Origin: Nitratidesulfovibrio sp. SRB-5
GTDB taxonomy: Bacteria; Desulfobacterota; Desulfovibrionia; Desulfovibrionales; Desulfovibrionaceae
NCBI RefSeq assembly: GCF_019931275.1
Contig: NZ_JAIOTY010000001.1
Coordinates: forward strand, 62,001 to 126,000
DNA length: 64,000 nt
Direction of reading: 5' to 3'
Below are positions 1 through 64,000 of the stretch, piece after piece; position 1 is the first letter of the stretch, and every line of letters begins with the position of its first letter. Both the position numbers and the translations under genes were made by a program. The notes beneath the pieces are model-generated. The model was not told the origin of the DNA. It was given only the letters and a program-made list of their open reading frames with translations, and made no database searches.

Positions 1-1
1 G

Positions 2-853
2 GGCCGCGTGGTGGTCACCGGGCTTGGCAAGTCGGGTCTGGTGGGCCGCAAGCTGGCCGCCACCCTGTCTTCCACCGGCACCCCGGCGTTCTTCCTGCAC
101 CCGGTGGAAGGCGCGCACGGCGACATGGGCAGCCTGCGGGCCGAGGACGTGGTCATCGCCATCTCCAATTCCGGCGAGACGGACGAACTGAACGCCATCC
201 TGCCCAGCCTGCGGGCCATCGGCACCTCCATCATCGCCATGACCGGCAAGGCGCAGTCCACACTGGGCCGCGCCGCCGACGTGGTGCTGGATTCCGGCGT
301 CCCGCGCGAGGCGTGCCCCCACAACCTGGCCCCCACGGCATCCACCACGGCGGTACTGGCTCTGGGCGATGCCCTTGCGGTGTGTCTCATCCATTGGAAA
401 TCGTTTACTGAAAACGACTTTCTGCGCTACCACCCCGGCGGTTCGCTGGGCCAGCGGTTGCGCCTGCGCGTGCAGGAGCTGATGCACACCACCGGCATTC
501 CGGTCACCCAGGACGACGTGGGCCAGGAAGAGGCCGTGCGCGTGCTGGACAAGGGCGGCTTTGGCGCGGTGGCCGTGGTGGACGGCAGCGGCAGGCTGAT
601 GGGGATACTTACCGACGGCGACGTGCGCCGTGCGGTGATCCGGGGCGACTATGCCCCGCGCACCCCGGTGACGGCCATCATGACCTGCAACCCGCGCAGC
701 GCCCGCAGTGACCAGTCCGTGGCGGAACTGCTGGACATCATGGAGCAGAAGGCCATCACCGTGCTGCCCATCGTGGACGATGCGCACCGCCTGCTGGGCC
801 TCATCCACCTGCACGACCTGCTGGGCAAGGGCGGCGTGAGCTTTGCCGGGTAG
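2..853 (+). CDS. kdsD: Arabinose-5-phosphate isomerase, KdsD/KpsF/GutQ family (5' end outside window)
   Basis: Interconverts ribulose 5-phosphate and arabinose 5-phosphate, the first committed step to the KDO sugar of lipopolysaccharide; cytosolic. The frame is already open at the left edge and begins inside the SIS sugar-isomerase fold (GLGKSGLVGRKLAATLSSTG, then HGDMG and ISNSGETDE), so about 40-50 N-terminal residues are missing. Two CBS repeats follow (about residues 150-215 and 220-275 of the visible part: VQELMHT..., then VTAIMTCNPRSA...), the usual SIS-CBS-CBS order of full-length KdsD. The SIS motifs and paired CBS domains make the family call secure; KdsD versus GutQ/KpsF paralogue cannot be decided from one copy. 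RfaE2 at 44443 is another LPS-core gene in the window. Confidence 0.93.
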   Translation, partial: GRVVVTGLGKSGLVGRKLAATLSSTGTPAFFLHPVEGAHGDMGSLRAEDVVIAISNSGETDELNAILPSLRAIGTSIIAMTGKAQSTLGRAADVVLDSGVPREACPHNLAPTASTTAVLALGDALAVCLIHWKSFTENDFLRYHPGGSLGQRLRLRVQELMHTTGIPVTQDDVGQEEAVRVLDKGGFGAVAVVDGSGRLMGILTDGDVRRAVIRGDYAPRTPVTAIMTCNPRSARSDQSVAELLDIMEQKAITVLPIVDDAHRLLGLIHLHDLLGKGGVSFAG

Positions 854-928
854 CCACGGCGCGCGCCCCGCAGCGTACGTTTCCGTCCCCCGCGTTTCGT
901 CACCCCAACACCGCCCGGAGCCAGCCGC

Positions 929-1456
929 ATGAGCGCCAAGCGCGTGCAAGACAGCGAAGTGGTGATGACCCACCGCCCCCTGCCAGAGGACGCCAACCCC
1001 GCGGGCAACGTGCACGGCGGGGTGATCCTGAAGCACATCGACCTTGCCGGGGCCGTGGCCGCCATGCGCCACTGCCGCACGGCCGTGGTGACGGCCTCCA
1101 TCGACCGCATGGACTTTCGCGCGCCGGTGCACGTGGGCGAGCTGATGCAGCTGAAGGCCAGCGTGAACCTTGCCGGTGGCACCTCGCTGGAAGTGGGCGT
1201 GCGGGTGGAAGCGGAAAACCTGCTCACCGGCGAATCGCGCCATGCCGCCTCGGCCTACCTGACCTTCGTGTCCATGGGGCCGGACCGCAAGCCCGTGCCC
1301 GTACCTGAACTGTTGCTGGAAACACCCGCCCAGCACCGCCGCAACCGCGAGGCGCAACGCCGCCGCGAACAGCGGCGCGACGAGCGCAAGCGCGAAAAGG
1401 CCGCGCAAGAAGCGCTGGCCACGGCCACCGTGGAAGAGGTGGAGCACTATTACTGA
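929..1456 (+). CDS. Acyl-CoA thioesterase, hotdog fold (YciA/BACH type)
   Basis: Predicted to hydrolyse acyl-CoA thioesters to free acid plus CoA in the cytosol. The 175-residue protein has the single hotdog domain of the cytosolic acyl-CoA hydrolase family in residues 1-115: PEDANPAGNVHGGVILKHID contains the N-x-x-G-x-x-x-G-G motif, with VDR-like strand TASIDRMDFRAPVHVGE and a final TFV strand. After residue about 125 the chain becomes a strongly basic, probably helical tail (RRNREAQRRREQRRDERK), longer than in YciA. It lies 75 bp after the isomerase gene, same strand, and is followed by a terminator at 1542. Substrate range is not visible. Confidence 0.9.
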   Translation: MSAKRVQDSEVVMTHRPLPEDANPAGNVHGGVILKHIDLAGAVAAMRHCRTAVVTASIDRMDFRAPVHVGELMQLKASVNLAGGTSLEVGVRVEAENLLTGESRHAASAYLTFVSMGPDRKPVPVPELLLETPAQHRRNREAQRRREQRRDERKREKAAQEALATATVEEVEHYY

Positions 1457-1541
1457 ACTGCCGCTCCGGCGGCGCAAAGGCGGAAAGCCGCCAGCGCGCC
1501 ACGCCGCGCCGGGCTGCGGAAGCAGGGAGCGCAGAATGGAA

Positions 1542-1577
1542 ATGGGGGATGCCGCGAACGCGGCGTCCCCCATTTTT
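1542..1577 (+). terminator. Rho-independent terminator after the thioesterase gene
   Basis: A 14-bp stem (ATGGGGGATGCCGC with GCGGCGTCCCCCAT, one G-T wobble) closes on the 4-nt loop GAAC and is followed by TTTTT. It lies between convergent genes (thioesterase ending 1456, GTPase ending 1643) and probably works mainly for the plus strand, where the T run is. Confidence 0.85.
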
Positions 1578-1642
1578 CTGTGTTGGTGCATGTTCGGCGT
1601 GAAGCGCCATGTCTTCGCACGGAGCGTCCGTGCATCGTCCCG

Positions 1643-3076
1643 CTATCTGCCCAGAAGTTCCAGCACGGCTTCCGCCAGCCCGGCCCCGTCCTCCGCGTCG
1701 GGCCGGTCGCGGTAGGTGTAGCGCACCCGCAGCCATGGCCGGTCGATGCGGATCAGCCGGTCCAGACGCACCGGTGTGCCCAGCAGCACCAGATCGCAGG
1801 GGGTGGCGTTGATGGTGGCTTCCAGATCGTCCAGTTGCTGGCGCGAATAGCCCATGGCGGGCAGGGCCTTGCCCAGGTGGGGGTAGTTCTCGAACACCTG
1901 CTTCAGCGAGCCCTGCGCATACGGGCGCGGATCGGCGATGCGGCCCGCGCCGTGCATCTCCGCCGCAGCCTCGGCCGCGCCGAAGGGCAGGCCGCCGTGG
2001 GTCAGGGTGGGGCCGTCTTCCACCAGCAGCACCCGCGCCCGGCGGATGGCGGCGGGGTCGTCCACCTCCACCACCGAATCGGCCAGCAGCACCCGCGCGG
2101 CGGGGTTGGCGGCGGCGATGCTGGCGCGCACCGTGGCCACCTGTTCCGGCGTGGCCGTGTCCATCTTGTTGATTACGGCAACGTGGCACATGCGCAGGTT
2201 GGTTTCGCCGGGGTGGTAGGTCAGCTCGTGCCCGGCGCGCAGCGGGTCCAGCACGGTCAGATGCACGTCCGGGCGAAAGAAGGGGGTGTCGTTGTTGCCG
2301 CCGTCCCATAACAGCACGTCGGCCTCGGCCTGGGCCGCCGCAAGGATGCGCGCATAGTCCACCCCGGCGAACACCGTGATGCCCGCATCCACCAGGTGTT
2401 CGTATTCCTCGCGTTCCTCCACCGTGCAGTCGGCGGCGTCCATGTCCGCGTGGCTGGCGAAGCGTTGTACCGCCTGCCGTTCCAGGTCGCCGTAGGGCAT
2501 GGGGTGGCGCACCACCACCGGGCGGATGCCCCGCGCCAGAAACGCCGCGCACAGGTGCCGGGTGACCGGCGACTTGCCGCAGCCGGTGCGCACGGCGGTG
2601 ACGGCCACCACGGGCTTGTCCGCGCGCAGCATGGTGGCGGCGGGCGACAGCAGGCGAAAGTCCGCCCCGGCGGCCAGCGCCAGCGAGGCGGCGTGCATGA
2701 CCGTTTCGTGCGATACGTCGCTGTACGAAAAGATCACCTCGTGCACGTCGTTGTCGCGGCACAGGGTCGTCAGCTCGCGTTCGGCCAGGATGGGCACCCC
2801 GTCCGGGTAGTGCGGCCCGGCCAGCGCCGCCGGGTAGCAGCGCCCGTCGATGTCCGGGATCTGGGCGGCGGTGAAGGCCACCACGTGCACGGCGGGGTCG
2901 TTGCGCAGCAGCACGTTGAAGTTGTGGAAGTCGCGCCCGGCTGCGCCCATGATCACCACGTTGCGCACTCCAGCGCCGTCGGCGGGCACGGGCGCGCGGC
3001 AGGTGGCGGCCAGTTTGGCCGATTGGGCAGGTCGGGCGGAGAGGGCGGGGCTGGTGGCGCGGGATGATCTGGTCAT
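1643..3076 (-). CDS. Cyclic 2,3-diphosphoglycerate synthetase-like GTPase
   Basis: About 477 residues. After a 30-residue low-complexity N-terminus comes a Rossmann-like segment (NVVIMGAAGRDFHNFNVLLR, then FTAAQIPDIDGRCYP), then a P-loop domain with an altered Walker A (VTAVRTGCGKSPVTRHL), and a nucleotide-specificity strand VINKMDTA. This is the layout of the archaeal cyclic 2,3-diphosphoglycerate synthetase-like family (COG2403), which also occurs in many bacteria that are not known to make cDPG, so the actual reaction is uncertain. The start at 3076 is chosen because AGGAGGT lies 8 bases upstream; the longer frame to 3190 has no such site. It is transcribed alone; a hairpin sits in its leader at 3148-3171. 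Confidence 0.82.
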   Translation of the reverse strand: MTRSSRATSPALSARPAQSAKLAATCRAPVPADGAGVRNVVIMGAAGRDFHNFNVLLRNDPAVHVVAFTAAQIPDIDGRCYPAALAGPHYPDGVPILAERELTTLCRDNDVHEVIFSYSDVSHETVMHAASLALAAGADFRLLSPAATMLRADKPVVAVTAVRTGCGKSPVTRHLCAAFLARGIRPVVVRHPMPYGDLERQAVQRFASHADMDAADCTVEEREEYEHLVDAGITVFAGVDYARILAAAQAEADVLLWDGGNNDTPFFRPDVHLTVLDPLRAGHELTYHPGETNLRMCHVAVINKMDTATPEQVATVRASIAAANPAARVLLADSVVEVDDPAAIRRARVLLVEDGPTLTHGGLPFGAAEAAAEMHGAGRIADPRPYAQGSLKQVFENYPHLGKALPAMGYSRQQLDDLEATINATPCDLVLLGTPVRLDRLIRIDRPWLRVRYTYRDRPDAEDGAGLAEAVLELLGR

Positions 3077-3147
3077 GCGGCGGACCTCCTGTGGTGGCGG
3101 AACTGCGCAGGGGGTAGCTTGCGATGGTCCGGAGAGATTGGATGGGC

Positions 3148-3171
3148 ATCCCCCGCATTCACACGGGGGAT
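3148..3171. other. Inverted repeat (leader hairpin) upstream of the GTPase gene
   Basis: ATCCCCCG and CGGGGGAT form a perfect 8-bp stem with an 8-nt loop, within the 290-bp spacer between the end of the YhaN-like gene (3367) and the start of the GTPase gene (3076), both on the minus strand. In the minus transcript it is not followed by a T run, so it is not a clear terminator; it could be a leader structure or an operator. Nothing else recognisable was seen in this spacer apart from a GC-rich 8-bp hairpin just after the YhaN stop (about 3340-3361). Confidence 0.45.
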
Positions 3172-3366
3172 ATTTCTTATGACATGGCAAGCTATGCGGA
3201 CGGCGTCAACCCGCGGGCAGGGAGACCTGCGGGGGGTGCGCAAGTCTGTCGCGTCTGGTCGTGTCCGATGACAGCTGGCAGCATCCGGTTGCGGACCGGT
3301 TGCTGACCGGCTGCGGATCGGCACGGGCCTGCCCGAACCGGCGCGGCACGGGGCCGCGCCGACAGC

Positions 3367-6300
3367 TCAGGCGGCGGTTATGGCGCCGCGTTCCACGGTG
3401 AACAGGGCGGCATCGGGCGCCGCCGTGCGCAGCATGTCCACGGTGTGCGGGTGGCAGGTGAAGAACAGTATCTGGTGCGGCTTGCCGCCTGCGATTGTGG
3501 CGGCATCGTTCGGGGGGGCGTCGGCAGCATTCGGGGCCACGTCGTCCCGCCCGTCGCGTTTCCCGCACAGTTCGGCCAGGGCGGCGGCGGTGCGCGCCGC
3601 CCGTTCCGGGTCGAAGTTGACCAGGATGTCGTCCATTATCAGGGGCAGCGGCTCGGCGTGCAGGGCGTGGGTGCGCACGTAGCCCAGGCGCAGGGCCAGG
3701 TATAACTGCTCGCGGGTGCCCCGGCTGAGGTGCTCGTGCGGCACCGGTTCGCCGTCGGCGGGCACGGCGCGGGGCACGCCGTCTTCCAGCGATGCGGCGA
3801 TGGACTGCCAGCGTCCCCCGGTGATGGTCCGGAAGATGGCCGCCGCCTCGCGGATCACGTGGGGCTGGCGCTCCCGCTCGAAGCGCCGCCGCGCCGTGTC
3901 GATGAGGTGGCGGGCCAGGGCGTTGCGGCTCCATTCCAGGGCCATCTGGCGGGCAGATTCCAGCAGGGCGGCTTCCTGCCTGCGCAGGGCGGCCACTTCG
4001 TCGGCGGTGGCCACCTGCTCGCGCTGCACGCGCAACGCGGCGGCCTTGTCCACCAGTTCCGCTTCCTGCGCGGCCAGAGAGGCCAGTTCCCCGGCCAGTT
4101 CGTCGCACCGGGCCTGCATGGCCTCGCGGTCGGCGCTGGCCATTTCGGCGCGCAGCGCGGCCAGTGGGTCTGCCTGAGGGGTGGCGGATGGGCCATCGGA
4201 CCCGCTGCCCGTTGCGGGAACCGAAATGTCGGGCAGGGCGGCGGTCAGGTGGTCGGTCAGGTCGCCCTTGCGGCGCAGCAGTTCCTGCCGCTCCGCAAAG
4301 GATGCGGCGCGGCGCAGGAAGTCTTCTCCGTCGGCGGCGTCGCCAGCGGCCAAAAGCTCGTCCACGGCGGCTTTGGCCGCGTCGTGGGCGGCCTCCGCCT
4401 CGTGCAGTTCGGCCCGCAGTTCCGCGTGTCGGGCGGCCAGCCTGTCCCGCTCGGCGGCCATGGCCACGGCGGTCTGGGCGGCGGCGGCCAGCGCGTCCAG
4501 CGTGGCTACGGGGTCATCGCCACGGGCGGCGTCGGGCAGGGCGTTGGCGCAGTCCGCTGCAATGCGCGCCAGCGGGGTTTCCAGCGCGGCCAGTTCCGCG
4601 TCCAGCGCGGCGCGTCGGGCGGCAAGACCGGCAGCTTCGTTGTCCAGGCGCAGCCAGTCGTCCATGATCCCAAGGGCATCGCGGGCGGTGGCCGGGGTCA
4701 GGTCCGGAGAAAGGCCGCGCTGGGCCAGCCAGGCGCGCCATGCGTCCGTGGCCGCGTCCGCCGTGGCGGTTGCGGCGTGCAGCGCGGCGTCGGCGTCCTG
4801 CACGGCGGCCAGGGCCTGCTGTTCCCGGTCGCGCCGGGCGGCCAGTTCCGCCAGCGCCCGTTCCCGCTCCTGCCGCCGGGCCTCGGCGGCGCGCAGGTCG
4901 GCCAGCAGGCGGTCCACACCGGCCAGCAGGGCGGCGGCGGCTTCGTCAGTCATTGCCGGGCCGTCCGCCTCATTGGGACATAGCGGGGCAAGGGCGGGCA
5001 CGCGGCGGGCCATATCGGCCAGAGTGGTCACCTGCGCCGCAAGGGCGGCAACGCGGGCGGCCAGTGCATCGGCCTGCGCCGCGCGGGCCATGCAGGCCTC
5101 CACCCGGTCGAACAGGCCGGGGGCCGCTTCGGGGGGGAAGGATTCCGGCAGGGCGAGCGCGGCGCAGTGCGCGGCCCAGTCCGCGCGGGCCTGATGCAGG
5201 GCCGTTTCCGCCGCTTCGCGGGTGTGCAGGGCCTGCATGTGCCGGGCGCGCAGGGTGGCGCAGTCGGATTCGCGGGCGGCGGCCTCGGCATCGGCCCTGT
5301 CGCGCTTGGCGCGCTCGTCGCGGGCGCGCTCCAGCGCGCGTTCGGTCATGTCCACGCGGTCGGCAAGGCCGGATACGTCAAGGAAATATCCGTCGGGGGA
5401 GGCTTCGGCATCGGATATTCCCGCCTCGCGCAGCAGGCGAGCGGCATCGGCGCGCAACGCGTCGCGGCGTTCGGCCAGTTCACGTTGCCGCGCGGCAAGC
5501 TGGGTGGCGCGGGCCGCGTGGGTGGCCTGTTCCGCCGCATCGCGCCGGGGCCAGCCCGCTGCCAGCAGTGCAAGGCCGCACAGCGCGGCCACCCCGCACA
5601 GGTACACGGGCGCAAGGCCCATGGCCGCAAAGGGGGCCAGCCCGGCGAGGGGAGAGGCGGCGGAAATGTCCAGCGCGCCCCGCATTGCCGCCAGCAGCAG
5701 CCCGGCGGACAGCGCGCCCCCGGCCAGCAGCACGCCGCCAAGGGCCAGCAGCGCCACCGACGTGCGGGCCACGGGCGCGTTGGCGGCGTGGTCCCGCTCC
5801 GAGCGGGCGGCTTCGGTCGTGCGTTCCGTCTCCAGCGCAAGTCCGTTGACCACATGGCGCAGGCGGCGCACGGCCTCTGTCCGGCGGTCCAGTTCCTCGC
5901 GACCGGGCGCGGCAATGGCCCGTGCGGCCATGATGGCCTGGTCGCGCCCGGCGGACAGGTCGTCCAGCTGCGCGGCCAGTTCGTCGGCCCTGCGGGCGGC
6001 CTCGCGGGCGGCGTCGGCGGCATGGGTGACGGTGCGGGCGCGGGCGGCCAGCGCCTCGCGGGCGCGGGGAGAAGTGTCGAAGCCGCGCAGGGTGTCCGGG
6101 GTCCAGCCGGGGGAAATGTCCGTCAGTGACCGGGCCAGTGCGGCGGCCTGCACGCCCTGTTCGGCGCGCAGCCCCGGCAGCTCGGCCTGCGCGGCACCGG
6201 CCTGGGCGCGCAGGGTGCGCAGCCGTTCGGCCTGTTCCGCGCCGAGGGTATCGACGGAGTCCGCGCCCAGCGCGTCGGTCTGGGCCTGCGCCAGTTCCGC

Positions 6301-7548
6301 CGCGTGGCGGGCGGATTCGTGTTCTGCGGCGCGTCGGTCACGCTCGGCGCGGGTCTGGCGCAGGTCGGCCCCGGCGGCGTCCATGGCGCCCTCGTGCGTG
6401 GCGATGGCCTCGCGCGTGAACAGGGAACGGTCGAAGCCGCGCACCCGCTCCGGGGTCCAGCCCGCGCCAAGGACGGCTAGCAGCCGTTCCCGGTCGGCGC
6501 GGTTGCGTTCCAGATCGGCCAGCAGGGCGGGCAGGGCGGCACGAGCGTTGCGGTAGCTGGCCTTGCGTTCCAGCAGGGTGCGCAGTTCGGGGGCGGCGGC
6601 CAGCAGCCGGGCGTCGGGGGTGCGCTGGGCCAGCGTTGACTCCAGCCCCGCCAGTTGGGTGCGCAGCCCCTGTGCCCGCAGGCCCCGTTCGGCGGCGCGC
6701 TCTCGCTCCCGTTCGAAGCGGGCCTTGCCGTCCTGCGGAAAGCGTTCCACCACCACGTCCAGCCGGGCCAGCTGCCCTTCCACGGCCACCAGTTCCTGCC
6801 ATTGCCGCCACACGCCCAGACGGCGTTCCAGCGCGCGGTGTTCGGCCTCGCGCCCGGCGCGATCGGCGCGCACACCGGCCAGCCGGGCGGACAGGTCGTC
6901 CAGCTCGGCGGACAGGGCGTCGTAGCGGGCGGTGTCCCGCTCGTGGGTGCGCAGGGTGGCGCGCAGGGTTTCCAGTTCCTTCAGCGCCTCGTTGAGCGGC
7001 GGCTTGCGGCCCTCCGGCAGGTACAGCGCGGCCATGCGGCCCGCAAGATCATCCAGCAACTGGCTGGGCGGACGCAGCCCCTGCCCGGCCCCGGCACCCA
7101 GCAGCACGTTGCGCGCGCCTTCCGCCGAGAGCGAGGAAAATTCCTGCAATTCCGAAAGACTGAACCCGTAGATGTTGCGGTAGAGGTCGGGCGTCACCCC
7201 GTGCAGCAGGGCGGCGGCCAGTTCCGCGTCCAGCGGCGTTCCGTTGGCATCGGTAAAGGTCAGCGTGCCGCCGTGCGCGCCGGGTCGGCGGGTAAGCCGC
7301 ACCACGCCGCAGCGGTCGGTGTGCAGGGTGAGCGTGCCGCCCGCATCCGCCGCGCGGCCCGAAAGGGGCACGCGGTGCGCGGCGCGGCTGCGCGGGTAGC
7401 CCGCCAGCATGGCCCGGAAGAAGTCGAGGCAGGTGGATTTGCCCGCCTCGTTGCTGCCGAGGAAAATGGACAGCCCCGGCGGCAGTTGCTGGATGGTCTG
7501 GCCCGCCAGAACGCCGAAGCCGTCGATGTGCGCGCGCTGGATGTACAT
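3367..7548 (-). CDS. YhaN-like AAA/SMC-type ATPase (SbcC-like) with internal membrane hairpin
   Basis: A 1393-residue coiled-coil ABC/SMC-type ATPase, partner of the nuclease encoded just upstream. Residues 1-40 hold the N-terminal half of the head with Walker A (GSNEAGKST, residues 31-39). Long Ala/Arg/Glu-rich coiled coils fill about 170-1200. The C-terminal head half holds the signature-like LSRGTREQLYLALRL and Walker B plus D-loop (LPLIMDDILVNFD). At about residues 597-665 two hydrophobic segments (SVALLALGGVLLAGGALSAG and LAPVYLCGVAALCGLALLAA) interrupt the coiled coil, as I recall for the YhaN subfamily, suggesting membrane association rather than a cytosolic SbcC. Its ATG overlaps the stop of the nuclease gene by one base (TGATG), so the two are translationally coupled. 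Inferred role: recombination or end-processing of DNA. Confidence 0.9.
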   Translation of the reverse strand: MYIQRAHIDGFGVLAGQTIQQLPPGLSIFLGSNEAGKSTCLDFFRAMLAGYPRSRAAHRVPLSGRAADAGGTLTLHTDRCGVVRLTRRPGAHGGTLTFTDANGTPLDAELAAALLHGVTPDLYRNIYGFSLSELQEFSSLSAEGARNVLLGAGAGQGLRPPSQLLDDLAGRMAALYLPEGRKPPLNEALKELETLRATLRTHERDTARYDALSAELDDLSARLAGVRADRAGREAEHRALERRLGVWRQWQELVAVEGQLARLDVVVERFPQDGKARFERERERAAERGLRAQGLRTQLAGLESTLAQRTPDARLLAAAPELRTLLERKASYRNARAALPALLADLERNRADRERLLAVLGAGWTPERVRGFDRSLFTREAIATHEGAMDAAGADLRQTRAERDRRAAEHESARHAAELAQAQTDALGADSVDTLGAEQAERLRTLRAQAGAAQAELPGLRAEQGVQAAALARSLTDISPGWTPDTLRGFDTSPRAREALAARARTVTHAADAAREAARRADELAAQLDDLSAGRDQAIMAARAIAAPGREELDRRTEAVRRLRHVVNGLALETERTTEAARSERDHAANAPVARTSVALLALGGVLLAGGALSAGLLLAAMRGALDISAASPLAGLAPFAAMGLAPVYLCGVAALCGLALLAAGWPRRDAAEQATHAARATQLAARQRELAERRDALRADAARLLREAGISDAEASPDGYFLDVSGLADRVDMTERALERARDERAKRDRADAEAAARESDCATLRARHMQALHTREAAETALHQARADWAAHCAALALPESFPPEAAPGLFDRVEACMARAAQADALAARVAALAAQVTTLADMARRVPALAPLCPNEADGPAMTDEAAAALLAGVDRLLADLRAAEARRQERERALAELAARRDREQQALAAVQDADAALHAATATADAATDAWRAWLAQRGLSPDLTPATARDALGIMDDWLRLDNEAAGLAARRAALDAELAALETPLARIAADCANALPDAARGDDPVATLDALAAAAQTAVAMAAERDRLAARHAELRAELHEAEAAHDAAKAAVDELLAAGDAADGEDFLRRAASFAERQELLRRKGDLTDHLTAALPDISVPATGSGSDGPSATPQADPLAALRAEMASADREAMQARCDELAGELASLAAQEAELVDKAAALRVQREQVATADEVAALRRQEAALLESARQMALEWSRNALARHLIDTARRRFERERQPHVIREAAAIFRTITGGRWQSIAASLEDGVPRAVPADGEPVPHEHLSRGTREQLYLALRLGYVRTHALHAEPLPLIMDDILVNFDPERAARTAAALAELCGKRDGRDDVAPNAADAPPNDAATIAGGKPHQILFFTCHPHTVDMLRTAAPDAALFTVERGAITAA

Positions 7549-9116
7549 CAGTCGGCCTCCAGCATGTCGCAGCAGATGCGTTCGGCGTCGTCCAGCAGGG
7601 CGGCCAGGTCTTCGGGGGCAAGGGCGTCGGACGGGCCGAGGAAACGGCGACCGCGCGGGCCGTCGTACAGCGGGGCGAGCACGGCTGCGGCCAGGGCGCG
7701 CAGGGCAGCGGGGTCTGGCTGTGGGGAAAGATCGGGTGCCGGGGTGCCGGGGGGCGCGCCGTCTGATGGCGCGTCGGGTGATGCGGCGTGGGGCTTGCCC
7801 GTGGGGCAGGCGGCGTCATCGCCCGCTGGAGGTTCCGGCAGGCCCCGCGCGGCGGCGGCCACGCGCAGCACCTCGCCCAGCAGGTCGTCGCGGCGGCGCA
7901 GTGCGTCCATGTCTACGTCGGGCCGGGTGCGCAGTTCGATGTCCTTGACCCAGGCAAGGGGATCCAGCGAGGCACCGGCCTCGCGCAGCATTTCCAGCAG
8001 GCCTTCCACCGCGCCGGGGCGGCGCAGGTGGCGGTCCAGCGGGCCGCGCCCGTGCAGGATCACCCGGAACAGGGCGGCTTCCACCGGGAAGGCGGGCGCG
8101 CCAGACACACCGGGCGTGCCGGGCGCGCTGTCCGCCGCATCCCCTGCGGCGGCGCGTTCCATGGCCTCCAGGATGCGGCCATGCAGGGCTTCCAGCGAGG
8201 CCGCGCCGGTGGGCGTGCCCGCGTCGTCGCCATTGGCTCCAGTGTCGCCGTCCGCTCCGCCATTGCCATTGGCCCCTATGGCCACCTCCACCACCTGCCA
8301 GCGCACCGGGGCCAGGGGCCGGAATTCCGTTTCCACCTCGCCGTCGTCGTGCACGGTGACCAGGTGGCAGCCGCGCGGGCCGTCCTCGTTGATGTGCAGC
8401 CCCTGCGTGGAGCCGGGGTAGACCACATGGGGCCGCGTGCGCAGCACCTGCGGCAGGTGGATGTGCCCCAGCGCCCAGTAGTCCAGCCCCGTGCCGATCA
8501 GGTCGTCCAGGGTGCAGGGGGCGTAGCGGCCCGCGTCGCGCGTGCCGGGCGTGGCGCCCACGTTGCAGTGCAGCACGCCGATCTGCGGCGCGCCGGGGGG
8601 CACGTCCACGTCCTGAACCATGCCGTGAACCATGCCCTGCACGGTGGCCGCGCGGGCAAAGCGTTTGGCCAGGTTGCGGCCTTCGCGGTCTGTCTCGTGG
8701 CTGATGCCGTGCACCACGGCCACCACGCGCCCGTCGCGGGTCAGGGCGTGCGATTCCACCTGCGGGCCGAACACGGTGACCCCGTCCGGCCAGTGCAGCG
8801 AATGCACCCGCGAGGTAAGCGGGTCGTGGTTGCCGTGGGCGATGAACACCCGCACCCCCGCGTCCGCCAGACGCGCGCAGCCGTCGCGCAGGGCCACCTG
8901 GGCGCGCAGGCTGCCGTCCTCGTGGTTGTGTACGTCGCCCGCGATGAGCAGGGCGTCGGGCCGTTCGGCAAGGCACAGGTCCACCAGCCGCTCCCACGCG
9001 GTGAAGGTGGCGCGGTGCAGCCGGTCGGCCAGGCGGGGCGAAAGGTCGCGCGAGACGCCCGTGAAGGCGGCGTCGAGGTGCAGGTCTGCGGCATGGACGA
9101 AGCGGAACGCTGGCAT
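7548..9116 (-). CDS. YhaO/SbcD-like DNA repair exonuclease (metallophosphoesterase)
   Basis: Calcineurin-type nuclease subunit expected to work with the YhaN-like ATPase. The N-terminal 250 residues carry all Mre11/SbcD motifs: FVHAADLHLD (D11, H13), LIAGDVHN, AHGNHDP, and the late histidine motif LGHIHLPQ. A capping region follows. Between about residues 270 and 300 there is a Gly/Asn/Asp-rich insert (GANGNGGADGDTGANGDDAG) that looks like an expanded linker, and another around 450-475 (Pro/Asp-rich). 522 residues is longer than SbcD (about 400). No strong Shine-Dalgarno precedes the ATG; the start is fixed by the conserved first strand. First gene of the two-gene operon. Confidence 0.92.
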   Translation of the reverse strand: MPAFRFVHAADLHLDAAFTGVSRDLSPRLADRLHRATFTAWERLVDLCLAERPDALLIAGDVHNHEDGSLRAQVALRDGCARLADAGVRVFIAHGNHDPLTSRVHSLHWPDGVTVFGPQVESHALTRDGRVVAVVHGISHETDREGRNLAKRFARAATVQGMVHGMVQDVDVPPGAPQIGVLHCNVGATPGTRDAGRYAPCTLDDLIGTGLDYWALGHIHLPQVLRTRPHVVYPGSTQGLHINEDGPRGCHLVTVHDDGEVETEFRPLAPVRWQVVEVAIGANGNGGADGDTGANGDDAGTPTGAASLEALHGRILEAMERAAAGDAADSAPGTPGVSGAPAFPVEAALFRVILHGRGPLDRHLRRPGAVEGLLEMLREAGASLDPLAWVKDIELRTRPDVDMDALRRRDDLLGEVLRVAAAARGLPEPPAGDDAACPTGKPHAASPDAPSDGAPPGTPAPDLSPQPDPAALRALAAAVLAPLYDGPRGRRFLGPSDALAPEDLAALLDDAERICCDMLEAD

Positions 9117-9518
9117 GGGTGACCGTGGGTTGAAGTGCGGGGTGCGGCGGAAATTGCGCCGAACGAACGTGCGCCCTGCGGCTTGCGTGGCGAGCGGGGT
9201 GCCCGTCAGCAGGATGGCCGTGCGGGGATGGCCGTGCGCAGGAGGCCGTGCGGGGATGGCGAAATGTCCCGTGCGGCAACGGCACCCACCCTGTCTAGCA
9301 CGGCGGGCGGCGGGCCGTCACCGTGTCCGCGCCGCAAAGGGCGGTCAGGCGGGATGAGGTTGCCTGTCAGGGCCGGATGTGATTGCCGGTCTGGCGGGAT
9401 GTGATGGCGGCCAGGGCGTGATCGCCAGCCCGGGCGGTATTCTTCGCCGGGTGAACCCACCGGGCCCGACAACCGCGCCCCGCTTCCGGCCCCGTCGCCC
9501 CTCTGCTAGAACGTGGGC
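9117..9518. other. Divergent spacer between the yhaO-like gene and dinB, with short direct repeats
   Basis: About 400 bases without a credible gene. From 9213 to 9258 a 14-15 base unit GGCCGTGCGGGGAT occurs three times (third position variants), and at 9350-9410 the motif GGCGGGATG(T/A)G recurs. Promoters for both flanking genes must lie here, but I see no convincing -35/-10 pair or LexA-type operator. Confidence 0.4.
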
Positions 9519-10931
9519 ATGGCGCAACGCTGGATCATGCATATCGACATGGACGCCTTTTTCGCGTCCGTGGAGCAGATGGACGACCCTTCCCTGCGGG
9601 GCAAGCCGGTGGCCGTGGGCGGCTCGCACCGGGGGGTCGTTTCCGCCGCGTCGTACGAGGCGCGGCGCTTTGGCGTGCGTTCTGCCCTGCCCATGAGCAC
9701 GGCGCTGCGGCTGTGCCCGCACCTGATCGTGGTGCCGGGGCGCATGCGCCGCTACGCCGAGATTTCGCACCGCATCATGGACGCGCTGCGCGAATTCTCG
9801 CCGCTGGTGGAACCCGCCTCGGTGGACGAGGCCTATCTGGACGCCACGGGGCTGGAGCGGCTGTTCGGCCCGGTTGAGAACATGGGCATGGCGGTGAAGG
9901 CCCGCGTGCTGGACGTGACCGGGGGGCTGACCTGCTCGGTGGGCGCGGCGCCGGTGAAATTCCTGGCCAAGATCGCCTCGGACGTGAACAAGCCCAACGG
10001 CCTGTTCATCCTGTACCCGGAAGACGTGGCGGAATTTCTGCGCACCCTGCCCGTGGGCCGCATACCGGGGGTGGGCAAGCGGTCACTGGATGCGCTGGAA
10101 CAGCTGGGCGTGCGCTTCGCGGGCGACGTGCTGCGCTATTCGCGCGAATTCTGGGAGCGGCGCTTCGGCAAGGGGGGCGTGCACCTGCACGAACGGGCCA
10201 GCGGCGTGGACCCGCGCGAGGTGGAACCGTATTCCGAGCCTAAGTCGGAAAGCGCGGAGAACACCTTTTCCGAGGACACCGCCGACCGTGCCGTGCTGCG
10301 GCGCTGGCTGCTGGCGCAGGCCGAGCGGGTGGGGGCATCGCTGCGGCGGCAGCGGCTGGCGGGCCGCACCATCACGCTGAAGGTGAAGTACGCGGACTTC
10401 CGGTCCATATCCCGCAGCCACAGCCTGCCGGAGCCCACGGCGTCCACCGAGACCATCTTCGACGAGGCGTGCCGCCTGCTGGACGCCCTGACCCTGGCGG
10501 ACAGGGTGCGGCTGATCGGGGTGGGGGTGTCCAACTTCGGCCCGGCGCACCACGGCCCGCGCCAGCTCACCCTGCCGCTGGAGATTCCCGGCAGGGGAAA
10601 GGGTGGGAAGGGGGTTGGCAGGGACGGGCCGGGACGGGGAACGGCAGGCGGGGGGGGCGGCAGGGACGCCGGGGCGCGGGGCGCGGACGGTGCGCGCCGC
10701 GTGGGGGCATCCGCCGAGCATGACGAGCAGGACGGGCCAGATGCGCCAGATGGGCCAGATGCATCGGGTGACCACATCGCCGCCGCCGCCATTCCCGCCG
10801 AATCCATCCCGCCGCCGGACGAGAAGCGCCGCAGGAAACTGGATGCCGCGCTGGACGCCCTGCGCGATCGGCATGGCCGCGAGGCCGTGGTGCGTGGCCG
10901 CCTGTTCGGGTTCGATTCCAGGAAGAAGTAG
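9519..10931 (+). CDS. dinB: DNA polymerase IV (Y family) with low-complexity C-terminal linker
   Basis: Error-prone translesion polymerase. The N-terminus HIDMDAFFASVEQ holds the first catalytic aspartate (D10) and SVDEAYLDATG (about 101-108) the acidic pair; the TCSVGAAPVKFLAKIASDVNKP palm strand, HhH segment GRIPGVGKRSLDAL and little-finger domain all follow in order. After LTLPLEIP (about residue 357) a run of about 70 residues is Gly/Arg then Asp/Gly/Pro-rich (GRGKGGKGVGRDGPGRG..., DGPDAPDGPDASGD), before a short ordered end (RRRKLDAALDALRDRHG...VVRGRLFGF). That final segment resembles the C-terminal tail seen in other DinB proteins, so the linker is an insertion rather than a readthrough. 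ATG 9519 is preferred to GTG 9513. No clamp-binding motif is obvious at the very end. Confidence 0.94.
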   Translation: MAQRWIMHIDMDAFFASVEQMDDPSLRGKPVAVGGSHRGVVSAASYEARRFGVRSALPMSTALRLCPHLIVVPGRMRRYAEISHRIMDALREFSPLVEPASVDEAYLDATGLERLFGPVENMGMAVKARVLDVTGGLTCSVGAAPVKFLAKIASDVNKPNGLFILYPEDVAEFLRTLPVGRIPGVGKRSLDALEQLGVRFAGDVLRYSREFWERRFGKGGVHLHERASGVDPREVEPYSEPKSESAENTFSEDTADRAVLRRWLLAQAERVGASLRRQRLAGRTITLKVKYADFRSISRSHSLPEPTASTETIFDEACRLLDALTLADRVRLIGVGVSNFGPAHHGPRQLTLPLEIPGRGKGGKGVGRDGPGRGTAGGGGGRDAGARGADGARRVGASAEHDEQDGPDAPDGPDASGDHIAAAAIPAESIPPPDEKRRRKLDAALDALRDRHGREAVVRGRLFGFDSRKK

Positions 10932-10981
10932 GTCGCTCCGTTGCGGCTGCCTTTCAAGAGGCAGTTTCCGGCAGTCTTTGC

Positions 10982-11755
10982 TTATTCCCCCAGCAACACC
11001 GGATTGCACCGCTCGCAGGTGGCGAAATCGGGCGTGAAGGCATGCGAGCCGATGACCGTGACCGGGCGCATGCCTTGCAGCGAATTCAGCATATAGGCGT
11101 GGCGGAAGGCGCGCAGCTCGCCGGCGCGCACGGTGCAGTCGCGCACGGGCAGCAGCTCGCGCACGGCGGCCAGGGTGGTGCTGGGCAGGCGGCAGCCGCC
11201 GGTGGGGGTGCAGAAGCAGTCGCCGTCGCCGAACAGCAGCGCGGCGGTGGTGGCCTCGGTGACGATGCCGCCGGGCTGGGTGAGCACGGCGTCGTCCTGG
11301 CCCAGGGCGCGGGCGGCCCTGCGTTCCAGGTAGCAGAGCATGTAGTTCATGGACTTGTGCAGGGCCAGCGAGCCCAGCGTGGCGGGCGGGGCCAGGCGCA
11401 GGCTGTAGGTGCGGTCGGGCGCGGGCGGGTCGTAGGGGGCGGCGGTGACCAGCGGGGCCATGGCAGCGTCCTCGTCCTCCAGCGGGGCGATGATGTTCAC
11501 CCGCGCCTGCCGTTCGGCAAGGCCGTTGGCGCGCACCACTTCCGCGATGACCGCCGGGTAGTCCACGGGCTCGGCCACCAGGCCGAAATGGTCCAGGCTG
11601 GCCTGCAGGCGCGCCAGATGCGCGTCCAGGCGGCTGGGCCCGTGCCCGTTCCACAGGATGGTTTCGAAGAACCCGGCCCCGTACCGGAATGCCGGACTGC
11701 CGATGTCCAGCCGTACCCCGCCCTCGTGCAGCGCGCCGCTCCGCCAGTGGATCAT
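10982..11755 (-). CDS. pabC: Aminodeoxychorismate lyase, class IV PLP aminotransferase fold (PabC)
   Basis: Last step of p-aminobenzoate synthesis: releases pyruvate from 4-amino-4-deoxychorismate using PLP. 257 residues, with the fold-type IV marks GAGFFETILWNG near the N-terminus, the PLP lysine in LALHKSMNYMLC (about residue 138), the TEATTAALLF phosphate-binding stretch and LPSTTLAAV. Start at 11755 is chosen because GGGAGGT lies six bases upstream and because ATG overlaps the PabB stop (ATGA). A branched-chain aminotransferase could look similar, but the operon context (PabA, PabB immediately upstream) supports PabC. The final residues CERCNPVLLGE include a CxxC whose role is unknown. 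Confidence 0.88.
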   Translation of the reverse strand: MIHWRSGALHEGGVRLDIGSPAFRYGAGFFETILWNGHGPSRLDAHLARLQASLDHFGLVAEPVDYPAVIAEVVRANGLAERQARVNIIAPLEDEDAAMAPLVTAAPYDPPAPDRTYSLRLAPPATLGSLALHKSMNYMLCYLERRAARALGQDDAVLTQPGGIVTEATTAALLFGDGDCFCTPTGGCRLPSTTLAAVRELLPVRDCTVRAGELRAFRHAYMLNSLQGMRPVTVIGSHAFTPDFATCERCNPVLLGE

Positions 11756-13443
11756 GCGCATACCTCCCGGAAGTTGGCTGCCTTGGCCCATGTTTCTTCG
11801 TATTCGCTTTCCGGGTCCGAGTCCACGACGATGCCGCTGCCCGCGCAATGTTCGAAGCGGCCCGTTGCCGCGTCGTGCCAGCCGGTGCGGATGGCGATGG
11901 AGGCGTCCATGGTGCGGGCGTCGGCCATGGCCAGCAGGCTGCCGCAGTACACCTCGCGGCTGTGCGGTTCCCCGGCCTCGATGATGGCCAGGGTGCGCCG
12001 CTTGGGGCAGCCGGTCACCGATCCGCCGGGAAAGGCGGACAGCAAGAGGTCCAGACAGGTGCGGTCGGGCCGCAGGGTGCCGGTGACGTCGGAATACATC
12101 TGCACGAGGCCGCTGGCCGCGCCGCCCACGCGAAAGGTGGCGCAGTGCCGGGCCACGGCCACGCTGCCGTGGGCGCAGTCCGCCGAGATGTCGTTGCGCA
12201 CCAGGTCCACGATCATGGACAGTTCGGCGCGCTCCTTGGGGGTGGCGGCCAGCAGGCCCGGCAGGCCGGGATGCCAGACGGGATGCGGCGTGCCGGGGCC
12301 GAAGGCCAGTGTGCCCTTGATGGGCTGAGACAGCACGCGGGCCGGGCCGCCGCCCGGCGCATCCACGCGCAGGAATCGCTCCGGCGAGGCGGACACCACG
12401 TGGCGGCCGCCGATGCGGAACAAGCCGTGGAAAGGGGCGGGCCGGGTGCGCCACAGGTGCAGCGAAAGGGCCGCCGGGTCCAGTCCCGCCGAGTCCAGCC
12501 CCGGCGCGTGCAGGCCGAAGCGGGTGGACAGGTTGCACTGGTAGGTATCGCCCGCGCGGATGCGGCGCAGCACCTCGCGCACGCCCGCCGTGTACCCCGC
12601 GCGGTCCAGCGAGGGCGGCAGGGCGGCGCAACTGGCAAGGGTGGTGAACGCGGCGGGCGGGGGGGCGTCGGCCAGCAGGCGGGCGCAGCGGACGGCCATG
12701 TCCGGCGGGGCGTCCGGGTGCACGGACAGGGTGAGCGCGCCGGTGGCCGGGTTCCAGCGGGCCACGGCGTGATAGCGGCGCAGCAGGGCGTGGGGCAGCA
12801 CGCGGGGCTTGGCGCTGCGGATGCCGAAGCGCGGCAGGCCGTAGGTGTAGGCCAGAAAGCCGAGGGCGATGTCGTGGTCGGCGCGGGCGGGCTGCCAGGG
12901 GAGGGGCGCGCCGTCGCGCGGTGGTGTTGTGGAATGCGCCCCGAGCGGCGGCGGCAGGCCGAGGAAGGCGGCCAGCGCGGCGTCGGTGTGCGGGCCGGGT
13001 TCATGGTCCGGGGGAAGCGTGTCGGACGCCGGGTCGCCCAGACACAGTTCCGCGCGCGGGCCGATGCCCACGAGGCAGCACGGGCCTTGGCCCTCGCCGC
13101 CGGGCCAGACCGTCCAGCCGGGCGGCATGGCGGTGTGGACGTGCGGGGCGGCGGTTATGACGGTTGCGCCAGTTACGTTAGTTGTGCCAGTTACGTTAGT
13201 TGCGCCAGTTGCGTCGATTGCGCCGAGGGTGGCGCCGAGGGTGGCGCCGGGGGGGGCGGCGGGCAGGCCGGACGCGCCGACACCCGCGCGCAGCACCTCC
13301 CCCATGCCGGAATCCGCATGGCCCGCATCCGCGTGCCCGGAATCCGGATGGCACAGCAGCAGGTCCGCACCCTGCCGGGCGCAGGACAGGGCAAAGGACG
13401 CGAAGGCGTCGGCGTCAGCGCAGGCAGAGAGCGTGCAGCGCAT
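11752..13443 (-). CDS. pabB: Aminodeoxychorismate synthase component I (PabB)
   Basis: Converts chorismate plus ammonia (from PabA) to 4-amino-4-deoxychorismate. The C-terminal chorismate-binding domain is complete: AGDTYQCNLSTRF, ASPERFLRV, PIKGT, IVDLVRNDI, FPGGSVTGCPKRR and the closing GSGIVVDSDPESEYEET. The lysine of PIKGT (about residue 376) is the PabB nucleophile; anthranilate synthases have alanine there (PIAGT), so this is PabB rather than TrpE. 563 residues, with a poorly conserved N-terminal half that includes a Gly/Ala/Thr/Asn repeat stretch (TLGATLGAIDATGATNVTG, about 70-100). Start ATG 13443 lies inside the end of pabA (29-base overlap). Part of the folate operon. Confidence 0.93.
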   Translation of the reverse strand: MRCTLSACADADAFASFALSCARQGADLLLCHPDSGHADAGHADSGMGEVLRAGVGASGLPAAPPGATLGATLGAIDATGATNVTGTTNVTGATVITAAPHVHTAMPPGWTVWPGGEGQGPCCLVGIGPRAELCLGDPASDTLPPDHEPGPHTDAALAAFLGLPPPLGAHSTTPPRDGAPLPWQPARADHDIALGFLAYTYGLPRFGIRSAKPRVLPHALLRRYHAVARWNPATGALTLSVHPDAPPDMAVRCARLLADAPPPAAFTTLASCAALPPSLDRAGYTAGVREVLRRIRAGDTYQCNLSTRFGLHAPGLDSAGLDPAALSLHLWRTRPAPFHGLFRIGGRHVVSASPERFLRVDAPGGGPARVLSQPIKGTLAFGPGTPHPVWHPGLPGLLAATPKERAELSMIVDLVRNDISADCAHGSVAVARHCATFRVGGAASGLVQMYSDVTGTLRPDRTCLDLLLSAFPGGSVTGCPKRRTLAIIEAGEPHSREVYCGSLLAMADARTMDASIAIRTGWHDAATGRFEHCAGSGIVVDSDPESEYEETWAKAANFREVCA

Positions 13444-14284
13444 GGCGTATCCACCACACCCCGTCCGGGGTGAGGAATGATTCGGGGTGAAACTGGTAGC
13501 CCAGCAGGGGCAGGCAGCGGTGCCGGGCGGCCATGACCACCCCCTGCCCGTTGCGGGCCAGCACGCGCATGCCCGCGCCCATGGCGGACAGGTGCAGCGA
13601 ATGGTAGCGGGCCACGGTGCGGGCCTGCCCGGCGTAGTGCAGGGTGTCCGGCTTGCCGTGCACGCAACCCGGCAGAGGCGCTGTGACCCCGCCGAAATGG
13701 GCGTTGATGATTTGCAGGCCAAGACAGATGCCCAGCACGGGCACCGGCACGGGGCAGGCTGGGGCGCAGTGGGGAGACGCCGTGGCGGCGGGGGAGACTG
13801 CGGATCGGTCGGGAGATGATGTGGCAGCCGGAACGGCGGGCACGGCCACGGACGGATCGGGGGACGAGGTTGCGGCCAGTGCGGTGATAATCCCGGCGGA
13901 TTGACCGGCGCGCAGGGTGGCATCGGTGCCGTCGCCCGTTGTGCCCGTTGTGCCTGTTGTGCCTGTCCCGCCCATTGCGCCTGTCGTGTCCGTTGCGCCC
14001 GCCATGCGAGACGCGCGCGCCACCCGCGTGGCCTCGCCGCCCAGCAGCGGCGCGTACTGCGGGTATTCCTCCGGCGTGCCGGGGCCGGGCGAGATCACCA
14101 GCAGGTCCCAGCGGGCGGCGGGGTCTGCGGGGGCCGGACCGTCGAACGCATGGGGCCAGCCGGTCGTGACTTCATCCAGCCGGTCCACCGGCACGACCGT
14201 GGGCACGCAGCCGGTGGCGGCCACCAGCAGGTGTTCGAGGTTGCGCGTGAAGCTGTCGTGATTGTCGGCAAGCAGGATGCGCAT
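13415..14284 (-). CDS. pabA: Aminodeoxychorismate synthase component II, glutamine amidotransferase (PabA) with large insert
   Basis: Class I glutaminase feeding ammonia to PabB. Recognisable pieces: ILLADNHDSFTRNLEHLL at the N-terminus, VISPGPGTPEEYP (oxyanion region), nucleophile Cys about 187 in LGICLGLQIIN, and the His/Glu pair in GYQFHPESFLTP. In ordinary PabA the cysteine is near residue 79; here about 90 extra residues of Gly/Thr then Ala/Ser/Pro-rich sequence (GTGTTGTTGTTGDGTD..., AATSSPDPSVAVP, AATSSPDRSAVSP) separate the PGPG loop from the Cys strand. The reading frame is intact through the insert. The same subunit may also serve TrpE if the genome lacks a separate TrpG. Confidence 0.92.
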   Translation of the reverse strand: MRILLADNHDSFTRNLEHLLVAATGCVPTVVPVDRLDEVTTGWPHAFDGPAPADPAARWDLLVISPGPGTPEEYPQYAPLLGGEATRVARASRMAGATDTTGAMGGTGTTGTTGTTGDGTDATLRAGQSAGIITALAATSSPDPSVAVPAVPAATSSPDRSAVSPAATASPHCAPACPVPVPVLGICLGLQIINAHFGGVTAPLPGCVHGKPDTLHYAGQARTVARYHSLHLSAMGAGMRVLARNGQGVVMAARHRCLPLLGYQFHPESFLTPDGVWWIRHALHALCLR

Positions 14285-14321
14285 GCGGTTGTGGTGCGGC
14301 GTCCGGTGGTGGCGGGCCGGC

Positions 14322-15161
14322 CTACCCCTGGCCTTCCATCCAGATGATGGACGCCTGCCGTCCGGTGGTGGCGGCGCGGCGGTAGGAGAAGAAGTCGTCG
14401 GTCAGGGTGTGGGTGCACAGGTCCAGCCCGTAGATGCGTTCCGGCAGCAGGCCCGCCTCGGCAAGCTGATGGCGGGTCAGCGTCCACAGGTCCATGGTGC
14501 GGCTGGCCGAGCGGAACCAGCGGGCGAAGTCCTGCCCCCATTCCGTGGCGAAGTTGACGAATTCCGCCGCCGCCGGGCCAAGGCTGGGGCCGCGCACGGC
14601 CAGCACCTCTTGCGGGGGAAAGCCGTAACGTTCGCAAAAGGCGCGCACGCCCGACTGCGGAAAGCCGATGCGGTTGCCCCGCCACCCGGCGTGCAGCGCG
14701 GCCACGTACCTGCCGCTTTCATGGGCCAGCAGGATGGGTTGGCAGTCCGCCGTCTTGATGACCAGCCCCACGCCGGGGCGCGCGGTGGCAAGGCCGTCGG
14801 CCTGGGCCACCGGGGTTGCGGCCAGCGCGGCGGCCAGTTGCACAGGTTCCGGGTCGATGATCATGGCATCGCCGTGCACCTGCTTGGCCTCCACCCATTC
14901 GGCCAGGTTCAGGCTGGCGGCCAGGGCGGCGCGGTTGGCGGCCACGGCGGCGGAGTCGTCGCCCACCTCGTAGGAAATGTTGCCCCCGGCCCACGGGCCG
15001 TCGGAGATGCCGCCGCGCCGGGTCTGGAAGGCGCAACGCACCCCCGGCACGCCGGGAAAGGCGAAGCGGATGCAACGCGGGGTGACGTCGTCAGGACTGG
15101 TGGCGGGGGAGCCGGAACGGGAAAGCGGCGGAAAGGCCAGCGACGGGGTGGTTACAGCCAT
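14322..15161 (-). CDS. pgeF: Peptidoglycan editing factor PgeF (YfiH/DUF152, multicopper-polyphenol-oxidase-like)
   Basis: Family that removes mis-incorporated L-Ser from UDP-MurNAc peptides (PgeF) and has zinc/copper-dependent purine nucleoside or laccase-like activity in other members. 279 residues. Signature motifs are present: KQVHGD, ADGL, VIKTADCQPILL (the Cys ligand), AALHAGWRGN (the His ligands) and GPSLGPAAAEF, with a final FSYRR. Start ATG 15161 has GGAGGGA upstream and lies within the end of the cyclo-ligase gene (10-base overlap), so it is co-translated with it. Its place in a folate operon is not explained by the known function. Confidence 0.9.
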   Translation of the reverse strand: MAVTTPSLAFPPLSRSGSPATSPDDVTPRCIRFAFPGVPGVRCAFQTRRGGISDGPWAGGNISYEVGDDSAAVAANRAALAASLNLAEWVEAKQVHGDAMIIDPEPVQLAAALAATPVAQADGLATARPGVGLVIKTADCQPILLAHESGRYVAALHAGWRGNRIGFPQSGVRAFCERYGFPPQEVLAVRGPSLGPAAAEFVNFATEWGQDFARWFRSASRTMDLWTLTRHQLAEAGLLPERIYGLDLCTHTLTDDFFSYRRAATTGRQASIIWMEGQG

Positions 15162-15880
15162 GTCAGTCCCTCCTCGGTGCACAGTGCGTGGACGGGGCGG
15201 TCCCATGGGGCCACGGGCAGCGCCGGTACGATCTGGAAGGCATAGGCCAGCCCCACCAGCGCGGTGCGGGCCATGGCCGGATGGGCCAGGAAACGGTCGT
15301 AGTAGCCTGCGCCGTGACCAAGGCGGTTGCCCTGCCGGTCGAAGGCCACGCCGGGGATCACGGCAAGGTCGGGTGCGAAGGAGGACGCGGAACCGGGGGC
15401 AGCGTCCATGTCGATGGCCGGGCAGCGAGCGGGGTCCGGTTCCGCGATGCCGTAGCGCCCCGGCTTGAGGTCCGCCGCGCAGGCGCAGGGGGCCAGGCAC
15501 ATCTCGTTGTCGCAGTTGGCGGTGGGGGCGGATGTGGAGCCGGATGCGGCAGCATTTGCGGAGGATGCGGCAGCATTTGCGGAGGACGCGGCAGCATTTG
15601 CGGAGGATGCGGGAGCAGACGTCACGCAACGCGGCAGCAGCACCTGCTTGCCGTCCGCCCAGGCGGCGTCCAGCAGGCGGGCGGTTGCGGTCTCGTTGCG
15701 CACGGCCACGTACAGCAGCACCTGCCGGGCGGCCTGCCACGCGGGGGATGCCAGCAGGGCATCCTGCGCGGCATGGCCCAGGCGGGCGACCTCGTCGGGG
15801 GGCAGCGCGGCGCGACGGGCCAGCATGGCGCGGCGCAGGGCCTGCCGGGCTTCGGCGTCTGGCGGGGTGGAGTGCGTCAT
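15152..15880 (-). CDS. 5-formyltetrahydrofolate cyclo-ligase with a heptapeptide-repeat insert
   Basis: ATP-dependent conversion of 5-formyl-THF to 5,10-methenyl-THF (YgfA/MTHFS family). N-terminal helix with RQALRRAMLARRAAL, mid strand ADGKQVLLPRC, KPGRYGIAEPDP, PDLAVIPGVAFDRQGNRLGHGAGYYDRFL (ATP/substrate loop, GxGxGYYDR) and C-terminal WDRPVHALCTEEG are all in order. Between LLPRC and the KPGRYG segment sits an insert in which SSANAAA occurs three times in tandem (about residues 92-112), encoded by a perfect 21-bp DNA repeat. 242 residues versus about 190-200 usual. Heads the minus-strand operon with pgeF and pabA-B-C. Confidence 0.92.
   Translation of the reverse strand: MTHSTPPDAEARQALRRAMLARRAALPPDEVARLGHAAQDALLASPAWQAARQVLLYVAVRNETATARLLDAAWADGKQVLLPRCVTSAPASSANAAASSANAAASSANAAASGSTSAPTANCDNEMCLAPCACAADLKPGRYGIAEPDPARCPAIDMDAAPGSASSFAPDLAVIPGVAFDRQGNRLGHGAGYYDRFLAHPAMARTALVGLAYAFQIVPALPVAPWDRPVHALCTEEGLTWL
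15546..15608 (-). repeat. Three 21-bp tandem repeats inside the cyclo-ligase gene
   Basis: On the plus strand the unit GCGGCAGCATTTGCGGAGGA(T/C) occurs three times at 15546, 15567 and 15588, differing only at the last base, followed by a partial fourth copy. As 21 is a multiple of three, copy-number change adds or removes seven residues (SSANAAA) without breaking the frame. Confidence 0.95.
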
Positions 15881-16040
15881 GTGGGATGCCGGGTTGGAGT
15901 CGTGTTGGTGCGGGGGCTTCGTAGCCGCCGGATGTCTGGCGGATGCCCGCCGGGCGCCTGTCAGGTATGGGATGTCTGGTGGAGCCGGTGGGGACCGGCG
16001 TGCCGCAACGCCTTCGAAATGCCCCCCCCCCCAGGGTGTT

Positions 16041-16070
16041 TTGTCAGGTGGCGGGTGCGTGGTGTAGAGT
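16041..16070 (+). promoter_or_regulatory. Sigma70-like promoter for the phosphoesterase gene
   Basis: TTGTCA (16041-16046), 18-base spacer, TAGAGT (16065-16070), placed 70 bases before the ATG at 16140. A run of eleven C residues (16022-16032) lies just upstream. By pattern only. Confidence 0.5.
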
Positions 16071-16139
16071 GCGGGCGCGGGTGGTACCAGCGCTACACAT
16101 CTCCCTCCCCGTCACGCAATCTAACAAGGAAGGCTCCGC

Positions 16140-16817
16140 ATGCAAAGCGCACCCTACTGGATAGCGTTCGGCGACATCCACGACGACGTTTCGCCCATCG
16201 CGGACATTCCCGGCCTGTCCGAGGCGGCGGGCGTGATCATTACCGGCGACATCACGGTGGTGGGCGGCGTGCGCCAGGCCGAGCGCGTGCTGACGGCCAT
16301 TGCCGCGCGCAACCCGGCCATCCACGCCCAGATCGGCAACATGGACAAGGCCGAGGTGACCGACTGGCTGGACGGGCGCGGCTGGAACATCCACCGTGCC
16401 GCGCGAGAACTGGCCCCCGGCGTGGGCCTGCTGGGCGCGGGCCATTCCACGCCCACCCCCTTCGGCACGCCCAGCGAGGTGCCGGAAGCGCGGCTGGCCG
16501 AATGGCTGGACGCGTTGCGGGCAGAGGCGGGGCGCTGGCCCCGGCTGGTGCTGGCCGTGCATACCCCGCCCAAGGACAGCCTGTGCGACAGGCTGGGCAA
16601 CGGCGCGCACGTGGGCAGCCCGGCGGTGCGGGCGTTCATCGAGGCGGTGCAGCCGGACGTGTGCCTGTGCGGGCACATCCATGAATCGCGCGCGGTGGAC
16701 CGCATCGGACGCACCGTGGTGGTGAATCCCGGCGCGCTGGGCGCGGGTGGCTACGCCGTGGTCAGCGCACCGGAAGACGGCCCGCTGACGGCGGAACTGA
16801 AGGTCTTGCGCGGGTAG
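16140..16817 (+). CDS. Calcineurin-like metallophosphoesterase
   Basis: 225-residue single-domain metal-dependent phosphoesterase. Metal-binding motifs are visible in the usual order: AFGDIHDD (D-x-H), IITGDI, QIGNMDK (replacing GNHD: the usual histidine is Met-Asp here), AVHTPPK, and CGHIHESR near the C-terminus; a NPGALG motif follows, as in the YfcE/Icc/MJ0936-type group. The GNHD-to-GNMD change is seen in several archaeal-type members, so activity is not excluded. AAGGAAGG precedes the ATG. Monocistronic, upstream of the initiator tRNA on the same strand. Substrate unknown. Confidence 0.85.
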   Translation: MQSAPYWIAFGDIHDDVSPIADIPGLSEAAGVIITGDITVVGGVRQAERVLTAIAARNPAIHAQIGNMDKAEVTDWLDGRGWNIHRAARELAPGVGLLGAGHSTPTPFGTPSEVPEARLAEWLDALRAEAGRWPRLVLAVHTPPKDSLCDRLGNGAHVGSPAVRAFIEAVQPDVCLCGHIHESRAVDRIGRTVVVNPGALGAGGYAVVSAPEDGPLTAELKVLRG

Positions 16818-16947
16818 CAGGCCTGGGGCGGTTGGCGGGACGGGCGGACCGTGCGTCCGACCCGCGCGAAAGCAGGTTTTCGCGAAAGTTTTTATCCATC
16901 TGTGTCAGTGTGTTGTTGCTCTCCCCCGATCTTTTTTCAGTTTTCTG

Positions 16948-16976
16948 TTGACACCGGGGGGCGACGGGCATACTTC
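16948..16976 (+). promoter_or_regulatory. Strong promoter of the initiator tRNA gene
   Basis: Consensus -35 TTGACA (16948-16953), 17-base spacer and -10-like TACTTC (16971-16976), about 57 bases before the mature tRNA. The start region is GC-rich (ACGACCCG), typical of stringently controlled stable-RNA promoters. The short leader contains CCGACGGC/GCCGTCGG, which can form a hairpin before the tRNA. Confidence 0.7.
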
Positions 16977-17032
16977 TAACGACCCGACGGCAAGGCCCTG
17001 CCAACGCCGTCGGACCCGAATACCGCAGGTGA

Positions 17033-17109
<77 letters not shown>

Positions 17110-17114
17110 TATTT

Positions 17115-17156
17115 GAAGGCCCTGAAAGGCAACTTTCAGGGCCTTCTCTGTTTTTT
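17115..17156 (+). terminator. Rho-independent terminator of the tRNA-fMet gene
   Basis: Perfect 13-bp stem GAAGGCCCTGAAA / TTTCAGGGCCTTC with a 6-nt loop, then TCTGTTTTTT. Starts five bases after the CCA end. A second, imperfect hairpin (about 17207-17250, GGCGCCAATC... GATTGGCTCGGCGCC) lies between here and the dehydrogenase gene ending at 17309 and may terminate that minus-strand gene. Confidence 0.93.
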
Positions 17157-17308
17157 GTCACGTTTTCGCAGGATATTTGCACGAGCATGCGTGGTGCGGT
17201 GAATACGGCGCCAATCGCCGCAAAATGTGCGGAGATTGGCTCGGCGCCTTCCGGCCATGGTGCCACGTCACCCGACCGCATCTGCCCCCAGCCCCCGGCT
17301 CCCCGGCG

Positions 17309-18172
17309 CTACTTCCGGAACAGCGCCACCACGCTGGTCAGGTTGGCGTCGCCAAGGCCCTCGTCCATGCCGCGCCGGAACACCGAGCGCGCGGCGGCGA
17401 TGGTGGGCGCGGCATCGGGAGAACCGGCGGCCTCCAGCGCGTAGCCGAAGTCTTTTTCGACCAGCTCGACAGGAAACATCACGGGCGCCTCGCCCGAAAG
17501 CAGCGCGCCAATGGCCCGCTGGGCGTAGGGGCTCCACACCGCCGTGCCGGCGATGATGCCCATGATCTTCTGGGCGTCCGCGCCGTTGCGGCGCAGCATG
17601 CCGATCAGTTCGGCGATGGCGGTCACCTGGACGCCCAGCAGGGCGTTGGTTGCCAGCTTGGTCAGCGCGCCCGTGCCGATTTCACCCGTGTGGTTCACCG
17701 CGCTGCCCATGGCCAGCAGCACCGCTTCGGCCTGCTTGCAGGCGTCCGCGTTGCCGCCCACCAGAAAGATGAGCTGCGCGGCGTCGGCCTGCGGCAGCGA
17801 CCCGGAGACAGGGGTTTCCAGCAGGGTCACGCCTCGGTTGGCCGCCTCCGCGCCCAGCTTCTTGATCCAGTCCACCGACAGGGTGGAGCTGTCCATGGCG
17901 ATGGCGCCGGGCCGCATGCCCGCGAAGGCGCCGGTTTCGGGGTCCAGCCAGACCCCGGCGGATGCCGCGTCGTCGCGCACCATGGCCAGCACGAAGTCCA
18001 CCCCGGCGGCGGCTTCCCTGGGGGTGGCGGCCTGCGTGGCGCCCAGGGCCAGCAGCGGCTCCGCCGCCCTGGCGGTGCGGTTCCAGACGGTGACCTGATG
18101 CCCGGCCTTCAACAGGTTGGCGGCCATGCGCCTGCCCATGGCTCCAAGGCCCAGTATGGCGATATGCGACAT
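17309..18172 (-). CDS. NAD(P)-dependent beta-hydroxyacid dehydrogenase (HIBADH/GarR/GLYR type)
   Basis: 287-residue member of the 6-phosphogluconate-dehydrogenase-like family (hydroxyisobutyrate, tartronate semialdehyde or succinic semialdehyde reductases). Motifs: Rossmann GLGAMGRRMAANLLKAGH (residues 7-24), MDSSTLS, substrate loop ETPVSGSLPQADAAQL (motif PVSGS), and catalytic lysine in GALTKLATNALLG. The dinucleotide-preference strand VTVWNRT (Asn-Arg-Thr) is typical of NADPH-using glyoxylate/succinic-semialdehyde reductases. GGAG lies eight bases before the ATG; the open frame further upstream is not conserved and is excluded. Monocistronic. Substrate not determinable from sequence. Confidence 0.9.
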   Translation of the reverse strand: MSHIAILGLGAMGRRMAANLLKAGHQVTVWNRTARAAEPLLALGATQAATPREAAAGVDFVLAMVRDDAASAGVWLDPETGAFAGMRPGAIAMDSSTLSVDWIKKLGAEAANRGVTLLETPVSGSLPQADAAQLIFLVGGNADACKQAEAVLLAMGSAVNHTGEIGTGALTKLATNALLGVQVTAIAELIGMLRRNGADAQKIMGIIAGTAVWSPYAQRAIGALLSGEAPVMFPVELVEKDFGYALEAAGSPDAAPTIAAARSVFRRGMDEGLGDANLTSVVALFRK

Positions 18173-18365
18173 GATGGTGCTCCTTGCTTGCGATGCTGGT
18201 TGGCTCCCCGATGTGGCCGGAAGTGCCCGGATGTGGCCCGGTGTGAGCCCTGTGCTGGAAGACATGCGCGGACGGGGCTGGCGATGGCGCACACCCGTGC
18301 CGCGCCCGCCGCAGGGGATGGCGCCCTTCGTTCAATATAGGATGCTTGGCGCGCTTTACAATACG

Positions 18366-18422
18366 AAAAGGCGGACCGTGCGACCCGTGCCCGTGCGAAC
18401 GGGGGGGGCGTGCGGTCCGCCT
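18366..18422 (-). terminator. Terminator downstream of the DUF2087 gene
   Basis: AAGGCGGACCG (18369-) pairs with CGGTCCGCCTT (ending 18422) around a GC-rich loop; on the minus strand the stem runs into TTTT. It is the exit of the minus-strand transcript that includes 18554-19333. Between this and the dehydrogenase start at 18172 lie only short GTCGGGTCC-type repeats (near 18500) and no clear promoter. Confidence 0.6.
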
Positions 18423-18553
18423 TGCTTGTGGGGGGCGGGGTGGAGTGCCGCCGTTGGGACGGCAGTGACGGGCATGCCGCCTTTGGCGGCCTGTGTGGCC
18501 CGTCGGGTCCGTCGGGTCCGTGTGGTTCGTGCGCGCCGCGCGGGCAGTGCGCC

Positions 18554-19333
18554 CTATGCCGCCGTCACGCCGCGTCCGATTTGCCGGGTGTGGCCCGCCT
18601 GTCGCGCGAGCCGCTCACGGTCCCGCAGGTGCTGAAGCAGGGCAAGCGCCTCCTGCGGGGGGCGCTGTTCCACGCGGCGGTACTGGCGGCCATCCGGGGT
18701 GCGGGTGGCCATGCCCAGGTCGCACAGCCAGCGGCGCAACAGGGCATGGTCGCCGAAGTGATGGCAGGCGCGCAGGGTGTCGTCCATCCGGGTGCCGGTC
18801 AGTTCCTGTCCGGCGGGCAGGCGCGACCACACCCACCACAGGCAGAGCCGTTGCAGGCTGACCTTGCCGGGCCAGCGGGCCAGCAGCCCGTCCGGGCCGA
18901 AGTGGCGGGCGGCGCGCTCCACGCGGCGCAGGTCCACCGGTTCTTCCGGGGCGGCGGGTTCCGGCGCGGCAAGGCGCTGAAGCCGTTCCTGCGCCGCGAA
19001 CTGGGCGCGATAGTGCTGGAAGTTGCGGTAGCCTACGGCGCGGACCAGCATGTTCAGCAACTGGACATGGCTGATGTGGCCGGGGTCGCGGGGGTTGGTG
19101 CGGCCCGTGCCGTGCGCGCCTGCCGTACGGGGCGCGACCGGTGCATTGCCCGCGCCGGGGGCATTCGCGGGAATGCGCGGGGCATCGCCGGCGGAGCCGC
19201 CGGGGTTGTTCGGCGCTCCGTCGGTCAGGTTGGCCGACTCCGACGGCATGGCGCACGCCGCCAGTTCGCGTTGCAGCGAACGGGCCAGCGCGGATACGTC
19301 CTTGGCGATGAAGGGAAAGCGGGGTCTGGACAT
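18554..19333 (-). CDS. DUF2087-domain protein, function unknown
   Basis: 259 residues. The N-terminal part (RPRFPFIAKDVSALARSLQREL) leads to a 50-residue Ala/Gly/Pro/Asn linker, a segment HISHVQLLNMLVRAVGYRNFQHYRAQ that resembles the glyoxalase-superfamily-like N-terminal domain seen with DUF2087, and then DUF2087 proper (about 145-225: HFGPDGLLARWPGKVSLQRL, TGTRMDDTLRACHHFGDHALLRRWLCDLGMATRTPDGRQYRRVE), which reads as a winged-helix-like fold. These proteins are often annotated as transcriptional regulators without proof. ATG 19333 is preferred (GAGAGG seven bases upstream) over GTG 19336. It lies downstream of adhE across the repeat array at 19580. Confidence 0.75.
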   Translation of the reverse strand: MSRPRFPFIAKDVSALARSLQRELAACAMPSESANLTDGAPNNPGGSAGDAPRIPANAPGAGNAPVAPRTAGAHGTGRTNPRDPGHISHVQLLNMLVRAVGYRNFQHYRAQFAAQERLQRLAAPEPAAPEEPVDLRRVERAARHFGPDGLLARWPGKVSLQRLCLWWVWSRLPAGQELTGTRMDDTLRACHHFGDHALLRRWLCDLGMATRTPDGRQYRRVEQRPPQEALALLQHLRDRERLARQAGHTRQIGRGVTAA

Positions 19334-19579
19334 CACCTATCCTCTCGACGTGCCGATCCGGATGGGGTGTCGATGGTCACTGGCTTTCGACGCGGCACGA
19401 GGCAGGTGCGTGTCGGGATGGAGAGATGGCAGGTTTAGCTTCCCGCAGGGGGACAGTGACGCCTTGGTGAACTGCCGACCGGTTCAGGGTCTACACCGGG
19501 GCGCGGGGTTTTTCAAGCCGGGGGGGGCAGCGCCGCGGGCGGGCCAGCCGGTGAGGTGGGCGCGCCATGCGATACGGGG

Positions 19580-19765
19580 CGGCCCGGCTTTCGGCGGGTC
19601 CGTGTCATTCGAAACGGGGCGGTCCAGCTTTCGGCTGGTCCGTGCCATGCAAAAGGGGGGCGGTCCAGCTTTCGGCTGGCCCGTGCCATGCAAAAGGGGG
19701 GCGGTCCAGCTTTCGGCTGGTCCGTGCCATGCAAAAGGGGGGCGGTCCAGCTTTCGGCTGGTCCG
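19580..19765 (-). repeat. Five-copy 41-bp tandem array of terminator-like hairpins after adhE
   Basis: Copies begin at 19580, 19620, 19661, 19702 and 19743 (period 40, 41, 41, 41). The middle three are almost identical; the first is diverged and the last is cut after the hairpin. Read on the minus strand, i.e. in the adhE transcript, each unit is a hairpin (GGACCAGC, loop CGAAA, GCTGGACC) followed by GCCCCCCTTTTGCATGG, which has the form of a weak rho-independent terminator. The array starts about 35 bases beyond the adhE stop. The rest of the spacer (19337-19579) shows nothing recognisable. Confidence 0.9.
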
Positions 19766-19799
19766 CCCCGTCGGGCATGCATTGCGCCTTGTTCCCCGG

Positions 19800-22490
19800 C
19801 TACCCCGCCTTGGCGGGGGGCAGCGAGGCCAGCGGCGCACCGTAGTACGCCTTCAGGTACAGTTCGCGGATTTCGGCGATCAGCGGGTAGCGCGGGTTGC
19901 CGCCGGTGCACTGGTCGTCGAAGGCCTGTTCGGCCAGCAGGTCCACCCGCTCCAGAAAGTCCGCCTCGGCAATGCCCGCCTCGCGCAGCGAGCCGGGAAC
20001 GTTCAGGTCGGCCTTCAGTTTTTCAATGGCCTGCACCAGCCGGGCCACCTTGCGGTCGCGGTCGTCGCCGCAGCCTTCGGTCAGCCCCAGCATGTCGGCG
20101 ATGCGCGCGTAGCGCCCCTTGACGAAGGGGTAGCGGTACTGCGGCATCAGCCCCTGCTTGGTGGGGGTGTCGGTGGCGTTGTACTCGATGACGTGCGAAA
20201 GCAGCAGCGCGTTGGCAAGGCCGTGCGGCATGTGGAACGCGGCCCCCAGCTTGTGCGCCATGGAATGGCACACCCCCAGGAAGGCGTTGGCGAAGGCCAT
20301 GCCCGCGATGGTGCCCGCATAGTGCATCTTTTCGCGGGCCATCACGTCGCGCGCGCCATCATTGTACGCCCGGCGCAGGTACTTGAAGACCAGCCGGACG
20401 GCCTCCAGCGCGTTGCCGTCGCTGAAGTTGTTGGCATAGGTGGAGGTGAAGGCCTCCACCGCGTGGGTCAGTGCGTCCAGCCCGGAATGGGCGGTAAGCG
20501 TCTTCGGCATGTCCATGACGAATTCCGGGTCAACGATGGCCATGTCCGGCGTCAGTTCGTAGTCGGCAATGGGGTACTTCATGCCCGTGGCGTCGTCGGT
20601 GATGACCGCGAAGGGCGTCACCTCCGACCCGGTGCCCGAGGTGGTGGGCACAGCGACCATCACCGCCTTCTTGCCCAGCGCCGGAAAGGCATGGACCCGC
20701 TTGCGGATGTCCATGAAGCGCAGGGAAATTTCCTCGAACTTCAGGTCCGGCTGCTCGTACATCAGCCACATGATCTTGGCCGCGTCCATGGGCGAGCCGC
20801 CGCCGAGGGCGATGAACATGTCCGGCTGGAAGGCGCGGATGGAATCGAGCGCCGCGTAGGTGCCGGACAGGTCGGGGTCGGGCTTCACGTCGCTGAACAC
20901 CCGGAACTGGATGCCCAGCTTTTCCAGCACGGCGGTCACCTTGCCCACGTGGCCCAGGTCTTCCATGGTGCGGTCGGTAACGATGAAGGCGCGCTTCCTG
21001 TCGCGCATGTCTTCCAGCGCCAGGCGCAGCGCCCCCATCTTGAAGTAGATTTTCGGGGGCACCCGGAACCACAGCATGTTCTCGCGCCGTTCGGCCACGG
21101 TCTTCACGTTCATGAGATGCTTCACCCCGATGTTTTCGCTGACGGAATTGCCCCCCCACGAGCCGCAGCCCAGCGTCAGCGAGGGCGCCAGTTCGAAGTT
21201 GTACACGTCGCCGATGGCGCCCTGCGACGAGGGCATGTTGACCAGGGTGCGCCCGGTGGTCAGCACGTTCTGGAAGTGGACGATGCGCTCGCGGTTGGCC
21301 TCGTCGGTGTACAGCACCGAGGTGTGCCCGGCCCCGCCCAGCTCCACCAGGCGCTGGGCCATGTCCACGGCGGCGGCGAAGTCGGGCGCGCGGTAGAAGC
21401 CCAGCACGGGAGAAAGCTTTTCGTGCGCGAACGGGTCCAGCGGGTCGATGGCGTCGCGTTCCGCAATGAGGATCTTGGTGGTCGGCGGCACGGTGATGCC
21501 CGCCATGGCCGCGATTTCCGCCGCCGATCGGCCCACGATGGCCGCGTTGATCCTGCCGTCGGTGAACACCACGCCCGCAAGGGCCTCTGCCTCTTGCGGC
21601 GAGGCAAAGTGGCAGCCGCGCGCCGCGAATTCGGCCTTCACCGCGTCCGCCGCCGTGTCCTCCACGATCACCGCCTGCTCGGAGGCGCAGATCATCCCGT
21701 TGTCGAAGGTTTTCGACAGGATGATGGAGTTCACCGCCATCTTCACGTTGGCGGTGGCGTCCACCACCACCGGGGTGTTGCCCGCGCCCACGCCGATGGC
21801 GGGCTTGCCCGAGCTGTAGGCGGCATGCACCATGCCCGGCCCGCCGGTGGCCAGTATCAGCGCCACGCCCCGGTGCTGCATGATCTGGCGGGTAAGGTCG
21901 GGCGTGGGCGCTTCCACCCAGCCGATGACCCCGCGCGGCGCGCCAGCGGCCACGGCGGCCTCGTGCACGATGCGCGCGGCCTCCACCGTGGATTTCGCGG
22001 CGCGCGGGTGCGGCGCGAAGATGATGCCGTTGCGCGTCTTCAGCGCCAGCAGCGCCTTGAAGATGGTGGTGGAGGTGGGATTGGTGGTGGGGATGATGCC
22101 CGCGATGACCCCGATGGGCGCGGCCACCTCGCGGTAGCCGTAGGCCGGGTCGTCGCGGATGACCCCGCAGGTCTTTTCGTCCTTGTACTTGCTGTAGATG
22201 TATTCCGAGGCGAAGTGGTTCTTGATCACCTTGTCCTCCAGAATGCCCATGCCCGTTTCCTGCACGGCCATGCGGGCAAGGTGGATGCGCTGGGCCGTGG
22301 CGGCGGCAGCGGCGGCGTGGAAGATGGCGTCCACCTGCTGCTGGGTGAAGTTGGCGAAGGCGCGCTGCGCCTCGTTCACGCGGGTGACGATGTCGTCGAC
22401 TGAGATGCTGTTCGGGGCGATGTCGTTCAGGGAAGTGGCGTCCGGCGTGGCGACCGGTTTCGCGTCCTGTGCGTTGGGCTTCTTGCTCAT
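19800..22490 (-). CDS. adhE: Bifunctional acetaldehyde-CoA / alcohol dehydrogenase (AdhE)
   Basis: Reduces acetyl-CoA to acetaldehyde and then ethanol with NADH (or the reverse when ethanol is the electron donor); forms long spirosomes in other bacteria. 896 residues, full length. N-terminal CoA-acylating aldehyde dehydrogenase (about 30-470) with catalytic Cys about 268 in DNGMICASEQ and the cofactor motif ATGGPGMV; linker; C-terminal iron-dependent alcohol dehydrogenase with GGGSPMDAAKIMW, TTSGTGSEVTPFAV and iron-ligand stretch MAHKLGAAFHMPHG. AAGGAG precedes the ATG. The 500-bp upstream region carries TTGTGA repeats and palindromes that could be redox-regulator sites. Confidence 0.97.
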   Translation of the reverse strand: MSKKPNAQDAKPVATPDATSLNDIAPNSISVDDIVTRVNEAQRAFANFTQQQVDAIFHAAAAAATAQRIHLARMAVQETGMGILEDKVIKNHFASEYIYSKYKDEKTCGVIRDDPAYGYREVAAPIGVIAGIIPTTNPTSTTIFKALLALKTRNGIIFAPHPRAAKSTVEAARIVHEAAVAAGAPRGVIGWVEAPTPDLTRQIMQHRGVALILATGGPGMVHAAYSSGKPAIGVGAGNTPVVVDATANVKMAVNSIILSKTFDNGMICASEQAVIVEDTAADAVKAEFAARGCHFASPQEAEALAGVVFTDGRINAAIVGRSAAEIAAMAGITVPPTTKILIAERDAIDPLDPFAHEKLSPVLGFYRAPDFAAAVDMAQRLVELGGAGHTSVLYTDEANRERIVHFQNVLTTGRTLVNMPSSQGAIGDVYNFELAPSLTLGCGSWGGNSVSENIGVKHLMNVKTVAERRENMLWFRVPPKIYFKMGALRLALEDMRDRKRAFIVTDRTMEDLGHVGKVTAVLEKLGIQFRVFSDVKPDPDLSGTYAALDSIRAFQPDMFIALGGGSPMDAAKIMWLMYEQPDLKFEEISLRFMDIRKRVHAFPALGKKAVMVAVPTTSGTGSEVTPFAVITDDATGMKYPIADYELTPDMAIVDPEFVMDMPKTLTAHSGLDALTHAVEAFTSTYANNFSDGNALEAVRLVFKYLRRAYNDGARDVMAREKMHYAGTIAGMAFANAFLGVCHSMAHKLGAAFHMPHGLANALLLSHVIEYNATDTPTKQGLMPQYRYPFVKGRYARIADMLGLTEGCGDDRDRKVARLVQAIEKLKADLNVPGSLREAGIAEADFLERVDLLAEQAFDDQCTGGNPRYPLIAEIRELYLKAYYGAPLASLPPAKAG

Positions 22491-22989
22491 GGGGGCTCCT
22501 TGCCGACGGGAAGGCGGTGCCTGCCCGGCGGACGGGTTCCGGCGTCCGTTGCGCCGCTTGCGGGTTGCCCGTGGCCGCCGCCGTGTCGGGATGGGCGGAG
22601 GTTGCGTCTATATTTGTGCATGCAACCATTCATGGGCAAGGGCGTCAAGACCGGCATGGTCCGGAATGGGAGCGTGCCGGTGTGGTGGCCTTGCCAGTGA
22701 CGCGCATTGTGATGATTTTGTGAATCTGTCCTGTGGTTGGGTTTTTCTGAATAACACTTCATGAAAATTCAGAGTGATGTGGTGTTGTGTGTAATGGCGG
22801 CGCAGCCCGCTCGGAGTGGGGGAAGCCCTTTGCCCCTCGACGGATGGTCACGGGTTTGGCATGCTATGGGTGTGAATTCACGTTTTCGGCAATAGGCAGG
22901 CGGGGCGCGTGCGCCCGCCTGCGGGATGTCAGCGCTTTCGGGCGGCGGCAGCCCCTCAAATGCGGCAACGGAACAGCCAGGGAGGCCAC
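22491..22989. promoter_or_regulatory. Divergent control region of adhE with palindromes and TTGTGA repeats
   Basis: This AT-richer spacer separates adhE (minus) from the unknown gene at 22990 (plus). Seen directly: TTGTGA at 22707 and TTGTGAA at 22718, eleven bases apart; an inverted repeat TCTGAAT (22746) / ATTCAGA (22767) with a 14-base spacer; and the perfect palindrome GTGAATTCAC at 22872-22881, close to the plus-strand gene. TTGTGAA resembles the Rex half-site (TTGTGAA-N4-TTCACAA), but no full site is present, so no regulator is named. No -35/-10 pair is convincing. Confidence 0.45.
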
Positions 22990-24069
22990 ATGAGCGACCA
23001 TCGGACAGCGCAGCCGGACGTCACGGCGGTTCCGGACGCGGTGGTGCAGTGCCTCCATCCGGACGGCAGTCCGGCAGAGGTGTTGTTGGTGGAACGGGTG
23101 GAGCTGGCCAGCCCGGCGGGCGTGCTGGTGCCCCAGTACGAGCCGGAAGACCCCCGCAGGCAGCGGGTGCAGCCGGTGGAGTTGCACCCCGGCGGCGGGC
23201 TGAAGGCGGTGTCGTTGCAGGAAAAGGCGGTGATCGAAACGCCCGTGGGCCCCATGGCGGCGGAGCGGGTCACCTTTCATCCCGGCGGCCAGCTGCGCCG
23301 GGTGTTTCCGCTGGACGGCAAGATTTCCGCCTACTGGAGCGTGGAGAACGAAACTGCCCTGGCCGGGCCGCAACGCATGGAAACGCCCATCGGCGTGGTC
23401 AGTGCGCGGATAATCTCGGTGCACTTCTTTCCGTCCGGGGCGTTGCGCAGCGTCACCCTGTGGCCCGGCGAGCGGGTGACCATCGCCACCCCGCAGGGAC
23501 CGGCCAGCGTCAGCGTGGGGTTTTCGTTCCACGAATCGGGCGCGCTGCGCTCGTTCGAGCCGGACGCCCCCTTCGAGGCCAGGACACCGGTGGGCACGGT
23601 GCTGGCCTTCGACACCGACCCCGAGGGCGGCATGGCCGCCGACCTGAACTCGTTGCAATTCGACGAGGCAGGCAACGTGACCGCCCTGACCACCGCCACC
23701 GACAAGGTGGTGGTGACCTGCAAGGCCGTGGCGGATGCGGGGCCGGGGGAGGATGGTGGTGGCGGGAATGGCCCGAACACGTCAGACCCGAGCATGTCCG
23801 GCGCGGCCGCCTGGCCCGCCTGCTGTCCGGACTGCGCCCGCTGGGCCGCCGCCACCGGCAGGCAGGTGCGCCAGCCCGGACGCCTGGCCCTTGGCCCCGG
23901 CTTTCGGGAAAGCCTGTGCGGCACCACGCCCACCGACCTCGTGCCGCTGCGCATGGGTTTCACCGCCGATGCCGTGAGTCTGGACGGCCACGCCTTTTCC
24001 CGCGCCGGGCACGGCTTTTCCGTGCTGCGCGGACTCATGCCCGTGGCGCGCACCACCTATTCGTGCTGA
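22990..24069 (+). CDS. Unknown protein with repeated F-HPxGxLRxV beta units
   Basis: 359 residues, not recognised. The protein is built of repeated strand-turn-strand units: ELHPGGGLKAVSL, TFHPGGQLRRVFPL, HFFPSGALRSVTLW, SFHESGALRSFEP and QFDEAGNVTALTT, spaced about 40-50 residues, alternating with TP(V/I/Q)G(P/V) segments. This resembles MORN-like or antitoxin-like beta-repeat proteins. The C-terminal 100 residues carry CCPDCARW and a short ordered tail. No signal peptide or membrane span. AGGGAGG precedes the ATG at 22990; the open frame further upstream is rejected. It is divergent from adhE and convergent with the hybrid kinase gene. Confidence 0.7.
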   Translation: MSDHRTAQPDVTAVPDAVVQCLHPDGSPAEVLLVERVELASPAGVLVPQYEPEDPRRQRVQPVELHPGGGLKAVSLQEKAVIETPVGPMAAERVTFHPGGQLRRVFPLDGKISAYWSVENETALAGPQRMETPIGVVSARIISVHFFPSGALRSVTLWPGERVTIATPQGPASVSVGFSFHESGALRSFEPDAPFEARTPVGTVLAFDTDPEGGMAADLNSLQFDEAGNVTALTTATDKVVVTCKAVADAGPGEDGGGGNGPNTSDPSMSGAAAWPACCPDCARWAAATGRQVRQPGRLALGPGFRESLCGTTPTDLVPLRMGFTADAVSLDGHAFSRAGHGFSVLRGLMPVARTTYSC

Positions 24070-24196
24070 GGGCGAAGGCTCCTGCCTGGGTGCCTGGGGC
24101 AGGAAATGCACGGGCCGAAGTGGAAAACCTTCGCTTTGCCCCGGTTTGTCCCGGTGCGCGTTGCCGCAACCTGCCGTGTGGCGCGTGTTGCGGCGG

Positions 24197-27100
24197 CTAT
24201 TTCGATGAGCCGTGCCGCGCCTGCATGGCGCGCAGGATGGCCTGCCGCAGTCCGCTCATTTCCACGGGTTTCGATACGTAGTCGTCCATGCCCGCTTCCA
24301 GGAAGGATTCGCGGTCGCCCACCATGGCGTGGGCGGTCATGGCCACCACGGGTATGGCCGCGCGGGCGGAGAAGGCCGGGTCTGTGCGGATGGCGCGGGT
24401 GGCCGTCAGCCCGTCCATGACCGGCATCTGCACGTCCATGACCACGCAGTCGAACGCGGCGTGGTGCAGGGCGTCCAGCGCCTGCTGGCCGTCGGTGGCC
24501 AGGGTTACCGTCATGCCCGACTTTTCCAGCATGCGCCGCACGGCAAGCTGGTTCACGGCATCGTCCTCCACCAGCAGCACATGCAGCCCGGCCTGGTATT
24601 CCGGCGGCGCGGCGTTGGCGGGGACCGGTTCCGCCTGCTGCGCGGGCGTTGCGCCGCGCAGCCCGGCATGGTCCTTGCCGGACCGTGCCATGCCCCGGGG
24701 CAGGGCGGAAACATCGGCGTGGCGGGCGGGCATGGCCATCCCGCCGTCACTGCCGCCGGCGTCGTCATGTCCGACTGCCGTGCCGGATTCGTTCGTTCCG
24801 GTGGGGCCGGTGGCGTCCGGCAGGGCGAACGGCCCGCGCGCGGGTGCCCGGTCCGCGCCGTCGGCATCCCACAAGGCGCCAAAGGGCAGCGAGATGAAGA
24901 TGGTGGTGCCTGTCCCCGGCGTGCTTTCCAGCGAAAGTTCGCCGCCCATCAGGGCCACCAGCCGCCGCACGATGGACAGGCCCAGCCCCGCCCCGCCGTG
25001 CCGCCGCACGTGCGAGCCGTCCAGCTGGCTGAACGGCTCGAAAATGCGTTCCAGATGCGATTCCGGAATGCCGATGCCGGTGTCGCGCACCTCCAGCAGC
25101 AGGCGCAGCTGGGCGGGCCGGTGGGCCGGGGTGTTTCCCGCCGGGCCGCCGGTCGCGTCGTCTGCTGCGTTCCCGGCGGTGCGCGCAGCCGGGGGCAGGC
25201 CCAGCGGGGTCAGTTCCACGGTCACCGAGCCCGTATCGGTGAATTTTATGGCGTTGCCCACCAGGTTGAAGGCGATCTGGCGCAGCCGGGCCTCGTCGCC
25301 CACCAGTCGCGCGGGCAGGCGCGGGTCCAGCCGGATGTCCAGTTCCAGTTCCTTTTCGCGCGCGGGCAGCAGAAAGATGTCGCGGATGGACCCGGCCACC
25401 CCTTCCAGCGCGAAGGGCGCGGCGCGCAGGGCCAGCCTGCCCGCTTCCACCCGCGAAAGGTCCAGCACGTCGGACAGCAGCTGGGTAAGCCGCCGGGCCG
25501 AGGTGATGGCGCTGGTCAGGTAGTCCTGCTGCTCGTCGTCCAGGGTGGTGGTGTGCAGCAGTTGCAGCATGCCCAGCGCGCCGTTGAGCGGGGTGCGTAT
25601 TTCGTGGCTCATGTTGGCCAGGAATTCGGACTTGGCCAGGTTGGCGGCTTCCGCCGCGCCCTTTTCGCGCAGCAGGGCGGCTTCCGCTTCCTTGCGCCCG
25701 GTAACGTCCACGGCCATGCGAATCACCGCGCGGCGGCCATCGGGCAGCGAGCCCAGCGGGGCGGAACTGAAGTCCCACACCCTGGCCGAGCCGTCGGCGC
25801 AGGTCACCGGGTGTTCGCCGTCGGCCCTGCGTGCGCCAAGGGCGTACAGCGTGTCGGTATCGCTGGTGGGGTGGCCGGTGCCGCCCGCCGTGGTGCCGCC
25901 CGCCGTGATGCTGCTGGTCTGGTCGGCTGCCCTGCCGGGTGCCTGCCCGCCCTGCCCGCCCTGTCCGTCCAGTCCGTCCTGTTGGCCACCAGGGCCCGCG
26001 TCCGCATCCGCATCGGCCACGTGCACCGGCTCGCCCTGCATGGCCAGTTCTTCCCAGCGGGCCAGGGTGGGCACGTCGCCGGGGGTGTAGCCGGAAAATT
26101 CGCACCAGCTGCGGTTCAGGGCCAGCACGGTGCCGTCCTCGTCGTGGATCATCACCGGCACGGGCGCTTCCTCGATGGCCGCGCGGAACTGCCGCTCGCT
26201 GGCCAGCAACTGGCGGCGCGCCGCGTACTGGGCGCTGACGTCGGTGAACACCAGCACCGCGCCGGTGATTTCGCCCGCCGCGTCGTGGATGGGGGCGGCA
26301 CTGTCCGCGATCTGGTATTCCGCGCCGTCGCGGGCCAGCAGCAGGGTGTCGTTGGTCAGTTCCACCACCTTGCCGGTGCCTACCGCCTGCGCCACCGGGT
26401 CGGGCACGGGGTCACGCGTGCGGCCCGCCACGATGACGAAGACTTCTCCGATGTGCCGCCCTTTGGCGGCGGCAAAGGGCCAGCCGGTCAGCCGCTCGGC
26501 CACCGGGTTCATCAGGGTGATGCGTCCGGCCCGGTCGGTGGCCATCACCGCATCGCCGATGGAGCGCAGGGTGACGGCCAGGTTTTCGCGGCTGGCGCGC
26601 AGGGCTTCCTCGGCCTGGCGGCGGGCGGTGATGTCGGAATGGGTGCCCACGAAGCGCAGCGGCGTGCCGTCTTCCGCCAGGGACATCACCCTGCCGCGGG
26701 CCAGCACCCAGATGTAAGCGCCGTCCTTGCGCCGCATGCGGTATTCCGACTGGTAGGTGTCGGTGGCGCCGGAAAGATGCATGTCCATGTCGGCCTGCAC
26801 CCGCTGCCTGTCGTCGGGGTGGACGCGGCCTTCCCATTCGCGGGGCGAGGTGCCTATCTCGTTTTCTTCGTAGCCCAGCAGCCCCTTCCAGCGGGGGGAC
26901 AGGAACACCTGGCCGGTGCGGATGTTCCAGTCCCACACACCGTCTCCGGGGCCCTCCAGGGCAAACTGCCAGCGCTCTTCGCTGTCCACCAGGGCCATTT
27001 CGGCGGCGCGGCGGCGGTCGGCGGCGATCTTGAACAGCAGGGTAAGCCCGCACAGAAAGATCATCCACAGCACGAAGACCACGCGGGTCAGGCGGCTCTG

Positions 27101-27658
27101 GCGCTCGGCGTCCTCCACGAAGCGGGAGAACACGCTGCGCTCCAGCGCATCGCCCAGCCGGTCCAGTTCGGTGAAGGCGCGGCGCTGCTCCAGCACCAGC
27201 AGGGGATGTTCTCCGCGCGGGGCCGCGAGCCGGGCGTTGGTGGTGCGGTTGAGGGCGCTGATGCCGTCTGCGTAGATGCGCAACTGGGCCACCAGCATTT
27301 CCGGGGCGTCCTCCTGAAAGGGCCGGATGGCCGAAAGGGCGGGCAGGGCGCTGCCGCCGGGGGCCAGCAGTTCGTCAACGGCATCGTACAGCCTGCCTGC
27401 TCCCTGTTCGAAGTAGGCGCCGTGGATGCCGGGGGGAATGTCGGCGTCGCCCGCCAACTGGCGCTCGGCGGCCAGCTGGCCCTTCAGCAGGTCGGCCCTG
27501 GCGATGCGCAGCGCCTTCACCACCGGCAGAAAACCACGCAGGCTGGCGTGCCAGCCGTGGTTCACCCACAGCAGCAGGATGCCCGAGCAGACCAGCGCCA
27601 TGATGCCTCCGGCGATGGCGATGTTGCGGCTCTGCGAGATGGCGGGGCGTCTGGTCAT
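24197..27658 (-). CDS. Membrane hybrid sensor histidine kinase with multiple PAS domains and receiver
   Basis: 1153 residues. TM1 at about 11-31 ([20 protein letters not shown]), a periplasmic helical region, TM2 at about 175-195 ([17 protein letters not shown]), then three PAS units ([14 protein letters not shown]..., [15 protein letters not shown]..., [14 protein letters not shown]...), HisKA with [12 protein letters not shown] (His about 685), HATPase ([28 protein letters not shown]) and a C-terminal receiver ([22 protein letters not shown], Asp about 1071). Between the third PAS motif and HisKA there is a Gly/Gln/Asp low-complexity insert ([19 protein letters not shown]). No output domain, so phosphate must pass to another protein. 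It follows the solute-binding protein gene by 106 bp on the same strand; that protein is a likely sensory partner. Confidence 0.92.
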
Positions 27659-27764
27659 GCGGCGGACCCTGTGGAGGTGGCGGGTGTGGTGCGACGGACG
27701 TGGTGTGGCGACGCGGGGAGCAGGATTCACGCAACCGGAGGATGCGGCGGCGGCCCGGTGCCGC

Positions 27765-28670
27765 TCACTGGCCGGGGCCTGGCCCGTTTCGTCCGTCCTG
27801 CCCGTGCGGCGTGCCGGGAACGGACCAGGGGGGCAGGGTGGAACCATCAAAGCCGAAGGGCCGCACCAGGGCAAGGTGCTCCGGTGTGCCGATGAAGGCG
27901 CGCAACTGCTCGTTCACCCTGTCCGCGAGGGGTGCGTCCTCCTTGCGAAAGGCAAAGGCGCACAACCCGGCCACGGATTTGCCGTTGATGACCGGCTGGG
28001 CGAAGGGATGCGCGGACTCCAGTTCTTCGGGGTGCTGTCGGGCCAACAGTACCACCGTGGGGCCGGAAAGGGCCAGACCGTCCACGCGGCCCTTGCGCAC
28101 GGCGGTCATGCCCGCGTGCGCATCGGCCACGGGGAACAGCCTTTCGGCGGGCATACCCAGCAGCAGCAACTGGCGATGTTCCACCGCACCGTCCAGCACG
28201 GCAAGGGTGACATCGCTGCGCTCGGCAAGGGATGCGTAGTCGTGCAGGCCGCGCGGGTTGCCGCGCCGCACCAGCAGCCCCTGCCCCACGGAGCTGGTGG
28301 GCAGCGAAAAGGCGACGCGGGCGGTCCTGTCGGGCGTGATGAACATGCCCGCCGCGATCATGTCGATATGCCCGGCCAGCAGGTCCGGGATCAGGGCGTT
28401 GAAGTCGCCGAGCACCCAGCGCACCCGGGTGATGCCCGCGCGGGTCAGCGCGGCGCGGGCCACTTCCGGGGCCTCGCCGGTCACGGTGCCTTCCGGGGTG
28501 AGGTAGGCGTACGGGGGTTCAAGGGCGTAGCCCACCCGAATGGTGCCCCCACGCCATGCCGCATTGTCCGGGTCGGGCAGTTCCAGCAGCGCGTAGAGCA
28601 GGGGCGTCACCGCGCAGACCACGGCGATGACGCCGAGCAACGAGGGGGCGGAGCGGGGAAATCTGGGCAT
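27765..28670 (-). CDS. Periplasmic amino-acid-type solute-binding protein (SBP_bac_3), probable sensor partner
   Basis: 301 residues. N-terminal signal/anchor (SLLGVIAVVCAVTPLLYALLELP), then a family-3 periplasmic binding fold: IRVGYALEPPYAYLTPEGTVTGEAPEVARAALTRAG, LIPDLLAGHIDMIAAGMFITPDRTARVAFS, and GRVDGLALSGPTVVLL. This arrangement is close to the EhuB/polar amino-acid group. There is no lipobox and no ABC permease or ATPase beside it; the next gene on the strand is the hybrid kinase, so it probably presents a ligand to the kinase rather than feeding a transporter (inference). The C-terminus ends in a Gly/Pro/Gln-rich tail. AGGA lies about ten bases before the ATG. Confidence 0.85.
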   Translation of the reverse strand: MPRFPRSAPSLLGVIAVVCAVTPLLYALLELPDPDNAAWRGGTIRVGYALEPPYAYLTPEGTVTGEAPEVARAALTRAGITRVRWVLGDFNALIPDLLAGHIDMIAAGMFITPDRTARVAFSLPTSSVGQGLLVRRGNPRGLHDYASLAERSDVTLAVLDGAVEHRQLLLLGMPAERLFPVADAHAGMTAVRKGRVDGLALSGPTVVLLARQHPEELESAHPFAQPVINGKSVAGLCAFAFRKEDAPLADRVNEQLRAFIGTPEHLALVRPFGFDGSTLPPWSVPGTPHGQDGRNGPGPGQ

Positions 28671-28886
28671 GGAGTACGTGTCCTGTGGCGCGGCGCGCGG
28701 GGCGCATGCCGGAGACGGTATTGCCGTCGCTGTGCCATATGCCAGCGTAGCGGAACATTATTCTTTGCCGCGGAATGGCGCGGCGTCAATTGGGGGGTTC
28801 CGCACCTTTGCCGGTGCTTTCCCATGGAGAAGGTAGGGTTAGCCCGACATGTGGAGCATGGGAGCCCGCAATGGTGCGCAACGGTC

Positions 28887-28915
28887 TTGACATGGCGGGT
28901 AAGGAAATGAAGTAT
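28887..28915 (+). promoter_or_regulatory. Putative sigma70 promoter for the TPR gene
   Basis: TTGACA at 28887-28892, 17-base spacer, AAGTAT at 28910-28915. If used, transcription begins near 28922, which rules out the ATG at 28914 and supports the GTG start at 28983. The remaining divergent spacer (28671-28886) shows only small hairpins. Confidence 0.5.
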
Positions 28916-28982
28916 GCGACAATCCACTGCCCGGGGAGGGCAGGACACCGGTCGCGCCATGGCGCGCAGCAGGGGAGCACCC

Positions 28983-29723
28983 GTGCACGACGAACAGTAT
29001 CCGATCATACTTGGCGTTTATTCGTTGCAGCAGGATGCCATGGTTGGCATAGGCGGCACCGCCTCGCAGCAGCGTCAGGTTACCTATTGGTATGCGCGCA
29101 AACTGGATGCTGCCATCTGCGAAGTGCAGCCGCTCAACGTGCACCATGTGCCATCGGGTATCCGCAATCCCATGGAAGAGCTTGAATTTCTTCGTAATTA
29201 CATGCCGGAGCCGATGTATTACAAGAACCACACGGTGCCCGCGCTGACATCACTGCATCGCAAGCTGGTCGAGGGCGAGGCCTGCCTGGCGGAACTGCGT
29301 CTGGACGAAGCGGAAAAGGCGTTCATCAAGGCCCTGATGATCGACGACCTGAACGTGCCCGCCAATTTCGGCCTGGGCGAGGTGTACGCGGAAAAGAAGG
29401 ACACGGCCCGGCTGCGCAAGGTGCTGCACGTGCTGATGGGCAGCGACGAGGCGTTCCTGATGGAGCACCGGGTGCGTTTCAACAAGTTCGGCATCAGCCT
29501 GCGCAAGAACGGGCACTTCGACGATTCGCTGCGGTTCTACCACAAGGCGCTGGAATGCCACGAGGACGAGCACCTGCATTTCAACATCGCGCGGGTGCAC
29601 TTCGACAAGGGCGACACCGGCGCCTGCGTGCAGCACCTGACCAGGGCTCTGGCCATGCGGCCCGACTTTACCGAGGCGCAGCGCTTTCTGACCTTCTGCG
29701 GCGGCCAGGCCTGTTCCGGTTAG
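28983..29723 (+). CDS. Tetratricopeptide-repeat protein
   Basis: 246 residues. An N-terminal beta-rich segment (YPIILGVYSLQQDAMVGIGG..., YARKLDAAICEVQPLNVHHVPSGI) precedes three to four TPR-like helix pairs: ECLAELRLDEAEKAFIKALMIDDLNVPANFGLGEVYAEKKD, GISLRKNGHFDDSLRFYHKALEC, and LHFNIARVHFDKGDTGACVQHLTRALAMRPDFTEAQRFL. No signal peptide, so cytosolic scaffold or regulator. GTG 28983 with GGGGAGC upstream is chosen; an in-frame ATG at 28914 with AAGGAA also exists, but a promoter-like pair overlaps it. Similar single TPR proteins are common in Desulfovibrio (recollection). Confidence 0.8.
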   Translation: MHDEQYPIILGVYSLQQDAMVGIGGTASQQRQVTYWYARKLDAAICEVQPLNVHHVPSGIRNPMEELEFLRNYMPEPMYYKNHTVPALTSLHRKLVEGEACLAELRLDEAEKAFIKALMIDDLNVPANFGLGEVYAEKKDTARLRKVLHVLMGSDEAFLMEHRVRFNKFGISLRKNGHFDDSLRFYHKALECHEDEHLHFNIARVHFDKGDTGACVQHLTRALAMRPDFTEAQRFLTFCGGQACSG

Positions 29724-29772
29724 CCGGGCAGGGCGCCGCGCAGCTTTCCACCGGGCACGACGCACGGGCACG

Positions 29773-29805
29773 ACGAAGGCCGCCACATGATGTGGCGGCC
29801 TTCGT
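29773..29805. terminator. Long hairpin between convergent genes
   Basis: ACGAAGGCCGCCACA pairs perfectly over 15 bp with TGTGGCGGCCTTCGT around a TGA loop. It lies between the TPR gene (plus, ends 29723) and the FAD oxidoreductase (minus, ends 29926). There is no T run in either direction, so termination is likely but not certain. Confidence 0.65.
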
Positions 29806-29925
29806 GCGTTGCGGGGGACGGGGTTTACCCGTTGCGTCCCTGTGGCCGCGCGGGGGATATGCCATTGTCCGCCGGAAACTGGCGGAAACTGTCAGCTCAG
29901 GCCAGCTCATGCCAGTTCTGTCGGT

Positions 29926-31215
29926 TCATGCCGGGGCGTCCCACGGACATTCACCGGGCAGGGTGCCGCCGGGCGGCAGATGGCTTCGCAGGAACCGGGT
30001 GTCGATGGCCCGTTTGACCAGGAAGGCCAGGCGCCCACCGAAGCACAGCGCGCCGCCGCCCAGCGGGCGGTGCAGCACCCCCGTGCCCGCGCCGGTATCC
30101 AGCACCAGCAGATGGCCGGGCCGGGGGATGTACGGGACAAGGGGCGGCTGGCCGGATGCCGGGGCCGCATTGGCGGCGTGCCGCGCATGCGCGTCCAGGC
30201 GGGTGCCCAGATTGGCGGCCAGCACCGGGCCCTGGCGTACGGCGTGCACACCCACGCGGGGCAATGGCGCCGGGGTGAAGTGAATGCAGTCGCCCCCGCC
30301 GAACAGGTCCGGATGGGCGATAGACTGAAGGTGCGCGTTCACCGCCAGCCCGCCGTCCGCCTCGCCATCAGGCCCGCCGTTTGCCCTGCCAATCAGGCCC
30401 GATGCCGCGAACAGCGGCGGCGGGGCCACTCCGGTAGCCAGCAGCACCACATGGGCGGGCAGGCTGCGGCCATCGTCCAGCAGTGCCCCTTCTGGTGTGG
30501 TTTCCAGAACCCGCGCGCCCTCGATGATGCGCACCCCGCGCGCGGCGGTCACCGTGCGGCACAGGTCGCGTGCCCGTTCCGGCAGGCCCGGCAGCAGCCC
30601 GCGCCCGGCCACCAGGGTGACCGAATCGCCGCCGGGAACAACGGGGGCGGCGTTGCCCCGCGCGCGGGCAAGGCACACCGCCGCGTTGCAGGCCACCTCC
30701 AGCGCGGCTGGACCGCCGCCCGCCACCAGCACATCCACCGCGCCGTGCGCAGCCAGCCGCAGCAGCGTCTGCCGGGCCCGGTACAGGTTTTCGATGGGCT
30801 TTACCGATAGCACGGGTAGCGTCACGGGGGATGGGGGCGCGCCGACAGTGCTGCCGTTGACGCCATCGCCACCCGGCAGGATATGCGCCACCAGCGACCC
30901 CACGTTGCACGAGCACACCTCGTATTCCAGCCGCAGGCCGGAGGCGAAGTGCACGGCATGTCCCGGCGCGTCGATGCGCACCGCCGTGTCGGTGACGAAG
31001 GTGCCCCCCGCCGCCTGCACCATGCGCCGCACCGGCAGGGCCATGGCCTGCGGCGCATATGTGCCGCCCAGCACGCCGGGGCCCATGCCGGAATAGCAGT
31101 GGCAGGGGCCGGGCCCGGCCACGGTCACCGTATGCCCCCGCGCCACCAGCGCCGGAATGGCGCGGATGGCGTCGAGGTGGGCGTGCCCCGCGCCGAGCAG
31201 CAGCAGGCGGGCCAT
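29926..31215 (-). CDS. FAD-dependent pyridine-nucleotide-disulfide oxidoreductase (NDH-2 / SelD-fusion type)
   Basis: 429 residues. N-terminal FAD-binding LLLLGAGHAHLDAIRA (GxGxxH form), second nucleotide-binding motif VLVAGGGPAALEVACNAA, and the FAD-binding end motif HPDLFGGGDCIHF. The GAGHAH start and overall layout match the group formed by type II NADH dehydrogenases and the oxidoreductase domain that is fused to selenophosphate synthase in some bacteria; there is no SelD domain here. No membrane helix typical of NDH-2 C-termini is evident. Low-complexity linkers at GRANGGPDGEADGG and HARHAANAAPASG. AAGGAG lies well placed before the ATG. Monocistronic; substrate unknown. Confidence 0.83.
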   Translation of the reverse strand: MARLLLLGAGHAHLDAIRAIPALVARGHTVTVAGPGPCHCYSGMGPGVLGGTYAPQAMALPVRRMVQAAGGTFVTDTAVRIDAPGHAVHFASGLRLEYEVCSCNVGSLVAHILPGGDGVNGSTVGAPPSPVTLPVLSVKPIENLYRARQTLLRLAAHGAVDVLVAGGGPAALEVACNAAVCLARARGNAAPVVPGGDSVTLVAGRGLLPGLPERARDLCRTVTAARGVRIIEGARVLETTPEGALLDDGRSLPAHVVLLATGVAPPPLFAASGLIGRANGGPDGEADGGLAVNAHLQSIAHPDLFGGGDCIHFTPAPLPRVGVHAVRQGPVLAANLGTRLDAHARHAANAAPASGQPPLVPYIPRPGHLLVLDTGAGTGVLHRPLGGGALCFGGRLAFLVKRAIDTRFLRSHLPPGGTLPGECPWDAPA

Positions 31216-31562
31216 GGGGTCTCCTTGGATGGGGTGGGAATGGTGGCCCCACCGTAGCAGCGGATGCGGGGCGCGGCAACGCGGCGGTCAGGACGGTCGG
31301 GGAAGGCAGGACGGTCCGGACGGGCAGGGCGACAAGGCCGTTCCGCCTGTGCAGGCCTGTTCCACTGTTGCTCGCCTTTCCGGGGCACGTACGGTGTACA
31401 TTCGGGGCACATTCGGGGCGGTCGCATGGCAGTGCCGGGGTGGTTCCGGCAACGCGACCGCCCCGCACTCCATGCGGAATGCGGGGCGGCGTGCGGGAAG
31501 GGTCGGGCTGAAGGCGATGTAAAGGCACGGCCTCTGAGGCCGGTTGCAGTTGCGCCCAGCGT
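31216..31562. other. Spacer with several hairpins between minus-strand genes
   Basis: 347 bases with no credible gene. Contains CCGCCCCGCA/TGCGGGGCGG (10-bp stem, about 31460-31492), GCGGTCGC/GCGACCGC enclosing about 30 bases upstream of it, and CGGCCTC/GAGGCCG near 31527-31541; the last one, read on the minus strand after the glycosyltransferase stop, is followed by TGCCTTT and may terminate that gene. Confidence 0.4.
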
Positions 31563-34316
31563 CTATGCGGCACTACGGTCGTGGTCGTGGTCGTGGTCGC
31601 GGTCGCGATACATGGCCCACTGTTGCAGGAAGGCGGCCTCGAAGGACCGGCTTTCCGCGTAGGAGCGGGCATCGGCCCGCATGGCGTCCAGCCGGGCCGG
31701 GTCGGCGGCCATGTCCAGCATGGCCCGGGCCATGGCCGTGGCGTCTCCTTCCGGCACGATGGCCCCGGTGCGCCCCGGCAACAGGTTTTCCTGCGGCCCG
31801 CCCTTGTCGGTGACCACCACCGGCAGGCCGGAGGCCTGCGCCTCCAGTACCACGTTGCCGAAGGTGTCGGTGCCGGAGGGAAACACGAAGATATCCGACG
31901 AGGCGTAGGCGTTGGCCAGGTCGTCTCCGGTGAGGTAGCCGGTGAAGGTGACCGGCAGGCCGCGCAGGGTTTCTTCCAGCTCGGCGCGAGCCGGTCCGTC
32001 GCCCACCAGCACCAGCCGCAGGTGCGCGGCGCGGGTGGCCACCAGCCGGTAGGCGTCGGCCAGCACGTGCAGGTTCTTTTCGCGCGACAGGCGCCCCACG
32101 TACAGGAAGCGCACCGGCTGGGCCGCGTCGCGCGGGGCCGTCCTGCCCGGACCTGCGGCGCGGGCATCCTGGCTGTTCGGGAAGGTGCGCGGCAGGGTCA
32201 CGGCGGTGCCGTCGTATCGGCTGAAGAACCCGTTGCGGCGGGCCGGGGTGAAGGTTTGGGTGTCGATGCCGCGCGGGTAGAAGGCGATGCGTTCGCGTGC
32301 GATGCCCCGTTCCGCCAGTTCGTCGCCGGTGGCGTGCGAGGGCACGTACACCCGGTCCATCTGGTTGTAGTACCAGATCATGTACCGCCACATGGCTTCT
32401 TCCAGCCCGGCGTCCTCGGTCAGCATCATCACGTACTGCGGGAAGGCGGTGTGGTAGGTGGCGTGAATGGGCAGACGCAGGATGCGCGCCGCCGCCAGCG
32501 CCACCAGCCCCACCGGGCCGGGCGTGGCCGAGTGCAGGTGGGTGAATCCCTGCCGGTAGCAGTGGTCCAGCATCTTCAGCACCGGCGGGTAATACAGGGC
32601 AAGGCCGGGGTACTCCGGCATGGCGAACGACCCGATGGGCGAAAAGGTGAATACGTCGGAGCGGTGGGCCAGTTCCGGGTCGGCCACGCCGTCGGGCGCG
32701 CAGGTGATGACCTGCAACCGCTTGTCGTTGCGGCGGGCGATGTCCAGTTGCATCTGAAGGGTGCGGGCCACGCCGTTGACGTCGTAGAAGGTGTCGGTGA
32801 AGTGGCCCACGTGCAGGCGGCCCGTGGCGTGCCATTCGTCCGTGTCCGTCACATGGGGGGGATGGGGCCGGGTACCGCACGCGCCGGACGAGGCGCCAGC
32901 CTGCCCCGGCGCGCCGGGCACGGCCTCTGCCGCGTGCGGCAGGAAGTGGTCGCGGCAGGCGCGGGCAAAGGCACGGTCCTTGGTGAACAGGGTGTACCCC
33001 ACGAAGTACGGGGCCAGGATGGCGTAGAGCGACCCGGCGGAGCCCACCACGTTGAACACGCTGAACAGGTCCGCGCCCATGGCGTTGTCCAGCAGGGTAT
33101 CGGCAAAGGTGCGCAGCACCTTTTCCGAGGCCTGGTCGGCAAAGCGCATCCAGGCCTGTTCGGTGCGTTCGCCGGTGATGTCGGCGGCGGGGCCGTCCAG
33201 CAGGGCTCGCAACTCCGGGTCGCGGCGGATGATCTCCGCCGCTTCCGTTTGCAGGTGGTCCTGCACGGTGCGCGGGGTGGACGCGGAAAAGGACAGCCGG
33301 GGGCGGCGGTACCCGATGAGGCCGTGCAGCCTGGTCAGCAGGCCGCCTTCCGGTTCCGGCGCGCCGGTCAGCACCCTGTCGGCGAAGCGCAGCACCGTGT
33401 CGCGGTTGACGTGGCGGCCCAGACCGAAGCGCTGCTTATAGAACTGGTAGGCGATGGCGTACAGGTTGTGGGCCATGGTCACCGGGGTGGCGGCGCTGCC
33501 GTGCGGCGTGCCGCGCCCCTCCATCACCCCGCGCAGGGCCTCGCGCACGCGGCCGTGCCCCACGCCGGAAACCCCTTCGATGCTGGTGTGGCTGCGGGCG
33601 ATGTTCAGCGAGGAATGGTCGTCCGACCCGGCCATGAGGTGCTTTGTCCACGCCCGTTCCATGCGCGGGGCCATGTCCTGCCGGTCGGCCATGGCGTCCA
33701 TGTCCGCCGGGGTCAGCCCCTGCACGATGGCCCGCAGGATGCCGTTCTGGAAGTCGTCGCGCGAGCCGTTCAGCTCGAACACCCGAAACAGCAGCAGCAG
33801 CCGTTCCATGTGGTCCAGGGTCAGGCGCTCGTTCAGCGAGTACATGGCGTGGGCGCAGGCATGGGGGATGCCCGACACGGTCAGGTAGTCCACCAGGTCG
33901 TAGATGTTCTCGCGCAGGCGGGTGATGTCGGCGTGGTGGGCTTCCGTCAGGTCCCAGGCCAGCACGTGGATCTTGCAGCGGTCTTCGGGGAAATAGGCGG
34001 TGATTTCCTCGCTGACGAAGGTGTGGTCGAGGTGGGCGATTTCTAGGCTGCCCGCCAGGGTGTTGTGGTCGGTGATGGTGACCAGGTCCATGCCCCGGCG
34101 GCGGGCGATGTCGTACAACGCCCTGGGGTCGGTGTAGCTTTCCGCGCAGCCCAGCTTTTGCAGAATCCACTGCGAGGGGCGGGTGGAGTGGCGCGAGTGC
34201 ACGTGCAGGTCGATGGACAGCGGCGGGGTTGGGGACGGGGCCGCCGAGGGGGGCGGAGAAGAGGAACGCGCGGATGCGGCGGTGCGGGGTGCGGAACGGG
34301 GGACGCCAGTGGCCAT
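31563..34316 (-). CDS. Fusion of a PHP-type phosphoesterase and a GT4 glycosyltransferase
   Basis: 917 residues. After a 30-residue Ser/Pro/Ala-rich start comes a PHP metal-dependent phosphoesterase (DLHVHSRHSTR at about 36-46, LVTITDHNTL, GSDDHSSLNI), then a mid region of about 250 residues with no clear match, and from about residue 510 a group-1 glycosyltransferase (HVGHFTDTFYDVNGVARTLQ, HLHSATPGPVGLV, FLYVGRLSREKNLHVLADAY, VFPSGTDTFGNVVLEAQASGLPVV). The C-terminal part is close to the mannosyltransferase/GDP-mannose-dependent GT4 group. The extreme C-terminus, RDRDHDHDHDRSAA, is encoded by a six-base repeat. AGGAGGT is nine bases before the ATG. Domain order suggests a glycolipid or phosphosugar pathway, unproven. 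Confidence 0.9.
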   Translation of the reverse strand: MATGVPRSAPRTAASARSSSPPPSAAPSPTPPLSIDLHVHSRHSTRPSQWILQKLGCAESYTDPRALYDIARRRGMDLVTITDHNTLAGSLEIAHLDHTFVSEEITAYFPEDRCKIHVLAWDLTEAHHADITRLRENIYDLVDYLTVSGIPHACAHAMYSLNERLTLDHMERLLLLFRVFELNGSRDDFQNGILRAIVQGLTPADMDAMADRQDMAPRMERAWTKHLMAGSDDHSSLNIARSHTSIEGVSGVGHGRVREALRGVMEGRGTPHGSAATPVTMAHNLYAIAYQFYKQRFGLGRHVNRDTVLRFADRVLTGAPEPEGGLLTRLHGLIGYRRPRLSFSASTPRTVQDHLQTEAAEIIRRDPELRALLDGPAADITGERTEQAWMRFADQASEKVLRTFADTLLDNAMGADLFSVFNVVGSAGSLYAILAPYFVGYTLFTKDRAFARACRDHFLPHAAEAVPGAPGQAGASSGACGTRPHPPHVTDTDEWHATGRLHVGHFTDTFYDVNGVARTLQMQLDIARRNDKRLQVITCAPDGVADPELAHRSDVFTFSPIGSFAMPEYPGLALYYPPVLKMLDHCYRQGFTHLHSATPGPVGLVALAAARILRLPIHATYHTAFPQYVMMLTEDAGLEEAMWRYMIWYYNQMDRVYVPSHATGDELAERGIARERIAFYPRGIDTQTFTPARRNGFFSRYDGTAVTLPRTFPNSQDARAAGPGRTAPRDAAQPVRFLYVGRLSREKNLHVLADAYRLVATRAAHLRLVLVGDGPARAELEETLRGLPVTFTGYLTGDDLANAYASSDIFVFPSGTDTFGNVVLEAQASGLPVVVTDKGGPQENLLPGRTGAIVPEGDATAMARAMLDMAADPARLDAMRADARSYAESRSFEAAFLQQWAMYRDRDHDHDHDRSAA

Positions 34317-34577
34317 GCGGTGCGACCTCCTGCGGGTTCCGGGGCCGCGCGGGCGGTGCGAGCGCCTTGGCGCGGCGGCGGGTTGGGCGATTCTGGAACA
34401 GGTATGCAGATCGCCTGTCGGTGTTGCAGGAGGAATGCGCCCCGGCGGTGGCGCATGCGTGACGGTGTGGTGAATCTTGCGGACGGTTGGGTGACGTTGC
34501 GGCGGCGGGGGGAAAAGATGGGGAAGGGCGTGCCGCGTCGGGCGGGCGAGCGCGGACGATGCGCCGGGTGTGCTTCC

Positions 34578-35603
34578 CTACGCCGCCAGAATGTAATCCC
34601 GGCCCTGCACGTAGCCCGCACCGTCAAGGAACGCCGTCAGCTCTTCCGCCGCGCCGTGCCCGGCCAGGTACGCCACCAGAAATCCCTCGCCCGGCGCGGG
34701 CATGGCCTCGCGCCCCAGCACGGGCAGGCCGTCCACCCGGTTGCCGATCTTGCGCGGGTCGATGTCGATCCACGCGCGCACTGCGATGCCCTGATCCATC
34801 AGCAGGCGCGCCCGGCGGCGGCTGGTGCGGCCCGCGCCCACCACCCACACTTCGGGGTGGCGCGGGTTGTGCCGGGCCAGCCAGCGGGCCAGGTACAGCC
34901 CCTTCAGGGTATAGAAGCCGCCTTCCGCGTAGTTGGGGTGGGTGCGCGAAAGGCGGCCCGGCGGGTCGTTCCAGGTCAGCAGGGTGTGCGGCAGCTTGGC
35001 CATGGCCACGCCCGCGTCCATCCAGCGCAGCCACAGTTCGTAATCTTCCGGAAAGGGGCCGTCGGTGTACGCGCCGTGCAGGCCGGGCAGTTCCGCGCGG
35101 AACATCACCGAGGGGTGCGCGAAGGGCGATTCGCGAAAGCGCGCCAGTGCGATGTCTGTGGGGTCCAGCAGGGTGTTCACCCAGTCCACGTGCCGGGCGT
35201 AGCCGCCGCAGCGTTCGCGGTCACCGCCGAAGTCCACGCGGCAGCCCACCAGCCCGATGTGCGGGTGCGCGTCCAGAAAGGCGCATTGCAGGGCCAGGCG
35301 CTGCGGGTGGCAGGTGTCGTCGGCGTCCATGCGGGCGATGTGGCGTCCACGGGCAAGGGCAAGACCGTGGTTCAGCGCGGCCACGATGCCGCCGTGGGCG
35401 ATGCGCGCCGGGCGGATGCGGGCATCCTGCGCGGCGAATGCGGCGAGCAGGTCGGGGGTGGCGTCGGTGGAGCCGTCGTCCACGGCCACCACCTCGAAGT
35501 CCGCGCCGGTTTGCGCCAGCAGGCTGTGCAGGGTGGCGGGCAGGGTGGCGGCGGCGTTCCAGACGGGCAGCACGACGCTGACGGCGGGGCAGGGCTTGGT
35601 CAT
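34578..35603 (-). CDS. Glycosyltransferase family 2
   Basis: 341 residues. Classic GT2 N-terminus: VSVVLPVWNAAATLPATLHSLLAQ, VVAVDDGSTDATPDLL, ALNHGLALARGRHIARMDADD (the DxD metal/sugar-nucleotide site), and EDYELWLRWMDAG (catalytic ED). A C-terminal segment (EVWVVGAGRTSRRRARLLMDQG) reads like a small Rossmann fold after the transferase, an addition also seen in Desulfovibrio GT2 proteins. The start at 35603 is chosen from the conserved first strand; the open frame reaches further up to 35711 but runs through the extragenic palindrome at 35646. Lies 261 bp downstream of the PHP/GT4 gene, same strand. Probably surface polysaccharide synthesis. Confidence 0.9.
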   Translation of the reverse strand: MTKPCPAVSVVLPVWNAAATLPATLHSLLAQTGADFEVVAVDDGSTDATPDLLAAFAAQDARIRPARIAHGGIVAALNHGLALARGRHIARMDADDTCHPQRLALQCAFLDAHPHIGLVGCRVDFGGDRERCGGYARHVDWVNTLLDPTDIALARFRESPFAHPSVMFRAELPGLHGAYTDGPFPEDYELWLRWMDAGVAMAKLPHTLLTWNDPPGRLSRTHPNYAEGGFYTLKGLYLARWLARHNPRHPEVWVVGAGRTSRRRARLLMDQGIAVRAWIDIDPRKIGNRVDGLPVLGREAMPAPGEGFLVAYLAGHGAAEELTAFLDGAGYVQGRDYILAA

Positions 35604-35645
35604 GGCGGCGCGGGTTGGGATGGAAATACCCGGAGGGGGGAGTTG

Positions 35646-35685
35646 CCGGGGGAAGGAACCTTTTGGAAAAGGTTCCTTCCCCCGG
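35646..35685. repeat. 40-bp perfect extragenic palindrome
   Basis: A 19-bp arm beginning CCGGGGGAAGGAACC and its exact reverse complement around a GG loop. It is followed on the plus strand by ACCCCCATCCTCCCAAACTTTTTC. It lies in the 168-bp spacer between a GT2 gene and a TtuA-like gene (both minus). The form suggests a dispersed element of the REP type; I recall similar sequence recurring in Desulfovibrio genomes, but no second copy is in this window. Confidence 0.85.
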
Positions 35686-35771
35686 ACCCCCATCCTCCCA
35701 AACTTTTTCATTGTGGGTGGAATGAAGGGTTATGCGGGGAAGGTGCGCGGATATCCCCGCTTCTGTCTCTG

Positions 35772-36698
35772 CTATTCTGCCCCTGCCGCCCCGTCCACCT
35801 TGTCGCGCAGGGCATCGCGGATGCGGCACACCCCGCACACCTCGTTGGAGGTGGGGTAGCCGCAGCGGGTGCAGCCGCTCAGGTCCACGCCGTCCTCGTT
35901 GTCGGCACGGGCGAACACGGGGCGGCCCCGTTCCAGGAAGCCCTGGTAGAAATCCAGCTTGCGCCCGGGCATTTCTTCCTCAAGGTCGGTCAGCAGCTTC
36001 TTGTAGAAGGTGAAGCTGGCCCCGCCGGAATAGGGGCAGGGCGCGTAGTGGTGCTCTATGCCCATGAGGAAGGCGTAGTTGGCGGTCTCGAACTCCGAAA
36101 GCCGCCACAGGGGCTTCACCTTGCGGGCAAAGCCGCCGTCGGCGGCAAGGTCCGGGCCCTGGTCGCTCAGGTAGGCCACGTCCCAGCGCAGGGTATTGCT
36201 GAACAGCCGGGCGATTTCGTCGTCCAGGTTGTGGCCGGTGGCCAGCACGGTGAAGTTTTCGTCCAGCGCGGTCTTGTTGAAGAAATAGCGCTTGATCTTG
36301 CCGCAGGCCGAACACACCGGACGGTTGAGCCGGGCCTTCACGTCGGGAATGGCCAGCCCTTCGGCACCCATTTCCTTCACGATCAGGTTCAGGCCGTGCT
36401 TTTCGCAGAAGCGTTCCACCACCCCGCGCGCGGCGGGCGAGGAGCCGGGAATGGCCAGGTCGATGTGCAGGCCGGTCACGTCGTAGCCCAGCCGCGAAAG
36501 TTCCAGCATCAGGCTCAGCGAATCCTTGCCGCCGGAAAGGGCGACCAGGATGCGGTCGTCATGGGTGAACAGCTTGCGTTCCTTGATGCCGCGCTCCACC
36601 TGGCGGGTGAAGAACAGCAGGAAGCATTCGGCGCAGAAGCCGGTATGGTGGCTGGGCAGGGACACGACTGCGGTATCCTTGCAGCGTTTGCATTTCAT
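35772..36698 (-). CDS. TtuA/TtcA-family tRNA thiolation PP-loop ATPase
   Basis: 308 residues. The N-terminal zinc finger (MKCKRCKDTA...HHTGFCAECF), PP-loop ALSGGKDSLSLML (about 54-66), RPVCSACGKIKRYFFNKTA with two of the Fe-S cysteines, ATGHNLDDEIARL and a C-terminal zinc finger (CTRCGYPTSNEVCGVCRIRDA) match the TtuA/NcsA type, which puts sulfur on tRNA uridine (position 54 or 34) using an Fe-S cluster and a ubiquitin-like sulfur carrier. The gene for a ThiS-like protein lies 327 bases upstream on the same strand and is the obvious carrier candidate. TtcA (cytidine-32) has a related core but usually lacks both zinc fingers. AGGAT precedes the ATG. Confidence 0.9.
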   Translation of the reverse strand: MKCKRCKDTAVVSLPSHHTGFCAECFLLFFTRQVERGIKERKLFTHDDRILVALSGGKDSLSLMLELSRLGYDVTGLHIDLAIPGSSPAARGVVERFCEKHGLNLIVKEMGAEGLAIPDVKARLNRPVCSACGKIKRYFFNKTALDENFTVLATGHNLDDEIARLFSNTLRWDVAYLSDQGPDLAADGGFARKVKPLWRLSEFETANYAFLMGIEHHYAPCPYSGGASFTFYKKLLTDLEEEMPGRKLDFYQGFLERGRPVFARADNEDGVDLSGCTRCGYPTSNEVCGVCRIRDALRDKVDGAAGAE

Positions 36699-37025
36699 GG
36701 TGCGTTATCCTTTCGGGTTGCGGTGCGTGCGGTGCCCATGGTGAAGGGCGCCGGCCACAGCCGGGGAGTAGGAAACATCGCAAACGGCGGGGTTTTGTTC
36801 TCTGGCAAGGAAGACGAAGCTTTTGCGGAGGGAGCGTGCGGCAGCCGTTGCACGAACAACGTGAGTGTTACGGATGGCGGCCACAGAGCGCTCTTTGGTC
36901 CGTGACCGGAGCAAAAGCGAGTCTGACGCGTTACTCTTGATGTTCGTGGGGCTCGCAGGCTCGCCCAACGGCCACGCTACGCGCCCTTCGGGTCGCTCAG
37001 CCAGAGGGCAAAAGCGCGCCGGTTG
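36699..37025. other. Structured spacer between ThiS-like and TtuA-like genes
   Basis: 327 bases, no credible gene. CACGAACA near 36852 and TGTTCGTG near 36942 form an 8-bp inverted repeat about 80 bases apart; GGGCTCGCAGGCTCGCCC near 36950 is a small hairpin, and GCGCCCTTCGGGTCGC near 36978 another. Base composition is lower in GC than the flanks. It could be a structured leader of the TtuA-like gene or a repeat element; no known riboswitch was recognised. Confidence 0.4.
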
Positions 37026-37277
37026 CTATCCGCTGGAAGTGACAATGCGGATCAGCAGCTCATCATCCGGCAGCACTTCGCGGTCGGGGGTCAGCAGGCC
37101 GCCGTCGCGCACCACGATGGCCGTGGTGGGGCGGATGCCCAGCTTGCGCAGCACCTGCAACACGGTCTTCTCGCGCGGCATGGTCAGCAGCTGTTCCTTG
37201 GGTTGCAGGCGCACCGTGATGGTGCGCGGGGCGAACGTGCGGCGTTCGCCGGGGGTGGTTTCCGGGGTGTGTTCCAT
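37026..37277 (-). CDS. Small ThiS/MoaD/TtuB-like ubiquitin-fold sulfur-carrier protein
   Basis: 83 residues with the beta-grasp pattern of small sulfur carriers: TITVRLQPKEQLLTMPREKTVLQVLRKLGIRPTTAIVVRDGGLLTPDREVLPDDELLIRIVTSSG. The usual C-terminal Gly-Gly is replaced by Ser-Gly (SSG). Carriers that are activated need a free C-terminal glycine, which is present; the penultimate Ser is uncommon. It is followed on the same strand by the TtuA-like thiolase gene, supporting a role in tRNA thiolation. The start at 37277 is fixed by length; only a short GGGA precedes it. Confidence 0.8.
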   Translation of the reverse strand: MEHTPETTPGERRTFAPRTITVRLQPKEQLLTMPREKTVLQVLRKLGIRPTTAIVVRDGGLLTPDREVLPDDELLIRIVTSSG

Positions 37278-37528
37278 GGTCCCGTCTTTTGGTGAAGGTT
37301 CGTGGGAGGGGCGCGACCGCAACGTTTTCCACGGCGGCGCCCGGGCCGCGTACCGGAAGCGCACCATACCCGTTTGCCCCCCGATGGCAAGGTGCGGCGC
37401 GGCGGGCATCAGGCGCTGGCGCGGCATCTGGTGCAGGGCCCGGCGCGGGGCCCGGCGGGGCTCGGGCGGCGTGGCGCGATCCCCGTCATCCTTCGGGGTG
37501 AAGATGTCGCGCCGCCGGGGCGGGTTGC

Positions 37529-37557
37529 TTGTCTTCACCGCGCGCCTGTACTATCCT
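37529..37557 (+). promoter_or_regulatory. Putative sigma70 promoter for the receiver gene at 37758
   Basis: TTGTCT at 37529-37534, a 17-base spacer and TATCCT at 37552-37557, about 200 bases before the ATG. The rest of the 480-bp divergent spacer (37278-37757) has no credible gene. Confidence 0.45.
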
Positions 37558-37757
37558 TGGCAAAGGTCCGGGGACAGCCTGCCGCCCACGTGTGCGTGGG
37601 GCGTGCATCCCGCGCGGCCCGCGTGGCCCCCGTATCCCTGTATCCTTGCGTGCCGGGCGCTCGTGCGCCTGTGTGCATGCACGCAACGTGTGGCGGGCGC
37701 GGCGCCCGCGGCCCTTGCCCCGTCATCCCCCAGCGCCCCAGCCTTCGGAGGTGAACC

Positions 37758-38126
37758 ATGTCGGCCAAGAAGATACTTGTCGTGGACGATGAAAAGCACA
37801 TCCGCATGCTGTACCAGGAAGAACTGGAAGGCGAAGGCTACACCGTGGCCGTGTCCGACGGGCGCGAACCCATCCTCGACGTGGTGGCCCGCGAAAAGCC
37901 CCTGGTGGTGGTGCTGGACATCAAGCTGGGGCCGGACCTTTCGGGTCTGGACCTGTTGCAGGAAATTCGCCGGGGCGAACCCACCCTGCCGGTCATCCTG
38001 TCCACGGCCTACGATTCCTTCCAGCACGACCTGAAGTCCGTGGTGGCCGACTACTACGTGGTCAAGTCCGTGGACCTCACGGAACTGAAGGCCAAGGTGG
38101 CGCTGGCCATCGAAAAAAGATCGTAG
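37758..38126 (+). CDS. Stand-alone response-regulator receiver protein
   Basis: 122 residues, a receiver only: ILVVDDEKHIRMLYQEEL (acidic pair), phospho-acceptor Asp in VVVLDIKLG (about residue 54), LSTAYDS (Ser/Thr switch) and VVKSVDLTELKA (the usual Lys-Pro is Lys-Ser here). CGGAGGTGAACC gives a strong ribosome site. It precedes the kinase at 38517 and is likely one of its partners. There is no output domain, as in CheY/Spo0F-like proteins. Confidence 0.93.
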   Translation: MSAKKILVVDDEKHIRMLYQEELEGEGYTVAVSDGREPILDVVAREKPLVVVLDIKLGPDLSGLDLLQEIRRGEPTLPVILSTAYDSFQHDLKSVVADYYVVKSVDLTELKAKVALAIEKRS

Positions 38127-38516
38127 CCCTTTTCTCCCCTGTCTTTCTTCTTTTTCGCCAGCACCCGTCGGTGGCGGCGTAACTGCCCCGCTTTCTTCGC
38201 GCAGATGGCATGCCCCTTGCTTTTACCCTGTGGGGCGGGTCTTGGTTTGCGCGATATTGCGCGATAGCCGCGCCGTGCGGCCGTCACGCGGTTTGCGTGC
38301 CGCGTGCGCCTGCCCGCGCCGCCCGGTGCGGCCCGCCCCGTTTTCAATTTCTGCACGCTGGCGTCCAATGGGCCGGTGCGTCAGTGTGCCTGCCAGGCGG
38401 GATGCTGGGCGCGCGCCGTCTGCGCGATTGCGTGTCGCGCTGCCGTGGCAGCCCGCCCCGGCGGCATCATGCCTGTTCCGTGTCCGCACCGCCCGGTGCC
38501 AACCCCAGAGGTGCCC
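38127..38516. other. Spacer before the sensor kinase; no gene seen
   Basis: 390 bases. Starts with a pyrimidine-rich stretch (CCCTTTTCTCCCCTGTCTTTCTTCTTTTTC) just after the receiver stop, which lacks a hairpin and so is not a clear terminator. Nothing else recognisable. Confidence 0.4.
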
Positions 38517-40340
38517 ATGCCGGACTCCCTGTTTCCCGTCGGCCGTCGCGTCGCGCTGAACCGGCTCATCTACATGGGCATTCTGGTGGCGTCGGTGCTG
38601 CCGCTGGTGCTGATACTGGGGGTCATGAACCTGCACCTCGGGGTGTCGTTCCGCGAGATGGTCTTCGGCCAGTCGCGCGAAATCGCCGACCGGCACAGCC
38701 AGAAGATCGACGATTTCCTGCACGAACGCCTTGCCAGCGTGCAGATGCTGGTAGAGGCGCAGGGCGCGGGCCTGCTGGACCCGGCCAACCTGAACCGCAA
38801 GCTGGCAGCCATGCGCAGCGCCTATGGCGGCGTGTACGTGGACTTGGGCATGGTGGACGATGCGGGCATCCAGCGGGTGTACGCCGGTCCCCACCGCCTG
38901 GAAGGCACCGACTATTCGCACGAGAACTGGTTCTTGCAGGCTGGCGCGCGCGACGTGTTCATCAGCGACGTGTTCATGGGGGTGCGCAAGTCGCCCCACT
39001 TCATCGTGGCCGTGAAGCTGATGGTGGACGGCAGGGCGTGGATCCTGCGTTCCACCATCGATTTCGCCAGCTTCGTCTCGCTGGTGGAGGACGTCCGCGT
39101 GGGGGCCACGGGCCAGGCCTGCATCATCAACCGGGCTGGCGCGTTCCAGACCTCCGGGGGGCGTCATTCGGCGGGCGACGGCGCGCAACTGGCGGAATTC
39201 GCCCGCCGGGTGTTCGGCGGCGGCATTGCGGGCATGGAACAGGACCGCGCCTTCGAGGAAGGCGACATGGTCTACGCCATGTCACGCCTGAAGGGCGGCG
39301 ACTGGATACTGGTGTTCCAGCAATCCACGCGCGAGGCGTTGCAGGGCCTGCACGCGGCCCAGCGCACCCTGTTTCTGGTGCTGGGGCTGGCCTCCATCGC
39401 GGTGCTGGTGCTGGGCATGTTCCTGGCCCAGCGCATCATCGAGCGCATCGACGGGCTGGAGCGTGAAATGGCCGCCCTCAATGCCCAGGTGGTGGAGGCG
39501 GGCAAACTGTCGGCCCTGGGCGAGATGGCGGCGGGCATCGCCCACGAGATCAACAACCCCGTGGCCATCATGATGGAAGAGGCGGGCTGGATAGAGGACG
39601 TGCTGGGCGAACTGCAAGAGCAGGACGCCGTGCGCGAGATAGGCGACAGCGCCCGCCAGATCCGCACCCAGGGTGTGCGCTGCCGCGACATCACCCACAA
39701 GCTGCTCAGCTTCGCGCGCCGCTCCGACCGCGAGGTGCACGCCGTGGACATCAATGCCATGGTCACCGAGATGGTGGAGCTTTCCGGCCAGAAGGCCCGC
39801 ACCGTCAGCGTGCACGTGGTGGTGGCCATGGCAGAGGGGCTGCCGCCGGTGGCCGCCTCGCCCTCCGAGTTGCAGCAGGTGTTCCTGAACCTGTTCAACA
39901 ACGCCTTCGACGCCATGGAAGGTTCCGGCGGCACCCTGAAGGTGGCCACCTTGATGAGCGACAACGGCATGGTGGCCGTGAACGTGGCCGACACCGGCCC
40001 CGGCATGCCGGAGGCCATCCTGCAGCGCATCTACGACCCGTTCTTCACCACCAAGCCGGTGGGCAAGGGCACGGGCCTTGGCCTGTCCATCTGCTACGGC
40101 ATCATCAACAAGATGGGCGGCGAGATAAAGGTGAGCAGCATCGTGGGGGTGGGCACCACCTTTCAGGTGTTGCTGCCGCCGTTCGACCCTGCCGTGCACG
40201 CGGCGCAGGCCGCCCAGGGAACCGGATTGCTGGCGGGCGGGGGACGCCTGACCTCGGCCTGCCCGGCCCCGAACCCGTCAGGCGGAAAGCCTGAACTCCC
40301 CGGCACGACACCCCCCGATGGGGGCAGCAAGGATACATGA
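38517..40340 (+). CDS. Membrane sensor histidine kinase with extracytoplasmic Cache-like domain
   Basis: 607 residues. TM1 at about 18-40 (LIYMGILVASVLPLVLILGVM), a Cache-like periplasmic domain (GGVYVDLGMVDDAGIQRVYAGP, DYSHENWFLQAG, FISDVFMGVRKSPHF), TM2 at about 280-300 (LFLVLGLASIAVLVLGMFLA), then HisKA with AAGIAHEINNPVA (His about 342) and HATPase (VNVADTGPGMPEAIL, GKGTGLGLSICYGIINKMGG). The HEINNP form is NtrB-like. The tail from about residue 560 is low complexity. AGAGGTG precedes ATG 38517; its stop overlaps the ATG of the receiver at 40337 (ATGA). Together with 37758 it makes a receiver/kinase/receiver set. Confidence 0.93.
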   Translation: MPDSLFPVGRRVALNRLIYMGILVASVLPLVLILGVMNLHLGVSFREMVFGQSREIADRHSQKIDDFLHERLASVQMLVEAQGAGLLDPANLNRKLAAMRSAYGGVYVDLGMVDDAGIQRVYAGPHRLEGTDYSHENWFLQAGARDVFISDVFMGVRKSPHFIVAVKLMVDGRAWILRSTIDFASFVSLVEDVRVGATGQACIINRAGAFQTSGGRHSAGDGAQLAEFARRVFGGGIAGMEQDRAFEEGDMVYAMSRLKGGDWILVFQQSTREALQGLHAAQRTLFLVLGLASIAVLVLGMFLAQRIIERIDGLEREMAALNAQVVEAGKLSALGEMAAGIAHEINNPVAIMMEEAGWIEDVLGELQEQDAVREIGDSARQIRTQGVRCRDITHKLLSFARRSDREVHAVDINAMVTEMVELSGQKARTVSVHVVVAMAEGLPPVAASPSELQQVFLNLFNNAFDAMEGSGGTLKVATLMSDNGMVAVNVADTGPGMPEAILQRIYDPFFTTKPVGKGTGLGLSICYGIINKMGGEIKVSSIVGVGTTFQVLLPPFDPAVHAAQAAQGTGLLAGGGRLTSACPAPNPSGGKPELPGTTPPDGGSKDT

Positions 40341-40795
40341 TGAGCGAGACCCACTCCAACACCTCTCCGCCGGGTTCGCCGTCCGATGCGGAAACCGGCT
40401 CCGGGCCCGGCAGCGCCGCAGCCCCCATCCGGCTGCTGCTGGTGGACGACGAAGCGGGCTTCATCCGGGTGATGCAGAAGCGCCTGTCCCGGCGCGGCTA
40501 CGTGGTGGACACCGCGGGCAGCGGCGCCGAGGCCCTGCGCACCCTGCGCGGGGCGGCCTATGATGCGGCGGTGTTCGACCTGAAGATGGACGACATGGAC
40601 GGCTTCGAACTGCTGCGCGTGGTGCGGCGCATGGCCCCGGAAATGGCCGTGATCATGCTGACCGGCCACGGCGGCGCCGAAGAAGCGCGCGAGGGCATGC
40701 GCCTTGGCGCGGCGGGATACCTGCTGAAGCCGTGCGAGATGGAGGAACTGGTCTGCGCCATAGAGCGGGCGCTGGGGCGCGGCGCGCCGGGATAG
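40337..40795 (+). CDS. Response-regulator receiver protein
   Basis: 152 residues: 30 residues of Ser/Gly/Pro linker, then a receiver with LLLVDDEAGF, the phospho-acceptor Asp in AAVFDLKMDDMDG (about residue 80), MLTGHGG and LLKPCEMEEL (Lys-Pro). No output domain. Its ATG overlaps the stop of the kinase gene by four bases, so it is translated together with the kinase and is its closest partner. The nearby gene at 54403 encodes a very similar small receiver. Confidence 0.92.
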   Translation: MMSETHSNTSPPGSPSDAETGSGPGSAAAPIRLLLVDDEAGFIRVMQKRLSRRGYVVDTAGSGAEALRTLRGAAYDAAVFDLKMDDMDGFELLRVVRRMAPEMAVIMLTGHGGAEEAREGMRLGAAGYLLKPCEMEELVCAIERALGRGAPG

Positions 40796-41013
40796 CCCCC
40801 GCGCGACGGAGTCGCCGGGCATGCCCGGCATCCGCCCGCCGTAGCCATCAAGAGTTCGTTTCATCCGTATCCAAGGTGCCGCCGGGGCCGCCGTCCACGA
40901 CGGTTTGTACTGACGAACCTGCCGCCAGTGCCGCCACCGCCTCAACGGGCGCAAGGCCCGCGAAGCCGCAGGCCCCTTGCCCTGCCCCCGCCTTCGTGGT
41001 AGCCGCAGGGGTC

Positions 41014-41688
41014 ATGTTCGATACCGACCTTGCCGTCAACATCAAGCGACTGGCCGTCGCCTTCGTGCCCATGCTGCTCGGCATGGTCTGTCACGAGGTG
41101 GCGCACGGCTGGGCCGCCTGGAAGCGCGGCGACCCCACGGCCAAGATGCTGGGGCGGCTGACCCTGAATCCGCTGCCGCATCTGGACGTGATGGGCTCGC
41201 TGCTGTTCGTGTTCACCGCCCTCACCAGTCCGTTCATCCTCGGCTGGGCCAAGCCCGTGCCGGTCAACACCCGGTATTTCCGGTCGCCCCGGCGCGACAT
41301 GGCGCTGGTCTCGTTTGCCGGTCCGCTGGCCAACATCGTGGTGGCCGTGGGCTTTGCCGTGGCCTATCGCCTGCTTACCCTCGCCATGCCCATCTCGCAG
41401 TGGGAGGGCAACGGCGTGTACGATTTCTTCCTGAACATGTGCGCCGTGGGCGTGTGGGTGAACTTCACCCTGGCCTGGTTCAACCTGACCCCCATCCCGC
41501 CGCTGGACGGCAGCAACATCCTGGCCGGGGTTCTGCCGCGCAAGCTGGCGTGGCATTACTACCGCCTGGAACGCTACGGGCTGATCCTGGTGGTCATCCT
41601 GCTGGCCACGGGCATGCTGTTCAAGGTGGTCTGGCCGCTGGTGCAGATGTCCGTCGATCTTGTCTCGGCCATCGTGGGCATCCGCTAG
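41014..41688 (+). CDS. Site-2-protease-like zinc metallopeptidase (M50), integral membrane
   Basis: 224 residues. HEVAHG at residues 27-32 is the HExxH zinc site inside the first transmembrane segment, and NLTPIPPLDG (about 155-164) is the second ligand motif (xPxPPLDG), both characteristic of M50. At least four hydrophobic helices (LAVAFVPMLLGMV, MGSLLFVFTALTS, VSFAGPLANIVVAVGFAVAY, LILVVILLATGMLF). It lacks a PDZ or CBS domain, so it is the small S2P group of unknown substrate rather than RseP. Start ATG 41014 chosen from AGGGGT upstream and the conserved N-terminus; upstream frame has low-quality coding. It precedes trpS by 148 bp. Confidence 0.9.
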   Translation: MFDTDLAVNIKRLAVAFVPMLLGMVCHEVAHGWAAWKRGDPTAKMLGRLTLNPLPHLDVMGSLLFVFTALTSPFILGWAKPVPVNTRYFRSPRRDMALVSFAGPLANIVVAVGFAVAYRLLTLAMPISQWEGNGVYDFFLNMCAVGVWVNFTLAWFNLTPIPPLDGSNILAGVLPRKLAWHYYRLERYGLILVVILLATGMLFKVVWPLVQMSVDLVSAIVGIR

Positions 41689-41835
41689 CCCCACCTCGGC
41701 CCGCCAGTCCTGGCCCGCGCCGGTGCGGTATGCAACGCCCGGCGCGCCTGTTTTGCGCAATTCCGCATGGCGCCCGGCCTCGCCGCCGCGCACCACGCTT
41801 CGACATCCCATTCCCTTCCGGAGGATCGACAGATC

Positions 41836-42825
41836 ATGACCACCCCCGACAAGCGCACCGTTTCCGGCATGCGGCCCACCGGGCCGCTGCACCTTGGCCA
41901 CTACTTCGGCGTGCTGAAGAACTGGGTCGAGATGCAGCATGAAATGGAAGCGTTCTTCTTCGTGGCCGACTGGCATGCCCTGACCAGCGACTACGCCGAT
42001 CCTTCGCGCATCCGCGAGTTCGTGCCCGAACTGGTCACCGACTGGGTTGCCGCAGGCCTCGATCCGGAAAAGTGCGTGATGTTCCAGCAGTCGCACATCA
42101 AGGAACACGCGGAACTGCACCTCATCCTGTCCATGATCACCCCGGTGAGCTGGCTGGAACGCAACCCCACCTACAAGGAACAGAAGCAGGAAGTGGTCAA
42201 CAAGGACCTCGGCAACTACGGGTTCCTCGGCTACCCGGTGCTGATGGCCTCCGACATCCTGATCTACCACCCCAAGTGGGTGCCCGTGGGCCAGGATCAG
42301 CTGCCCCACCTGGAGCTGACCCGCGAAATCGCCCGCCGCTTCAACTTCCTGTACGGCGACTATTTCCCCGAGCCGGAAGCGCGCCTGACCCCGGCGGCCA
42401 AGTGTCCCGGCCTTGATGGCCGCAAGATGTCCAAAAGCTACGGCAACGCCATCTACCTGCGCGACACCATGGAGGAAATCGCCCCCAAGGTGCGCGGCAT
42501 GTTCACCGATACCAACCGCCTGCGCAAGAGCGACCCCGGCAACCCCGACGTGTGCAACCTGTTCCCCTACCACGAGCTGATGGCCAGCCCGGACCAGCAG
42601 GCCGAAATCCGTCAGGGCTGCACCTCTGCCTCGCTGGGCTGCGTGGACTGCAAGAAGATATTCCTCGAAAACCTGGGCGCCTTCCTGGGGCCGCTGCACG
42701 AGCGCCGCGCCGCCCTGCTGGCCAACCCCAAGGGCATTCAGGACATCCTGGATGCCGGGGATACCCGCGCCCGCGCCGAGGCGTCGAGGATCATGGACGG
42801 CGTTCGCGACCGCCTCAACTTCTAG
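41836..42825 (+). CDS. trpS: Tryptophanyl-tRNA synthetase
   Basis: Class I synthetase charging tRNA-Trp. 329 residues. HIGH-type motif PLHLGHYFG (about 17-25), KMSKS loop GRKMSKSYGNA (about 195-205), the Trp/ATP pocket segments SQSH... and LGYPVLMASDILIYHPKWVPVGQDQLPHLELTREIA. The C-terminal part GCTSASLGCVDCKKIFLENL matches the bacterial type that lacks an N-terminal extension. AGGA lies ten bases before the ATG. Monocistronic or co-transcribed with the M50 gene; followed by a long palindromic element (42884). Confidence 0.96.
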   Translation: MTTPDKRTVSGMRPTGPLHLGHYFGVLKNWVEMQHEMEAFFFVADWHALTSDYADPSRIREFVPELVTDWVAAGLDPEKCVMFQQSHIKEHAELHLILSMITPVSWLERNPTYKEQKQEVVNKDLGNYGFLGYPVLMASDILIYHPKWVPVGQDQLPHLELTREIARRFNFLYGDYFPEPEARLTPAAKCPGLDGRKMSKSYGNAIYLRDTMEEIAPKVRGMFTDTNRLRKSDPGNPDVCNLFPYHELMASPDQQAEIRQGCTSASLGCVDCKKIFLENLGAFLGPLHERRAALLANPKGIQDILDAGDTRARAEASRIMDGVRDRLNF

Positions 42826-42883
42826 CCTACCCTCAGGCGACGCACGCCGCTGCAAGGCGGGGCGCGTCGCTCGGTGCCGCCTT

Positions 42884-42947
42884 GCGCGGGCAAACGCCTT
42901 CCTTGACGTAGCGCTGCTACGCCTGCGTCGGCGTTTACCCGTGCGCC
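42884..42947. repeat. Nested inverted-repeat element downstream of trpS
   Basis: Arms GCGCGGGCAAACGCC (42884) and GGCGTTTACCCGTGCGC (about 42930) pair imperfectly; inside, GTAGC-GCT-GCTAC (42908-42920) is a perfect small hairpin flanked by GACG/CGTC. A wider arm GCAAGGCG (42852) with CGCCTTGC (42945) extends it. This looks like an intergenic mosaic (REP/BIME-like) element. It may also end trpS transcription, though no T run follows. Confidence 0.6.
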
Positions 42948-43119
42948 TTGCCCCGAACGCCGCGTCCGCCTTTCGCATGGCGCGCGCCGTCCTCGGGCAG
43001 GCTGTGGAAAGGTAGCGACAGGTAAATTGCTCTGCCCCACGGCAAGAGACATTGGTATCGCTCGGGTGCCCACCCAATGACCGCGCCGGACATCCGACGC
43101 ACTGCCAAGCGAGGCGAAG

Positions 43120-43941
43120 ATGACCGGCGAGACGAACAAGTGTAGCGGATGCGGCCCGACTGGTGCGGAAGTGGCTCAGGGCGACGAGACCCAGGCTTTT
43201 CTGGAAAGCCTGCCGGAGTTGCAGGCGGGGCAGACCTTCAGGTTTGCCTGCCATCCCGGCGTGCGCTGCTTCAACGCCTGCTGTTCCGACCTGAACATGC
43301 CGCTCACGCCGTACGACGTGTTGCGGCTGCGCCGCAATCTGGGCATGGGCAGCGAGGAGTTCATCAACACCCATGCCCGCGTGGGCCAGTATCCGGACAC
43401 CGGCTTTCCCGCCCTGTTCCTGCGCATGAGCGACCACCCGCTGAAGTTGTGCCCGTTCGTCAGCGATGCCGGGTGCACCGTGTACCCCGACCGTTCCGGC
43501 GCCTGCCGCACCTATCCGCTGGGGCGCGCCACCAAGGAAGACGAGGCGGGCAGCGTGGTGGAGCAGTTCTTCGTGGTGCGCGAGGAACACTGTAGGGGCT
43601 TCGACGAGTCCGGCGAATGGTCCAGCGGCACCTGGCTGGCCGATCAGGGGCTGGAGCCATACAATGCCTCCAACGACCGCTACATGCGCCTCATGGCGCG
43701 CTGCAAGCGGCAGGGCGCGGCCATCAGCCCCAAGCAGGCCACCATGGTGTTGCTGGCCTGCTACCAGTTGGACCGTTTCGTCGATTTCATCCGGGGCGTG
43801 AAGCTGTTCGACCGGTTGGAGATGGACGCGGACCGCCAGCAGCAGGTGCTGGACGACGAGGAAGCCCGCCTCGATTTCGCCTACGACTGGGCGGAACTGG
43901 TGCTGTTCGGCGATTGCGCGGCGCTGCGCATGAAGGCGTAG
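43120..43941 (+). CDS. YkgJ-family cysteine-cluster protein (probable metal-binding)
   Basis: 273 residues. The CxxCxxCC-type cluster family: HPGVRCFNACCSDLNMPLTPYDVLRLRRNLG, CPFVSDAGCTVYPDRSGACRTYPLGR, and EEHCRGF, with eight to nine cysteines arranged as in the YkgJ (UPF0153) family, thought to bind zinc or an Fe-S cluster. The N-terminus has an extra CSGCG. The C-terminal 100 residues are helical. Function unproven; several relatives lie near anaerobic redox genes. GAGG precedes the ATG. The decayed CRISPR array begins ten bases after the stop. Confidence 0.85.
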   Translation: MTGETNKCSGCGPTGAEVAQGDETQAFLESLPELQAGQTFRFACHPGVRCFNACCSDLNMPLTPYDVLRLRRNLGMGSEEFINTHARVGQYPDTGFPALFLRMSDHPLKLCPFVSDAGCTVYPDRSGACRTYPLGRATKEDEAGSVVEQFFVVREEHCRGFDESGEWSSGTWLADQGLEPYNASNDRYMRLMARCKRQGAAISPKQATMVLLACYQLDRFVDFIRGVKLFDRLEMDADRQQQVLDDEEARLDFAYDWAELVLFGDCAALRMKA

Positions 43942-43950
43942 CGGGAGTGT

Positions 43951-44242
43951 CGCGCACCCCTTGCGGGTGCGTGGGTTGAAACCGCAGGTCTTCTTTGGCC
44001 TTGGAAACGGTGATTCGTCGCACCCTTCGCGGGTGCGTGGGTTGAAACAAAATCCACGAAAAGCATATACCGGACTGCGTCGTACCTTTTCGTTGGTGCG
44101 TGGGTTGAAACATCCGTCACGTGAAGCATCAAGCCGATTACCCCGGTCGCACCCCTCGCGTGTGCGCGGGTTGAAACCTCGGGGGCATGTTGTCGCGATA
44201 CCAGCCTCGCGTCACACCCCTCGCGGGTGCGTGGGTTGAAAC
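43951..44242 (+). CRISPR. Decayed orphan CRISPR array, five type I-C-like repeats, four spacers
   Basis: Repeats at 43951-43982, 44017-44048, 44079-44111, 44146-44177 and 44211-44242, about 32 nt, each ending (G/C)GTGGGTTGAAAC or CGCGGGTTGAAAC and holding the CRISPR-type hairpin CGCACCC/GGGTGCG. They differ from each other: the third has CGTACCTTTTCGTTGG with one extra base, the fourth GTGTGCGCGGG, the fifth GTCACACCCC. Spacers are 34, 30, 34 and 33 nt with unrelated sequence. The end GTTGAAAC and size match type I-C/I-B repeats. No cas gene, no clear leader. A perfect hairpin GCCAACGC-CGAA-GCGTTGGC follows at 44244-44263. Confidence 0.88.
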
Positions 44243-44442
44243 AGCCAACGCCGAAGCGTTGGCCCCTTCCGTCCGGTCGCTCTCCCTCAGGTGGAGCTCC
44301 ACGCGGCTCCGCATTCGAGCATTGGGGCGGCCCGTGTTCGCCCGTTTCCGCCGCGTCATCGTCTCGCCTCCAATGTTCAACCAATGTCCAATGCGCGCCC
44401 GGCGCATCTCCAGTGCTTTCCGGGCGGTCTTCGGAGCCATGC

Positions 44443-44964
44443 ATGCACACATCCCAGCCTGACCTGAGCCATCCCGCCGTCGTGGACCGCGCCGCGCTGC
44501 CCGGCCTGCTGGCGCCTCGCCGCGTCGCCGGACAGCGGGTGGTGTTCACCAACGGCTGCTACGACATCCTGCACCCCGGCCACGTGGACCTGCTGGCCCG
44601 CGCCCGGGCCGAGGGCGACCTGCTGGTGCTGGGCCTGAACTCCGATGCCTCCGTGCGCCGCCAGGGCAAGGGTGCCGACCGCCCGGTGAATCCCTTTGCG
44701 GTGCGGGCCTACGTGCTGGCCCACCTGGCCAGCGTGGACTACGTGGTGGAGTTCGACGAGGACACGCCCCACGCGCTCATAGCGGAAGTCCAGCCCGACG
44801 TGCTGGTGAAGGGTGGCGACTGGCCCGTGGACCGCATCGTGGGCCGCGACATCGTACAGGCCCGAGGCGGGCGGGTGCTCAGCCTGCCCCTGCTGCCCGG
44901 CTTTTCCACCACCGGCCTCGTCCGGCGCATTCGGGCCGGTGTGTCGGCGGGTGAGCTCGAATAG
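44443..44964 (+). CDS. rfaE2: D-glycero-beta-D-manno-heptose 1-phosphate adenylyltransferase (RfaE2 / HldE C-terminal domain)
   Basis: Transfers AMP to heptose 1-phosphate in the ADP-heptose pathway for the lipopolysaccharide core. 173 residues. Nucleotidyltransferase HxGH motif in [20 protein letters not shown] (H44, H47), [17 protein letters not shown], and the late [17 protein letters not shown] motif with the pathway-typical [11 protein letters not shown] end. In E. coli this domain is fused to the kinase as HldE; here it is a separate protein. ATG 44443 has GGAG upstream. The gene follows the CRISPR remnant and is closed by a strong terminator at 45029. Confidence 0.95.
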
Positions 44965-45028
44965 TTCGCAGCATATTTTTGGGGCGTGTACGGAAGGATG
45001 CTTGCGCGTCAAGGATTGTGCTGTACGC

Positions 45029-45073
45029 AAAACATCCCGGTATTCCATGGGAATGCCGGGATGTTTTGTTTTT
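45029..45073. terminator. Bidirectional rho-independent terminator
   Basis: AAAACATCCCGGTATTCC pairs with GGAATGCCGGGATGTTTT around ATG, an 18-bp stem with one mismatch, followed on the plus strand by GTTTTTG and with A-rich bases on the other side. It separates rfaE2 (plus) from the PEP-synthase-like gene (minus, ends 45143). Confidence 0.92.
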
Positions 45074-45142
45074 GCGCAAAGGCTTCGCGCAGACATTATC
45101 GCGCGACGTGCATTTTGCGTGATTAAATTGCGCCTGCCGTGC

Positions 45143-47749
45143 TCAATGGTACCGGCCACTCAGGAAATTATCCGCAAAGCGCTGCACCGCCGCTTCGTCC
45201 ACCATCAGCATGTCCATCTGCCGGGTGACGATGAGCAGCCGCCCCAGTTGCACAAGCCGCTCGGCGATCTGCGGCGCCGCGAATTTCTGGAAGCGTGCGG
45301 TGACCATGTCGCCGCGCACTTCCACATGAAACCCCAGCGCCTCCAGGATGATGCCTATGCAACGCACCCTGCGGTTCTTGCGCGTCTCGTCCGCCGCGCC
45401 GCCCTTGAACTGGAAGGTGATGTAGTTCTTGTTCATGGTCTGGCCGCAGTAGGCATCGAGAACGCCGTAATGATAGCCCACGCGTGAACTGAAATTCAGG
45501 TACTTGTCGGACACCAGCGCATAGCTGCGGTCTCCGAAGCGCTGGCCGTGCATGGTGGGCGGCTCGATCATGTGGCGACTCATGACGGACAGAAAGCCGC
45601 TCATGTCCACCGGGCGCGGTTCGCGGTGATGCACGGCCGGGTCCAGCATGCCTTCAAGCAGGGCCTTGAACGGTGCGGAAACCGCCTGCTCCGGGTGTAC
45701 ATAGGGGCCGTCCACCTCGGCCAGCCCCCCGCCAAGGTCGATGACGTGCAGGTCCAGCGGCACCGGAGCCTTCATTTCCACGGCCACGGCCCCGGCATCG
45801 GAGACGGTGTCCGACAGCCGGAACATGTGGGCATAGGACAGTTCGTGCACGAAGCGCATCACGTCGTGGATGGTGCGGCACGCGTCGGGGGTGAAATTGT
45901 CCGCCTTGGGGTCGTGCAGGTTGAGGGGGGAGACCAGCGCTGCCACCTGCTTGAGCAGGTTGTGGATGGGCGTGTCGCGCAGGCACACGGCGCGTTCCTC
46001 GCGCAGGGGCAGCAGTTCTTCCACCCGGCCTTGATAGACGCGGCAGGAGAAGGCATCCACGGTCACCTGCGTGCCCACGGGCAGCGTGCCCATGGCCCCC
46101 GGCGCGTTGACGATGGTGGGCACGCCGAATTCACGCGCCAGCGACGCCATGTGTCCGGTGATGCTGCCCGCCTCGGCCACGATGGCCTGGGCGCGCTGCA
46201 TGACCAGCACGTAGGACGGCGAGGAGTGCGTGGCCACCAGTATGCCCCCTTCGGGGAACAGGGCCAGTTCCTCCGCGTTGGCGGGCTGCACCACCGGCCC
46301 GCAGCCCACGCCGGGGCAGGCGGGCTCGCCGCCGTGCAGCAGCACCGGGTAGCCTTCGATGAGCGGGGTGGTGCGCGCTTCACCGCGCGGGGTGGTGGTC
46401 AGCGGGCGGGCCTGGAGCAGCAACAGCCTGCCAGCCGGGTCCAGCGCCCATTCCACGTCCTGCGGCACGCCGTAGTGCGCTTCCACCCGCATGCCGATGC
46501 GGGCCAGCTCCACGGCCTGGGCGTCGGTCAGGCAGGGGGTGTCGCGCTGGGATTCGGGCACGTCTTCTTCGCGCAGGCGGCCATCTTCTCCGGGGATAAG
46601 GCGGTGCGCCTTGCAGACCACGTTGCGCGAAAGGGGGTGGGGTGCATCCTCGCGGCTGAACAGCCAGGTGTCCGGCTCCATCTCTCCGTCCACCACGGCG
46701 GCGCCCAGCCCCCATGCGGCGTTGATGACCATGGAATCGGACAGCAGATCCACCGGGTGGCGGGTGAACAGCACCCCGGCGGCCACGGAATCGACCATTT
46801 CCATGCAGGCCACGGCCATGGCGCTGGCGTCCAGGGTGATGCCCTGATGCAGGCGGTACACGATGGCCTGGGGCATGAACAGGCTGGCCACCACCCGCTT
46901 CCACGCATCCACCACGCCGTCGCGGCTCACGTTGAGCACCGACAGATACTGCCCGGCGAAGGAAACGTGGCTGTCCTCGCTGAGCGCGCTGGAGCGCACG
47001 GCCAGACGCAGCGTGGCGCCTCTTTCCCCGGCGTCGGCGTCGGGCCCGAATGCCTCGTCGCAGGCGGCGCGCAGGGCATCCACCACGTCCGGCGGCACGG
47101 TGGCGGCGGCGAACAGGGCCTGGATGTCGTCGGCCACGTCCAGCACGCTTTCCGGGTCTTGTGGGTCCACATCGCGCAAGCTTTTGCGTATGTTGCCCAT
47201 CAGCCCGTCATGCTCCATGAAGGCGTAGTAGGCGCGGGTGGTTATGGCAAAGCCGCGCGGCACCGGCACCCCCACGCGCGAGGTCAGTTCGCCGAGGTTG
47301 GCGCACTTGCCTCCCACCCAGTCCACCATGTCGCCGTTGATGGCGGCAAAGGGCAGGGCGTAGGCCTCCACCGTGGCCTGGGGGCGGCTTTCCATCAGCT
47401 CGGTGATTTCGGCGTTGATGCGTTCCACCACCCCGGGCAGGGACGGGTACGCATCGCCCGAGATGGCATTGAGGGCGGTGGCCATGCGCATGGCGTGGAA
47501 CACCGACCGCGTGGCCTGCGAACGCAGCCAGGTGGCCCCGAACAGGGTGCACCCCGCGATCTTCTCGTCCATGTCCGCGAGAATGCGCGCGAGCTCGGCG
47601 TTGGAGTCCAGCAGGTCCTTGAAGTGGGCGTAGCGGGCGCGGAACACCCGCATGACCCGCTCGCGCGATTCGGCATCCACGGAGCGCCTGTGGCCGAACA
47701 GCCAGCGCAGACGTTCCAGCAGTGATACGGGCGGCGGCGCGGCCAGCAT
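45143..47749 (-). CDS. PEP-synthase-like protein: ATP-grasp and phosphohistidine domains with an unrelated C-terminal domain
   Basis: 868 residues. Residues 1-135 are a helical N-terminus; about 140-480 is the PEP-synthase/PPDK ATP-grasp domain (GGKCANLGELTSRVGVPVPRGFAITT, AVRSSALSEDSHVSFAGQY, INAAWGLGAAVVDGEMEPDT); about 500-590 is the swivelling domain with the phospho-His (SITGHMASLAREFGVPTIV, His about 534). In PEP synthase the next part is a large PEP/pyruvate TIM barrel; here the last 270 residues contain no such motifs and include MSGFLSVMSRHMIEP, SDKYLNFSSRVGYHYGVLDAYCGQTMNKNYITFQFKGGAADETRKNRR. So it probably phosphorylates something other than pyruvate. It lies 3 bp after the AAA+ regulator gene in the same operon. 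Function otherwise unknown. Confidence 0.85.
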   Translation of the reverse strand: MLAAPPPVSLLERLRWLFGHRRSVDAESRERVMRVFRARYAHFKDLLDSNAELARILADMDEKIAGCTLFGATWLRSQATRSVFHAMRMATALNAISGDAYPSLPGVVERINAEITELMESRPQATVEAYALPFAAINGDMVDWVGGKCANLGELTSRVGVPVPRGFAITTRAYYAFMEHDGLMGNIRKSLRDVDPQDPESVLDVADDIQALFAAATVPPDVVDALRAACDEAFGPDADAGERGATLRLAVRSSALSEDSHVSFAGQYLSVLNVSRDGVVDAWKRVVASLFMPQAIVYRLHQGITLDASAMAVACMEMVDSVAAGVLFTRHPVDLLSDSMVINAAWGLGAAVVDGEMEPDTWLFSREDAPHPLSRNVVCKAHRLIPGEDGRLREEDVPESQRDTPCLTDAQAVELARIGMRVEAHYGVPQDVEWALDPAGRLLLLQARPLTTTPRGEARTTPLIEGYPVLLHGGEPACPGVGCGPVVQPANAEELALFPEGGILVATHSSPSYVLVMQRAQAIVAEAGSITGHMASLAREFGVPTIVNAPGAMGTLPVGTQVTVDAFSCRVYQGRVEELLPLREERAVCLRDTPIHNLLKQVAALVSPLNLHDPKADNFTPDACRTIHDVMRFVHELSYAHMFRLSDTVSDAGAVAVEMKAPVPLDLHVIDLGGGLAEVDGPYVHPEQAVSAPFKALLEGMLDPAVHHREPRPVDMSGFLSVMSRHMIEPPTMHGQRFGDRSYALVSDKYLNFSSRVGYHYGVLDAYCGQTMNKNYITFQFKGGAADETRKNRRVRCIGIILEALGFHVEVRGDMVTARFQKFAAPQIAERLVQLGRLLIVTRQMDMLMVDEAAVQRFADNFLSGRYH

Positions 47750-47752
47750 GGG

Positions 47753-50542
47753 TTACCTCCGTGGCGGTACCGGCACGCCGCCTTCCGTCAGCACGTACCG
47801 GGTGGCGGGCCCCTTGCCCACCTTGCGGATGAAGCCCTTGCGCACCATGTCCTGCAGGTCGTACTGCGCGGTGCGCACGGGTATCTCGTTGCCCACTATG
47901 TCCTGATACTGGGTGCGGGTGATGCCGCCGTTGCGGCTGATGAATTCCCAGGCGGCGCGCTGGCGCGGGTTCAGCGCGGAGAGCGGCGGCGTGCCCGCGC
48001 CATCCTGCCCGTTGTGTGGCTGGCGACCGTTGCCGGAGTTGCCGCCCGCGCGATCATGCCTTGCCCGTGCGCCGTGCATGGCCCCGGCGTCAGACCAGTC
48101 CGGCCCGCCGTTGCCGGTGCCGCTGGCCACGATGCGGCCACTGACCGGGTCGTACATGGTGGCGCCCGCCTGTGCGCCGGGCATGCCTTGCGGCGTCTGG
48201 GATCCGTACGGGACGCCATACGCGGTGCCGTCGCCGGGGTAGGGTGCGGCGGGTTGTTGCGCCTGCGGGTAGGGGGGCTGGCCCGCGTGCGCCGGGGCCG
48301 GACTTGGCGGCAGCAGCGCCCCGTGCGACAGGGTGGGGTCCAGTTCCGCGCCAAAGCGCAGGTCTTCGGCGTACAGGGTGTCCCCTTCGGCAAAGGCCAC
48401 GGCGCGGGTGATGCAGTTCTTCACTTCGCGCACGTTGCCCGGCCAGCCGTAGGCCAGCAGCTTTTCCAGCGCCCCGCGCGAAAGGCCCATGGCCGGGCGC
48501 TTCAGGGTTTGCGCGGCCTGCTTCAGGAAGTAGTCGGCCAGGGCGGGGATGTCCTCTCGCCGATCGCGCAAGGGGGGCGTGTTGATGGTGATCACCGCCA
48601 GCCGGTAGTACAGGTCTTCCCGGAAGGTGCCCTGACGGGCGCATTCCTTCAGGTCCACGTTGGTGGCGGCGATGATGCGCGCATCGAAGGGCACTTCGTC
48701 GTCGCTGCCCAGGGGGCGGATGCGCCGCACCGACAGGGCGCGCAGCAGGGCCTGCTGCACCTTGGGCGAGGCGTTGCCGATTTCGTCGAGGTGCAGCGTG
48801 CCGCCGTCGGCGGCCACGAAGGCCCCCTTGCGCTCGCCCCGCGCCTCGGAAAAGGCCCCCTTCACGTGGCCGAACAGCGCATCCAGCAGCAGGTTCTCGT
48901 CCAGGGCGCCGCAGTTGATGGAGATGAACGGTCCGCCCACCCTGTCGCTGGTCATGTGGATGGCCTCGGCGGTCAGTTCCTTGCCTGTACCCGTTTCGCC
49001 GATGATAAGCACGTCGGCCTCGACGCCGGCGGCCTTGCGGATCATGCCGCGCAGGCCGCGCACCGATTCGCTGGTGCCCACGATGCCGGGCATGGTGTCC
49101 TGCGGCGAAAGCTGGCTTTGCGGCTGCTGTTGCGCGATTTCCGTGTCCAGGCATACCCGCTGCCGTCGCCGGGTGGACTGGATGTGTTCTTCGCGCAGGC
49201 GCAATTCTTCATTGCGCGCCTGCAGGGCGGCCAGCATTTCGTTGGTGGTCTGGAGCAGGGCCTCCGCTTCCGGGTGCACCCGTTCCAGATGGATGGGAGT
49301 GAGGTCGCCCGATTCCAGCTTGCCGCTGGCTTCCTCGGCGATGCGGTGCAGCGGTCCGGCGATGCCGCGTCCCAGCATGGCCAGAATGAAGGCGGCCACA
49401 GCGCTGGCGCACAACCCGAACACGAACAGCGCGCCATACAGCTTGTAGGACGCGGCCATGGCCAGGAAGCTGGTGTCGGTGTACGCGATGCCGCCCACCA
49501 CCACGGTGCTGGCGCCGGGGCCTTCGCTGAAGGTGACCGGCGCGTAGCTGATGTAGAAGGCCCGGTTCATGGGCGAGGGGTCTTCCAGCATGGTGCCCAG
49601 GCGGCTCTGGCCGGAATTGCCGGACTGCACTTCTGTGACCATGCCCCAGTATCGCTCCTGCTCCGGATTGGGACGGAAGGCCGCCTCGAAGCCGGGGCGT
49701 CCGAAGTCGCCGCGCATGCCCGAACGCACCGTATCGGTGGACAGGTCCAGGTTGGGATGTTCCGGCGATTCAGACTGGAACAGGATCCATCCGTGGGAGT
49801 CGAAGAAGAAGCTGCGGTGCTTTTCCGTTTCTTCCGGAAAGATGTACAGCGGCGACCGGCGCGATGCGTAGACCGACAGCACGTTGCGCAGGGCCAGCAT
49901 GTCCACCGACAGGGTGAGCAGGCCGGTCTGGTTGCCCGCGGCGTCCAGTACGGGCGTGGTAAGCCGCAGCACGTGCATGGACAGCCCCTGCACGGTGCCC
50001 GCCGTGGGCACGGAGGGGTAGACCACCTCGGTGGGGGCGGAAATACGCACGAAGCCCGGCTTGGGCTCCTGCGTGTTCTGGCGGGTCAGCGGGCCGAAAC
50101 GGGTGGCCAGGGCCTGCTCCAGCGGCACCATCCATACGTCGCGGCCGGTGTTCAGCAGCAGCAGGCGGTTGTCCGGCGTGGAGCCCTGATAGGCGATTTC
50201 GCGGTACAGGGTGCCCATGGTCTCGGCGCGAGTGCGCAGATGGTGGGCCAGCGAGGCGGAGGAAATGTCGGTGCGGGCAAGGTAGAGCAGCTCGCGCCGG
50301 GCCTGCTGGAGCACCTGTTCCATTTCGTGGGCCTGGGACAGGGTGGCCAGCAGCGAACTGCGCCCCAGCGCGTCGTGCAGGAAGTTCTGGGAAATGCGGT
50401 GGGAGATCATTCCGCTGATGATCAGCAGCAGCATGAACGCGGGCAGCGCCGCGAAGAGCAGCCGTTTGGCGATGCTCCATTCCGAGAAATTGCCTTCCAG
50501 TCGGAACAGCGTGCCGAACAGCGGCGGCCTGTAGTAACGCAT
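47753..50542 (-). CDS. Membrane-bound AAA+ sigma54-activator-type regulator with GAFSEA loop and winged-helix C-terminus
   Basis: 929 residues. TM1 at about 28-48 (LLFAALPAFMLLLIISGMI), a sensor of about 300 residues (Cache-like; PVLDAAGNQTGLLTLSVDM, FFFDSHGWILF), TM2 at about 375-395 (LFVFGLCASAVAAFILAML), HAMP, and a sigma54-activator AAA+ core: Walker A GETGTGKE (about 514-521), GAFSEARGERKGAF at the position of GAFTGA (about 564), Walker B LHLDEIGN, R-fingers REDLYYRLAVITI. A Pro/Gln/Gly-rich linker leads to a winged-helix C-terminus (NPRQRAAWEFISRNGGITRTQYQDIVG, VRTAQYDLQDMVRKGFIRKVG) instead of the usual Fis HTH. GGAGAAGG is well spaced before ATG 50542. Divergent from a -24/-12 promoter at 50915. 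Confidence 0.9.
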   Translation of the reverse strand: MRYYRPPLFGTLFRLEGNFSEWSIAKRLLFAALPAFMLLLIISGMISHRISQNFLHDALGRSSLLATLSQAHEMEQVLQQARRELLYLARTDISSASLAHHLRTRAETMGTLYREIAYQGSTPDNRLLLLNTGRDVWMVPLEQALATRFGPLTRQNTQEPKPGFVRISAPTEVVYPSVPTAGTVQGLSMHVLRLTTPVLDAAGNQTGLLTLSVDMLALRNVLSVYASRRSPLYIFPEETEKHRSFFFDSHGWILFQSESPEHPNLDLSTDTVRSGMRGDFGRPGFEAAFRPNPEQERYWGMVTEVQSGNSGQSRLGTMLEDPSPMNRAFYISYAPVTFSEGPGASTVVVGGIAYTDTSFLAMAASYKLYGALFVFGLCASAVAAFILAMLGRGIAGPLHRIAEEASGKLESGDLTPIHLERVHPEAEALLQTTNEMLAALQARNEELRLREEHIQSTRRRQRVCLDTEIAQQQPQSQLSPQDTMPGIVGTSESVRGLRGMIRKAAGVEADVLIIGETGTGKELTAEAIHMTSDRVGGPFISINCGALDENLLLDALFGHVKGAFSEARGERKGAFVAADGGTLHLDEIGNASPKVQQALLRALSVRRIRPLGSDDEVPFDARIIAATNVDLKECARQGTFREDLYYRLAVITINTPPLRDRREDIPALADYFLKQAAQTLKRPAMGLSRGALEKLLAYGWPGNVREVKNCITRAVAFAEGDTLYAEDLRFGAELDPTLSHGALLPPSPAPAHAGQPPYPQAQQPAAPYPGDGTAYGVPYGSQTPQGMPGAQAGATMYDPVSGRIVASGTGNGGPDWSDAGAMHGARARHDRAGGNSGNGRQPHNGQDGAGTPPLSALNPRQRAAWEFISRNGGITRTQYQDIVGNEIPVRTAQYDLQDMVRKGFIRKVGKGPATRYVLTEGGVPVPPRR

Positions 50543-50844
50543 GCCTTCTCCCTGCCAGGGGTGTGGGGCGGAGGCCGCCCGTAGCGGAACCGGGGCGCCG
50601 GGGGCCGGGACGGGCGACACCGGGGAGGTTCGTCGTTTCACGCCTCCGGGGCTGGTGTGCTCCCGGTGGCGCAAGGGCCATTGCGGACCGCCGTGCCAGC
50701 GCATGCCCGCTGCATTCGCATGAAGCGCACACCTTTGCTTATGCGCATTTCCCCCGTCTTTCGCAACACGCGGCACGGGGCGAAATGCCGACAGCAGCAG
50801 AGTGAACTTTGTCGTGTGGCGGTTGAGAAATTATGTACAAGGCT

Positions 50845-50873
50845 TTGCGCGATCGTGCAAGCGCAACTTGCGC
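50845..50873. promoter_or_regulatory. Two adjacent palindromes, candidate activator-binding sites
   Basis: TTGCGCGATCGTGCAA (50845-50860, two mismatches) is followed directly by the perfect GCGCAACTTGCGC (50861-50873). They lie 42 to 70 bases upstream of the -24 element, in the right place for enhancer sites of the divergent AAA+ regulator. Confidence 0.6.
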
Positions 50874-50914
50874 GAAAAGAAATTAATGTATGTTTTGTCG
50901 TGTGTTAAAATGTT

Positions 50915-50930
50915 TGGCATGCGGATTGCT
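50915..50930 (+). promoter_or_regulatory. Sigma54 (-24/-12) promoter of the exporter operon
   Basis: TGGCATGCGGATTGCT: GG at 50916-50917 and GC at 50928-50929 with the required 10 bases between, matching TGGCAC-N5-TTGCT. It precedes the operon 51110-54813 by about 180 bases of leader, and lies beside the AAA+ regulator gene. The upstream spacer (50543-50844) holds nothing else recognisable. Confidence 0.85.
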
Positions 50931-51109
50931 AGCTCTGGGTCGCGCGGCGTCAACCGCGCAATGCACAGGACCAAAACCGCGCTCCAAGGGGGGGTGCGGG
51001 TGGACACAAAGGCGGGCTCCGACGCCGGACGGGATCGCAACAAGCGAGGACGGGCCGGAGGCGGAAGCCGAAAAGGGCGGCAGGGCTGCCCGCAACCTGG
51101 AGGATGCAC

Positions 51110-51403
51110 ATGAGAAGGATCAAGACGCTGTTCATGTCGTTGCTGACGTTCGTGCTGGCCATTCCCGGCCTGGCGCTGGCCGCTGGCGGCGGTGGCGCAC
51201 CCGTGGTCATCGTGGCCGACACCCGCAAGCTGGACGGCGTGATGGCCTGGTGGGCCAACCTGTACAACGAGAGCCATGTCCAGTTCACCACGCTTACCAT
51301 CATCCTGATCCCGTTGGTGGGCGTGCTCTTCGGCGTGCTTGCCGACATCGTGATGAACTGGATCGGCATCGACCTGAAGTCCCGCGAACTGGCCGAGCAC
51401 TAG
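51110..51403 (+). CDS. Small membrane protein of the exporter operon
   Basis: 97 residues, not recognised. An N-terminal signal peptide (MRRIKTLFMSLLTFVLAIPGLALAAGG), a short exported part (VADTRKLDGVMAWWANLYNESHVQF), then one membrane helix (TLTIILIPLVGVLFGVLADIV) and a short charged cytoplasmic tail. GGAGG lies six bases before ATG 51110, so this is preferred to the ATG at 51104. It is the first gene after the sigma54 promoter and lies 28 bp before the TauE/SafE gene; it is probably an accessory subunit of that exporter. Confidence 0.75.
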   Translation: MRRIKTLFMSLLTFVLAIPGLALAAGGGGAPVVIVADTRKLDGVMAWWANLYNESHVQFTTLTIILIPLVGVLFGVLADIVMNWIGIDLKSRELAEH

Positions 51404-51431
51404 GCCGCGCCCGCACCAAAGGAGAACAACG

Positions 51432-52484
51432 ATGGAATGGCTCTATATTCTCATGCCCATCGCGGGCGTTAAGATCTTCTGGCCCGGCCTGATCATTCTC
51501 GGCGTGGGCGTCGGCATCATCGGCGGCTTCTTCGGCATGGGCGGCGCCTGGATGGTTACCCCCGGCCTGAACATCCTCGGCTTCCCCATGGCCTTCGCCA
51601 TCGGGACTGACATCGCCCACATGGCGGGCAAGTCGCTCATCTCCACCATGCGCCACGGCAAGTTCGGCAACGTGGACTACAAGCTGGGGATGATCATGCT
51701 GGTGGGCACCGTCGTGGGCTTCGAAGTGGGCGCCCAGATGGTCATGTGGCTGGAACGGATAGGCAACGTCGAAAAGGTGGTGCGCTGGATCTACATCGCG
51801 CTGCTTGCCGCCATTGCCTGGATGGTCTTCCACGACGTGGCCAAGCGCCGCGAAAAGGAACGCCAGGCCGCCGCGCGTGGTGAAACGCTGGAAGCGGGCG
51901 CCACGGGCGTCGAGTGGCACAAGGCCCTGCACAAGATCAAGATTCCCCCCATGGTGCACCTGAAGGAAGCGGGTGTGTACTGCTCCGCGTGGCTGCCCAT
52001 CGTCGTCAGCTTCGCCACCGGCTGGCTGGCCGGCATCCTGGGCATCGGCGGCGGTCTCATCCGCATGCCCGCCCTCATCTACCTCATCGGCTGCCCGACC
52101 CACGTGGCCGTCGGCACCGACCTGTTCGAAGTCATGATCTCCGGCCTGTACGGCGCCGCCACCTACACCTACAAGGGCCGCACCGAACTCGTTGCCGCCA
52201 TGATCATGCTGGTGGGCGCTTCGGTCGGCGCGCAGGTTGGCGCCGTGGCCACCAAGTACATCAAGGGTTACGGCATCCGTATCGCCTTCGGCCTCGCCGT
52301 GGTCGGCTGCGCCCTTTCGATCCTGATGAAGCTCGTGCAGCCCTGGTTGCCCCAGTTCAAGAGCGTGCTCGACGCTGGCGCCACCGTACTGGTGCTGGGC
52401 CTGGTGTCCTGCATGTCGCTGTACATCTTCGTCCGCATGATTCAGGGCGTGAAGATGGAACTGGCCCGCAAGAAGGCCGCCTAG
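51432..52484 (+). CDS. TauE/SafE (TSUP) family anion exporter
   Basis: 350 residues, about eight transmembrane helices in two repeats. The repeat signatures GVGVGIIGGFFGMGGAWMVTPGLN and GWLAGILGIGGGLIRMPALIYLIG, each with the G-x-G-G-(A/G)-x-(M/I)-x-x-P-x-L pattern, identify the TSUP family, which exports sulfite, sulfonates or related anions. A hydrophilic loop (about 130-175) joins the halves. AAAGGAG precedes the ATG. In sulfate reducers this family is often linked to sulfur anions, but the substrate is not visible here. Operon: downstream of the small membrane protein and upstream of the lipoprotein. Confidence 0.93.
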   Translation: MEWLYILMPIAGVKIFWPGLIILGVGVGIIGGFFGMGGAWMVTPGLNILGFPMAFAIGTDIAHMAGKSLISTMRHGKFGNVDYKLGMIMLVGTVVGFEVGAQMVMWLERIGNVEKVVRWIYIALLAAIAWMVFHDVAKRREKERQAAARGETLEAGATGVEWHKALHKIKIPPMVHLKEAGVYCSAWLPIVVSFATGWLAGILGIGGGLIRMPALIYLIGCPTHVAVGTDLFEVMISGLYGAATYTYKGRTELVAAMIMLVGASVGAQVGAVATKYIKGYGIRIAFGLAVVGCALSILMKLVQPWLPQFKSVLDAGATVLVLGLVSCMSLYIFVRMIQGVKMELARKKAA

Positions 52485-52515
52485 CCGTACCGCACGCGAG
52501 AGAAGGAGAAAACAT

Positions 52516-53121
52516 ATGAGACGCTTTCTGCTGATGCTGCTCGTGGTGGCGCTGCCCCTCGGCCTGGTGGGCTGCGGTGAATACGGCAAGGTGGACCAGG
52601 GCCGGGTGATCGCATACGACAAGAACGCGAAAACCGTCACCCTGATCCAGGACAAGGCCATGGAGCCGCTGAACCCGGACTACTCCATCCTGCCCCCGCA
52701 CACCTACAAGCTGCCCGTGGATCCCGCCGAAATGGGACCGGAGCCCAAGGCCGGTCAGCGCATGAAGCTGGATACCAAGACCAACATCATCCGCATCTTC
52801 AACACCAAGACCCAGGCGTTCGAAGACATCACGTTCAAGATGGTGGACCTGCAGGAGAACATCGACCGCAACCATCCGCTGGTGTACGACAAGGCCACGG
52901 AAGCCGCGAAGAAGTTCCCCATGGTTGACCGCGACAAGAAGACCGTGACCATCTATTCCGGTCGCCAGAAGATGCTGTGCACCATCTCGATGCCCGACGA
53001 ATACTTCGCCCTGCCCGATTCCACCTGGGACGCCGGTGACGAAGTGCGCGTGTACTACAAGGCCGAGGGCGTGTCCCTGCGCTTCATGAACATCACCAAG
53101 ACCGACATCTTCAAGAAGTAG
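52516..53121 (+). CDS. Lipoprotein of the exporter operon (DUF4881-like)
   Basis: 201 residues. N-terminal lipoprotein signal with lipobox LVGC (MRRFLLMLLVVALPLGLVGCGEYG). The mature part is beta-rich (VDQGRVIAYDKNAKTVTLIQD, GQRMKLDTKTNIIRIFNTKTQ, KKTVTIYSGRQKMLCTISMPD, EVRVYYKAEGVSLRFMNIT), reading like a repeated OB- or barrel-type fold. It resembles a Desulfovibrio lipoprotein family (I recall DUF4881). Probably a periplasmic partner of the exporter. Strong SD (GAGAAGGAG) before the ATG. A 10-bp GC hairpin follows at 53131. Confidence 0.8.
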   Translation: MRRFLLMLLVVALPLGLVGCGEYGKVDQGRVIAYDKNAKTVTLIQDKAMEPLNPDYSILPPHTYKLPVDPAEMGPEPKAGQRMKLDTKTNIIRIFNTKTQAFEDITFKMVDLQENIDRNHPLVYDKATEAAKKFPMVDRDKKTVTIYSGRQKMLCTISMPDEYFALPDSTWDAGDEVRVYYKAEGVSLRFMNITKTDIFKK

Positions 53122-53130
53122 CCACAGGGC

Positions 53131-53154
53131 GGCGGGGCTGGCGACAGCCCCGCC
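53131..53154 (+). other. GC-rich hairpin inside the exporter operon (attenuator-like)
   Basis: GGCGGGGCTG pairs perfectly with CAGCCCCGCC around GCGA (a GNRA tetraloop), just after the lipoprotein gene and followed by CCTTCCCCCCCTT. It may lower expression of the downstream genes or stabilise the upstream mRNA. Confidence 0.6.
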
Positions 53155-53267
53155 CCTTCCCCCCCTTCCGCCCCGCCATCACCGCGCAAGGCCATGCATG
53201 GATGACGCGATGGCGGGCCGGAACGGGCGGAAGAAGCCCGGCGGACATCAAGACAAGGAGCAACACC

Positions 53268-53492
53268 GTGGAAGACCAGATGGATTACGCAACCACCGTG
53301 GCCCACAAGCTGCTGGTGCTGACCATGAACCTGCTGGCCATCGCGGCGGTGTGCGCGGGCATGTACCGTGCCTCGTTCGTGCCGGACGAATTCACCCCGG
53401 TGTTCTTCAAGACGTTCTTCGCGGTGCTGGTTCCCTCGCTGGTGCTGGGCTGGTGCGCCAAGCGCTGGCTGCGCACCCGGGGCCTGGCGTGA
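53268..53492 (+). CDS. Small two-helix membrane protein
   Basis: 74 residues, GTG start with AAGGAG seven bases upstream. Two hydrophobic segments: KLLVLTMNLLAIAAVCAGMYRA and FFKTFFAVLVPSLVLGWCA, with a charged C-terminus. Not recognised. Its stop overlaps the next gene's GTG (GTGA), so the two are translated together and probably form a complex. Confidence 0.75.
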   Translation: MEDQMDYATTVAHKLLVLTMNLLAIAAVCAGMYRASFVPDEFTPVFFKTFFAVLVPSLVLGWCAKRWLRTRGLA

Positions 53493-54325
53493 CCAGATCG
53501 GTGCATCTGGCGCGCCTGCATCGGCGTTCCGGCAAGGTGGCGCTGCTGCTGCTGCTGGTCTGCGCGCTCAGCCTGGTGGACGGGCTGGTGGGCAGGATGC
53601 AGCAGGGCTTCAACCGCACCGACGCGCTGCCCGGCGGCGAATACCCGGTCAGCGGACCCCTGCCTCCCCAGACCGAAACCCTGGAGGACATGGTCATCGA
53701 GGGCGGCACGGACGACAGGCAGGTGCGCCTTGTGCCCTATGAAATCTATTCCGGCTACTGGCTGGGCGGAAAGATGTGGCGCGGCGCCATCAAGGTGGGG
53801 GCCAGCCCCGCCTCGGGCGAATACGTCATCCGCGTGCACGACAAGTACGGCGAAAAGCAGAACCCCACGCTGATCTTTGCGGTGGTGGTGTGGCCCGACG
53901 AGGCCACCATGAAGGCCAATGCGCCTGAACGGCTTACCCGCTGGTTCGGCATCGATCCCTTTGGCCTGTCCGCGCTGGTGCTGCCCTTCGCCCTGCTGGC
54001 GGGGCTGGGCAACTTCATGCTGGGCCGGGCCTGGGGCCGGGCCCTGCTGGCAGAGCGCAGCGCGGAAATCTACAAGCTGCTGCCCGCGCCCGATGGCGGC
54101 GGCAAGGACGTCACCTTCGGCCTTGGCGTGCAGCACGGGGCCAGTCCCGGCATGCGCTGCCGCATCCACCGACCCGACGGCACCCCGGTGGGCGAGGCGC
54201 GGGTTGTGGAATGCACCGCGCGCGACTGTGTGGCCCGCGTGCCCCATGATCTGAACGTGCAGCCGGGCGACGTGGTGACCTTGCCGGACATGGCGCCCCA
54301 GACAGAGGCAACGCACGGCGCATAG
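53489..54325 (+). CDS. Membrane protein with exported domain, function unknown
   Basis: 278 residues. Basic N-terminus and first helix (GKVALLLLLVCALSLVDGLVG), an exported beta-rich part of about 110 residues (QVRLVPYEIYSGYWLGGKMWRGAIKVGASPASGEYVIRVHDKYGEKQNPTLIFAVVVW), a second helix (LSALVLPFALLAGLGNFMLG), then a cytoplasmic domain (ERSAEIYKLLPAPDGGGKDVTFGLGVQHGASPGMRCRIHRPDGTP). GTG start overlapping the previous stop. Not recognised; conserved position between the exporter and a receiver suggests a signal-transducing partner. Confidence 0.72.
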   Translation: MTRSVHLARLHRRSGKVALLLLLVCALSLVDGLVGRMQQGFNRTDALPGGEYPVSGPLPPQTETLEDMVIEGGTDDRQVRLVPYEIYSGYWLGGKMWRGAIKVGASPASGEYVIRVHDKYGEKQNPTLIFAVVVWPDEATMKANAPERLTRWFGIDPFGLSALVLPFALLAGLGNFMLGRAWGRALLAERSAEIYKLLPAPDGGGKDVTFGLGVQHGASPGMRCRIHRPDGTPVGEARVVECTARDCVARVPHDLNVQPGDVVTLPDMAPQTEATHGA

Positions 54326-54402
54326 GGGCCGGGCAGTGGACGTGCCGGGTTGGCAGGGGTGGCGGACTGGCGGAATTTTCGGGCCGAGGCCCAGGAGGGA
54401 AC

Positions 54403-54813
54403 ATGGATTGCCCGGAATTGCTGAAAAACTGCCGCATCCTGCTGGTGGACGACGAGGATGGTTTTCGTGACGCGCTGTTGCGCCGCATGCGCAAGCGCGG
54501 CATGACCATGGACGGCGTGGCCAGCGGCCGGGCCGCGCTGGAGTGGTTGGCCGGGCAGGCCGTGGACGTGGTGATCCTGGACATCCAGCTGGGCGACATG
54601 GATGGCCGCGACGTGCTGCGCGAAATCCGCAAGTCCGGCGGCGAAGACCCGGCAGTGATAATCCTGAGCGGGCACGCCTACACGGACATCGCCCTGGACG
54701 CCATGCGTGCCGGGGCCAGCGACTACCTGCTCAAACCCTGCCCGGTGGAGGAACTGCTGGAGCGCATCGAGACCGCGTACGAGCAGGTGCTGGAGCGCCG
54801 CGCGGCGCAGTAA
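54403..54813 (+). CDS. Response-regulator receiver protein at the end of the exporter operon
   Basis: 136 residues, receiver only: ILLVDDEDGFRDALLRRMRKRG, phospho-acceptor Asp in VVILDIQLGDMDGRDVL (about residue 60), IILSGHAYTD and LLKPCPVEEL. CCCAGGAGGGAAC gives a strong ribosome site. Close in type to the receiver at 40337 (same DDE-GF and LLKPC-EEL motifs). No kinase in the operon; the membrane protein upstream or a distant kinase may signal to it. Closed by the terminator at 54925. Confidence 0.93.
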   Translation: MDCPELLKNCRILLVDDEDGFRDALLRRMRKRGMTMDGVASGRAALEWLAGQAVDVVILDIQLGDMDGRDVLREIRKSGGEDPAVIILSGHAYTDIALDAMRAGASDYLLKPCPVEELLERIETAYEQVLERRAAQ

Positions 54814-54924
54814 CGCCAGCGCGGTTGCGCCCACTGGTGCGGTGGTGAATTTTGCCGGGCAGCCCCGGCACGGCGTGACCCGCCGTCAATGTTCCACGAC
54901 AGCATACGCCCATCCCCCTCGTAG

Positions 54925-54974
54925 TCCGGGGCGGAACCTTCGCAGCAGACGGTTCCGCCCCGGATTCACGTTTT
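54925..54974 (+). terminator. Terminator of the exporter operon
   Basis: TCCGGGGCGGAACC pairs perfectly over 14 bp with GGTTCCGCCCCGGA around a 12-base loop, then TTCACGTTTT. Lies between the receiver (plus, ends 54813) and the methyltransferase (minus, ends 55150). The rest of that 336-bp spacer shows no gene. Confidence 0.88.
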
Positions 54975-55149
54975 GCGGGCGGAAACGGCATGCGTGAAGG
55001 GCCCCTGCCTGCGGACACGGGCCGAAGGCGCCAGACGGGGCAGGGCGGTGTTCAGGACGGGCGCGGCGGGGAATGGACGCGGAAGGGAGGCGCGGGCGGT
55101 GACGGATGCCGGGTTGGACCGCGCCGGTGCATGACGAGGCGGATGGCCG

Positions 55150-56082
55150 TCAGTCGCGCAGCAGCACCCAGGTCAGTTCGTGCTTGTTGTGGGCCAGGTG
55201 CAGCAGACGCGATCCCGGCACCGCCGCGAAGGCGCGCGCCGTGGCGTGGTCCGTCTCGGCCTGGAACTTCAGGGTGCACACGAAGTTGCGGCACTGGCCC
55301 AGTTCCAGCCAGCGCCCCACGGTGGCCAGCAGCCTGTCCGGGTAGCAGATCACGTCGGAGAACAGCCAGTCCACGGCCCCGGCGTGGCGCGGGTCCAGGC
55401 CAAAGGCGCTGCCGGTGCAGAAGTTCACGTTGGGGTGCGCGGCGATGTGCGGGGCGATGTCCGCCTTGTCCACGCTGAACACCCTGGCGCCCAGTTCCGC
55501 CAGCACCCAGGTCCACCCGCCGGGGCAACTGCCCAGGTCCAGGCACAGTTCGCCGGGGCCGGGCCGCCTGCCGATGAGCGTGAACAGTTCCCACAGCTTC
55601 AGGTAGGCGCGGGTGGGCGGCACGGTGCGGTTTTCCTCGAAGCGGGGTTCGCCGTCGGGGAAGGGGCTGGTGCAGCGGGCGGATGCCAGCACCAGGTCCG
55701 GCTCCCACAGGGTCCAGGAACCCAGCGGCGCCGTGGGCGGGGCATCACCGAACACCACGGGCCGTGCGGCCACGCGGGGCAACTGCTCCTGTATCAGCGC
55801 GGCCCGGCGGTGGTGGGCGGTGGCGTGCAGATGCCAGTTGCGCTGGATGGCCTTCAGCTTGCGGGCCGCATCGCCGATGGAGGCCACGGGGATGGCCACG
55901 GGCTCCAGCCAGACGTTCTGGGCCCATGCCGCCGGACGGGGAGGGCCCTCGGCCACCACCAGCCGCCCGCGCACGTCCAGCACGCGCGCGCCGTGCAGGT
56001 CCTCCAGTTCATGGACGAGGTCGTCGGTGAACCCGGCGGCGGCGATGTAGATGGTGCGGTCATCCATGGGGCTGGCGGTCAT
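55150..56082 (-). CDS. RlmM/FtsJ-like 2'-O-methyltransferase
   Basis: About 310 residues. The C-terminal half is a Rossmann SAM-dependent methyltransferase: KLWELFTLIG, LCLDLGSCPGGWTWVLAELG (SAM motif I), VFSVDKADIA, VDWLFSDVICYPDRLL and NFVCTLKFQAE (late catalytic Lys), i.e. the K-D-K-type tetrad of FtsJ/RrmJ enzymes. The N-terminal half (IYIAAAGFTDDLVHELEDLHGARVLDVRG) reads as a THUMP-like RNA-binding region, as in RlmM, which methylates C2498 of 23S rRNA. Start uncertain: ATG 56082 or 56067, neither with a Shine-Dalgarno. Monocistronic. Confidence 0.85.
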   Translation of the reverse strand: MTASPMDDRTIYIAAAGFTDDLVHELEDLHGARVLDVRGRLVVAEGPPRPAAWAQNVWLEPVAIPVASIGDAARKLKAIQRNWHLHATAHHRRAALIQEQLPRVAARPVVFGDAPPTAPLGSWTLWEPDLVLASARCTSPFPDGEPRFEENRTVPPTRAYLKLWELFTLIGRRPGPGELCLDLGSCPGGWTWVLAELGARVFSVDKADIAPHIAAHPNVNFCTGSAFGLDPRHAGAVDWLFSDVICYPDRLLATVGRWLELGQCRNFVCTLKFQAETDHATARAFAAVPGSRLLHLAHNKHELTWVLLRD

Positions 56083-56368
56083 GTCCGTATCCGTGTGCGG
56101 TGGGGGCGGTAAGGGTGTGCGGCGGCGTGGGCGTGGCTGTAGCGCGGCGCGGCCCATATGGCAAGGCCGGGCCGGACAGGCGCAAGCAAAAGCAGGCAGG
56201 CGCAGGCATGGCAGGCTGCTGCCAGCGTTTCGGGCACTGGGCCATCCACCGTGCCGCCCGGCTCTCCGCCATGCGCCCCGCCCGCTTGCACCCGGCCCCG
56301 CAATGCCTGTACAGGGCAGTAACGTCGCGCCCTTGCACTTGTCATCAGGCACCGCCACCGGAACCGCC

Positions 56369-57367
56369 ATGCGCCCACCCCACCGCCACCCCGACGAAGC
56401 GTCCGCACCGCGCCGCGCCGTCCCTGCCCGCGCTGCCGGTCGCGGTTCTGGCCGCGTGGCCGGTGGCGCAACCGGGCGGGCAACTGGCTGGCGCATGGCC
56501 GCGCTGTGTCCGCTGCTGGTGCTGCTGGTCCCCTTTCTGGCGGGGGTGGGGCTGACGGCGGCCCAGTCGCTGGGGTGGCTGCTGCCGATCCAGTACCTGC
56601 CGGAACAGGGCGGGCAGGGGCTGTACGCGCCGGACGTCCTGACGGGTTGGCGGCAGTTGGCGCAGCCGCACATGGCGGGCTCGCTGCTGCTGGGGGTGCG
56701 CGTGGCCGGGGTGTCGGCCCTGCTTTCCGTGGCCGGGGGGGCGCTGCTGGCCTACGGGGTGTGGCGGCTGCCCGCCCGCATGCAACTGTCGGCTCTGGTG
56801 TTCCGGGTGCCGCTGGTGCTGCCGCACATCGTGGTGGCCTTTCTGGCCATCGTTTTCTGGAGCCGCTCCGGGCTGGTGTCCGCCGCGCTGCATCAGGCCG
56901 GGATCATCAGCGACCAGGCACAGTTTCCGGCCCTGCTCTGGGGCGGCGACGGCATGGGCATGGTGCTGGCCTACACCTACAAGGAACTGCCCTTCGTCAT
57001 GCTGCTGGCCGTGGCCTCGCTGCGGCGGCTGGACCCCCGCCTGATCGAGACGGCCCGCATGCTGGGCGCCGGGCGGTGGGCCGTGTTGCGTGACGTGGTG
57101 GTGCCGCACCTTGCCCCGGTGCTGCACGCCTCGTTCCTCATCCTGTTCCTGTATGCCTTCGGCGCGGTGGAAATTCCCCTGCTGCTGGGCGAATCCACCC
57201 CGGCCATGCCCGGGGTGGCGGCGTACGACCTGTATTTCCTGCGTTCTCTGGAGGACCGCCCCGTGGCCGCCGCCCTGCTGACCCTGATGCTGCTGTGTTG
57301 TGCGGGGTTCGTGGCTGCCTACGTGCGTCTGGTGGCCGGGCTGCGCGGACGGGAGCGCCAGCTGTGA
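56369..57367 (+). CDS. ABC transporter permease, first of a pair
   Basis: About 332 residues. An Arg/Ala-rich N-terminus of about 40 residues, then a binding-protein-dependent permease with about six helices (MAALCPLLVLLVPFLAGVGLT, ALLSVAGGALLAYGVW, LVFRVPLVLPHIVVAFLAIVFW, FVMLLAVASLRRL...) and the EAA-type loop (DPRLIETARMLGAGRWAVLRDVVVPHLAPVLHASF). This fits the iron(III)/thiamine/2-aminoethylphosphonate-type permeases. Start is uncertain: ATG 56369 has only GGAA upstream; an internal ATG at 56495 begins directly at the first helix. Its stop overlaps the GTG of the next permease. Confidence 0.85.
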   Translation: MRPPHRHPDEASAPRRAVPARAAGRGSGRVAGGATGRATGWRMAALCPLLVLLVPFLAGVGLTAAQSLGWLLPIQYLPEQGGQGLYAPDVLTGWRQLAQPHMAGSLLLGVRVAGVSALLSVAGGALLAYGVWRLPARMQLSALVFRVPLVLPHIVVAFLAIVFWSRSGLVSAALHQAGIISDQAQFPALLWGGDGMGMVLAYTYKELPFVMLLAVASLRRLDPRLIETARMLGAGRWAVLRDVVVPHLAPVLHASFLILFLYAFGAVEIPLLLGESTPAMPGVAAYDLYFLRSLEDRPVAAALLTLMLLCCAGFVAAYVRLVAGLRGRERQL

Positions 57368-58305
57368 GCCCGCGCAACGGAACGGGCCGGGACGGCGGAA
57401 CGCCGGTGGGCCGGGCGGATGCGCGCCCGGGGTCGCGTCCTGTACCGGGTGCTGCACAGCGTCCCGATCGGCACGGGGAATTGCGCCCGGGGTCGCGCTC
57501 GGATTCGCGTCCGGCGTCGCACCCGGGATCACGCCTGTTCCTGACGCTGCTGTGGCTGCTGTTCGGCCTGCCGCTGCCGGTGCTGGCCCTGTGGGCCGCC
57601 GCGCCCGGCTGGGCCTGGCCCGACCTGTGGCCTGCCGTCCTTGGCGGGCGCACGGCGGCCTTCGTGCTGGCCCACCGGCAGTCCATCGCCGGGGCGCTGG
57701 CCTCGTCCACCGTGTATTCGCTGGCCGTGGTGGCGGTAACCCTGTGCGCCTGCCTGGCCCCGGCGCGGCTGCTGGCCTTCGGGCGGTTCCGGGGGCGGGC
57801 GATGCTGGAGGGGCTGCTGCTGGCTCCGGCCCTGCTGCCCGCCATGGGCTTTGCCCTCGGGCTGTACGGCACCCTGGTGCGCCTTGGCCTGGCGGACACC
57901 CCGGCGGGCGTGGTGCTGGTGCTGTCGGTGGTGTCGTACCCGTACATGCTGCGGGCGCTGGCCTCCGGCTTCGAGACCGTGGGGCCGGACTATGGCCGTT
58001 GCGCCGCCAACCTGGGTGCCGGTCCGCTGCTGCGTCTGCTGGCCGTGGAACTGCCGCTGCTGCTGCCCGCCGCCGTGGCGGGCGGGTCGGTGGTGTTTCT
58101 GGTGGCCTTCTCCGACTATTTTCTGGTGCAGCTTGTGGGCGGCGGGGTGGTTGCCTCGTTCACCGGGTATCTGTTCCCGGTGTTGCAATCGCCCGACAGG
58201 GGGCTTGCGGCCATGTTGTCGCTGGTATTCCTGGTGGTGCCCGTGACGCTGTTCGTGCTGGTGGAAGGGCTGGTGCTGGCCGTGTACCGGCGGCGCGGCA
58301 TGTAG
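57364..58305 (+). CDS. ABC transporter permease, second of a pair
   Basis: 313 residues, GTG start overlapping the previous stop by four bases (GTGA), with GGGAG upstream. After about 55 residues of Arg/Pro/Ser-rich low-complexity sequence come about six helices (LFLTLLWLLFGLPLPVLALWA, ALASSTVYSLAVVAVTLCACLA, LLLAPALLPAMGFALGLYGTL, VVLVLSVVSYPYMLRALASG) and the loop VGPDYGRCAANLGAGPLLRLLAVELPLLLPA. A two-permease pair like this usually needs an ATPase and a periplasmic binding protein; neither lies in the window on either side, so they must be elsewhere. Confidence 0.87.
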   Translation: MSPRNGTGRDGGTPVGRADARPGSRPVPGAAQRPDRHGELRPGSRSDSRPASHPGSRLFLTLLWLLFGLPLPVLALWAAAPGWAWPDLWPAVLGGRTAAFVLAHRQSIAGALASSTVYSLAVVAVTLCACLAPARLLAFGRFRGRAMLEGLLLAPALLPAMGFALGLYGTLVRLGLADTPAGVVLVLSVVSYPYMLRALASGFETVGPDYGRCAANLGAGPLLRLLAVELPLLLPAAVAGGSVVFLVAFSDYFLVQLVGGGVVASFTGYLFPVLQSPDRGLAAMLSLVFLVVPVTLFVLVEGLVLAVYRRRGM

Positions 58306-58484
58306 GAGAAGGACGGCAAAAGGGAAAGTGATGCCTTGCCGACGCCATTGCGCGTGCAATCCGCATCATGGCGTGGTAAGCTGCATCATGGGCCTGTACC
58401 CGTTGCCCGGCATGGGGGCATTTCCTCATTCCCGGGGCGTGGGGTGGGATGGGGGAGACATCGCGGCGCGGGAGAGACCACGGC

Positions 58485-61400
58485 ATGGACGACGGCACGA
58501 ATCAGGGCACAGGGGGACGCATGGACTTCATCAGGATCGGTGAGCGGACACGGAACCGCTGGCAGCTGTCGCTGGACACCCTGGCGCGGCTGCTGGGCAT
58601 TGGTGTTGCCGCCATCATGCGTCGGCACCCGGGGGGGCTTTCGGTGCTGCTGTCCAGCAACACGGCGGGCAACCCGCTGGTGCCGGGCATGCGCATCGCC
58701 ACCATGGCAGGCGGCACCTATTGCGACGCGGTCATAGAGGCTGGCAAGCCGGTCCACGTGCAAAACGCCCTGGACGACCCGCTCTGGCGCGACAGCCCCA
58801 TGGTGCGGGCGGGTTTTGTCGCCTATCTGGGCTACCCCCTGCTGCTGCCCGACGGGCAGCTGTTCGGCACGCTGTGCCTTCTGGAAACGCGCCAGTGGCT
58901 GATTTCCGGGATGCATCGGGGCATCGTGGACGATTTTCACGGCCAGGTGGAGGAAACCCTGGCCCTGGCCTACGAGAACGCCCTGTTCGGCGCGCAGCAG
59001 GATACCCTGCCTTCTGCCGCGCTGACCGTGGACATCCGCGGCATGGTGGCGCGGGTCAACCGCCGTTTTCCGAAGGTATGGGGCATTGATGTGGACGCCT
59101 CCAGCCTGGTGGGCCGCCCGCTGGCCGAGGTGCGCACCCTGCTGGTGGACCGCCTGCATGATCCCGCCGCCATTGCCGGGGTGCTGCCCGCCGACGAGGT
59201 GGGGCTGGCCGCCGAACCCTTCACGCTGGCCGCACAGGCCGTGCCTTCCGCATCGGTTCCTTCGGCCCGGATGCCGGACGGTACCGGCGGCTATCCTGTG
59301 CTGCTGGCCGATGGCCGCGTGCTGCGGCGCACCTACCGGACCCTGCGCGGCGAGTACGGGCGGACCTGGGGCAGCGTGTGGCTGTTCGAGGACGTCACCG
59401 CAGAGGTGCGCGCCCAGGAGGCCCTGACACGCAGCGAGGAACGGCTGAAGCTGGCCCTGGACGCCGCCAGCGAGGCCCACTGGGACTGGAACTTCGAGAC
59501 CGGCGAACTGTATTGCAGCCCCCGCTACTACGAGATGCTGGGGTACGTGCCCGGTGAATTCGAATGTACCCACGATGCCCTGCGCGACCTGATGCACCCC
59601 GACGACCTGTGCGAGGTCACCACTGCCCTGTGCATGCCGGACCCGGCGGTGTCGCACGCGGTGGAAGCCTGCGGCGTGGGGCAGTTCGAGGTGCAGTTCC
59701 GCCTGCGCGCCAAGGGGGGCGACTGGAAGTGGATGCTGGCGCGGGGCCGCGTGCTGGCCCGGCGCGAGGACGGTTCGCCCGCGCGGGTGGTGGGCACGCA
59801 CATGGACATCACCGCCGCCGTCAGCCAGCGGCTGGCCCTGGGCCGCAGCGAGGAACTGTTCCGGGGCATCTTCAGCACCGCCTCGGTGGGCATAGTGCTG
59901 CTGGACCGCTTCGGCCTGCTGGTGCGGGTCAACGATGCCTGCGCGCGCATGCTGGGCTACGCCACCGACGAGATGCGCGGCCAGCATTTCAGCCGGTTCA
60001 TGCACGACGACGAGACCACCCTGGCCGCCACCACCCTGACCAGCCTGCTGGACCGCACCCAGTCCACCAGCCGCCTGCAACACCGCCTGCGCGGCAAGGA
60101 CGGCGGCTACCTGTGGACCGACATCAGCGCCTCGCCGCTGGAAGGACCCAACGGCGAGGTGGAAGCGGCCCTGGCCATCATCGTGGACATCAACGAGCAG
60201 CGCACCGCCCAGCAGGCCCAGGAAGACAGCGAGCGGCGCTACCGCGCCCTGTTCGAGAACGCCCAGGTGGGCATTTTCCGCACGCGCATCTCCGACGGCA
60301 GATTCCTGGAGGCCAACAGCCGGATCATCGAAATGTACGGTTGGCCGGACCGCGCGGAATTCATGGAAAAGATGCGCTCCACCGAATGGTACGTGGACCC
60401 CGAGGCGCGTGGCCGCATGGTGGGCACGCTGCTGCGCCGGGGTGAATTCCGCAACATCGAGGTGGAAATGCGCCGCCGTGACGGCAGCACGGTGTGGTTC
60501 GAGTATTCCGGCAAGCTGGACGGCGACACCATCATCGGGGTGGCCCAGGACGTTACCCAGCGCCGGGCGGCGGAAGCGGCGCGCCAACGGTCCGAGGCCC
60601 ACTACCGGCTGCTGTTCGAGGCCGCCGCCGACGGCATCTTCCTGCACGACCCCGAGGGAAAATTCCTGGACGTGAACGAGGTGGCCTGCCGCCGCCTGGG
60701 CTACACCCGGCGCGAACTGCTGGCCATGACCCCGCGCGAGCTGGACGCGGAGGAGTTCGCCGAACAGGTGGGCGAGCGCATCCGGCGGCTGCGCGAGGAA
60801 GGGTCGCTGACCTTCGAATCGGCCCACCGCACCCGCAACGGCACGGTGCTGCCCGTGGAAATCCACGCCAAGCTGCTCGATTTCGACGGCAAGCCCGTGG
60901 TGCTCAGCATCGCGCGGGACATCACCGACCGCAAGCGGCTGGAACAGGCCCTGATGCGCGAGGCCACCACCGACCCGCTGACGGGCATCCGCAACAGGCG
61001 GCAGTTCTTCGTGGACGCGGAGCGCGAGCTGGGCCGGGCCGTGCGTTACGGACGCCCGCTGGCCGTGCTGATGCTGGACCTGGACCGCTTCAAGCGCGTC
61101 AACGACCGCTTCGGCCACCACGCGGGCGATGCCGTGCTGATGGGCTGCGTGCAGGCTTGCCAGCAGGCCCTGCGCGATACCGACATATTGGGGCGGCTGG
61201 GCGGCGAGGAATTCGCGGCGGTGCTGCTGGAAACGGACCTGGACGATGCGCTGGCCGCCGCCGAGCGGCTGCGCCGGGCCGTGGAGGAAATGGAGGTGCC
61301 GTTCAGCGGGCAGCGGCTGCGCTGCACGGTGAGCATCGGCCTGGCCCTGCGTGGGCCGGGGGACGGCGCGCTGGACGACATCCTGCGCCGGGCGGATTCG

Positions 61401-61523
61401 GCGCTGTACGCCGCCAAGGAGGCGGGCCGCAACCGGGTGATGCTGGCACGCGCCCTCACCAGCGGGGCGGAGGACCAGAACCGCCGCTGGAGCAGCGGCG
61501 GGGTGCTGCGCGGCAAGAGCTGA
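58485..61523 (+). CDS. GAF/multi-PAS sensor diguanylate cyclase (GGDEF)
   Basis: About 1012 residues, no membrane helix, so cytosolic. An N-terminal GAF-like sensor (ARLLGIGVAAIMRRHPGG, GTYCDAVIEAGKPVHVQNALDDP, YLGYPLLLPDGQLFGTLCLLE), then about five PAS/PAC units (LALDAASEAHWDWNFETG..., GIFSTASVGIVLLDRFG..., RALFENAQVGIFRTR..., RLLFEAAADGIFLHDPEG), and a GGDEF domain with DPLTGIRNRRQFF, the active site RLGGEEF (about 905-910) and, five residues before it, RDTD, the product-inhibition I-site. It should make cyclic di-GMP. ATG 58485 chosen for GGGAGAG eight bases upstream; ATG 58521 is possible. Followed by a low-complexity spacer and a terminator at 61719. Confidence 0.93.
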   Translation: MDDGTNQGTGGRMDFIRIGERTRNRWQLSLDTLARLLGIGVAAIMRRHPGGLSVLLSSNTAGNPLVPGMRIATMAGGTYCDAVIEAGKPVHVQNALDDPLWRDSPMVRAGFVAYLGYPLLLPDGQLFGTLCLLETRQWLISGMHRGIVDDFHGQVEETLALAYENALFGAQQDTLPSAALTVDIRGMVARVNRRFPKVWGIDVDASSLVGRPLAEVRTLLVDRLHDPAAIAGVLPADEVGLAAEPFTLAAQAVPSASVPSARMPDGTGGYPVLLADGRVLRRTYRTLRGEYGRTWGSVWLFEDVTAEVRAQEALTRSEERLKLALDAASEAHWDWNFETGELYCSPRYYEMLGYVPGEFECTHDALRDLMHPDDLCEVTTALCMPDPAVSHAVEACGVGQFEVQFRLRAKGGDWKWMLARGRVLARREDGSPARVVGTHMDITAAVSQRLALGRSEELFRGIFSTASVGIVLLDRFGLLVRVNDACARMLGYATDEMRGQHFSRFMHDDETTLAATTLTSLLDRTQSTSRLQHRLRGKDGGYLWTDISASPLEGPNGEVEAALAIIVDINEQRTAQQAQEDSERRYRALFENAQVGIFRTRISDGRFLEANSRIIEMYGWPDRAEFMEKMRSTEWYVDPEARGRMVGTLLRRGEFRNIEVEMRRRDGSTVWFEYSGKLDGDTIIGVAQDVTQRRAAEAARQRSEAHYRLLFEAAADGIFLHDPEGKFLDVNEVACRRLGYTRRELLAMTPRELDAEEFAEQVGERIRRLREEGSLTFESAHRTRNGTVLPVEIHAKLLDFDGKPVVLSIARDITDRKRLEQALMREATTDPLTGIRNRRQFFVDAERELGRAVRYGRPLAVLMLDLDRFKRVNDRFGHHAGDAVLMGCVQACQQALRDTDILGRLGGEEFAAVLLETDLDDALAAAERLRRAVEEMEVPFSGQRLRCTVSIGLALRGPGDGALDDILRRADSALYAAKEAGRNRVMLARALTSGAEDQNRRWSSGGVLRGKS

Positions 61524-61560
61524 TCGGGGCAGTCATCCCGGTGCCCCCCCCCAGCGCATT

Positions 61561-61680
61561 GACGCCGGGGCCGTCGGGGCGGTCGAGCCGTCCGGGCTAT
61601 CGGGGCCATCAGGGCAGTCGAGGCCGTCGGCGTAGTCAGGGCGGTCGGGCCGTCAGGCCGGTCGGGCCGTCAGGGCCATT
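61561..61680. repeat. Degenerate short repeats after the GGDEF gene
   Basis: About 120 bases built of variants of GGTCGGGCCGTCAGGCC and GGGCCATCAGGGC (units of 8-16 bases), continuing to the terminator. Low complexity, no gene. Confidence 0.6.
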
Positions 61681-61718
61681 GGGTCCGCGCGTGGAGCGGG
61701 TGACGACGCAACAATACA

Positions 61719-61760
61719 GAACGGGCGCTTTCCGGAAGGTTTCCGGAGGGCGCCCGTTGC
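61719..61760. terminator. Hairpin between convergent GGDEF and mltG genes
   Basis: AACGGGCGC...GCGCCCGTT with an inner CCGG(A)...TCCGG pairing gives an imperfect stem of about 16 bp. No long T run; likely bidirectional. Confidence 0.7.
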
Positions 61761-61835
61761 GTTGCTGGCGGAGCGGCGCGTGTGCGGGGTGCCGCACTGG
61801 CCGCGCCGGGCAGTGGAGTGGTCGTGGCGTGCGGC

Positions 61836-64000
61836 TTACGGCGTGGCCGTGGCGCTTGCGGGGGGTGTTTCCGTGACCGTGGAGACCGGCGGGGCTGGCG
61901 AGACTGGCGTGCCTGGCCTGACTGGCAGGGCCGACGTGGTCGGCGTGGCCGGTGTTGCCGGGGCGGCAGCGGCTTCCGGAGTAGTGGTCGCAGGCCGCGT
62001 TGCCGTGGCGGTGGAGGGTGTTTCTCCTGCGGCGCCGGTTGTCGCGGTGGCCGCCGTGCTGCCTGCCGCACTCGCCCCGGCCAAGGGAGACCGGGCGGAT
62101 TGGGCGGCCTCGCGTGGGGCGGTGGGGGCGCGGACCCCGGCGCTTGCTGGCGCGGTGGCGTTGGCCCCCGTGGCCCCGGTGGTTCCGTTTGCGGCGGGCG
62201 CGTTCGTGCGCGGCAGGGGCGTGGGGGCCGGTTTGGCGCCGGGAGATACCTTGAGGGATTGCGGAGCTTGGGGTGCCTGGGCAGGCTGGGGAGCCGCCGG
62301 AACCGCCGGAACAGGGGGGGCAGGGGCGGCAGAGGTGCCCGTGGAGCCTGTGCCAGCGGTGTCGGCGGGCGCGGGTTGCGCTGCCGGTTTGGCGACTTCC
62401 GCATCCGGGGCCGGATTCCTGGAGGGTGCCGTACCGAGGTCACCGTTCTGGTCTCCGGCGGCGGGCACTGCGGGCTTGCCCCCGGCAGCGGAGGCCGGGG
62501 TTTTGTCCTGGGCCCCCGTGGCAGTGGCCTCCGTGGCAGTGACCGCCGTGTCGGTGGAGGCAGGAGTGGCGGCGGCGTCCGTGGGAGGCGTGGCGCCCTG
62601 CGGCGCGGCGGGGTTCGCGGAGCTTGCGGGCGTGCCCTGCGTGGCGGCCTGGTCTCCCCCCTTGGCGCGTCCGGCCCGCTGGTAGCGGTTCACGGCGCGG
62701 TTGTGTTCGTCCAGCGTGGCGCTGAACTGGTGCGAGCCGTCGTTGCGCGACACGAAGTAGAAATAGCTGTGCTTTTCCGGCGTGGTGGCCGCGCGCAACG
62801 ATTCCAGCCCCGGCGAGCAGATGGGGCCGGGGGGCAGGCCAGGGCGGCGGTAGGTGTTGTACGGATTGGCGGCGTCCTGCAGGTGCGAGCGGCGCAGGTT
62901 GCCGTCGAAGGTGTCGCCCAGCCCGTAGATGGTGGTGGGGTCTGCCTGCAACAGCATGCCGGTGCGCAGCCGGTTGGCGTACACCCCGGCCACGCGGCCC
63001 CGTTCCGAGGGCTGGCCGGTTTCCTTCTCCACGATGGAGGCCAGGATGATCAGCCGCCGCAACTCGTCGCGGGCCGGGCGGCCATCGGGCCAGACCTGGG
63101 CGGCGCGCCGCCAGAAGGTGTCCACCATCCGTCCGGCCACGGCGCGGGCCGATTCCCGGTCGGGCGTGGTGGGCTTCTTGATCAGGTAGGTATCGGGAAA
63201 CAGGAAGCCCTCCGCCGTGTCGAAGGGGATGCCCCAGTGGCGCAGGAAGGCCGGGTCGGTGATGACCGCGCGGAAGTCCTCCACGGTGACGAAGCCCTCC
63301 ACCTCCAGCAGGCGGGCGGTTTCCCACCAGGTCAGCCCTTCGCGCAGGGTGATGCGCGACAGCACCGGCTGGCCGTTCACCAGTTGGTCCAGCACCCGGA
63401 AGGGCGTCCAGTTGCTGTGCACCAGGAAGCGCCCGGCCTTCAGCGAGGTTTCCCAGCCGTGGTAGTGGGCCAGCAGCTTGAAGCGCCAGTCGCTGGCCAC
63501 CGCGCCCTTGTCCACCAGTTGCCTGGTCACCCTGTCGAAGGTGGCGCCGGGTTCCACGTCCACGTAAACGTCCGCGCCGGGGGAGGCGGGCGGCGTGTGC
63601 AGGAAGCGCCAGGCATCGTACCCCGCGTAGCCGCACGTCAGAAGGACCAGCAACACCAGCGCGGCCAGCGCGCGCAGCAGGATGCGCACCACCGGGTGGC
63701 CCGGTGCCGGGCTGGCGGGGGACTGTGCGGATGGTGTGGGTGAGGCGGAGGACGGCATGGAAGTTTCGGGAGCGGACGGAGCAGGTGAAATCGGGGCCGA
63801 CACCGGGGCTGCCATGGAAGATGCGGATGATGCCGGAGCGGCCACGTCTGCTGCGGTGGCGGCGTGCGCCGGGGGCGTTTCCGTTGCGGTTGCGGAGGCG
63901 GTGTCTTCGGATGCCGAGGCAGGGGCGGTGCCGGTCGCGTTCCCGGGGGTTGCGGTGGCGGCGGGTTGCGTGCCCGTAGAGTCCGTGGAGCCCGTGGAAT
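61836..64000 (-). CDS. mltG: Endolytic murein transglycosylase MltG with long low-complexity tails (5' end outside window)
   Basis: Cuts nascent peptidoglycan strands; inner-membrane enzyme. A hydrophobic anchor (VVRILLRALAALVLLVLLTCGYAGYDAW) is followed by LysM-like and YceG domains: VDVEPGATFDRVTRQLVDKGAV, RITLREGLTWWETARLLEVEGFV, AEGFLFPDTYLIKKP, LASIVEKETGQ (catalytic Glu), SERGRVAGVYANRLRTGMLLQADPTTIYGLG and FYFVSRNDGSHQFSATLDEHN. About 270 extra residues of Ala/Pro/Thr-rich sequence follow. The N-terminal cytoplasmic part is also Ala/Ser/Pro/Thr-rich; GTG 63845 and ATG 63815 have no ribosome site, and the frame stays open without a stop to the right edge, so the start is probably beyond it. 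Confidence 0.92.
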   Translation of the reverse strand, partial: STGSTDSTGTQPAATATPGNATGTAPASASEDTASATATETPPAHAATAADVAAPASSASSMAAPVSAPISPAPSAPETSMPSSASPTPSAQSPASPAPGHPVVRILLRALAALVLLVLLTCGYAGYDAWRFLHTPPASPGADVYVDVEPGATFDRVTRQLVDKGAVASDWRFKLLAHYHGWETSLKAGRFLVHSNWTPFRVLDQLVNGQPVLSRITLREGLTWWETARLLEVEGFVTVEDFRAVITDPAFLRHWGIPFDTAEGFLFPDTYLIKKPTTPDRESARAVAGRMVDTFWRRAAQVWPDGRPARDELRRLIILASIVEKETGQPSERGRVAGVYANRLRTGMLLQADPTTIYGLGDTFDGNLRRSHLQDAANPYNTYRRPGLPPGPICSPGLESLRAATTPEKHSYFYFVSRNDGSHQFSATLDEHNRAVNRYQRAGRAKGGDQAATQGTPASSANPAAPQGATPPTDAAATPASTDTAVTATEATATGAQDKTPASAAGGKPAVPAAGDQNGDLGTAPSRNPAPDAEVAKPAAQPAPADTAGTGSTGTSAAPAPPVPAVPAAPQPAQAPQAPQSLKVSPGAKPAPTPLPRTNAPAANGTTGATGANATAPASAGVRAPTAPREAAQSARSPLAGASAAGSTAATATTGAAGETPSTATATRPATTTPEAAAAPATPATPTTSALPVRPGTPVSPAPPVSTVTETPPASATATP

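Follow-up and report, generated by a model that had tools for sequence, protein, structure and literature searches.

Organization of the locus

The window is the whole 64,000-nucleotide stretch of Nitratidesulfovibrio sp. SRB-5 DNA that was analysed. Two genes on its minus strand, encoding a PEP-synthase-like protein and an AAA+ activator, face a plus-strand operon of six genes. Every gene was found where the earlier note had placed it, and the gap between the activator and the operon measures 561 bp (about 570 bp in that note). Counts over 103 loci refer to a neighbourhood sample that includes the window.

45143..47749, minus strand: PEP-synthase-like protein, 868 aa (PF01326, E 3e-93; PF00391, E 5e-19)
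47753..50542, minus strand: membrane-anchored AAA+ sigma54 activator (Sigma54_activat, PF00158, E 2e-58)
50845..50873, no strand assigned: candidate activator-binding site, TTGCGC - GCGCAA - TTGCGC (coordinates by eye)
50915..50930, plus strand: -24/-12 (sigma54) promoter TGGCATGCGGATTGCT, upstream of the DVU0150-family gene
51104..51403, plus strand: DVU0150-family small membrane protein (NF040783, 150.5 bits, above the cut-off of 70)
51432..52484, plus strand: TauE/SafE-family (TSUP) permease (PF01925, E 1e-42)
52516..53121, plus strand: DUF4881 protein, probable lipoprotein (PF16222, E 6e-87; lipobox-like LVGC, by eye)
53268..53492, plus strand: 74-aa probable membrane protein (homologue in 102 of 103 loci)
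53489..54325, plus strand: 278-aa protein (two hydrophobic stretches, by eye; homologue in 96 of 103 loci)
54403..54813, plus strand: single-domain response-regulator receiver (PF00072, E 8e-28), the last gene, clade-specific

The DVU0150-family protein weakly resembles DUF1634 (E 0.036) and is a probable partner of the permease. The permease scores 146.8 bits against PF01925, above the curated cut-off of 32.6, and no credible solved relative was found for it by sequence. The 278-aa protein has no match in Pfam. On the plus strand, no terminator-like site lies within the operon and two overlapping ones directly follow the receiver gene (54824-54845), at a frequency across the region no higher than in shuffles (4 found, 6.4 expected). 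No Rfam match reached the gathering threshold in the 43-56 kb part of the window.

The activator and its promoter

The activator is built from a dCache-like region flanked by two hydrophobic stretches (by eye), an AAA+ domain with a GAFSEA loop, and a winged-helix C terminus; an alternative, longer GTG start is possible at 50776. The matches to dCache_1 (E 0.0012; 18.9 bits versus 45) and HTH_12 (E 0.0054) both fall below the Pfam cut-offs. The hydrophobic stretches and the dCache_1 match back the earlier description of the regulator as membrane-bound. Like NtrC-type enhancer-binding proteins, the activator contains the sigma54-interaction AAA+ domain with its sigma54-contact loop. It differs from them in its integral-membrane sensor, in a winged helix, recognized by weak matches only, where they carry a Fis-type DNA-binding domain, and in a GAF(T/S)EA loop bearing a glutamate, which here reads GAFSEA rather than GAFTGA. 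Among 101 activator relatives, the loop is GAFTEA in 52, GAFSEA in 34, GAFTGA in 1, and other or unmatched in 14; the glutamate is present in 94. GAFSEA is one of the loop variants that retain function (PMC4641369).

The -24/-12 promoter reported earlier is real and is conserved upstream of related operons. The strict pattern TGGCAYN5TTGCW has two occurrences in the window, where shuffling predicts 0.18. Across the 4.12-Mb genome it has 18, and the reversed control has 3. Of the 103 related loci, 91 carry a sigma54 site that agrees at 10 or more of the 11 letters in the 700 bp preceding the first gene. Random stretches of the same loci, which may themselves hold true sites, give 72 of 2060, and shuffles give 12 of 2060. 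Even at 9 of 11 letters, the site is missing in four of the six loci with no detected activator, compared with one of the 97 others (p=1.7e-5, relatedness ignored). No sigma70-like site was found between 44900 and 55200, where 1.4 would be expected. The candidate half-sites precede the -24 element by 42-70 bp and are kept in the genus alignment. At least two copies of TTGCGC occur upstream in 71 of 96 loci, compared with 12.7% of shuffles, and these repeats are predicted to be the DNA site of the activator. The activator faces the operon and very probably controls it.

Conservation of the module

In sulfate-reducing bacteria, the divergent activator and the facing transporter operon make up a conserved module, which extends beyond the genus. 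The DUF4881 gene follows the DVU0150-type gene in all 103 loci. The permease gene is found in 101 by the distance rule and is also present in the other two (L085 and L141). The activator is divergent from the operon in 95, and adjacency of regulator and operon is thus the rule among relatives, not the rarity that the earlier note had named as telling against its proposal. The receiver follows within the operon in only 21 loci, so signalling through its own receiver, which had been ascribed to the module, is not a core feature. The PEP-synthase-like gene comes after the activator in only 71. A universal-stress (Usp) gene precedes the DVU0150-type gene in at least 23 loci, the distance rule missing at least two more (L087 and L090). 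In 22 loci, more than 500 bp separate the best sigma54 site from the DVU0150-type gene downstream. Long 5' leaders were considered as RNA elements and rejected, each of the 21 that were read containing a Usp-like reading frame; all five such frames tested match PF00582.

The module had been thought to lack any description, but DVU0151 was already predicted to control DVU0150-DVU0146 in Desulfovibrio vulgaris Hildenborough (Table 1 of Kazakov 2015, PMC4641369). There, DVU0151 is described as a one-component sigma54 activator that has a GAFSEA loop and, in place of Fis, a winged helix. The window shows the same arrangement of a divergent activator with both of these features and a sigma54 promoter before the DVU0150-type gene of a 'transmembrane transport' operon. 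That study is a regulon prediction only, and its main text contains neither 'phosphoenolpyruvate' nor DVU0152, the expected tag of the PEP-synthase-like neighbour; this neighbour, its family, and the links to dsrA and to the nitrate cluster, described below, are therefore not covered there. In the open-licence literature, PMC4641369 alone was found under the tags DVU0145, DVU0147-DVU0152, and orthologue tags, and no experiments on the window genes or these D. vulgaris counterparts were found. Apart from PMC4001038, treated below, the papers listed offered no further account, and the accessible part of PMC4215793 contains nothing on the module genes.

The PEP-synthase-like protein

The PEP-synthase-like protein is composed of an N-terminal helical part, an ATP-grasp domain (PPDK_N), a phosphohistidine domain, and a C-terminal domain (residues ~580-868). 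The ATP-grasp and phosphohistidine domains, recognized by PF01326 and PF00391, are shared with PEP synthase, pyruvate phosphate dikinase (PPDK), and rifampin phosphotransferase, and H533, the predicted phosphohistidine, is invariant in 12 aligned rows. However, a Pfam search finds no PEP/pyruvate domain, and the protein falls short of the equivalog cut-offs for PEP synthase and PPDK (343.5 bits versus 598, and 325.1 versus 739.75). It is not a true PEP synthase: a domain of ~290 residues replaces the PEP/pyruvate barrel. The earlier label of 'PEP-synthase-like kinase' is therefore not to be taken literally.

The domain standing in place of the barrel has no match in Pfam, and no PDB entry reaches E<=0.001 in Foldseek, the closest being 2plg with E 0.003. 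It is strongly conserved, the residues H, D, H, E, H, and D being invariant, and contains an HDxxRxxHE motif, a possible metal site. Its AlphaFold model has a pLDDT of 87 (75-row alignment). The model of the whole protein (pLDDT 77) matches PEP synthase, PPDK, rifampin phosphotransferase, HpeI, and pyruvate kinase at E<=0.001 in Foldseek.

Association of the family with dsrA and TSUP permeases

The C-terminal domain was found in 110 of the 296 genomes of the phylum. dsrA scores over its cut-off in 146 of the 296, and 108 of these also have the domain (p=1.1e-44, relatedness ignored); the other 38 lack the PEP-synthase-like family. The DVU0150 family is over its cut-off in 56 genomes, all 56 of which have the domain. 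The present genome carries seven copies of the PEP-synthase-like family, and up to eight are found elsewhere among the matches scored.

There are 12 TauE matches in this genome. All seven PEP-synthase-like matches are located 3.2-9.2 kb from a TauE match, in four clusters, and the TSUP genes or operons of three of the four each lie behind one of the genome's only 18 strict sigma54 sites. In cluster L188, a Usp gene, a TauE gene, an Alph_Pro_TM gene, and three PEP-synthase-like genes follow one another on a single strand, with one sigma54 site ahead. Across families, a TauE gene was found near the PEP-synthase-like gene in 19 of 23 loci (one listed locus per family, the window's own left out). 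This count used four Pfam-checked TauE seeds, which distant TauE proteins may escape, and each of the 19 proteins was confirmed by PF01925. Six more loci of the window's family, picked by hand (L213-L218), showed no detected TauE in stretches of ~20 kb. In a TSUP tree, neighbours from other genomes split between two clades, one linked to DVU0150 and the other longer. The family is also often found clustered with single receivers and histidine kinases. As it so often accompanies TSUP transporters, the family is probably part of anion-traffic control.

Comparison with the nitrate cluster

A related gene set is the nitrate cluster, DVU0251-DVU0245 or Dde_0597-Dde_0605 (Korte 2014, PMC4001038). 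In gene families and order it is matched in this genome by another locus, L189, and not by the window module. The nitrate cluster and the window module have in common a TauE-family permease, a single receiver, and a PEP-synthase-like protein. The L189 protein carries the same C-terminal domain as that of the window, and the two are distant paralogues with 31% identity in this domain. In contrast to the window module, the nitrate cluster has DUF169, phosphonate-binding-like, histidine kinase, and phosphatase genes as accessories and lacks the DVU0150 gene and the winged-helix activator; no sigma54 site of at least 9 of 11 letters was found upstream of the L189 copy.

Growth of transposon mutants in DVU0246, DVU0247, DVU0250, and DVU0251 is unaffected by 100 mM nitrate, and the same nitrate resistance results whether the permease, the receiver, or the PEP-synthase-like gene carries the insertion (PMC4001038). 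Polar effects could account for the permease and receiver phenotypes. Pooled and single-mutant data conflict for DVU0250, and the two species conflict for the phosphatase gene, with fitness values of 2.08 for Dde_0605 and -6.04 for DVU0245 (PMC4001038). A mild thiosulfate phenotype of the nitrate-cluster mutants is reported as unpublished only (PMC4001038). Since loss of the paralogous permease protects from nitrate, the data fit entry, not exit.

Function of the module

The earlier note had the operon export an anion, a claim derived from the Pfam name. In a fuller version of this reading, a periplasmic signal induces the operon, a toxic sulfite or sulfonate is removed, and the PEP-synthase-like protein adjusts carbon metabolism. 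The PF01925 name 'sulfite exporter' and the Usp gene ahead of at least 23 operons, which fits a stress role, agree with it. However, the accessible part of PMC5840216 describes the function of TSUP proteins in sulfate reducers as not predictable from sequence, the genetics of the paralogous cluster suggest nitrate entry (PMC4001038), and the PEP-synthase-like protein lacks the PEP/pyruvate domain; we regard export as unlikely. The shared ATP-grasp and phosphohistidine domains would also suit a metabolic kinase that phosphorylates an imported compound in the manner of rifampin phosphotransferase, with the C-terminal domain, whose invariant residues resemble an active site, as the substrate site. 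This is rather unlikely, as the protein adjoins unlike TSUP subfamilies, receivers, and histidine kinases, which suggests a general regulatory partner over one dedicated to a single substrate.

It is highly improbable that these are separate sulfate-reducer genes sharing one chromosomal district, with the activator-operon pair as the only functional unit. The incomplete adjacency of the PEP-synthase-like gene and the activator (71 of 103 loci) and the several family members with no TauE detected nearby would be expected if that were so. The TauE genes near all seven copies in this genome and in 19 of 23 loci across families, the L188 genes on one strand behind a single sigma54 site, and the common phenotype of the nitrate-cluster insertions (PMC4001038) argue against it.

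The reading we prefer, to which we give about an even chance, is a sigma54-controlled anion transport module of sulfate reducers, in which the permease is coupled to the PEP-synthase-like protein. It draws on gene content, conservation, the promoter, the joint absence of activator and promoter, dsrA co-occurrence, and TSUP clustering. The membrane-anchored activator would sense a periplasmic signal via its dCache-like domain, bind the TTGCGC repeats through its winged helix, and fire the -24/-12 promoter. The products of the operon would be the permease, a small membrane protein acting as its partner, and three envelope proteins. The PEP-synthase-like protein may be a phosphohistidine protein in which a new domain serves as acceptor or output, any phosphotransfer step being conjectural, as is the nature of the activator's signal. 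Its family would work with TSUP permeases, often also with histidine kinases and single receivers; the permease would need the protein to carry substrate, and the receiver would tune the protein, not transcription. A sulfur oxyanion (thiosulfate, sulfite, or sulfate) is the most likely cargo, and the direction of transport is probably uptake.

More tentatively, the family may represent a form of transport control not described before, in which an ATP-charged phosphohistidine protein, made of PEP-synthase parts and a new output domain, gates or energises TSUP permeases for sulfur-oxyanion uptake. Single receivers and dCache histidine kinases would in turn set this protein. The window module would be one sigma54-driven version and the nitrate cluster another. 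This bears on how sulfur oxyanions enter sulfate reducers and on nitrate inhibition, which offers a means of combating oil-field souring. Should TSUP permeases have the PEP-synthase-like family as an obligatory partner, a large, unannotated, and almost dsrA-only protein family would gain a function and the nitrate-resistance mutants a mechanism. TSUP permeases with no assigned role would become testable; D. vulgaris has nine TSUP permeases, according to the accessible part of PMC5840216.

Layout and conservation of the module

The divergent regulator and operon described in the earlier note are real, with the genes located at 45143–54813 on the two strands as it stated.

Features of the module in the window
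45143–47749, minus strand: PEP-synthase-like protein gene
47753–50542, minus strand: sigma54 activator gene
50845–50873: TTGCGC repeats (coordinates by eye)
50915–50930: −24/−12 site upstream of the operon
51104–54813, plus strand: six-gene operon

The operon is sequentially composed of genes for a DVU0150-family protein (NF040783), a TauE permease of the TSUP family (PF01925), a DUF4881 protein, a 74-residue protein, a 278-residue protein, and a receiver. No terminator-like sites were found within the operon on its own strand. Two overlapping sites directly follow the receiver gene, but the region as a whole shows no enrichment of terminator-like sites over shuffles. The PEP-synthase-like protein is 98% identical to that in an N. 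liaohensis record. At 43950–44243, the window also contains five copies of a 34-nt repeat with a spacing of 63–66 bp, most ending in GTGCGTGGGTTGAAAC. Four copies are 68–94% identical to the reference copy, and by their sequence the repeats look like a candidate short, partly degenerate CRISPR array.

A search for NF040783 was positive in 14 of 39 related genomes, including the window's own, and in 94 of 199 genomes of the order, at 99 places. Stretches of up to 20 kb were fetched around each place and, together with the window, yielded 103 loci, which are mutually related and whose counts are not independent events. The permease follows the DVU0150-type gene in 101 loci by a distance rule and is present in the remaining two as well. 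The DUF4881 gene is found in all 103 loci, the 74-residue protein gene in 102, and the 278-residue protein gene in 96, with contig ends explaining some of the misses. The comparison of gene order in relatives proposed in the earlier note places the activator divergent from the operon in 95 of the 103 loci and a few kilobases away in two more (L132 and L150). In 71 loci the PEP-synthase-like gene comes after the activator gene, and in 21 an in-operon receiver lies downstream. At least 23 loci have a Usp gene ahead of the DVU0150-type gene.

Sigma54 promoter and activator

The strict sigma54 pattern occurs 18 times in the 4.12-Mb genome, versus three times for a reversed control. A second strict site in the window, TGGCATGCCCCTTGCT at 38206–38221 on the plus strand, is remote from the module. 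Within the 700 bp upstream of the operon, 91 of the 103 loci have a site that matches the consensus in 10 or more of its 11 letters. Among 2060 random stretches drawn from these loci the number is 72, and among 2060 shuffles it is 12. The activator was not found in the fetched stretch of six loci; a site of at least 9/11 is missing in four of these six versus one of the other 97. Two or more copies of the TTGCGC half-site lie upstream of the sigma54 site in 71 of 96 loci, versus 12.7% of shuffles. The repeats are kept across the genus and may constitute the activator-binding site.

A glutamate replaces the second glycine of the GAFTGA loop of the activator in 94 of 101 relatives (52 GAFTEA, 34 GAFSEA, and eight others with glutamate). 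The earlier note knew of no description of the combination, but the regulator–operon pair had already been predicted in print for D. vulgaris in 2015 (PMC4641369). That prediction covers the same regulator and target, a winged helix, and an N-terminal region without assigned function. The N-terminal region resembles dCache with an E value of 0.0012, below the cut-off, which is a small addition to the prediction.

PEP-synthase-like family and its distribution

The PEP-synthase-like protein contains ATP-grasp and phosphohistidine domains and lacks the PEP/pyruvate barrel. A Pfam search with the last 290 residues gave no match. The AlphaFold model of this C-terminal domain has a pLDDT of 87 (75-row alignment), and Foldseek returned no solved structure at E ≤ 0.001. 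Of the 133 family members from the collected loci, 130 carry the motif HDxxRxxHE and 123 match a simple pattern for the phosphohistidine motif. The family, with its C-terminal domain of no known family, is new.

Among 296 genomes of the phylum, the C-terminal domain is found in 110 and dsrA above cut-off in 146. The two occur together in 108 genomes, the domain alone in two, and dsrA alone in 38, an overlap whose p-values are inflated by shared ancestry. All 56 genomes with the DVU0150 family above cut-off contain the domain. The near restriction of the PEP-synthase-like family to dsrA genomes, within the phylum searched, is also new. One genome of the window's family (G059) has only a short dsrA match below cut-off and is without the PEP-synthase-like and DVU0150 families, as if by joint loss.

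Clustering with TSUP permeases, receivers, and kinases

The window's genome encodes seven PEP-synthase-like proteins with the C-terminal domain and 12 TauE genes. The seven matches fall into four clusters, each of them with a TauE match 3.2–9.2 kb away. A strict sigma54 site stands directly ahead of the TSUP gene or operon in three clusters; in the fourth (L189), no site of at least 9/11 was found there. In L188 (G000:C2:808000–827900), a sigma54 site is followed on one strand by Usp, TauE, Alph_Pro_TM, and three PEP-synthase-like genes. In L187 (G000:C4:9000–28900), a histidine kinase with a dCache-like region lies between two pairs of receiver and PEP-synthase-like genes. This group is faced by a TauE gene with an 11/11 sigma54 site, and an NtrC-type regulator and a kinase-like gene lie alongside.

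A cross-family sample took the first among the matches listed for each taxonomic family other than the window's (n = 23, two on contigs shorter than 7 kb). Among these listed matches, 19 of 23 loci contain a TauE gene, and 19 of 19 proteins taken from them were positive for PF01925. As counter-evidence, TauE was found in none of six extra, hand-picked loci of the window's family; four of these are second copies, and the other two come from genomes in which the PEP-synthase-like gene is missing at the DVU0150 locus. In three of the six (L214, L215, and L218), a receiver is encoded within 500 bp, and a dCache histidine kinase is also encoded close by. Across 44 chosen loci, receivers recur in 38 and histidine kinases in 34, and the dCache domain scored above the Pfam cut-off in all five kinases tested. 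This clustering of the family with TSUP permeases, receivers, and dCache kinases is new. A sodium:sulfate symporter-family gene (PF00939) lies near a module copy in another family (L194:4270–5763), and a similar gene recurs in five of the 44 loci.

Comparison with the nitrate cluster

L189 sequentially encodes a DUF169 protein, TauE, a 234-residue protein, a phosphonate-binding-like protein, a histidine kinase, a 119-residue receiver, the PEP-synthase-like protein, and a dual-specificity phosphatase. With genes matched by annotated family, L189 has the gene order of the nitrate cluster Dde_0597–0605/DVU0251–0245 (PMC4001038). As reported there, mutants with insertions in DVU0246 (PEP-synthase-like), DVU0247 (receiver), DVU0250, and DVU0251 (TauE) grew in 100 mM nitrate as without nitrate, and pooled and single mutants agreed poorly for DVU0250. 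An insertion in DVU0245 gave no such nitrate resistance. The upstream insertions may be polar, but polarity on DVU0245 does not account for the DVU0246 phenotype in D. vulgaris. In G20, the phosphatase gene Dde_0605 was also high-scoring (2.08). The authors propose a leaky thiosulfate transporter and cite unpublished mild thiosulfate defects (PMC4001038).

The tie between the PEP-synthase-like family and nitrate-resistance genetics is new; no account linking the family, dsrA, TSUP clustering, and nitrate resistance was found in the open-licence literature. The phenotypes of the nitrate cluster are the best available evidence that a PEP-synthase-like protein of the family is needed for the action of its permease, with an inward direction. 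By extension from this cluster, the same may hold for the module in the window.
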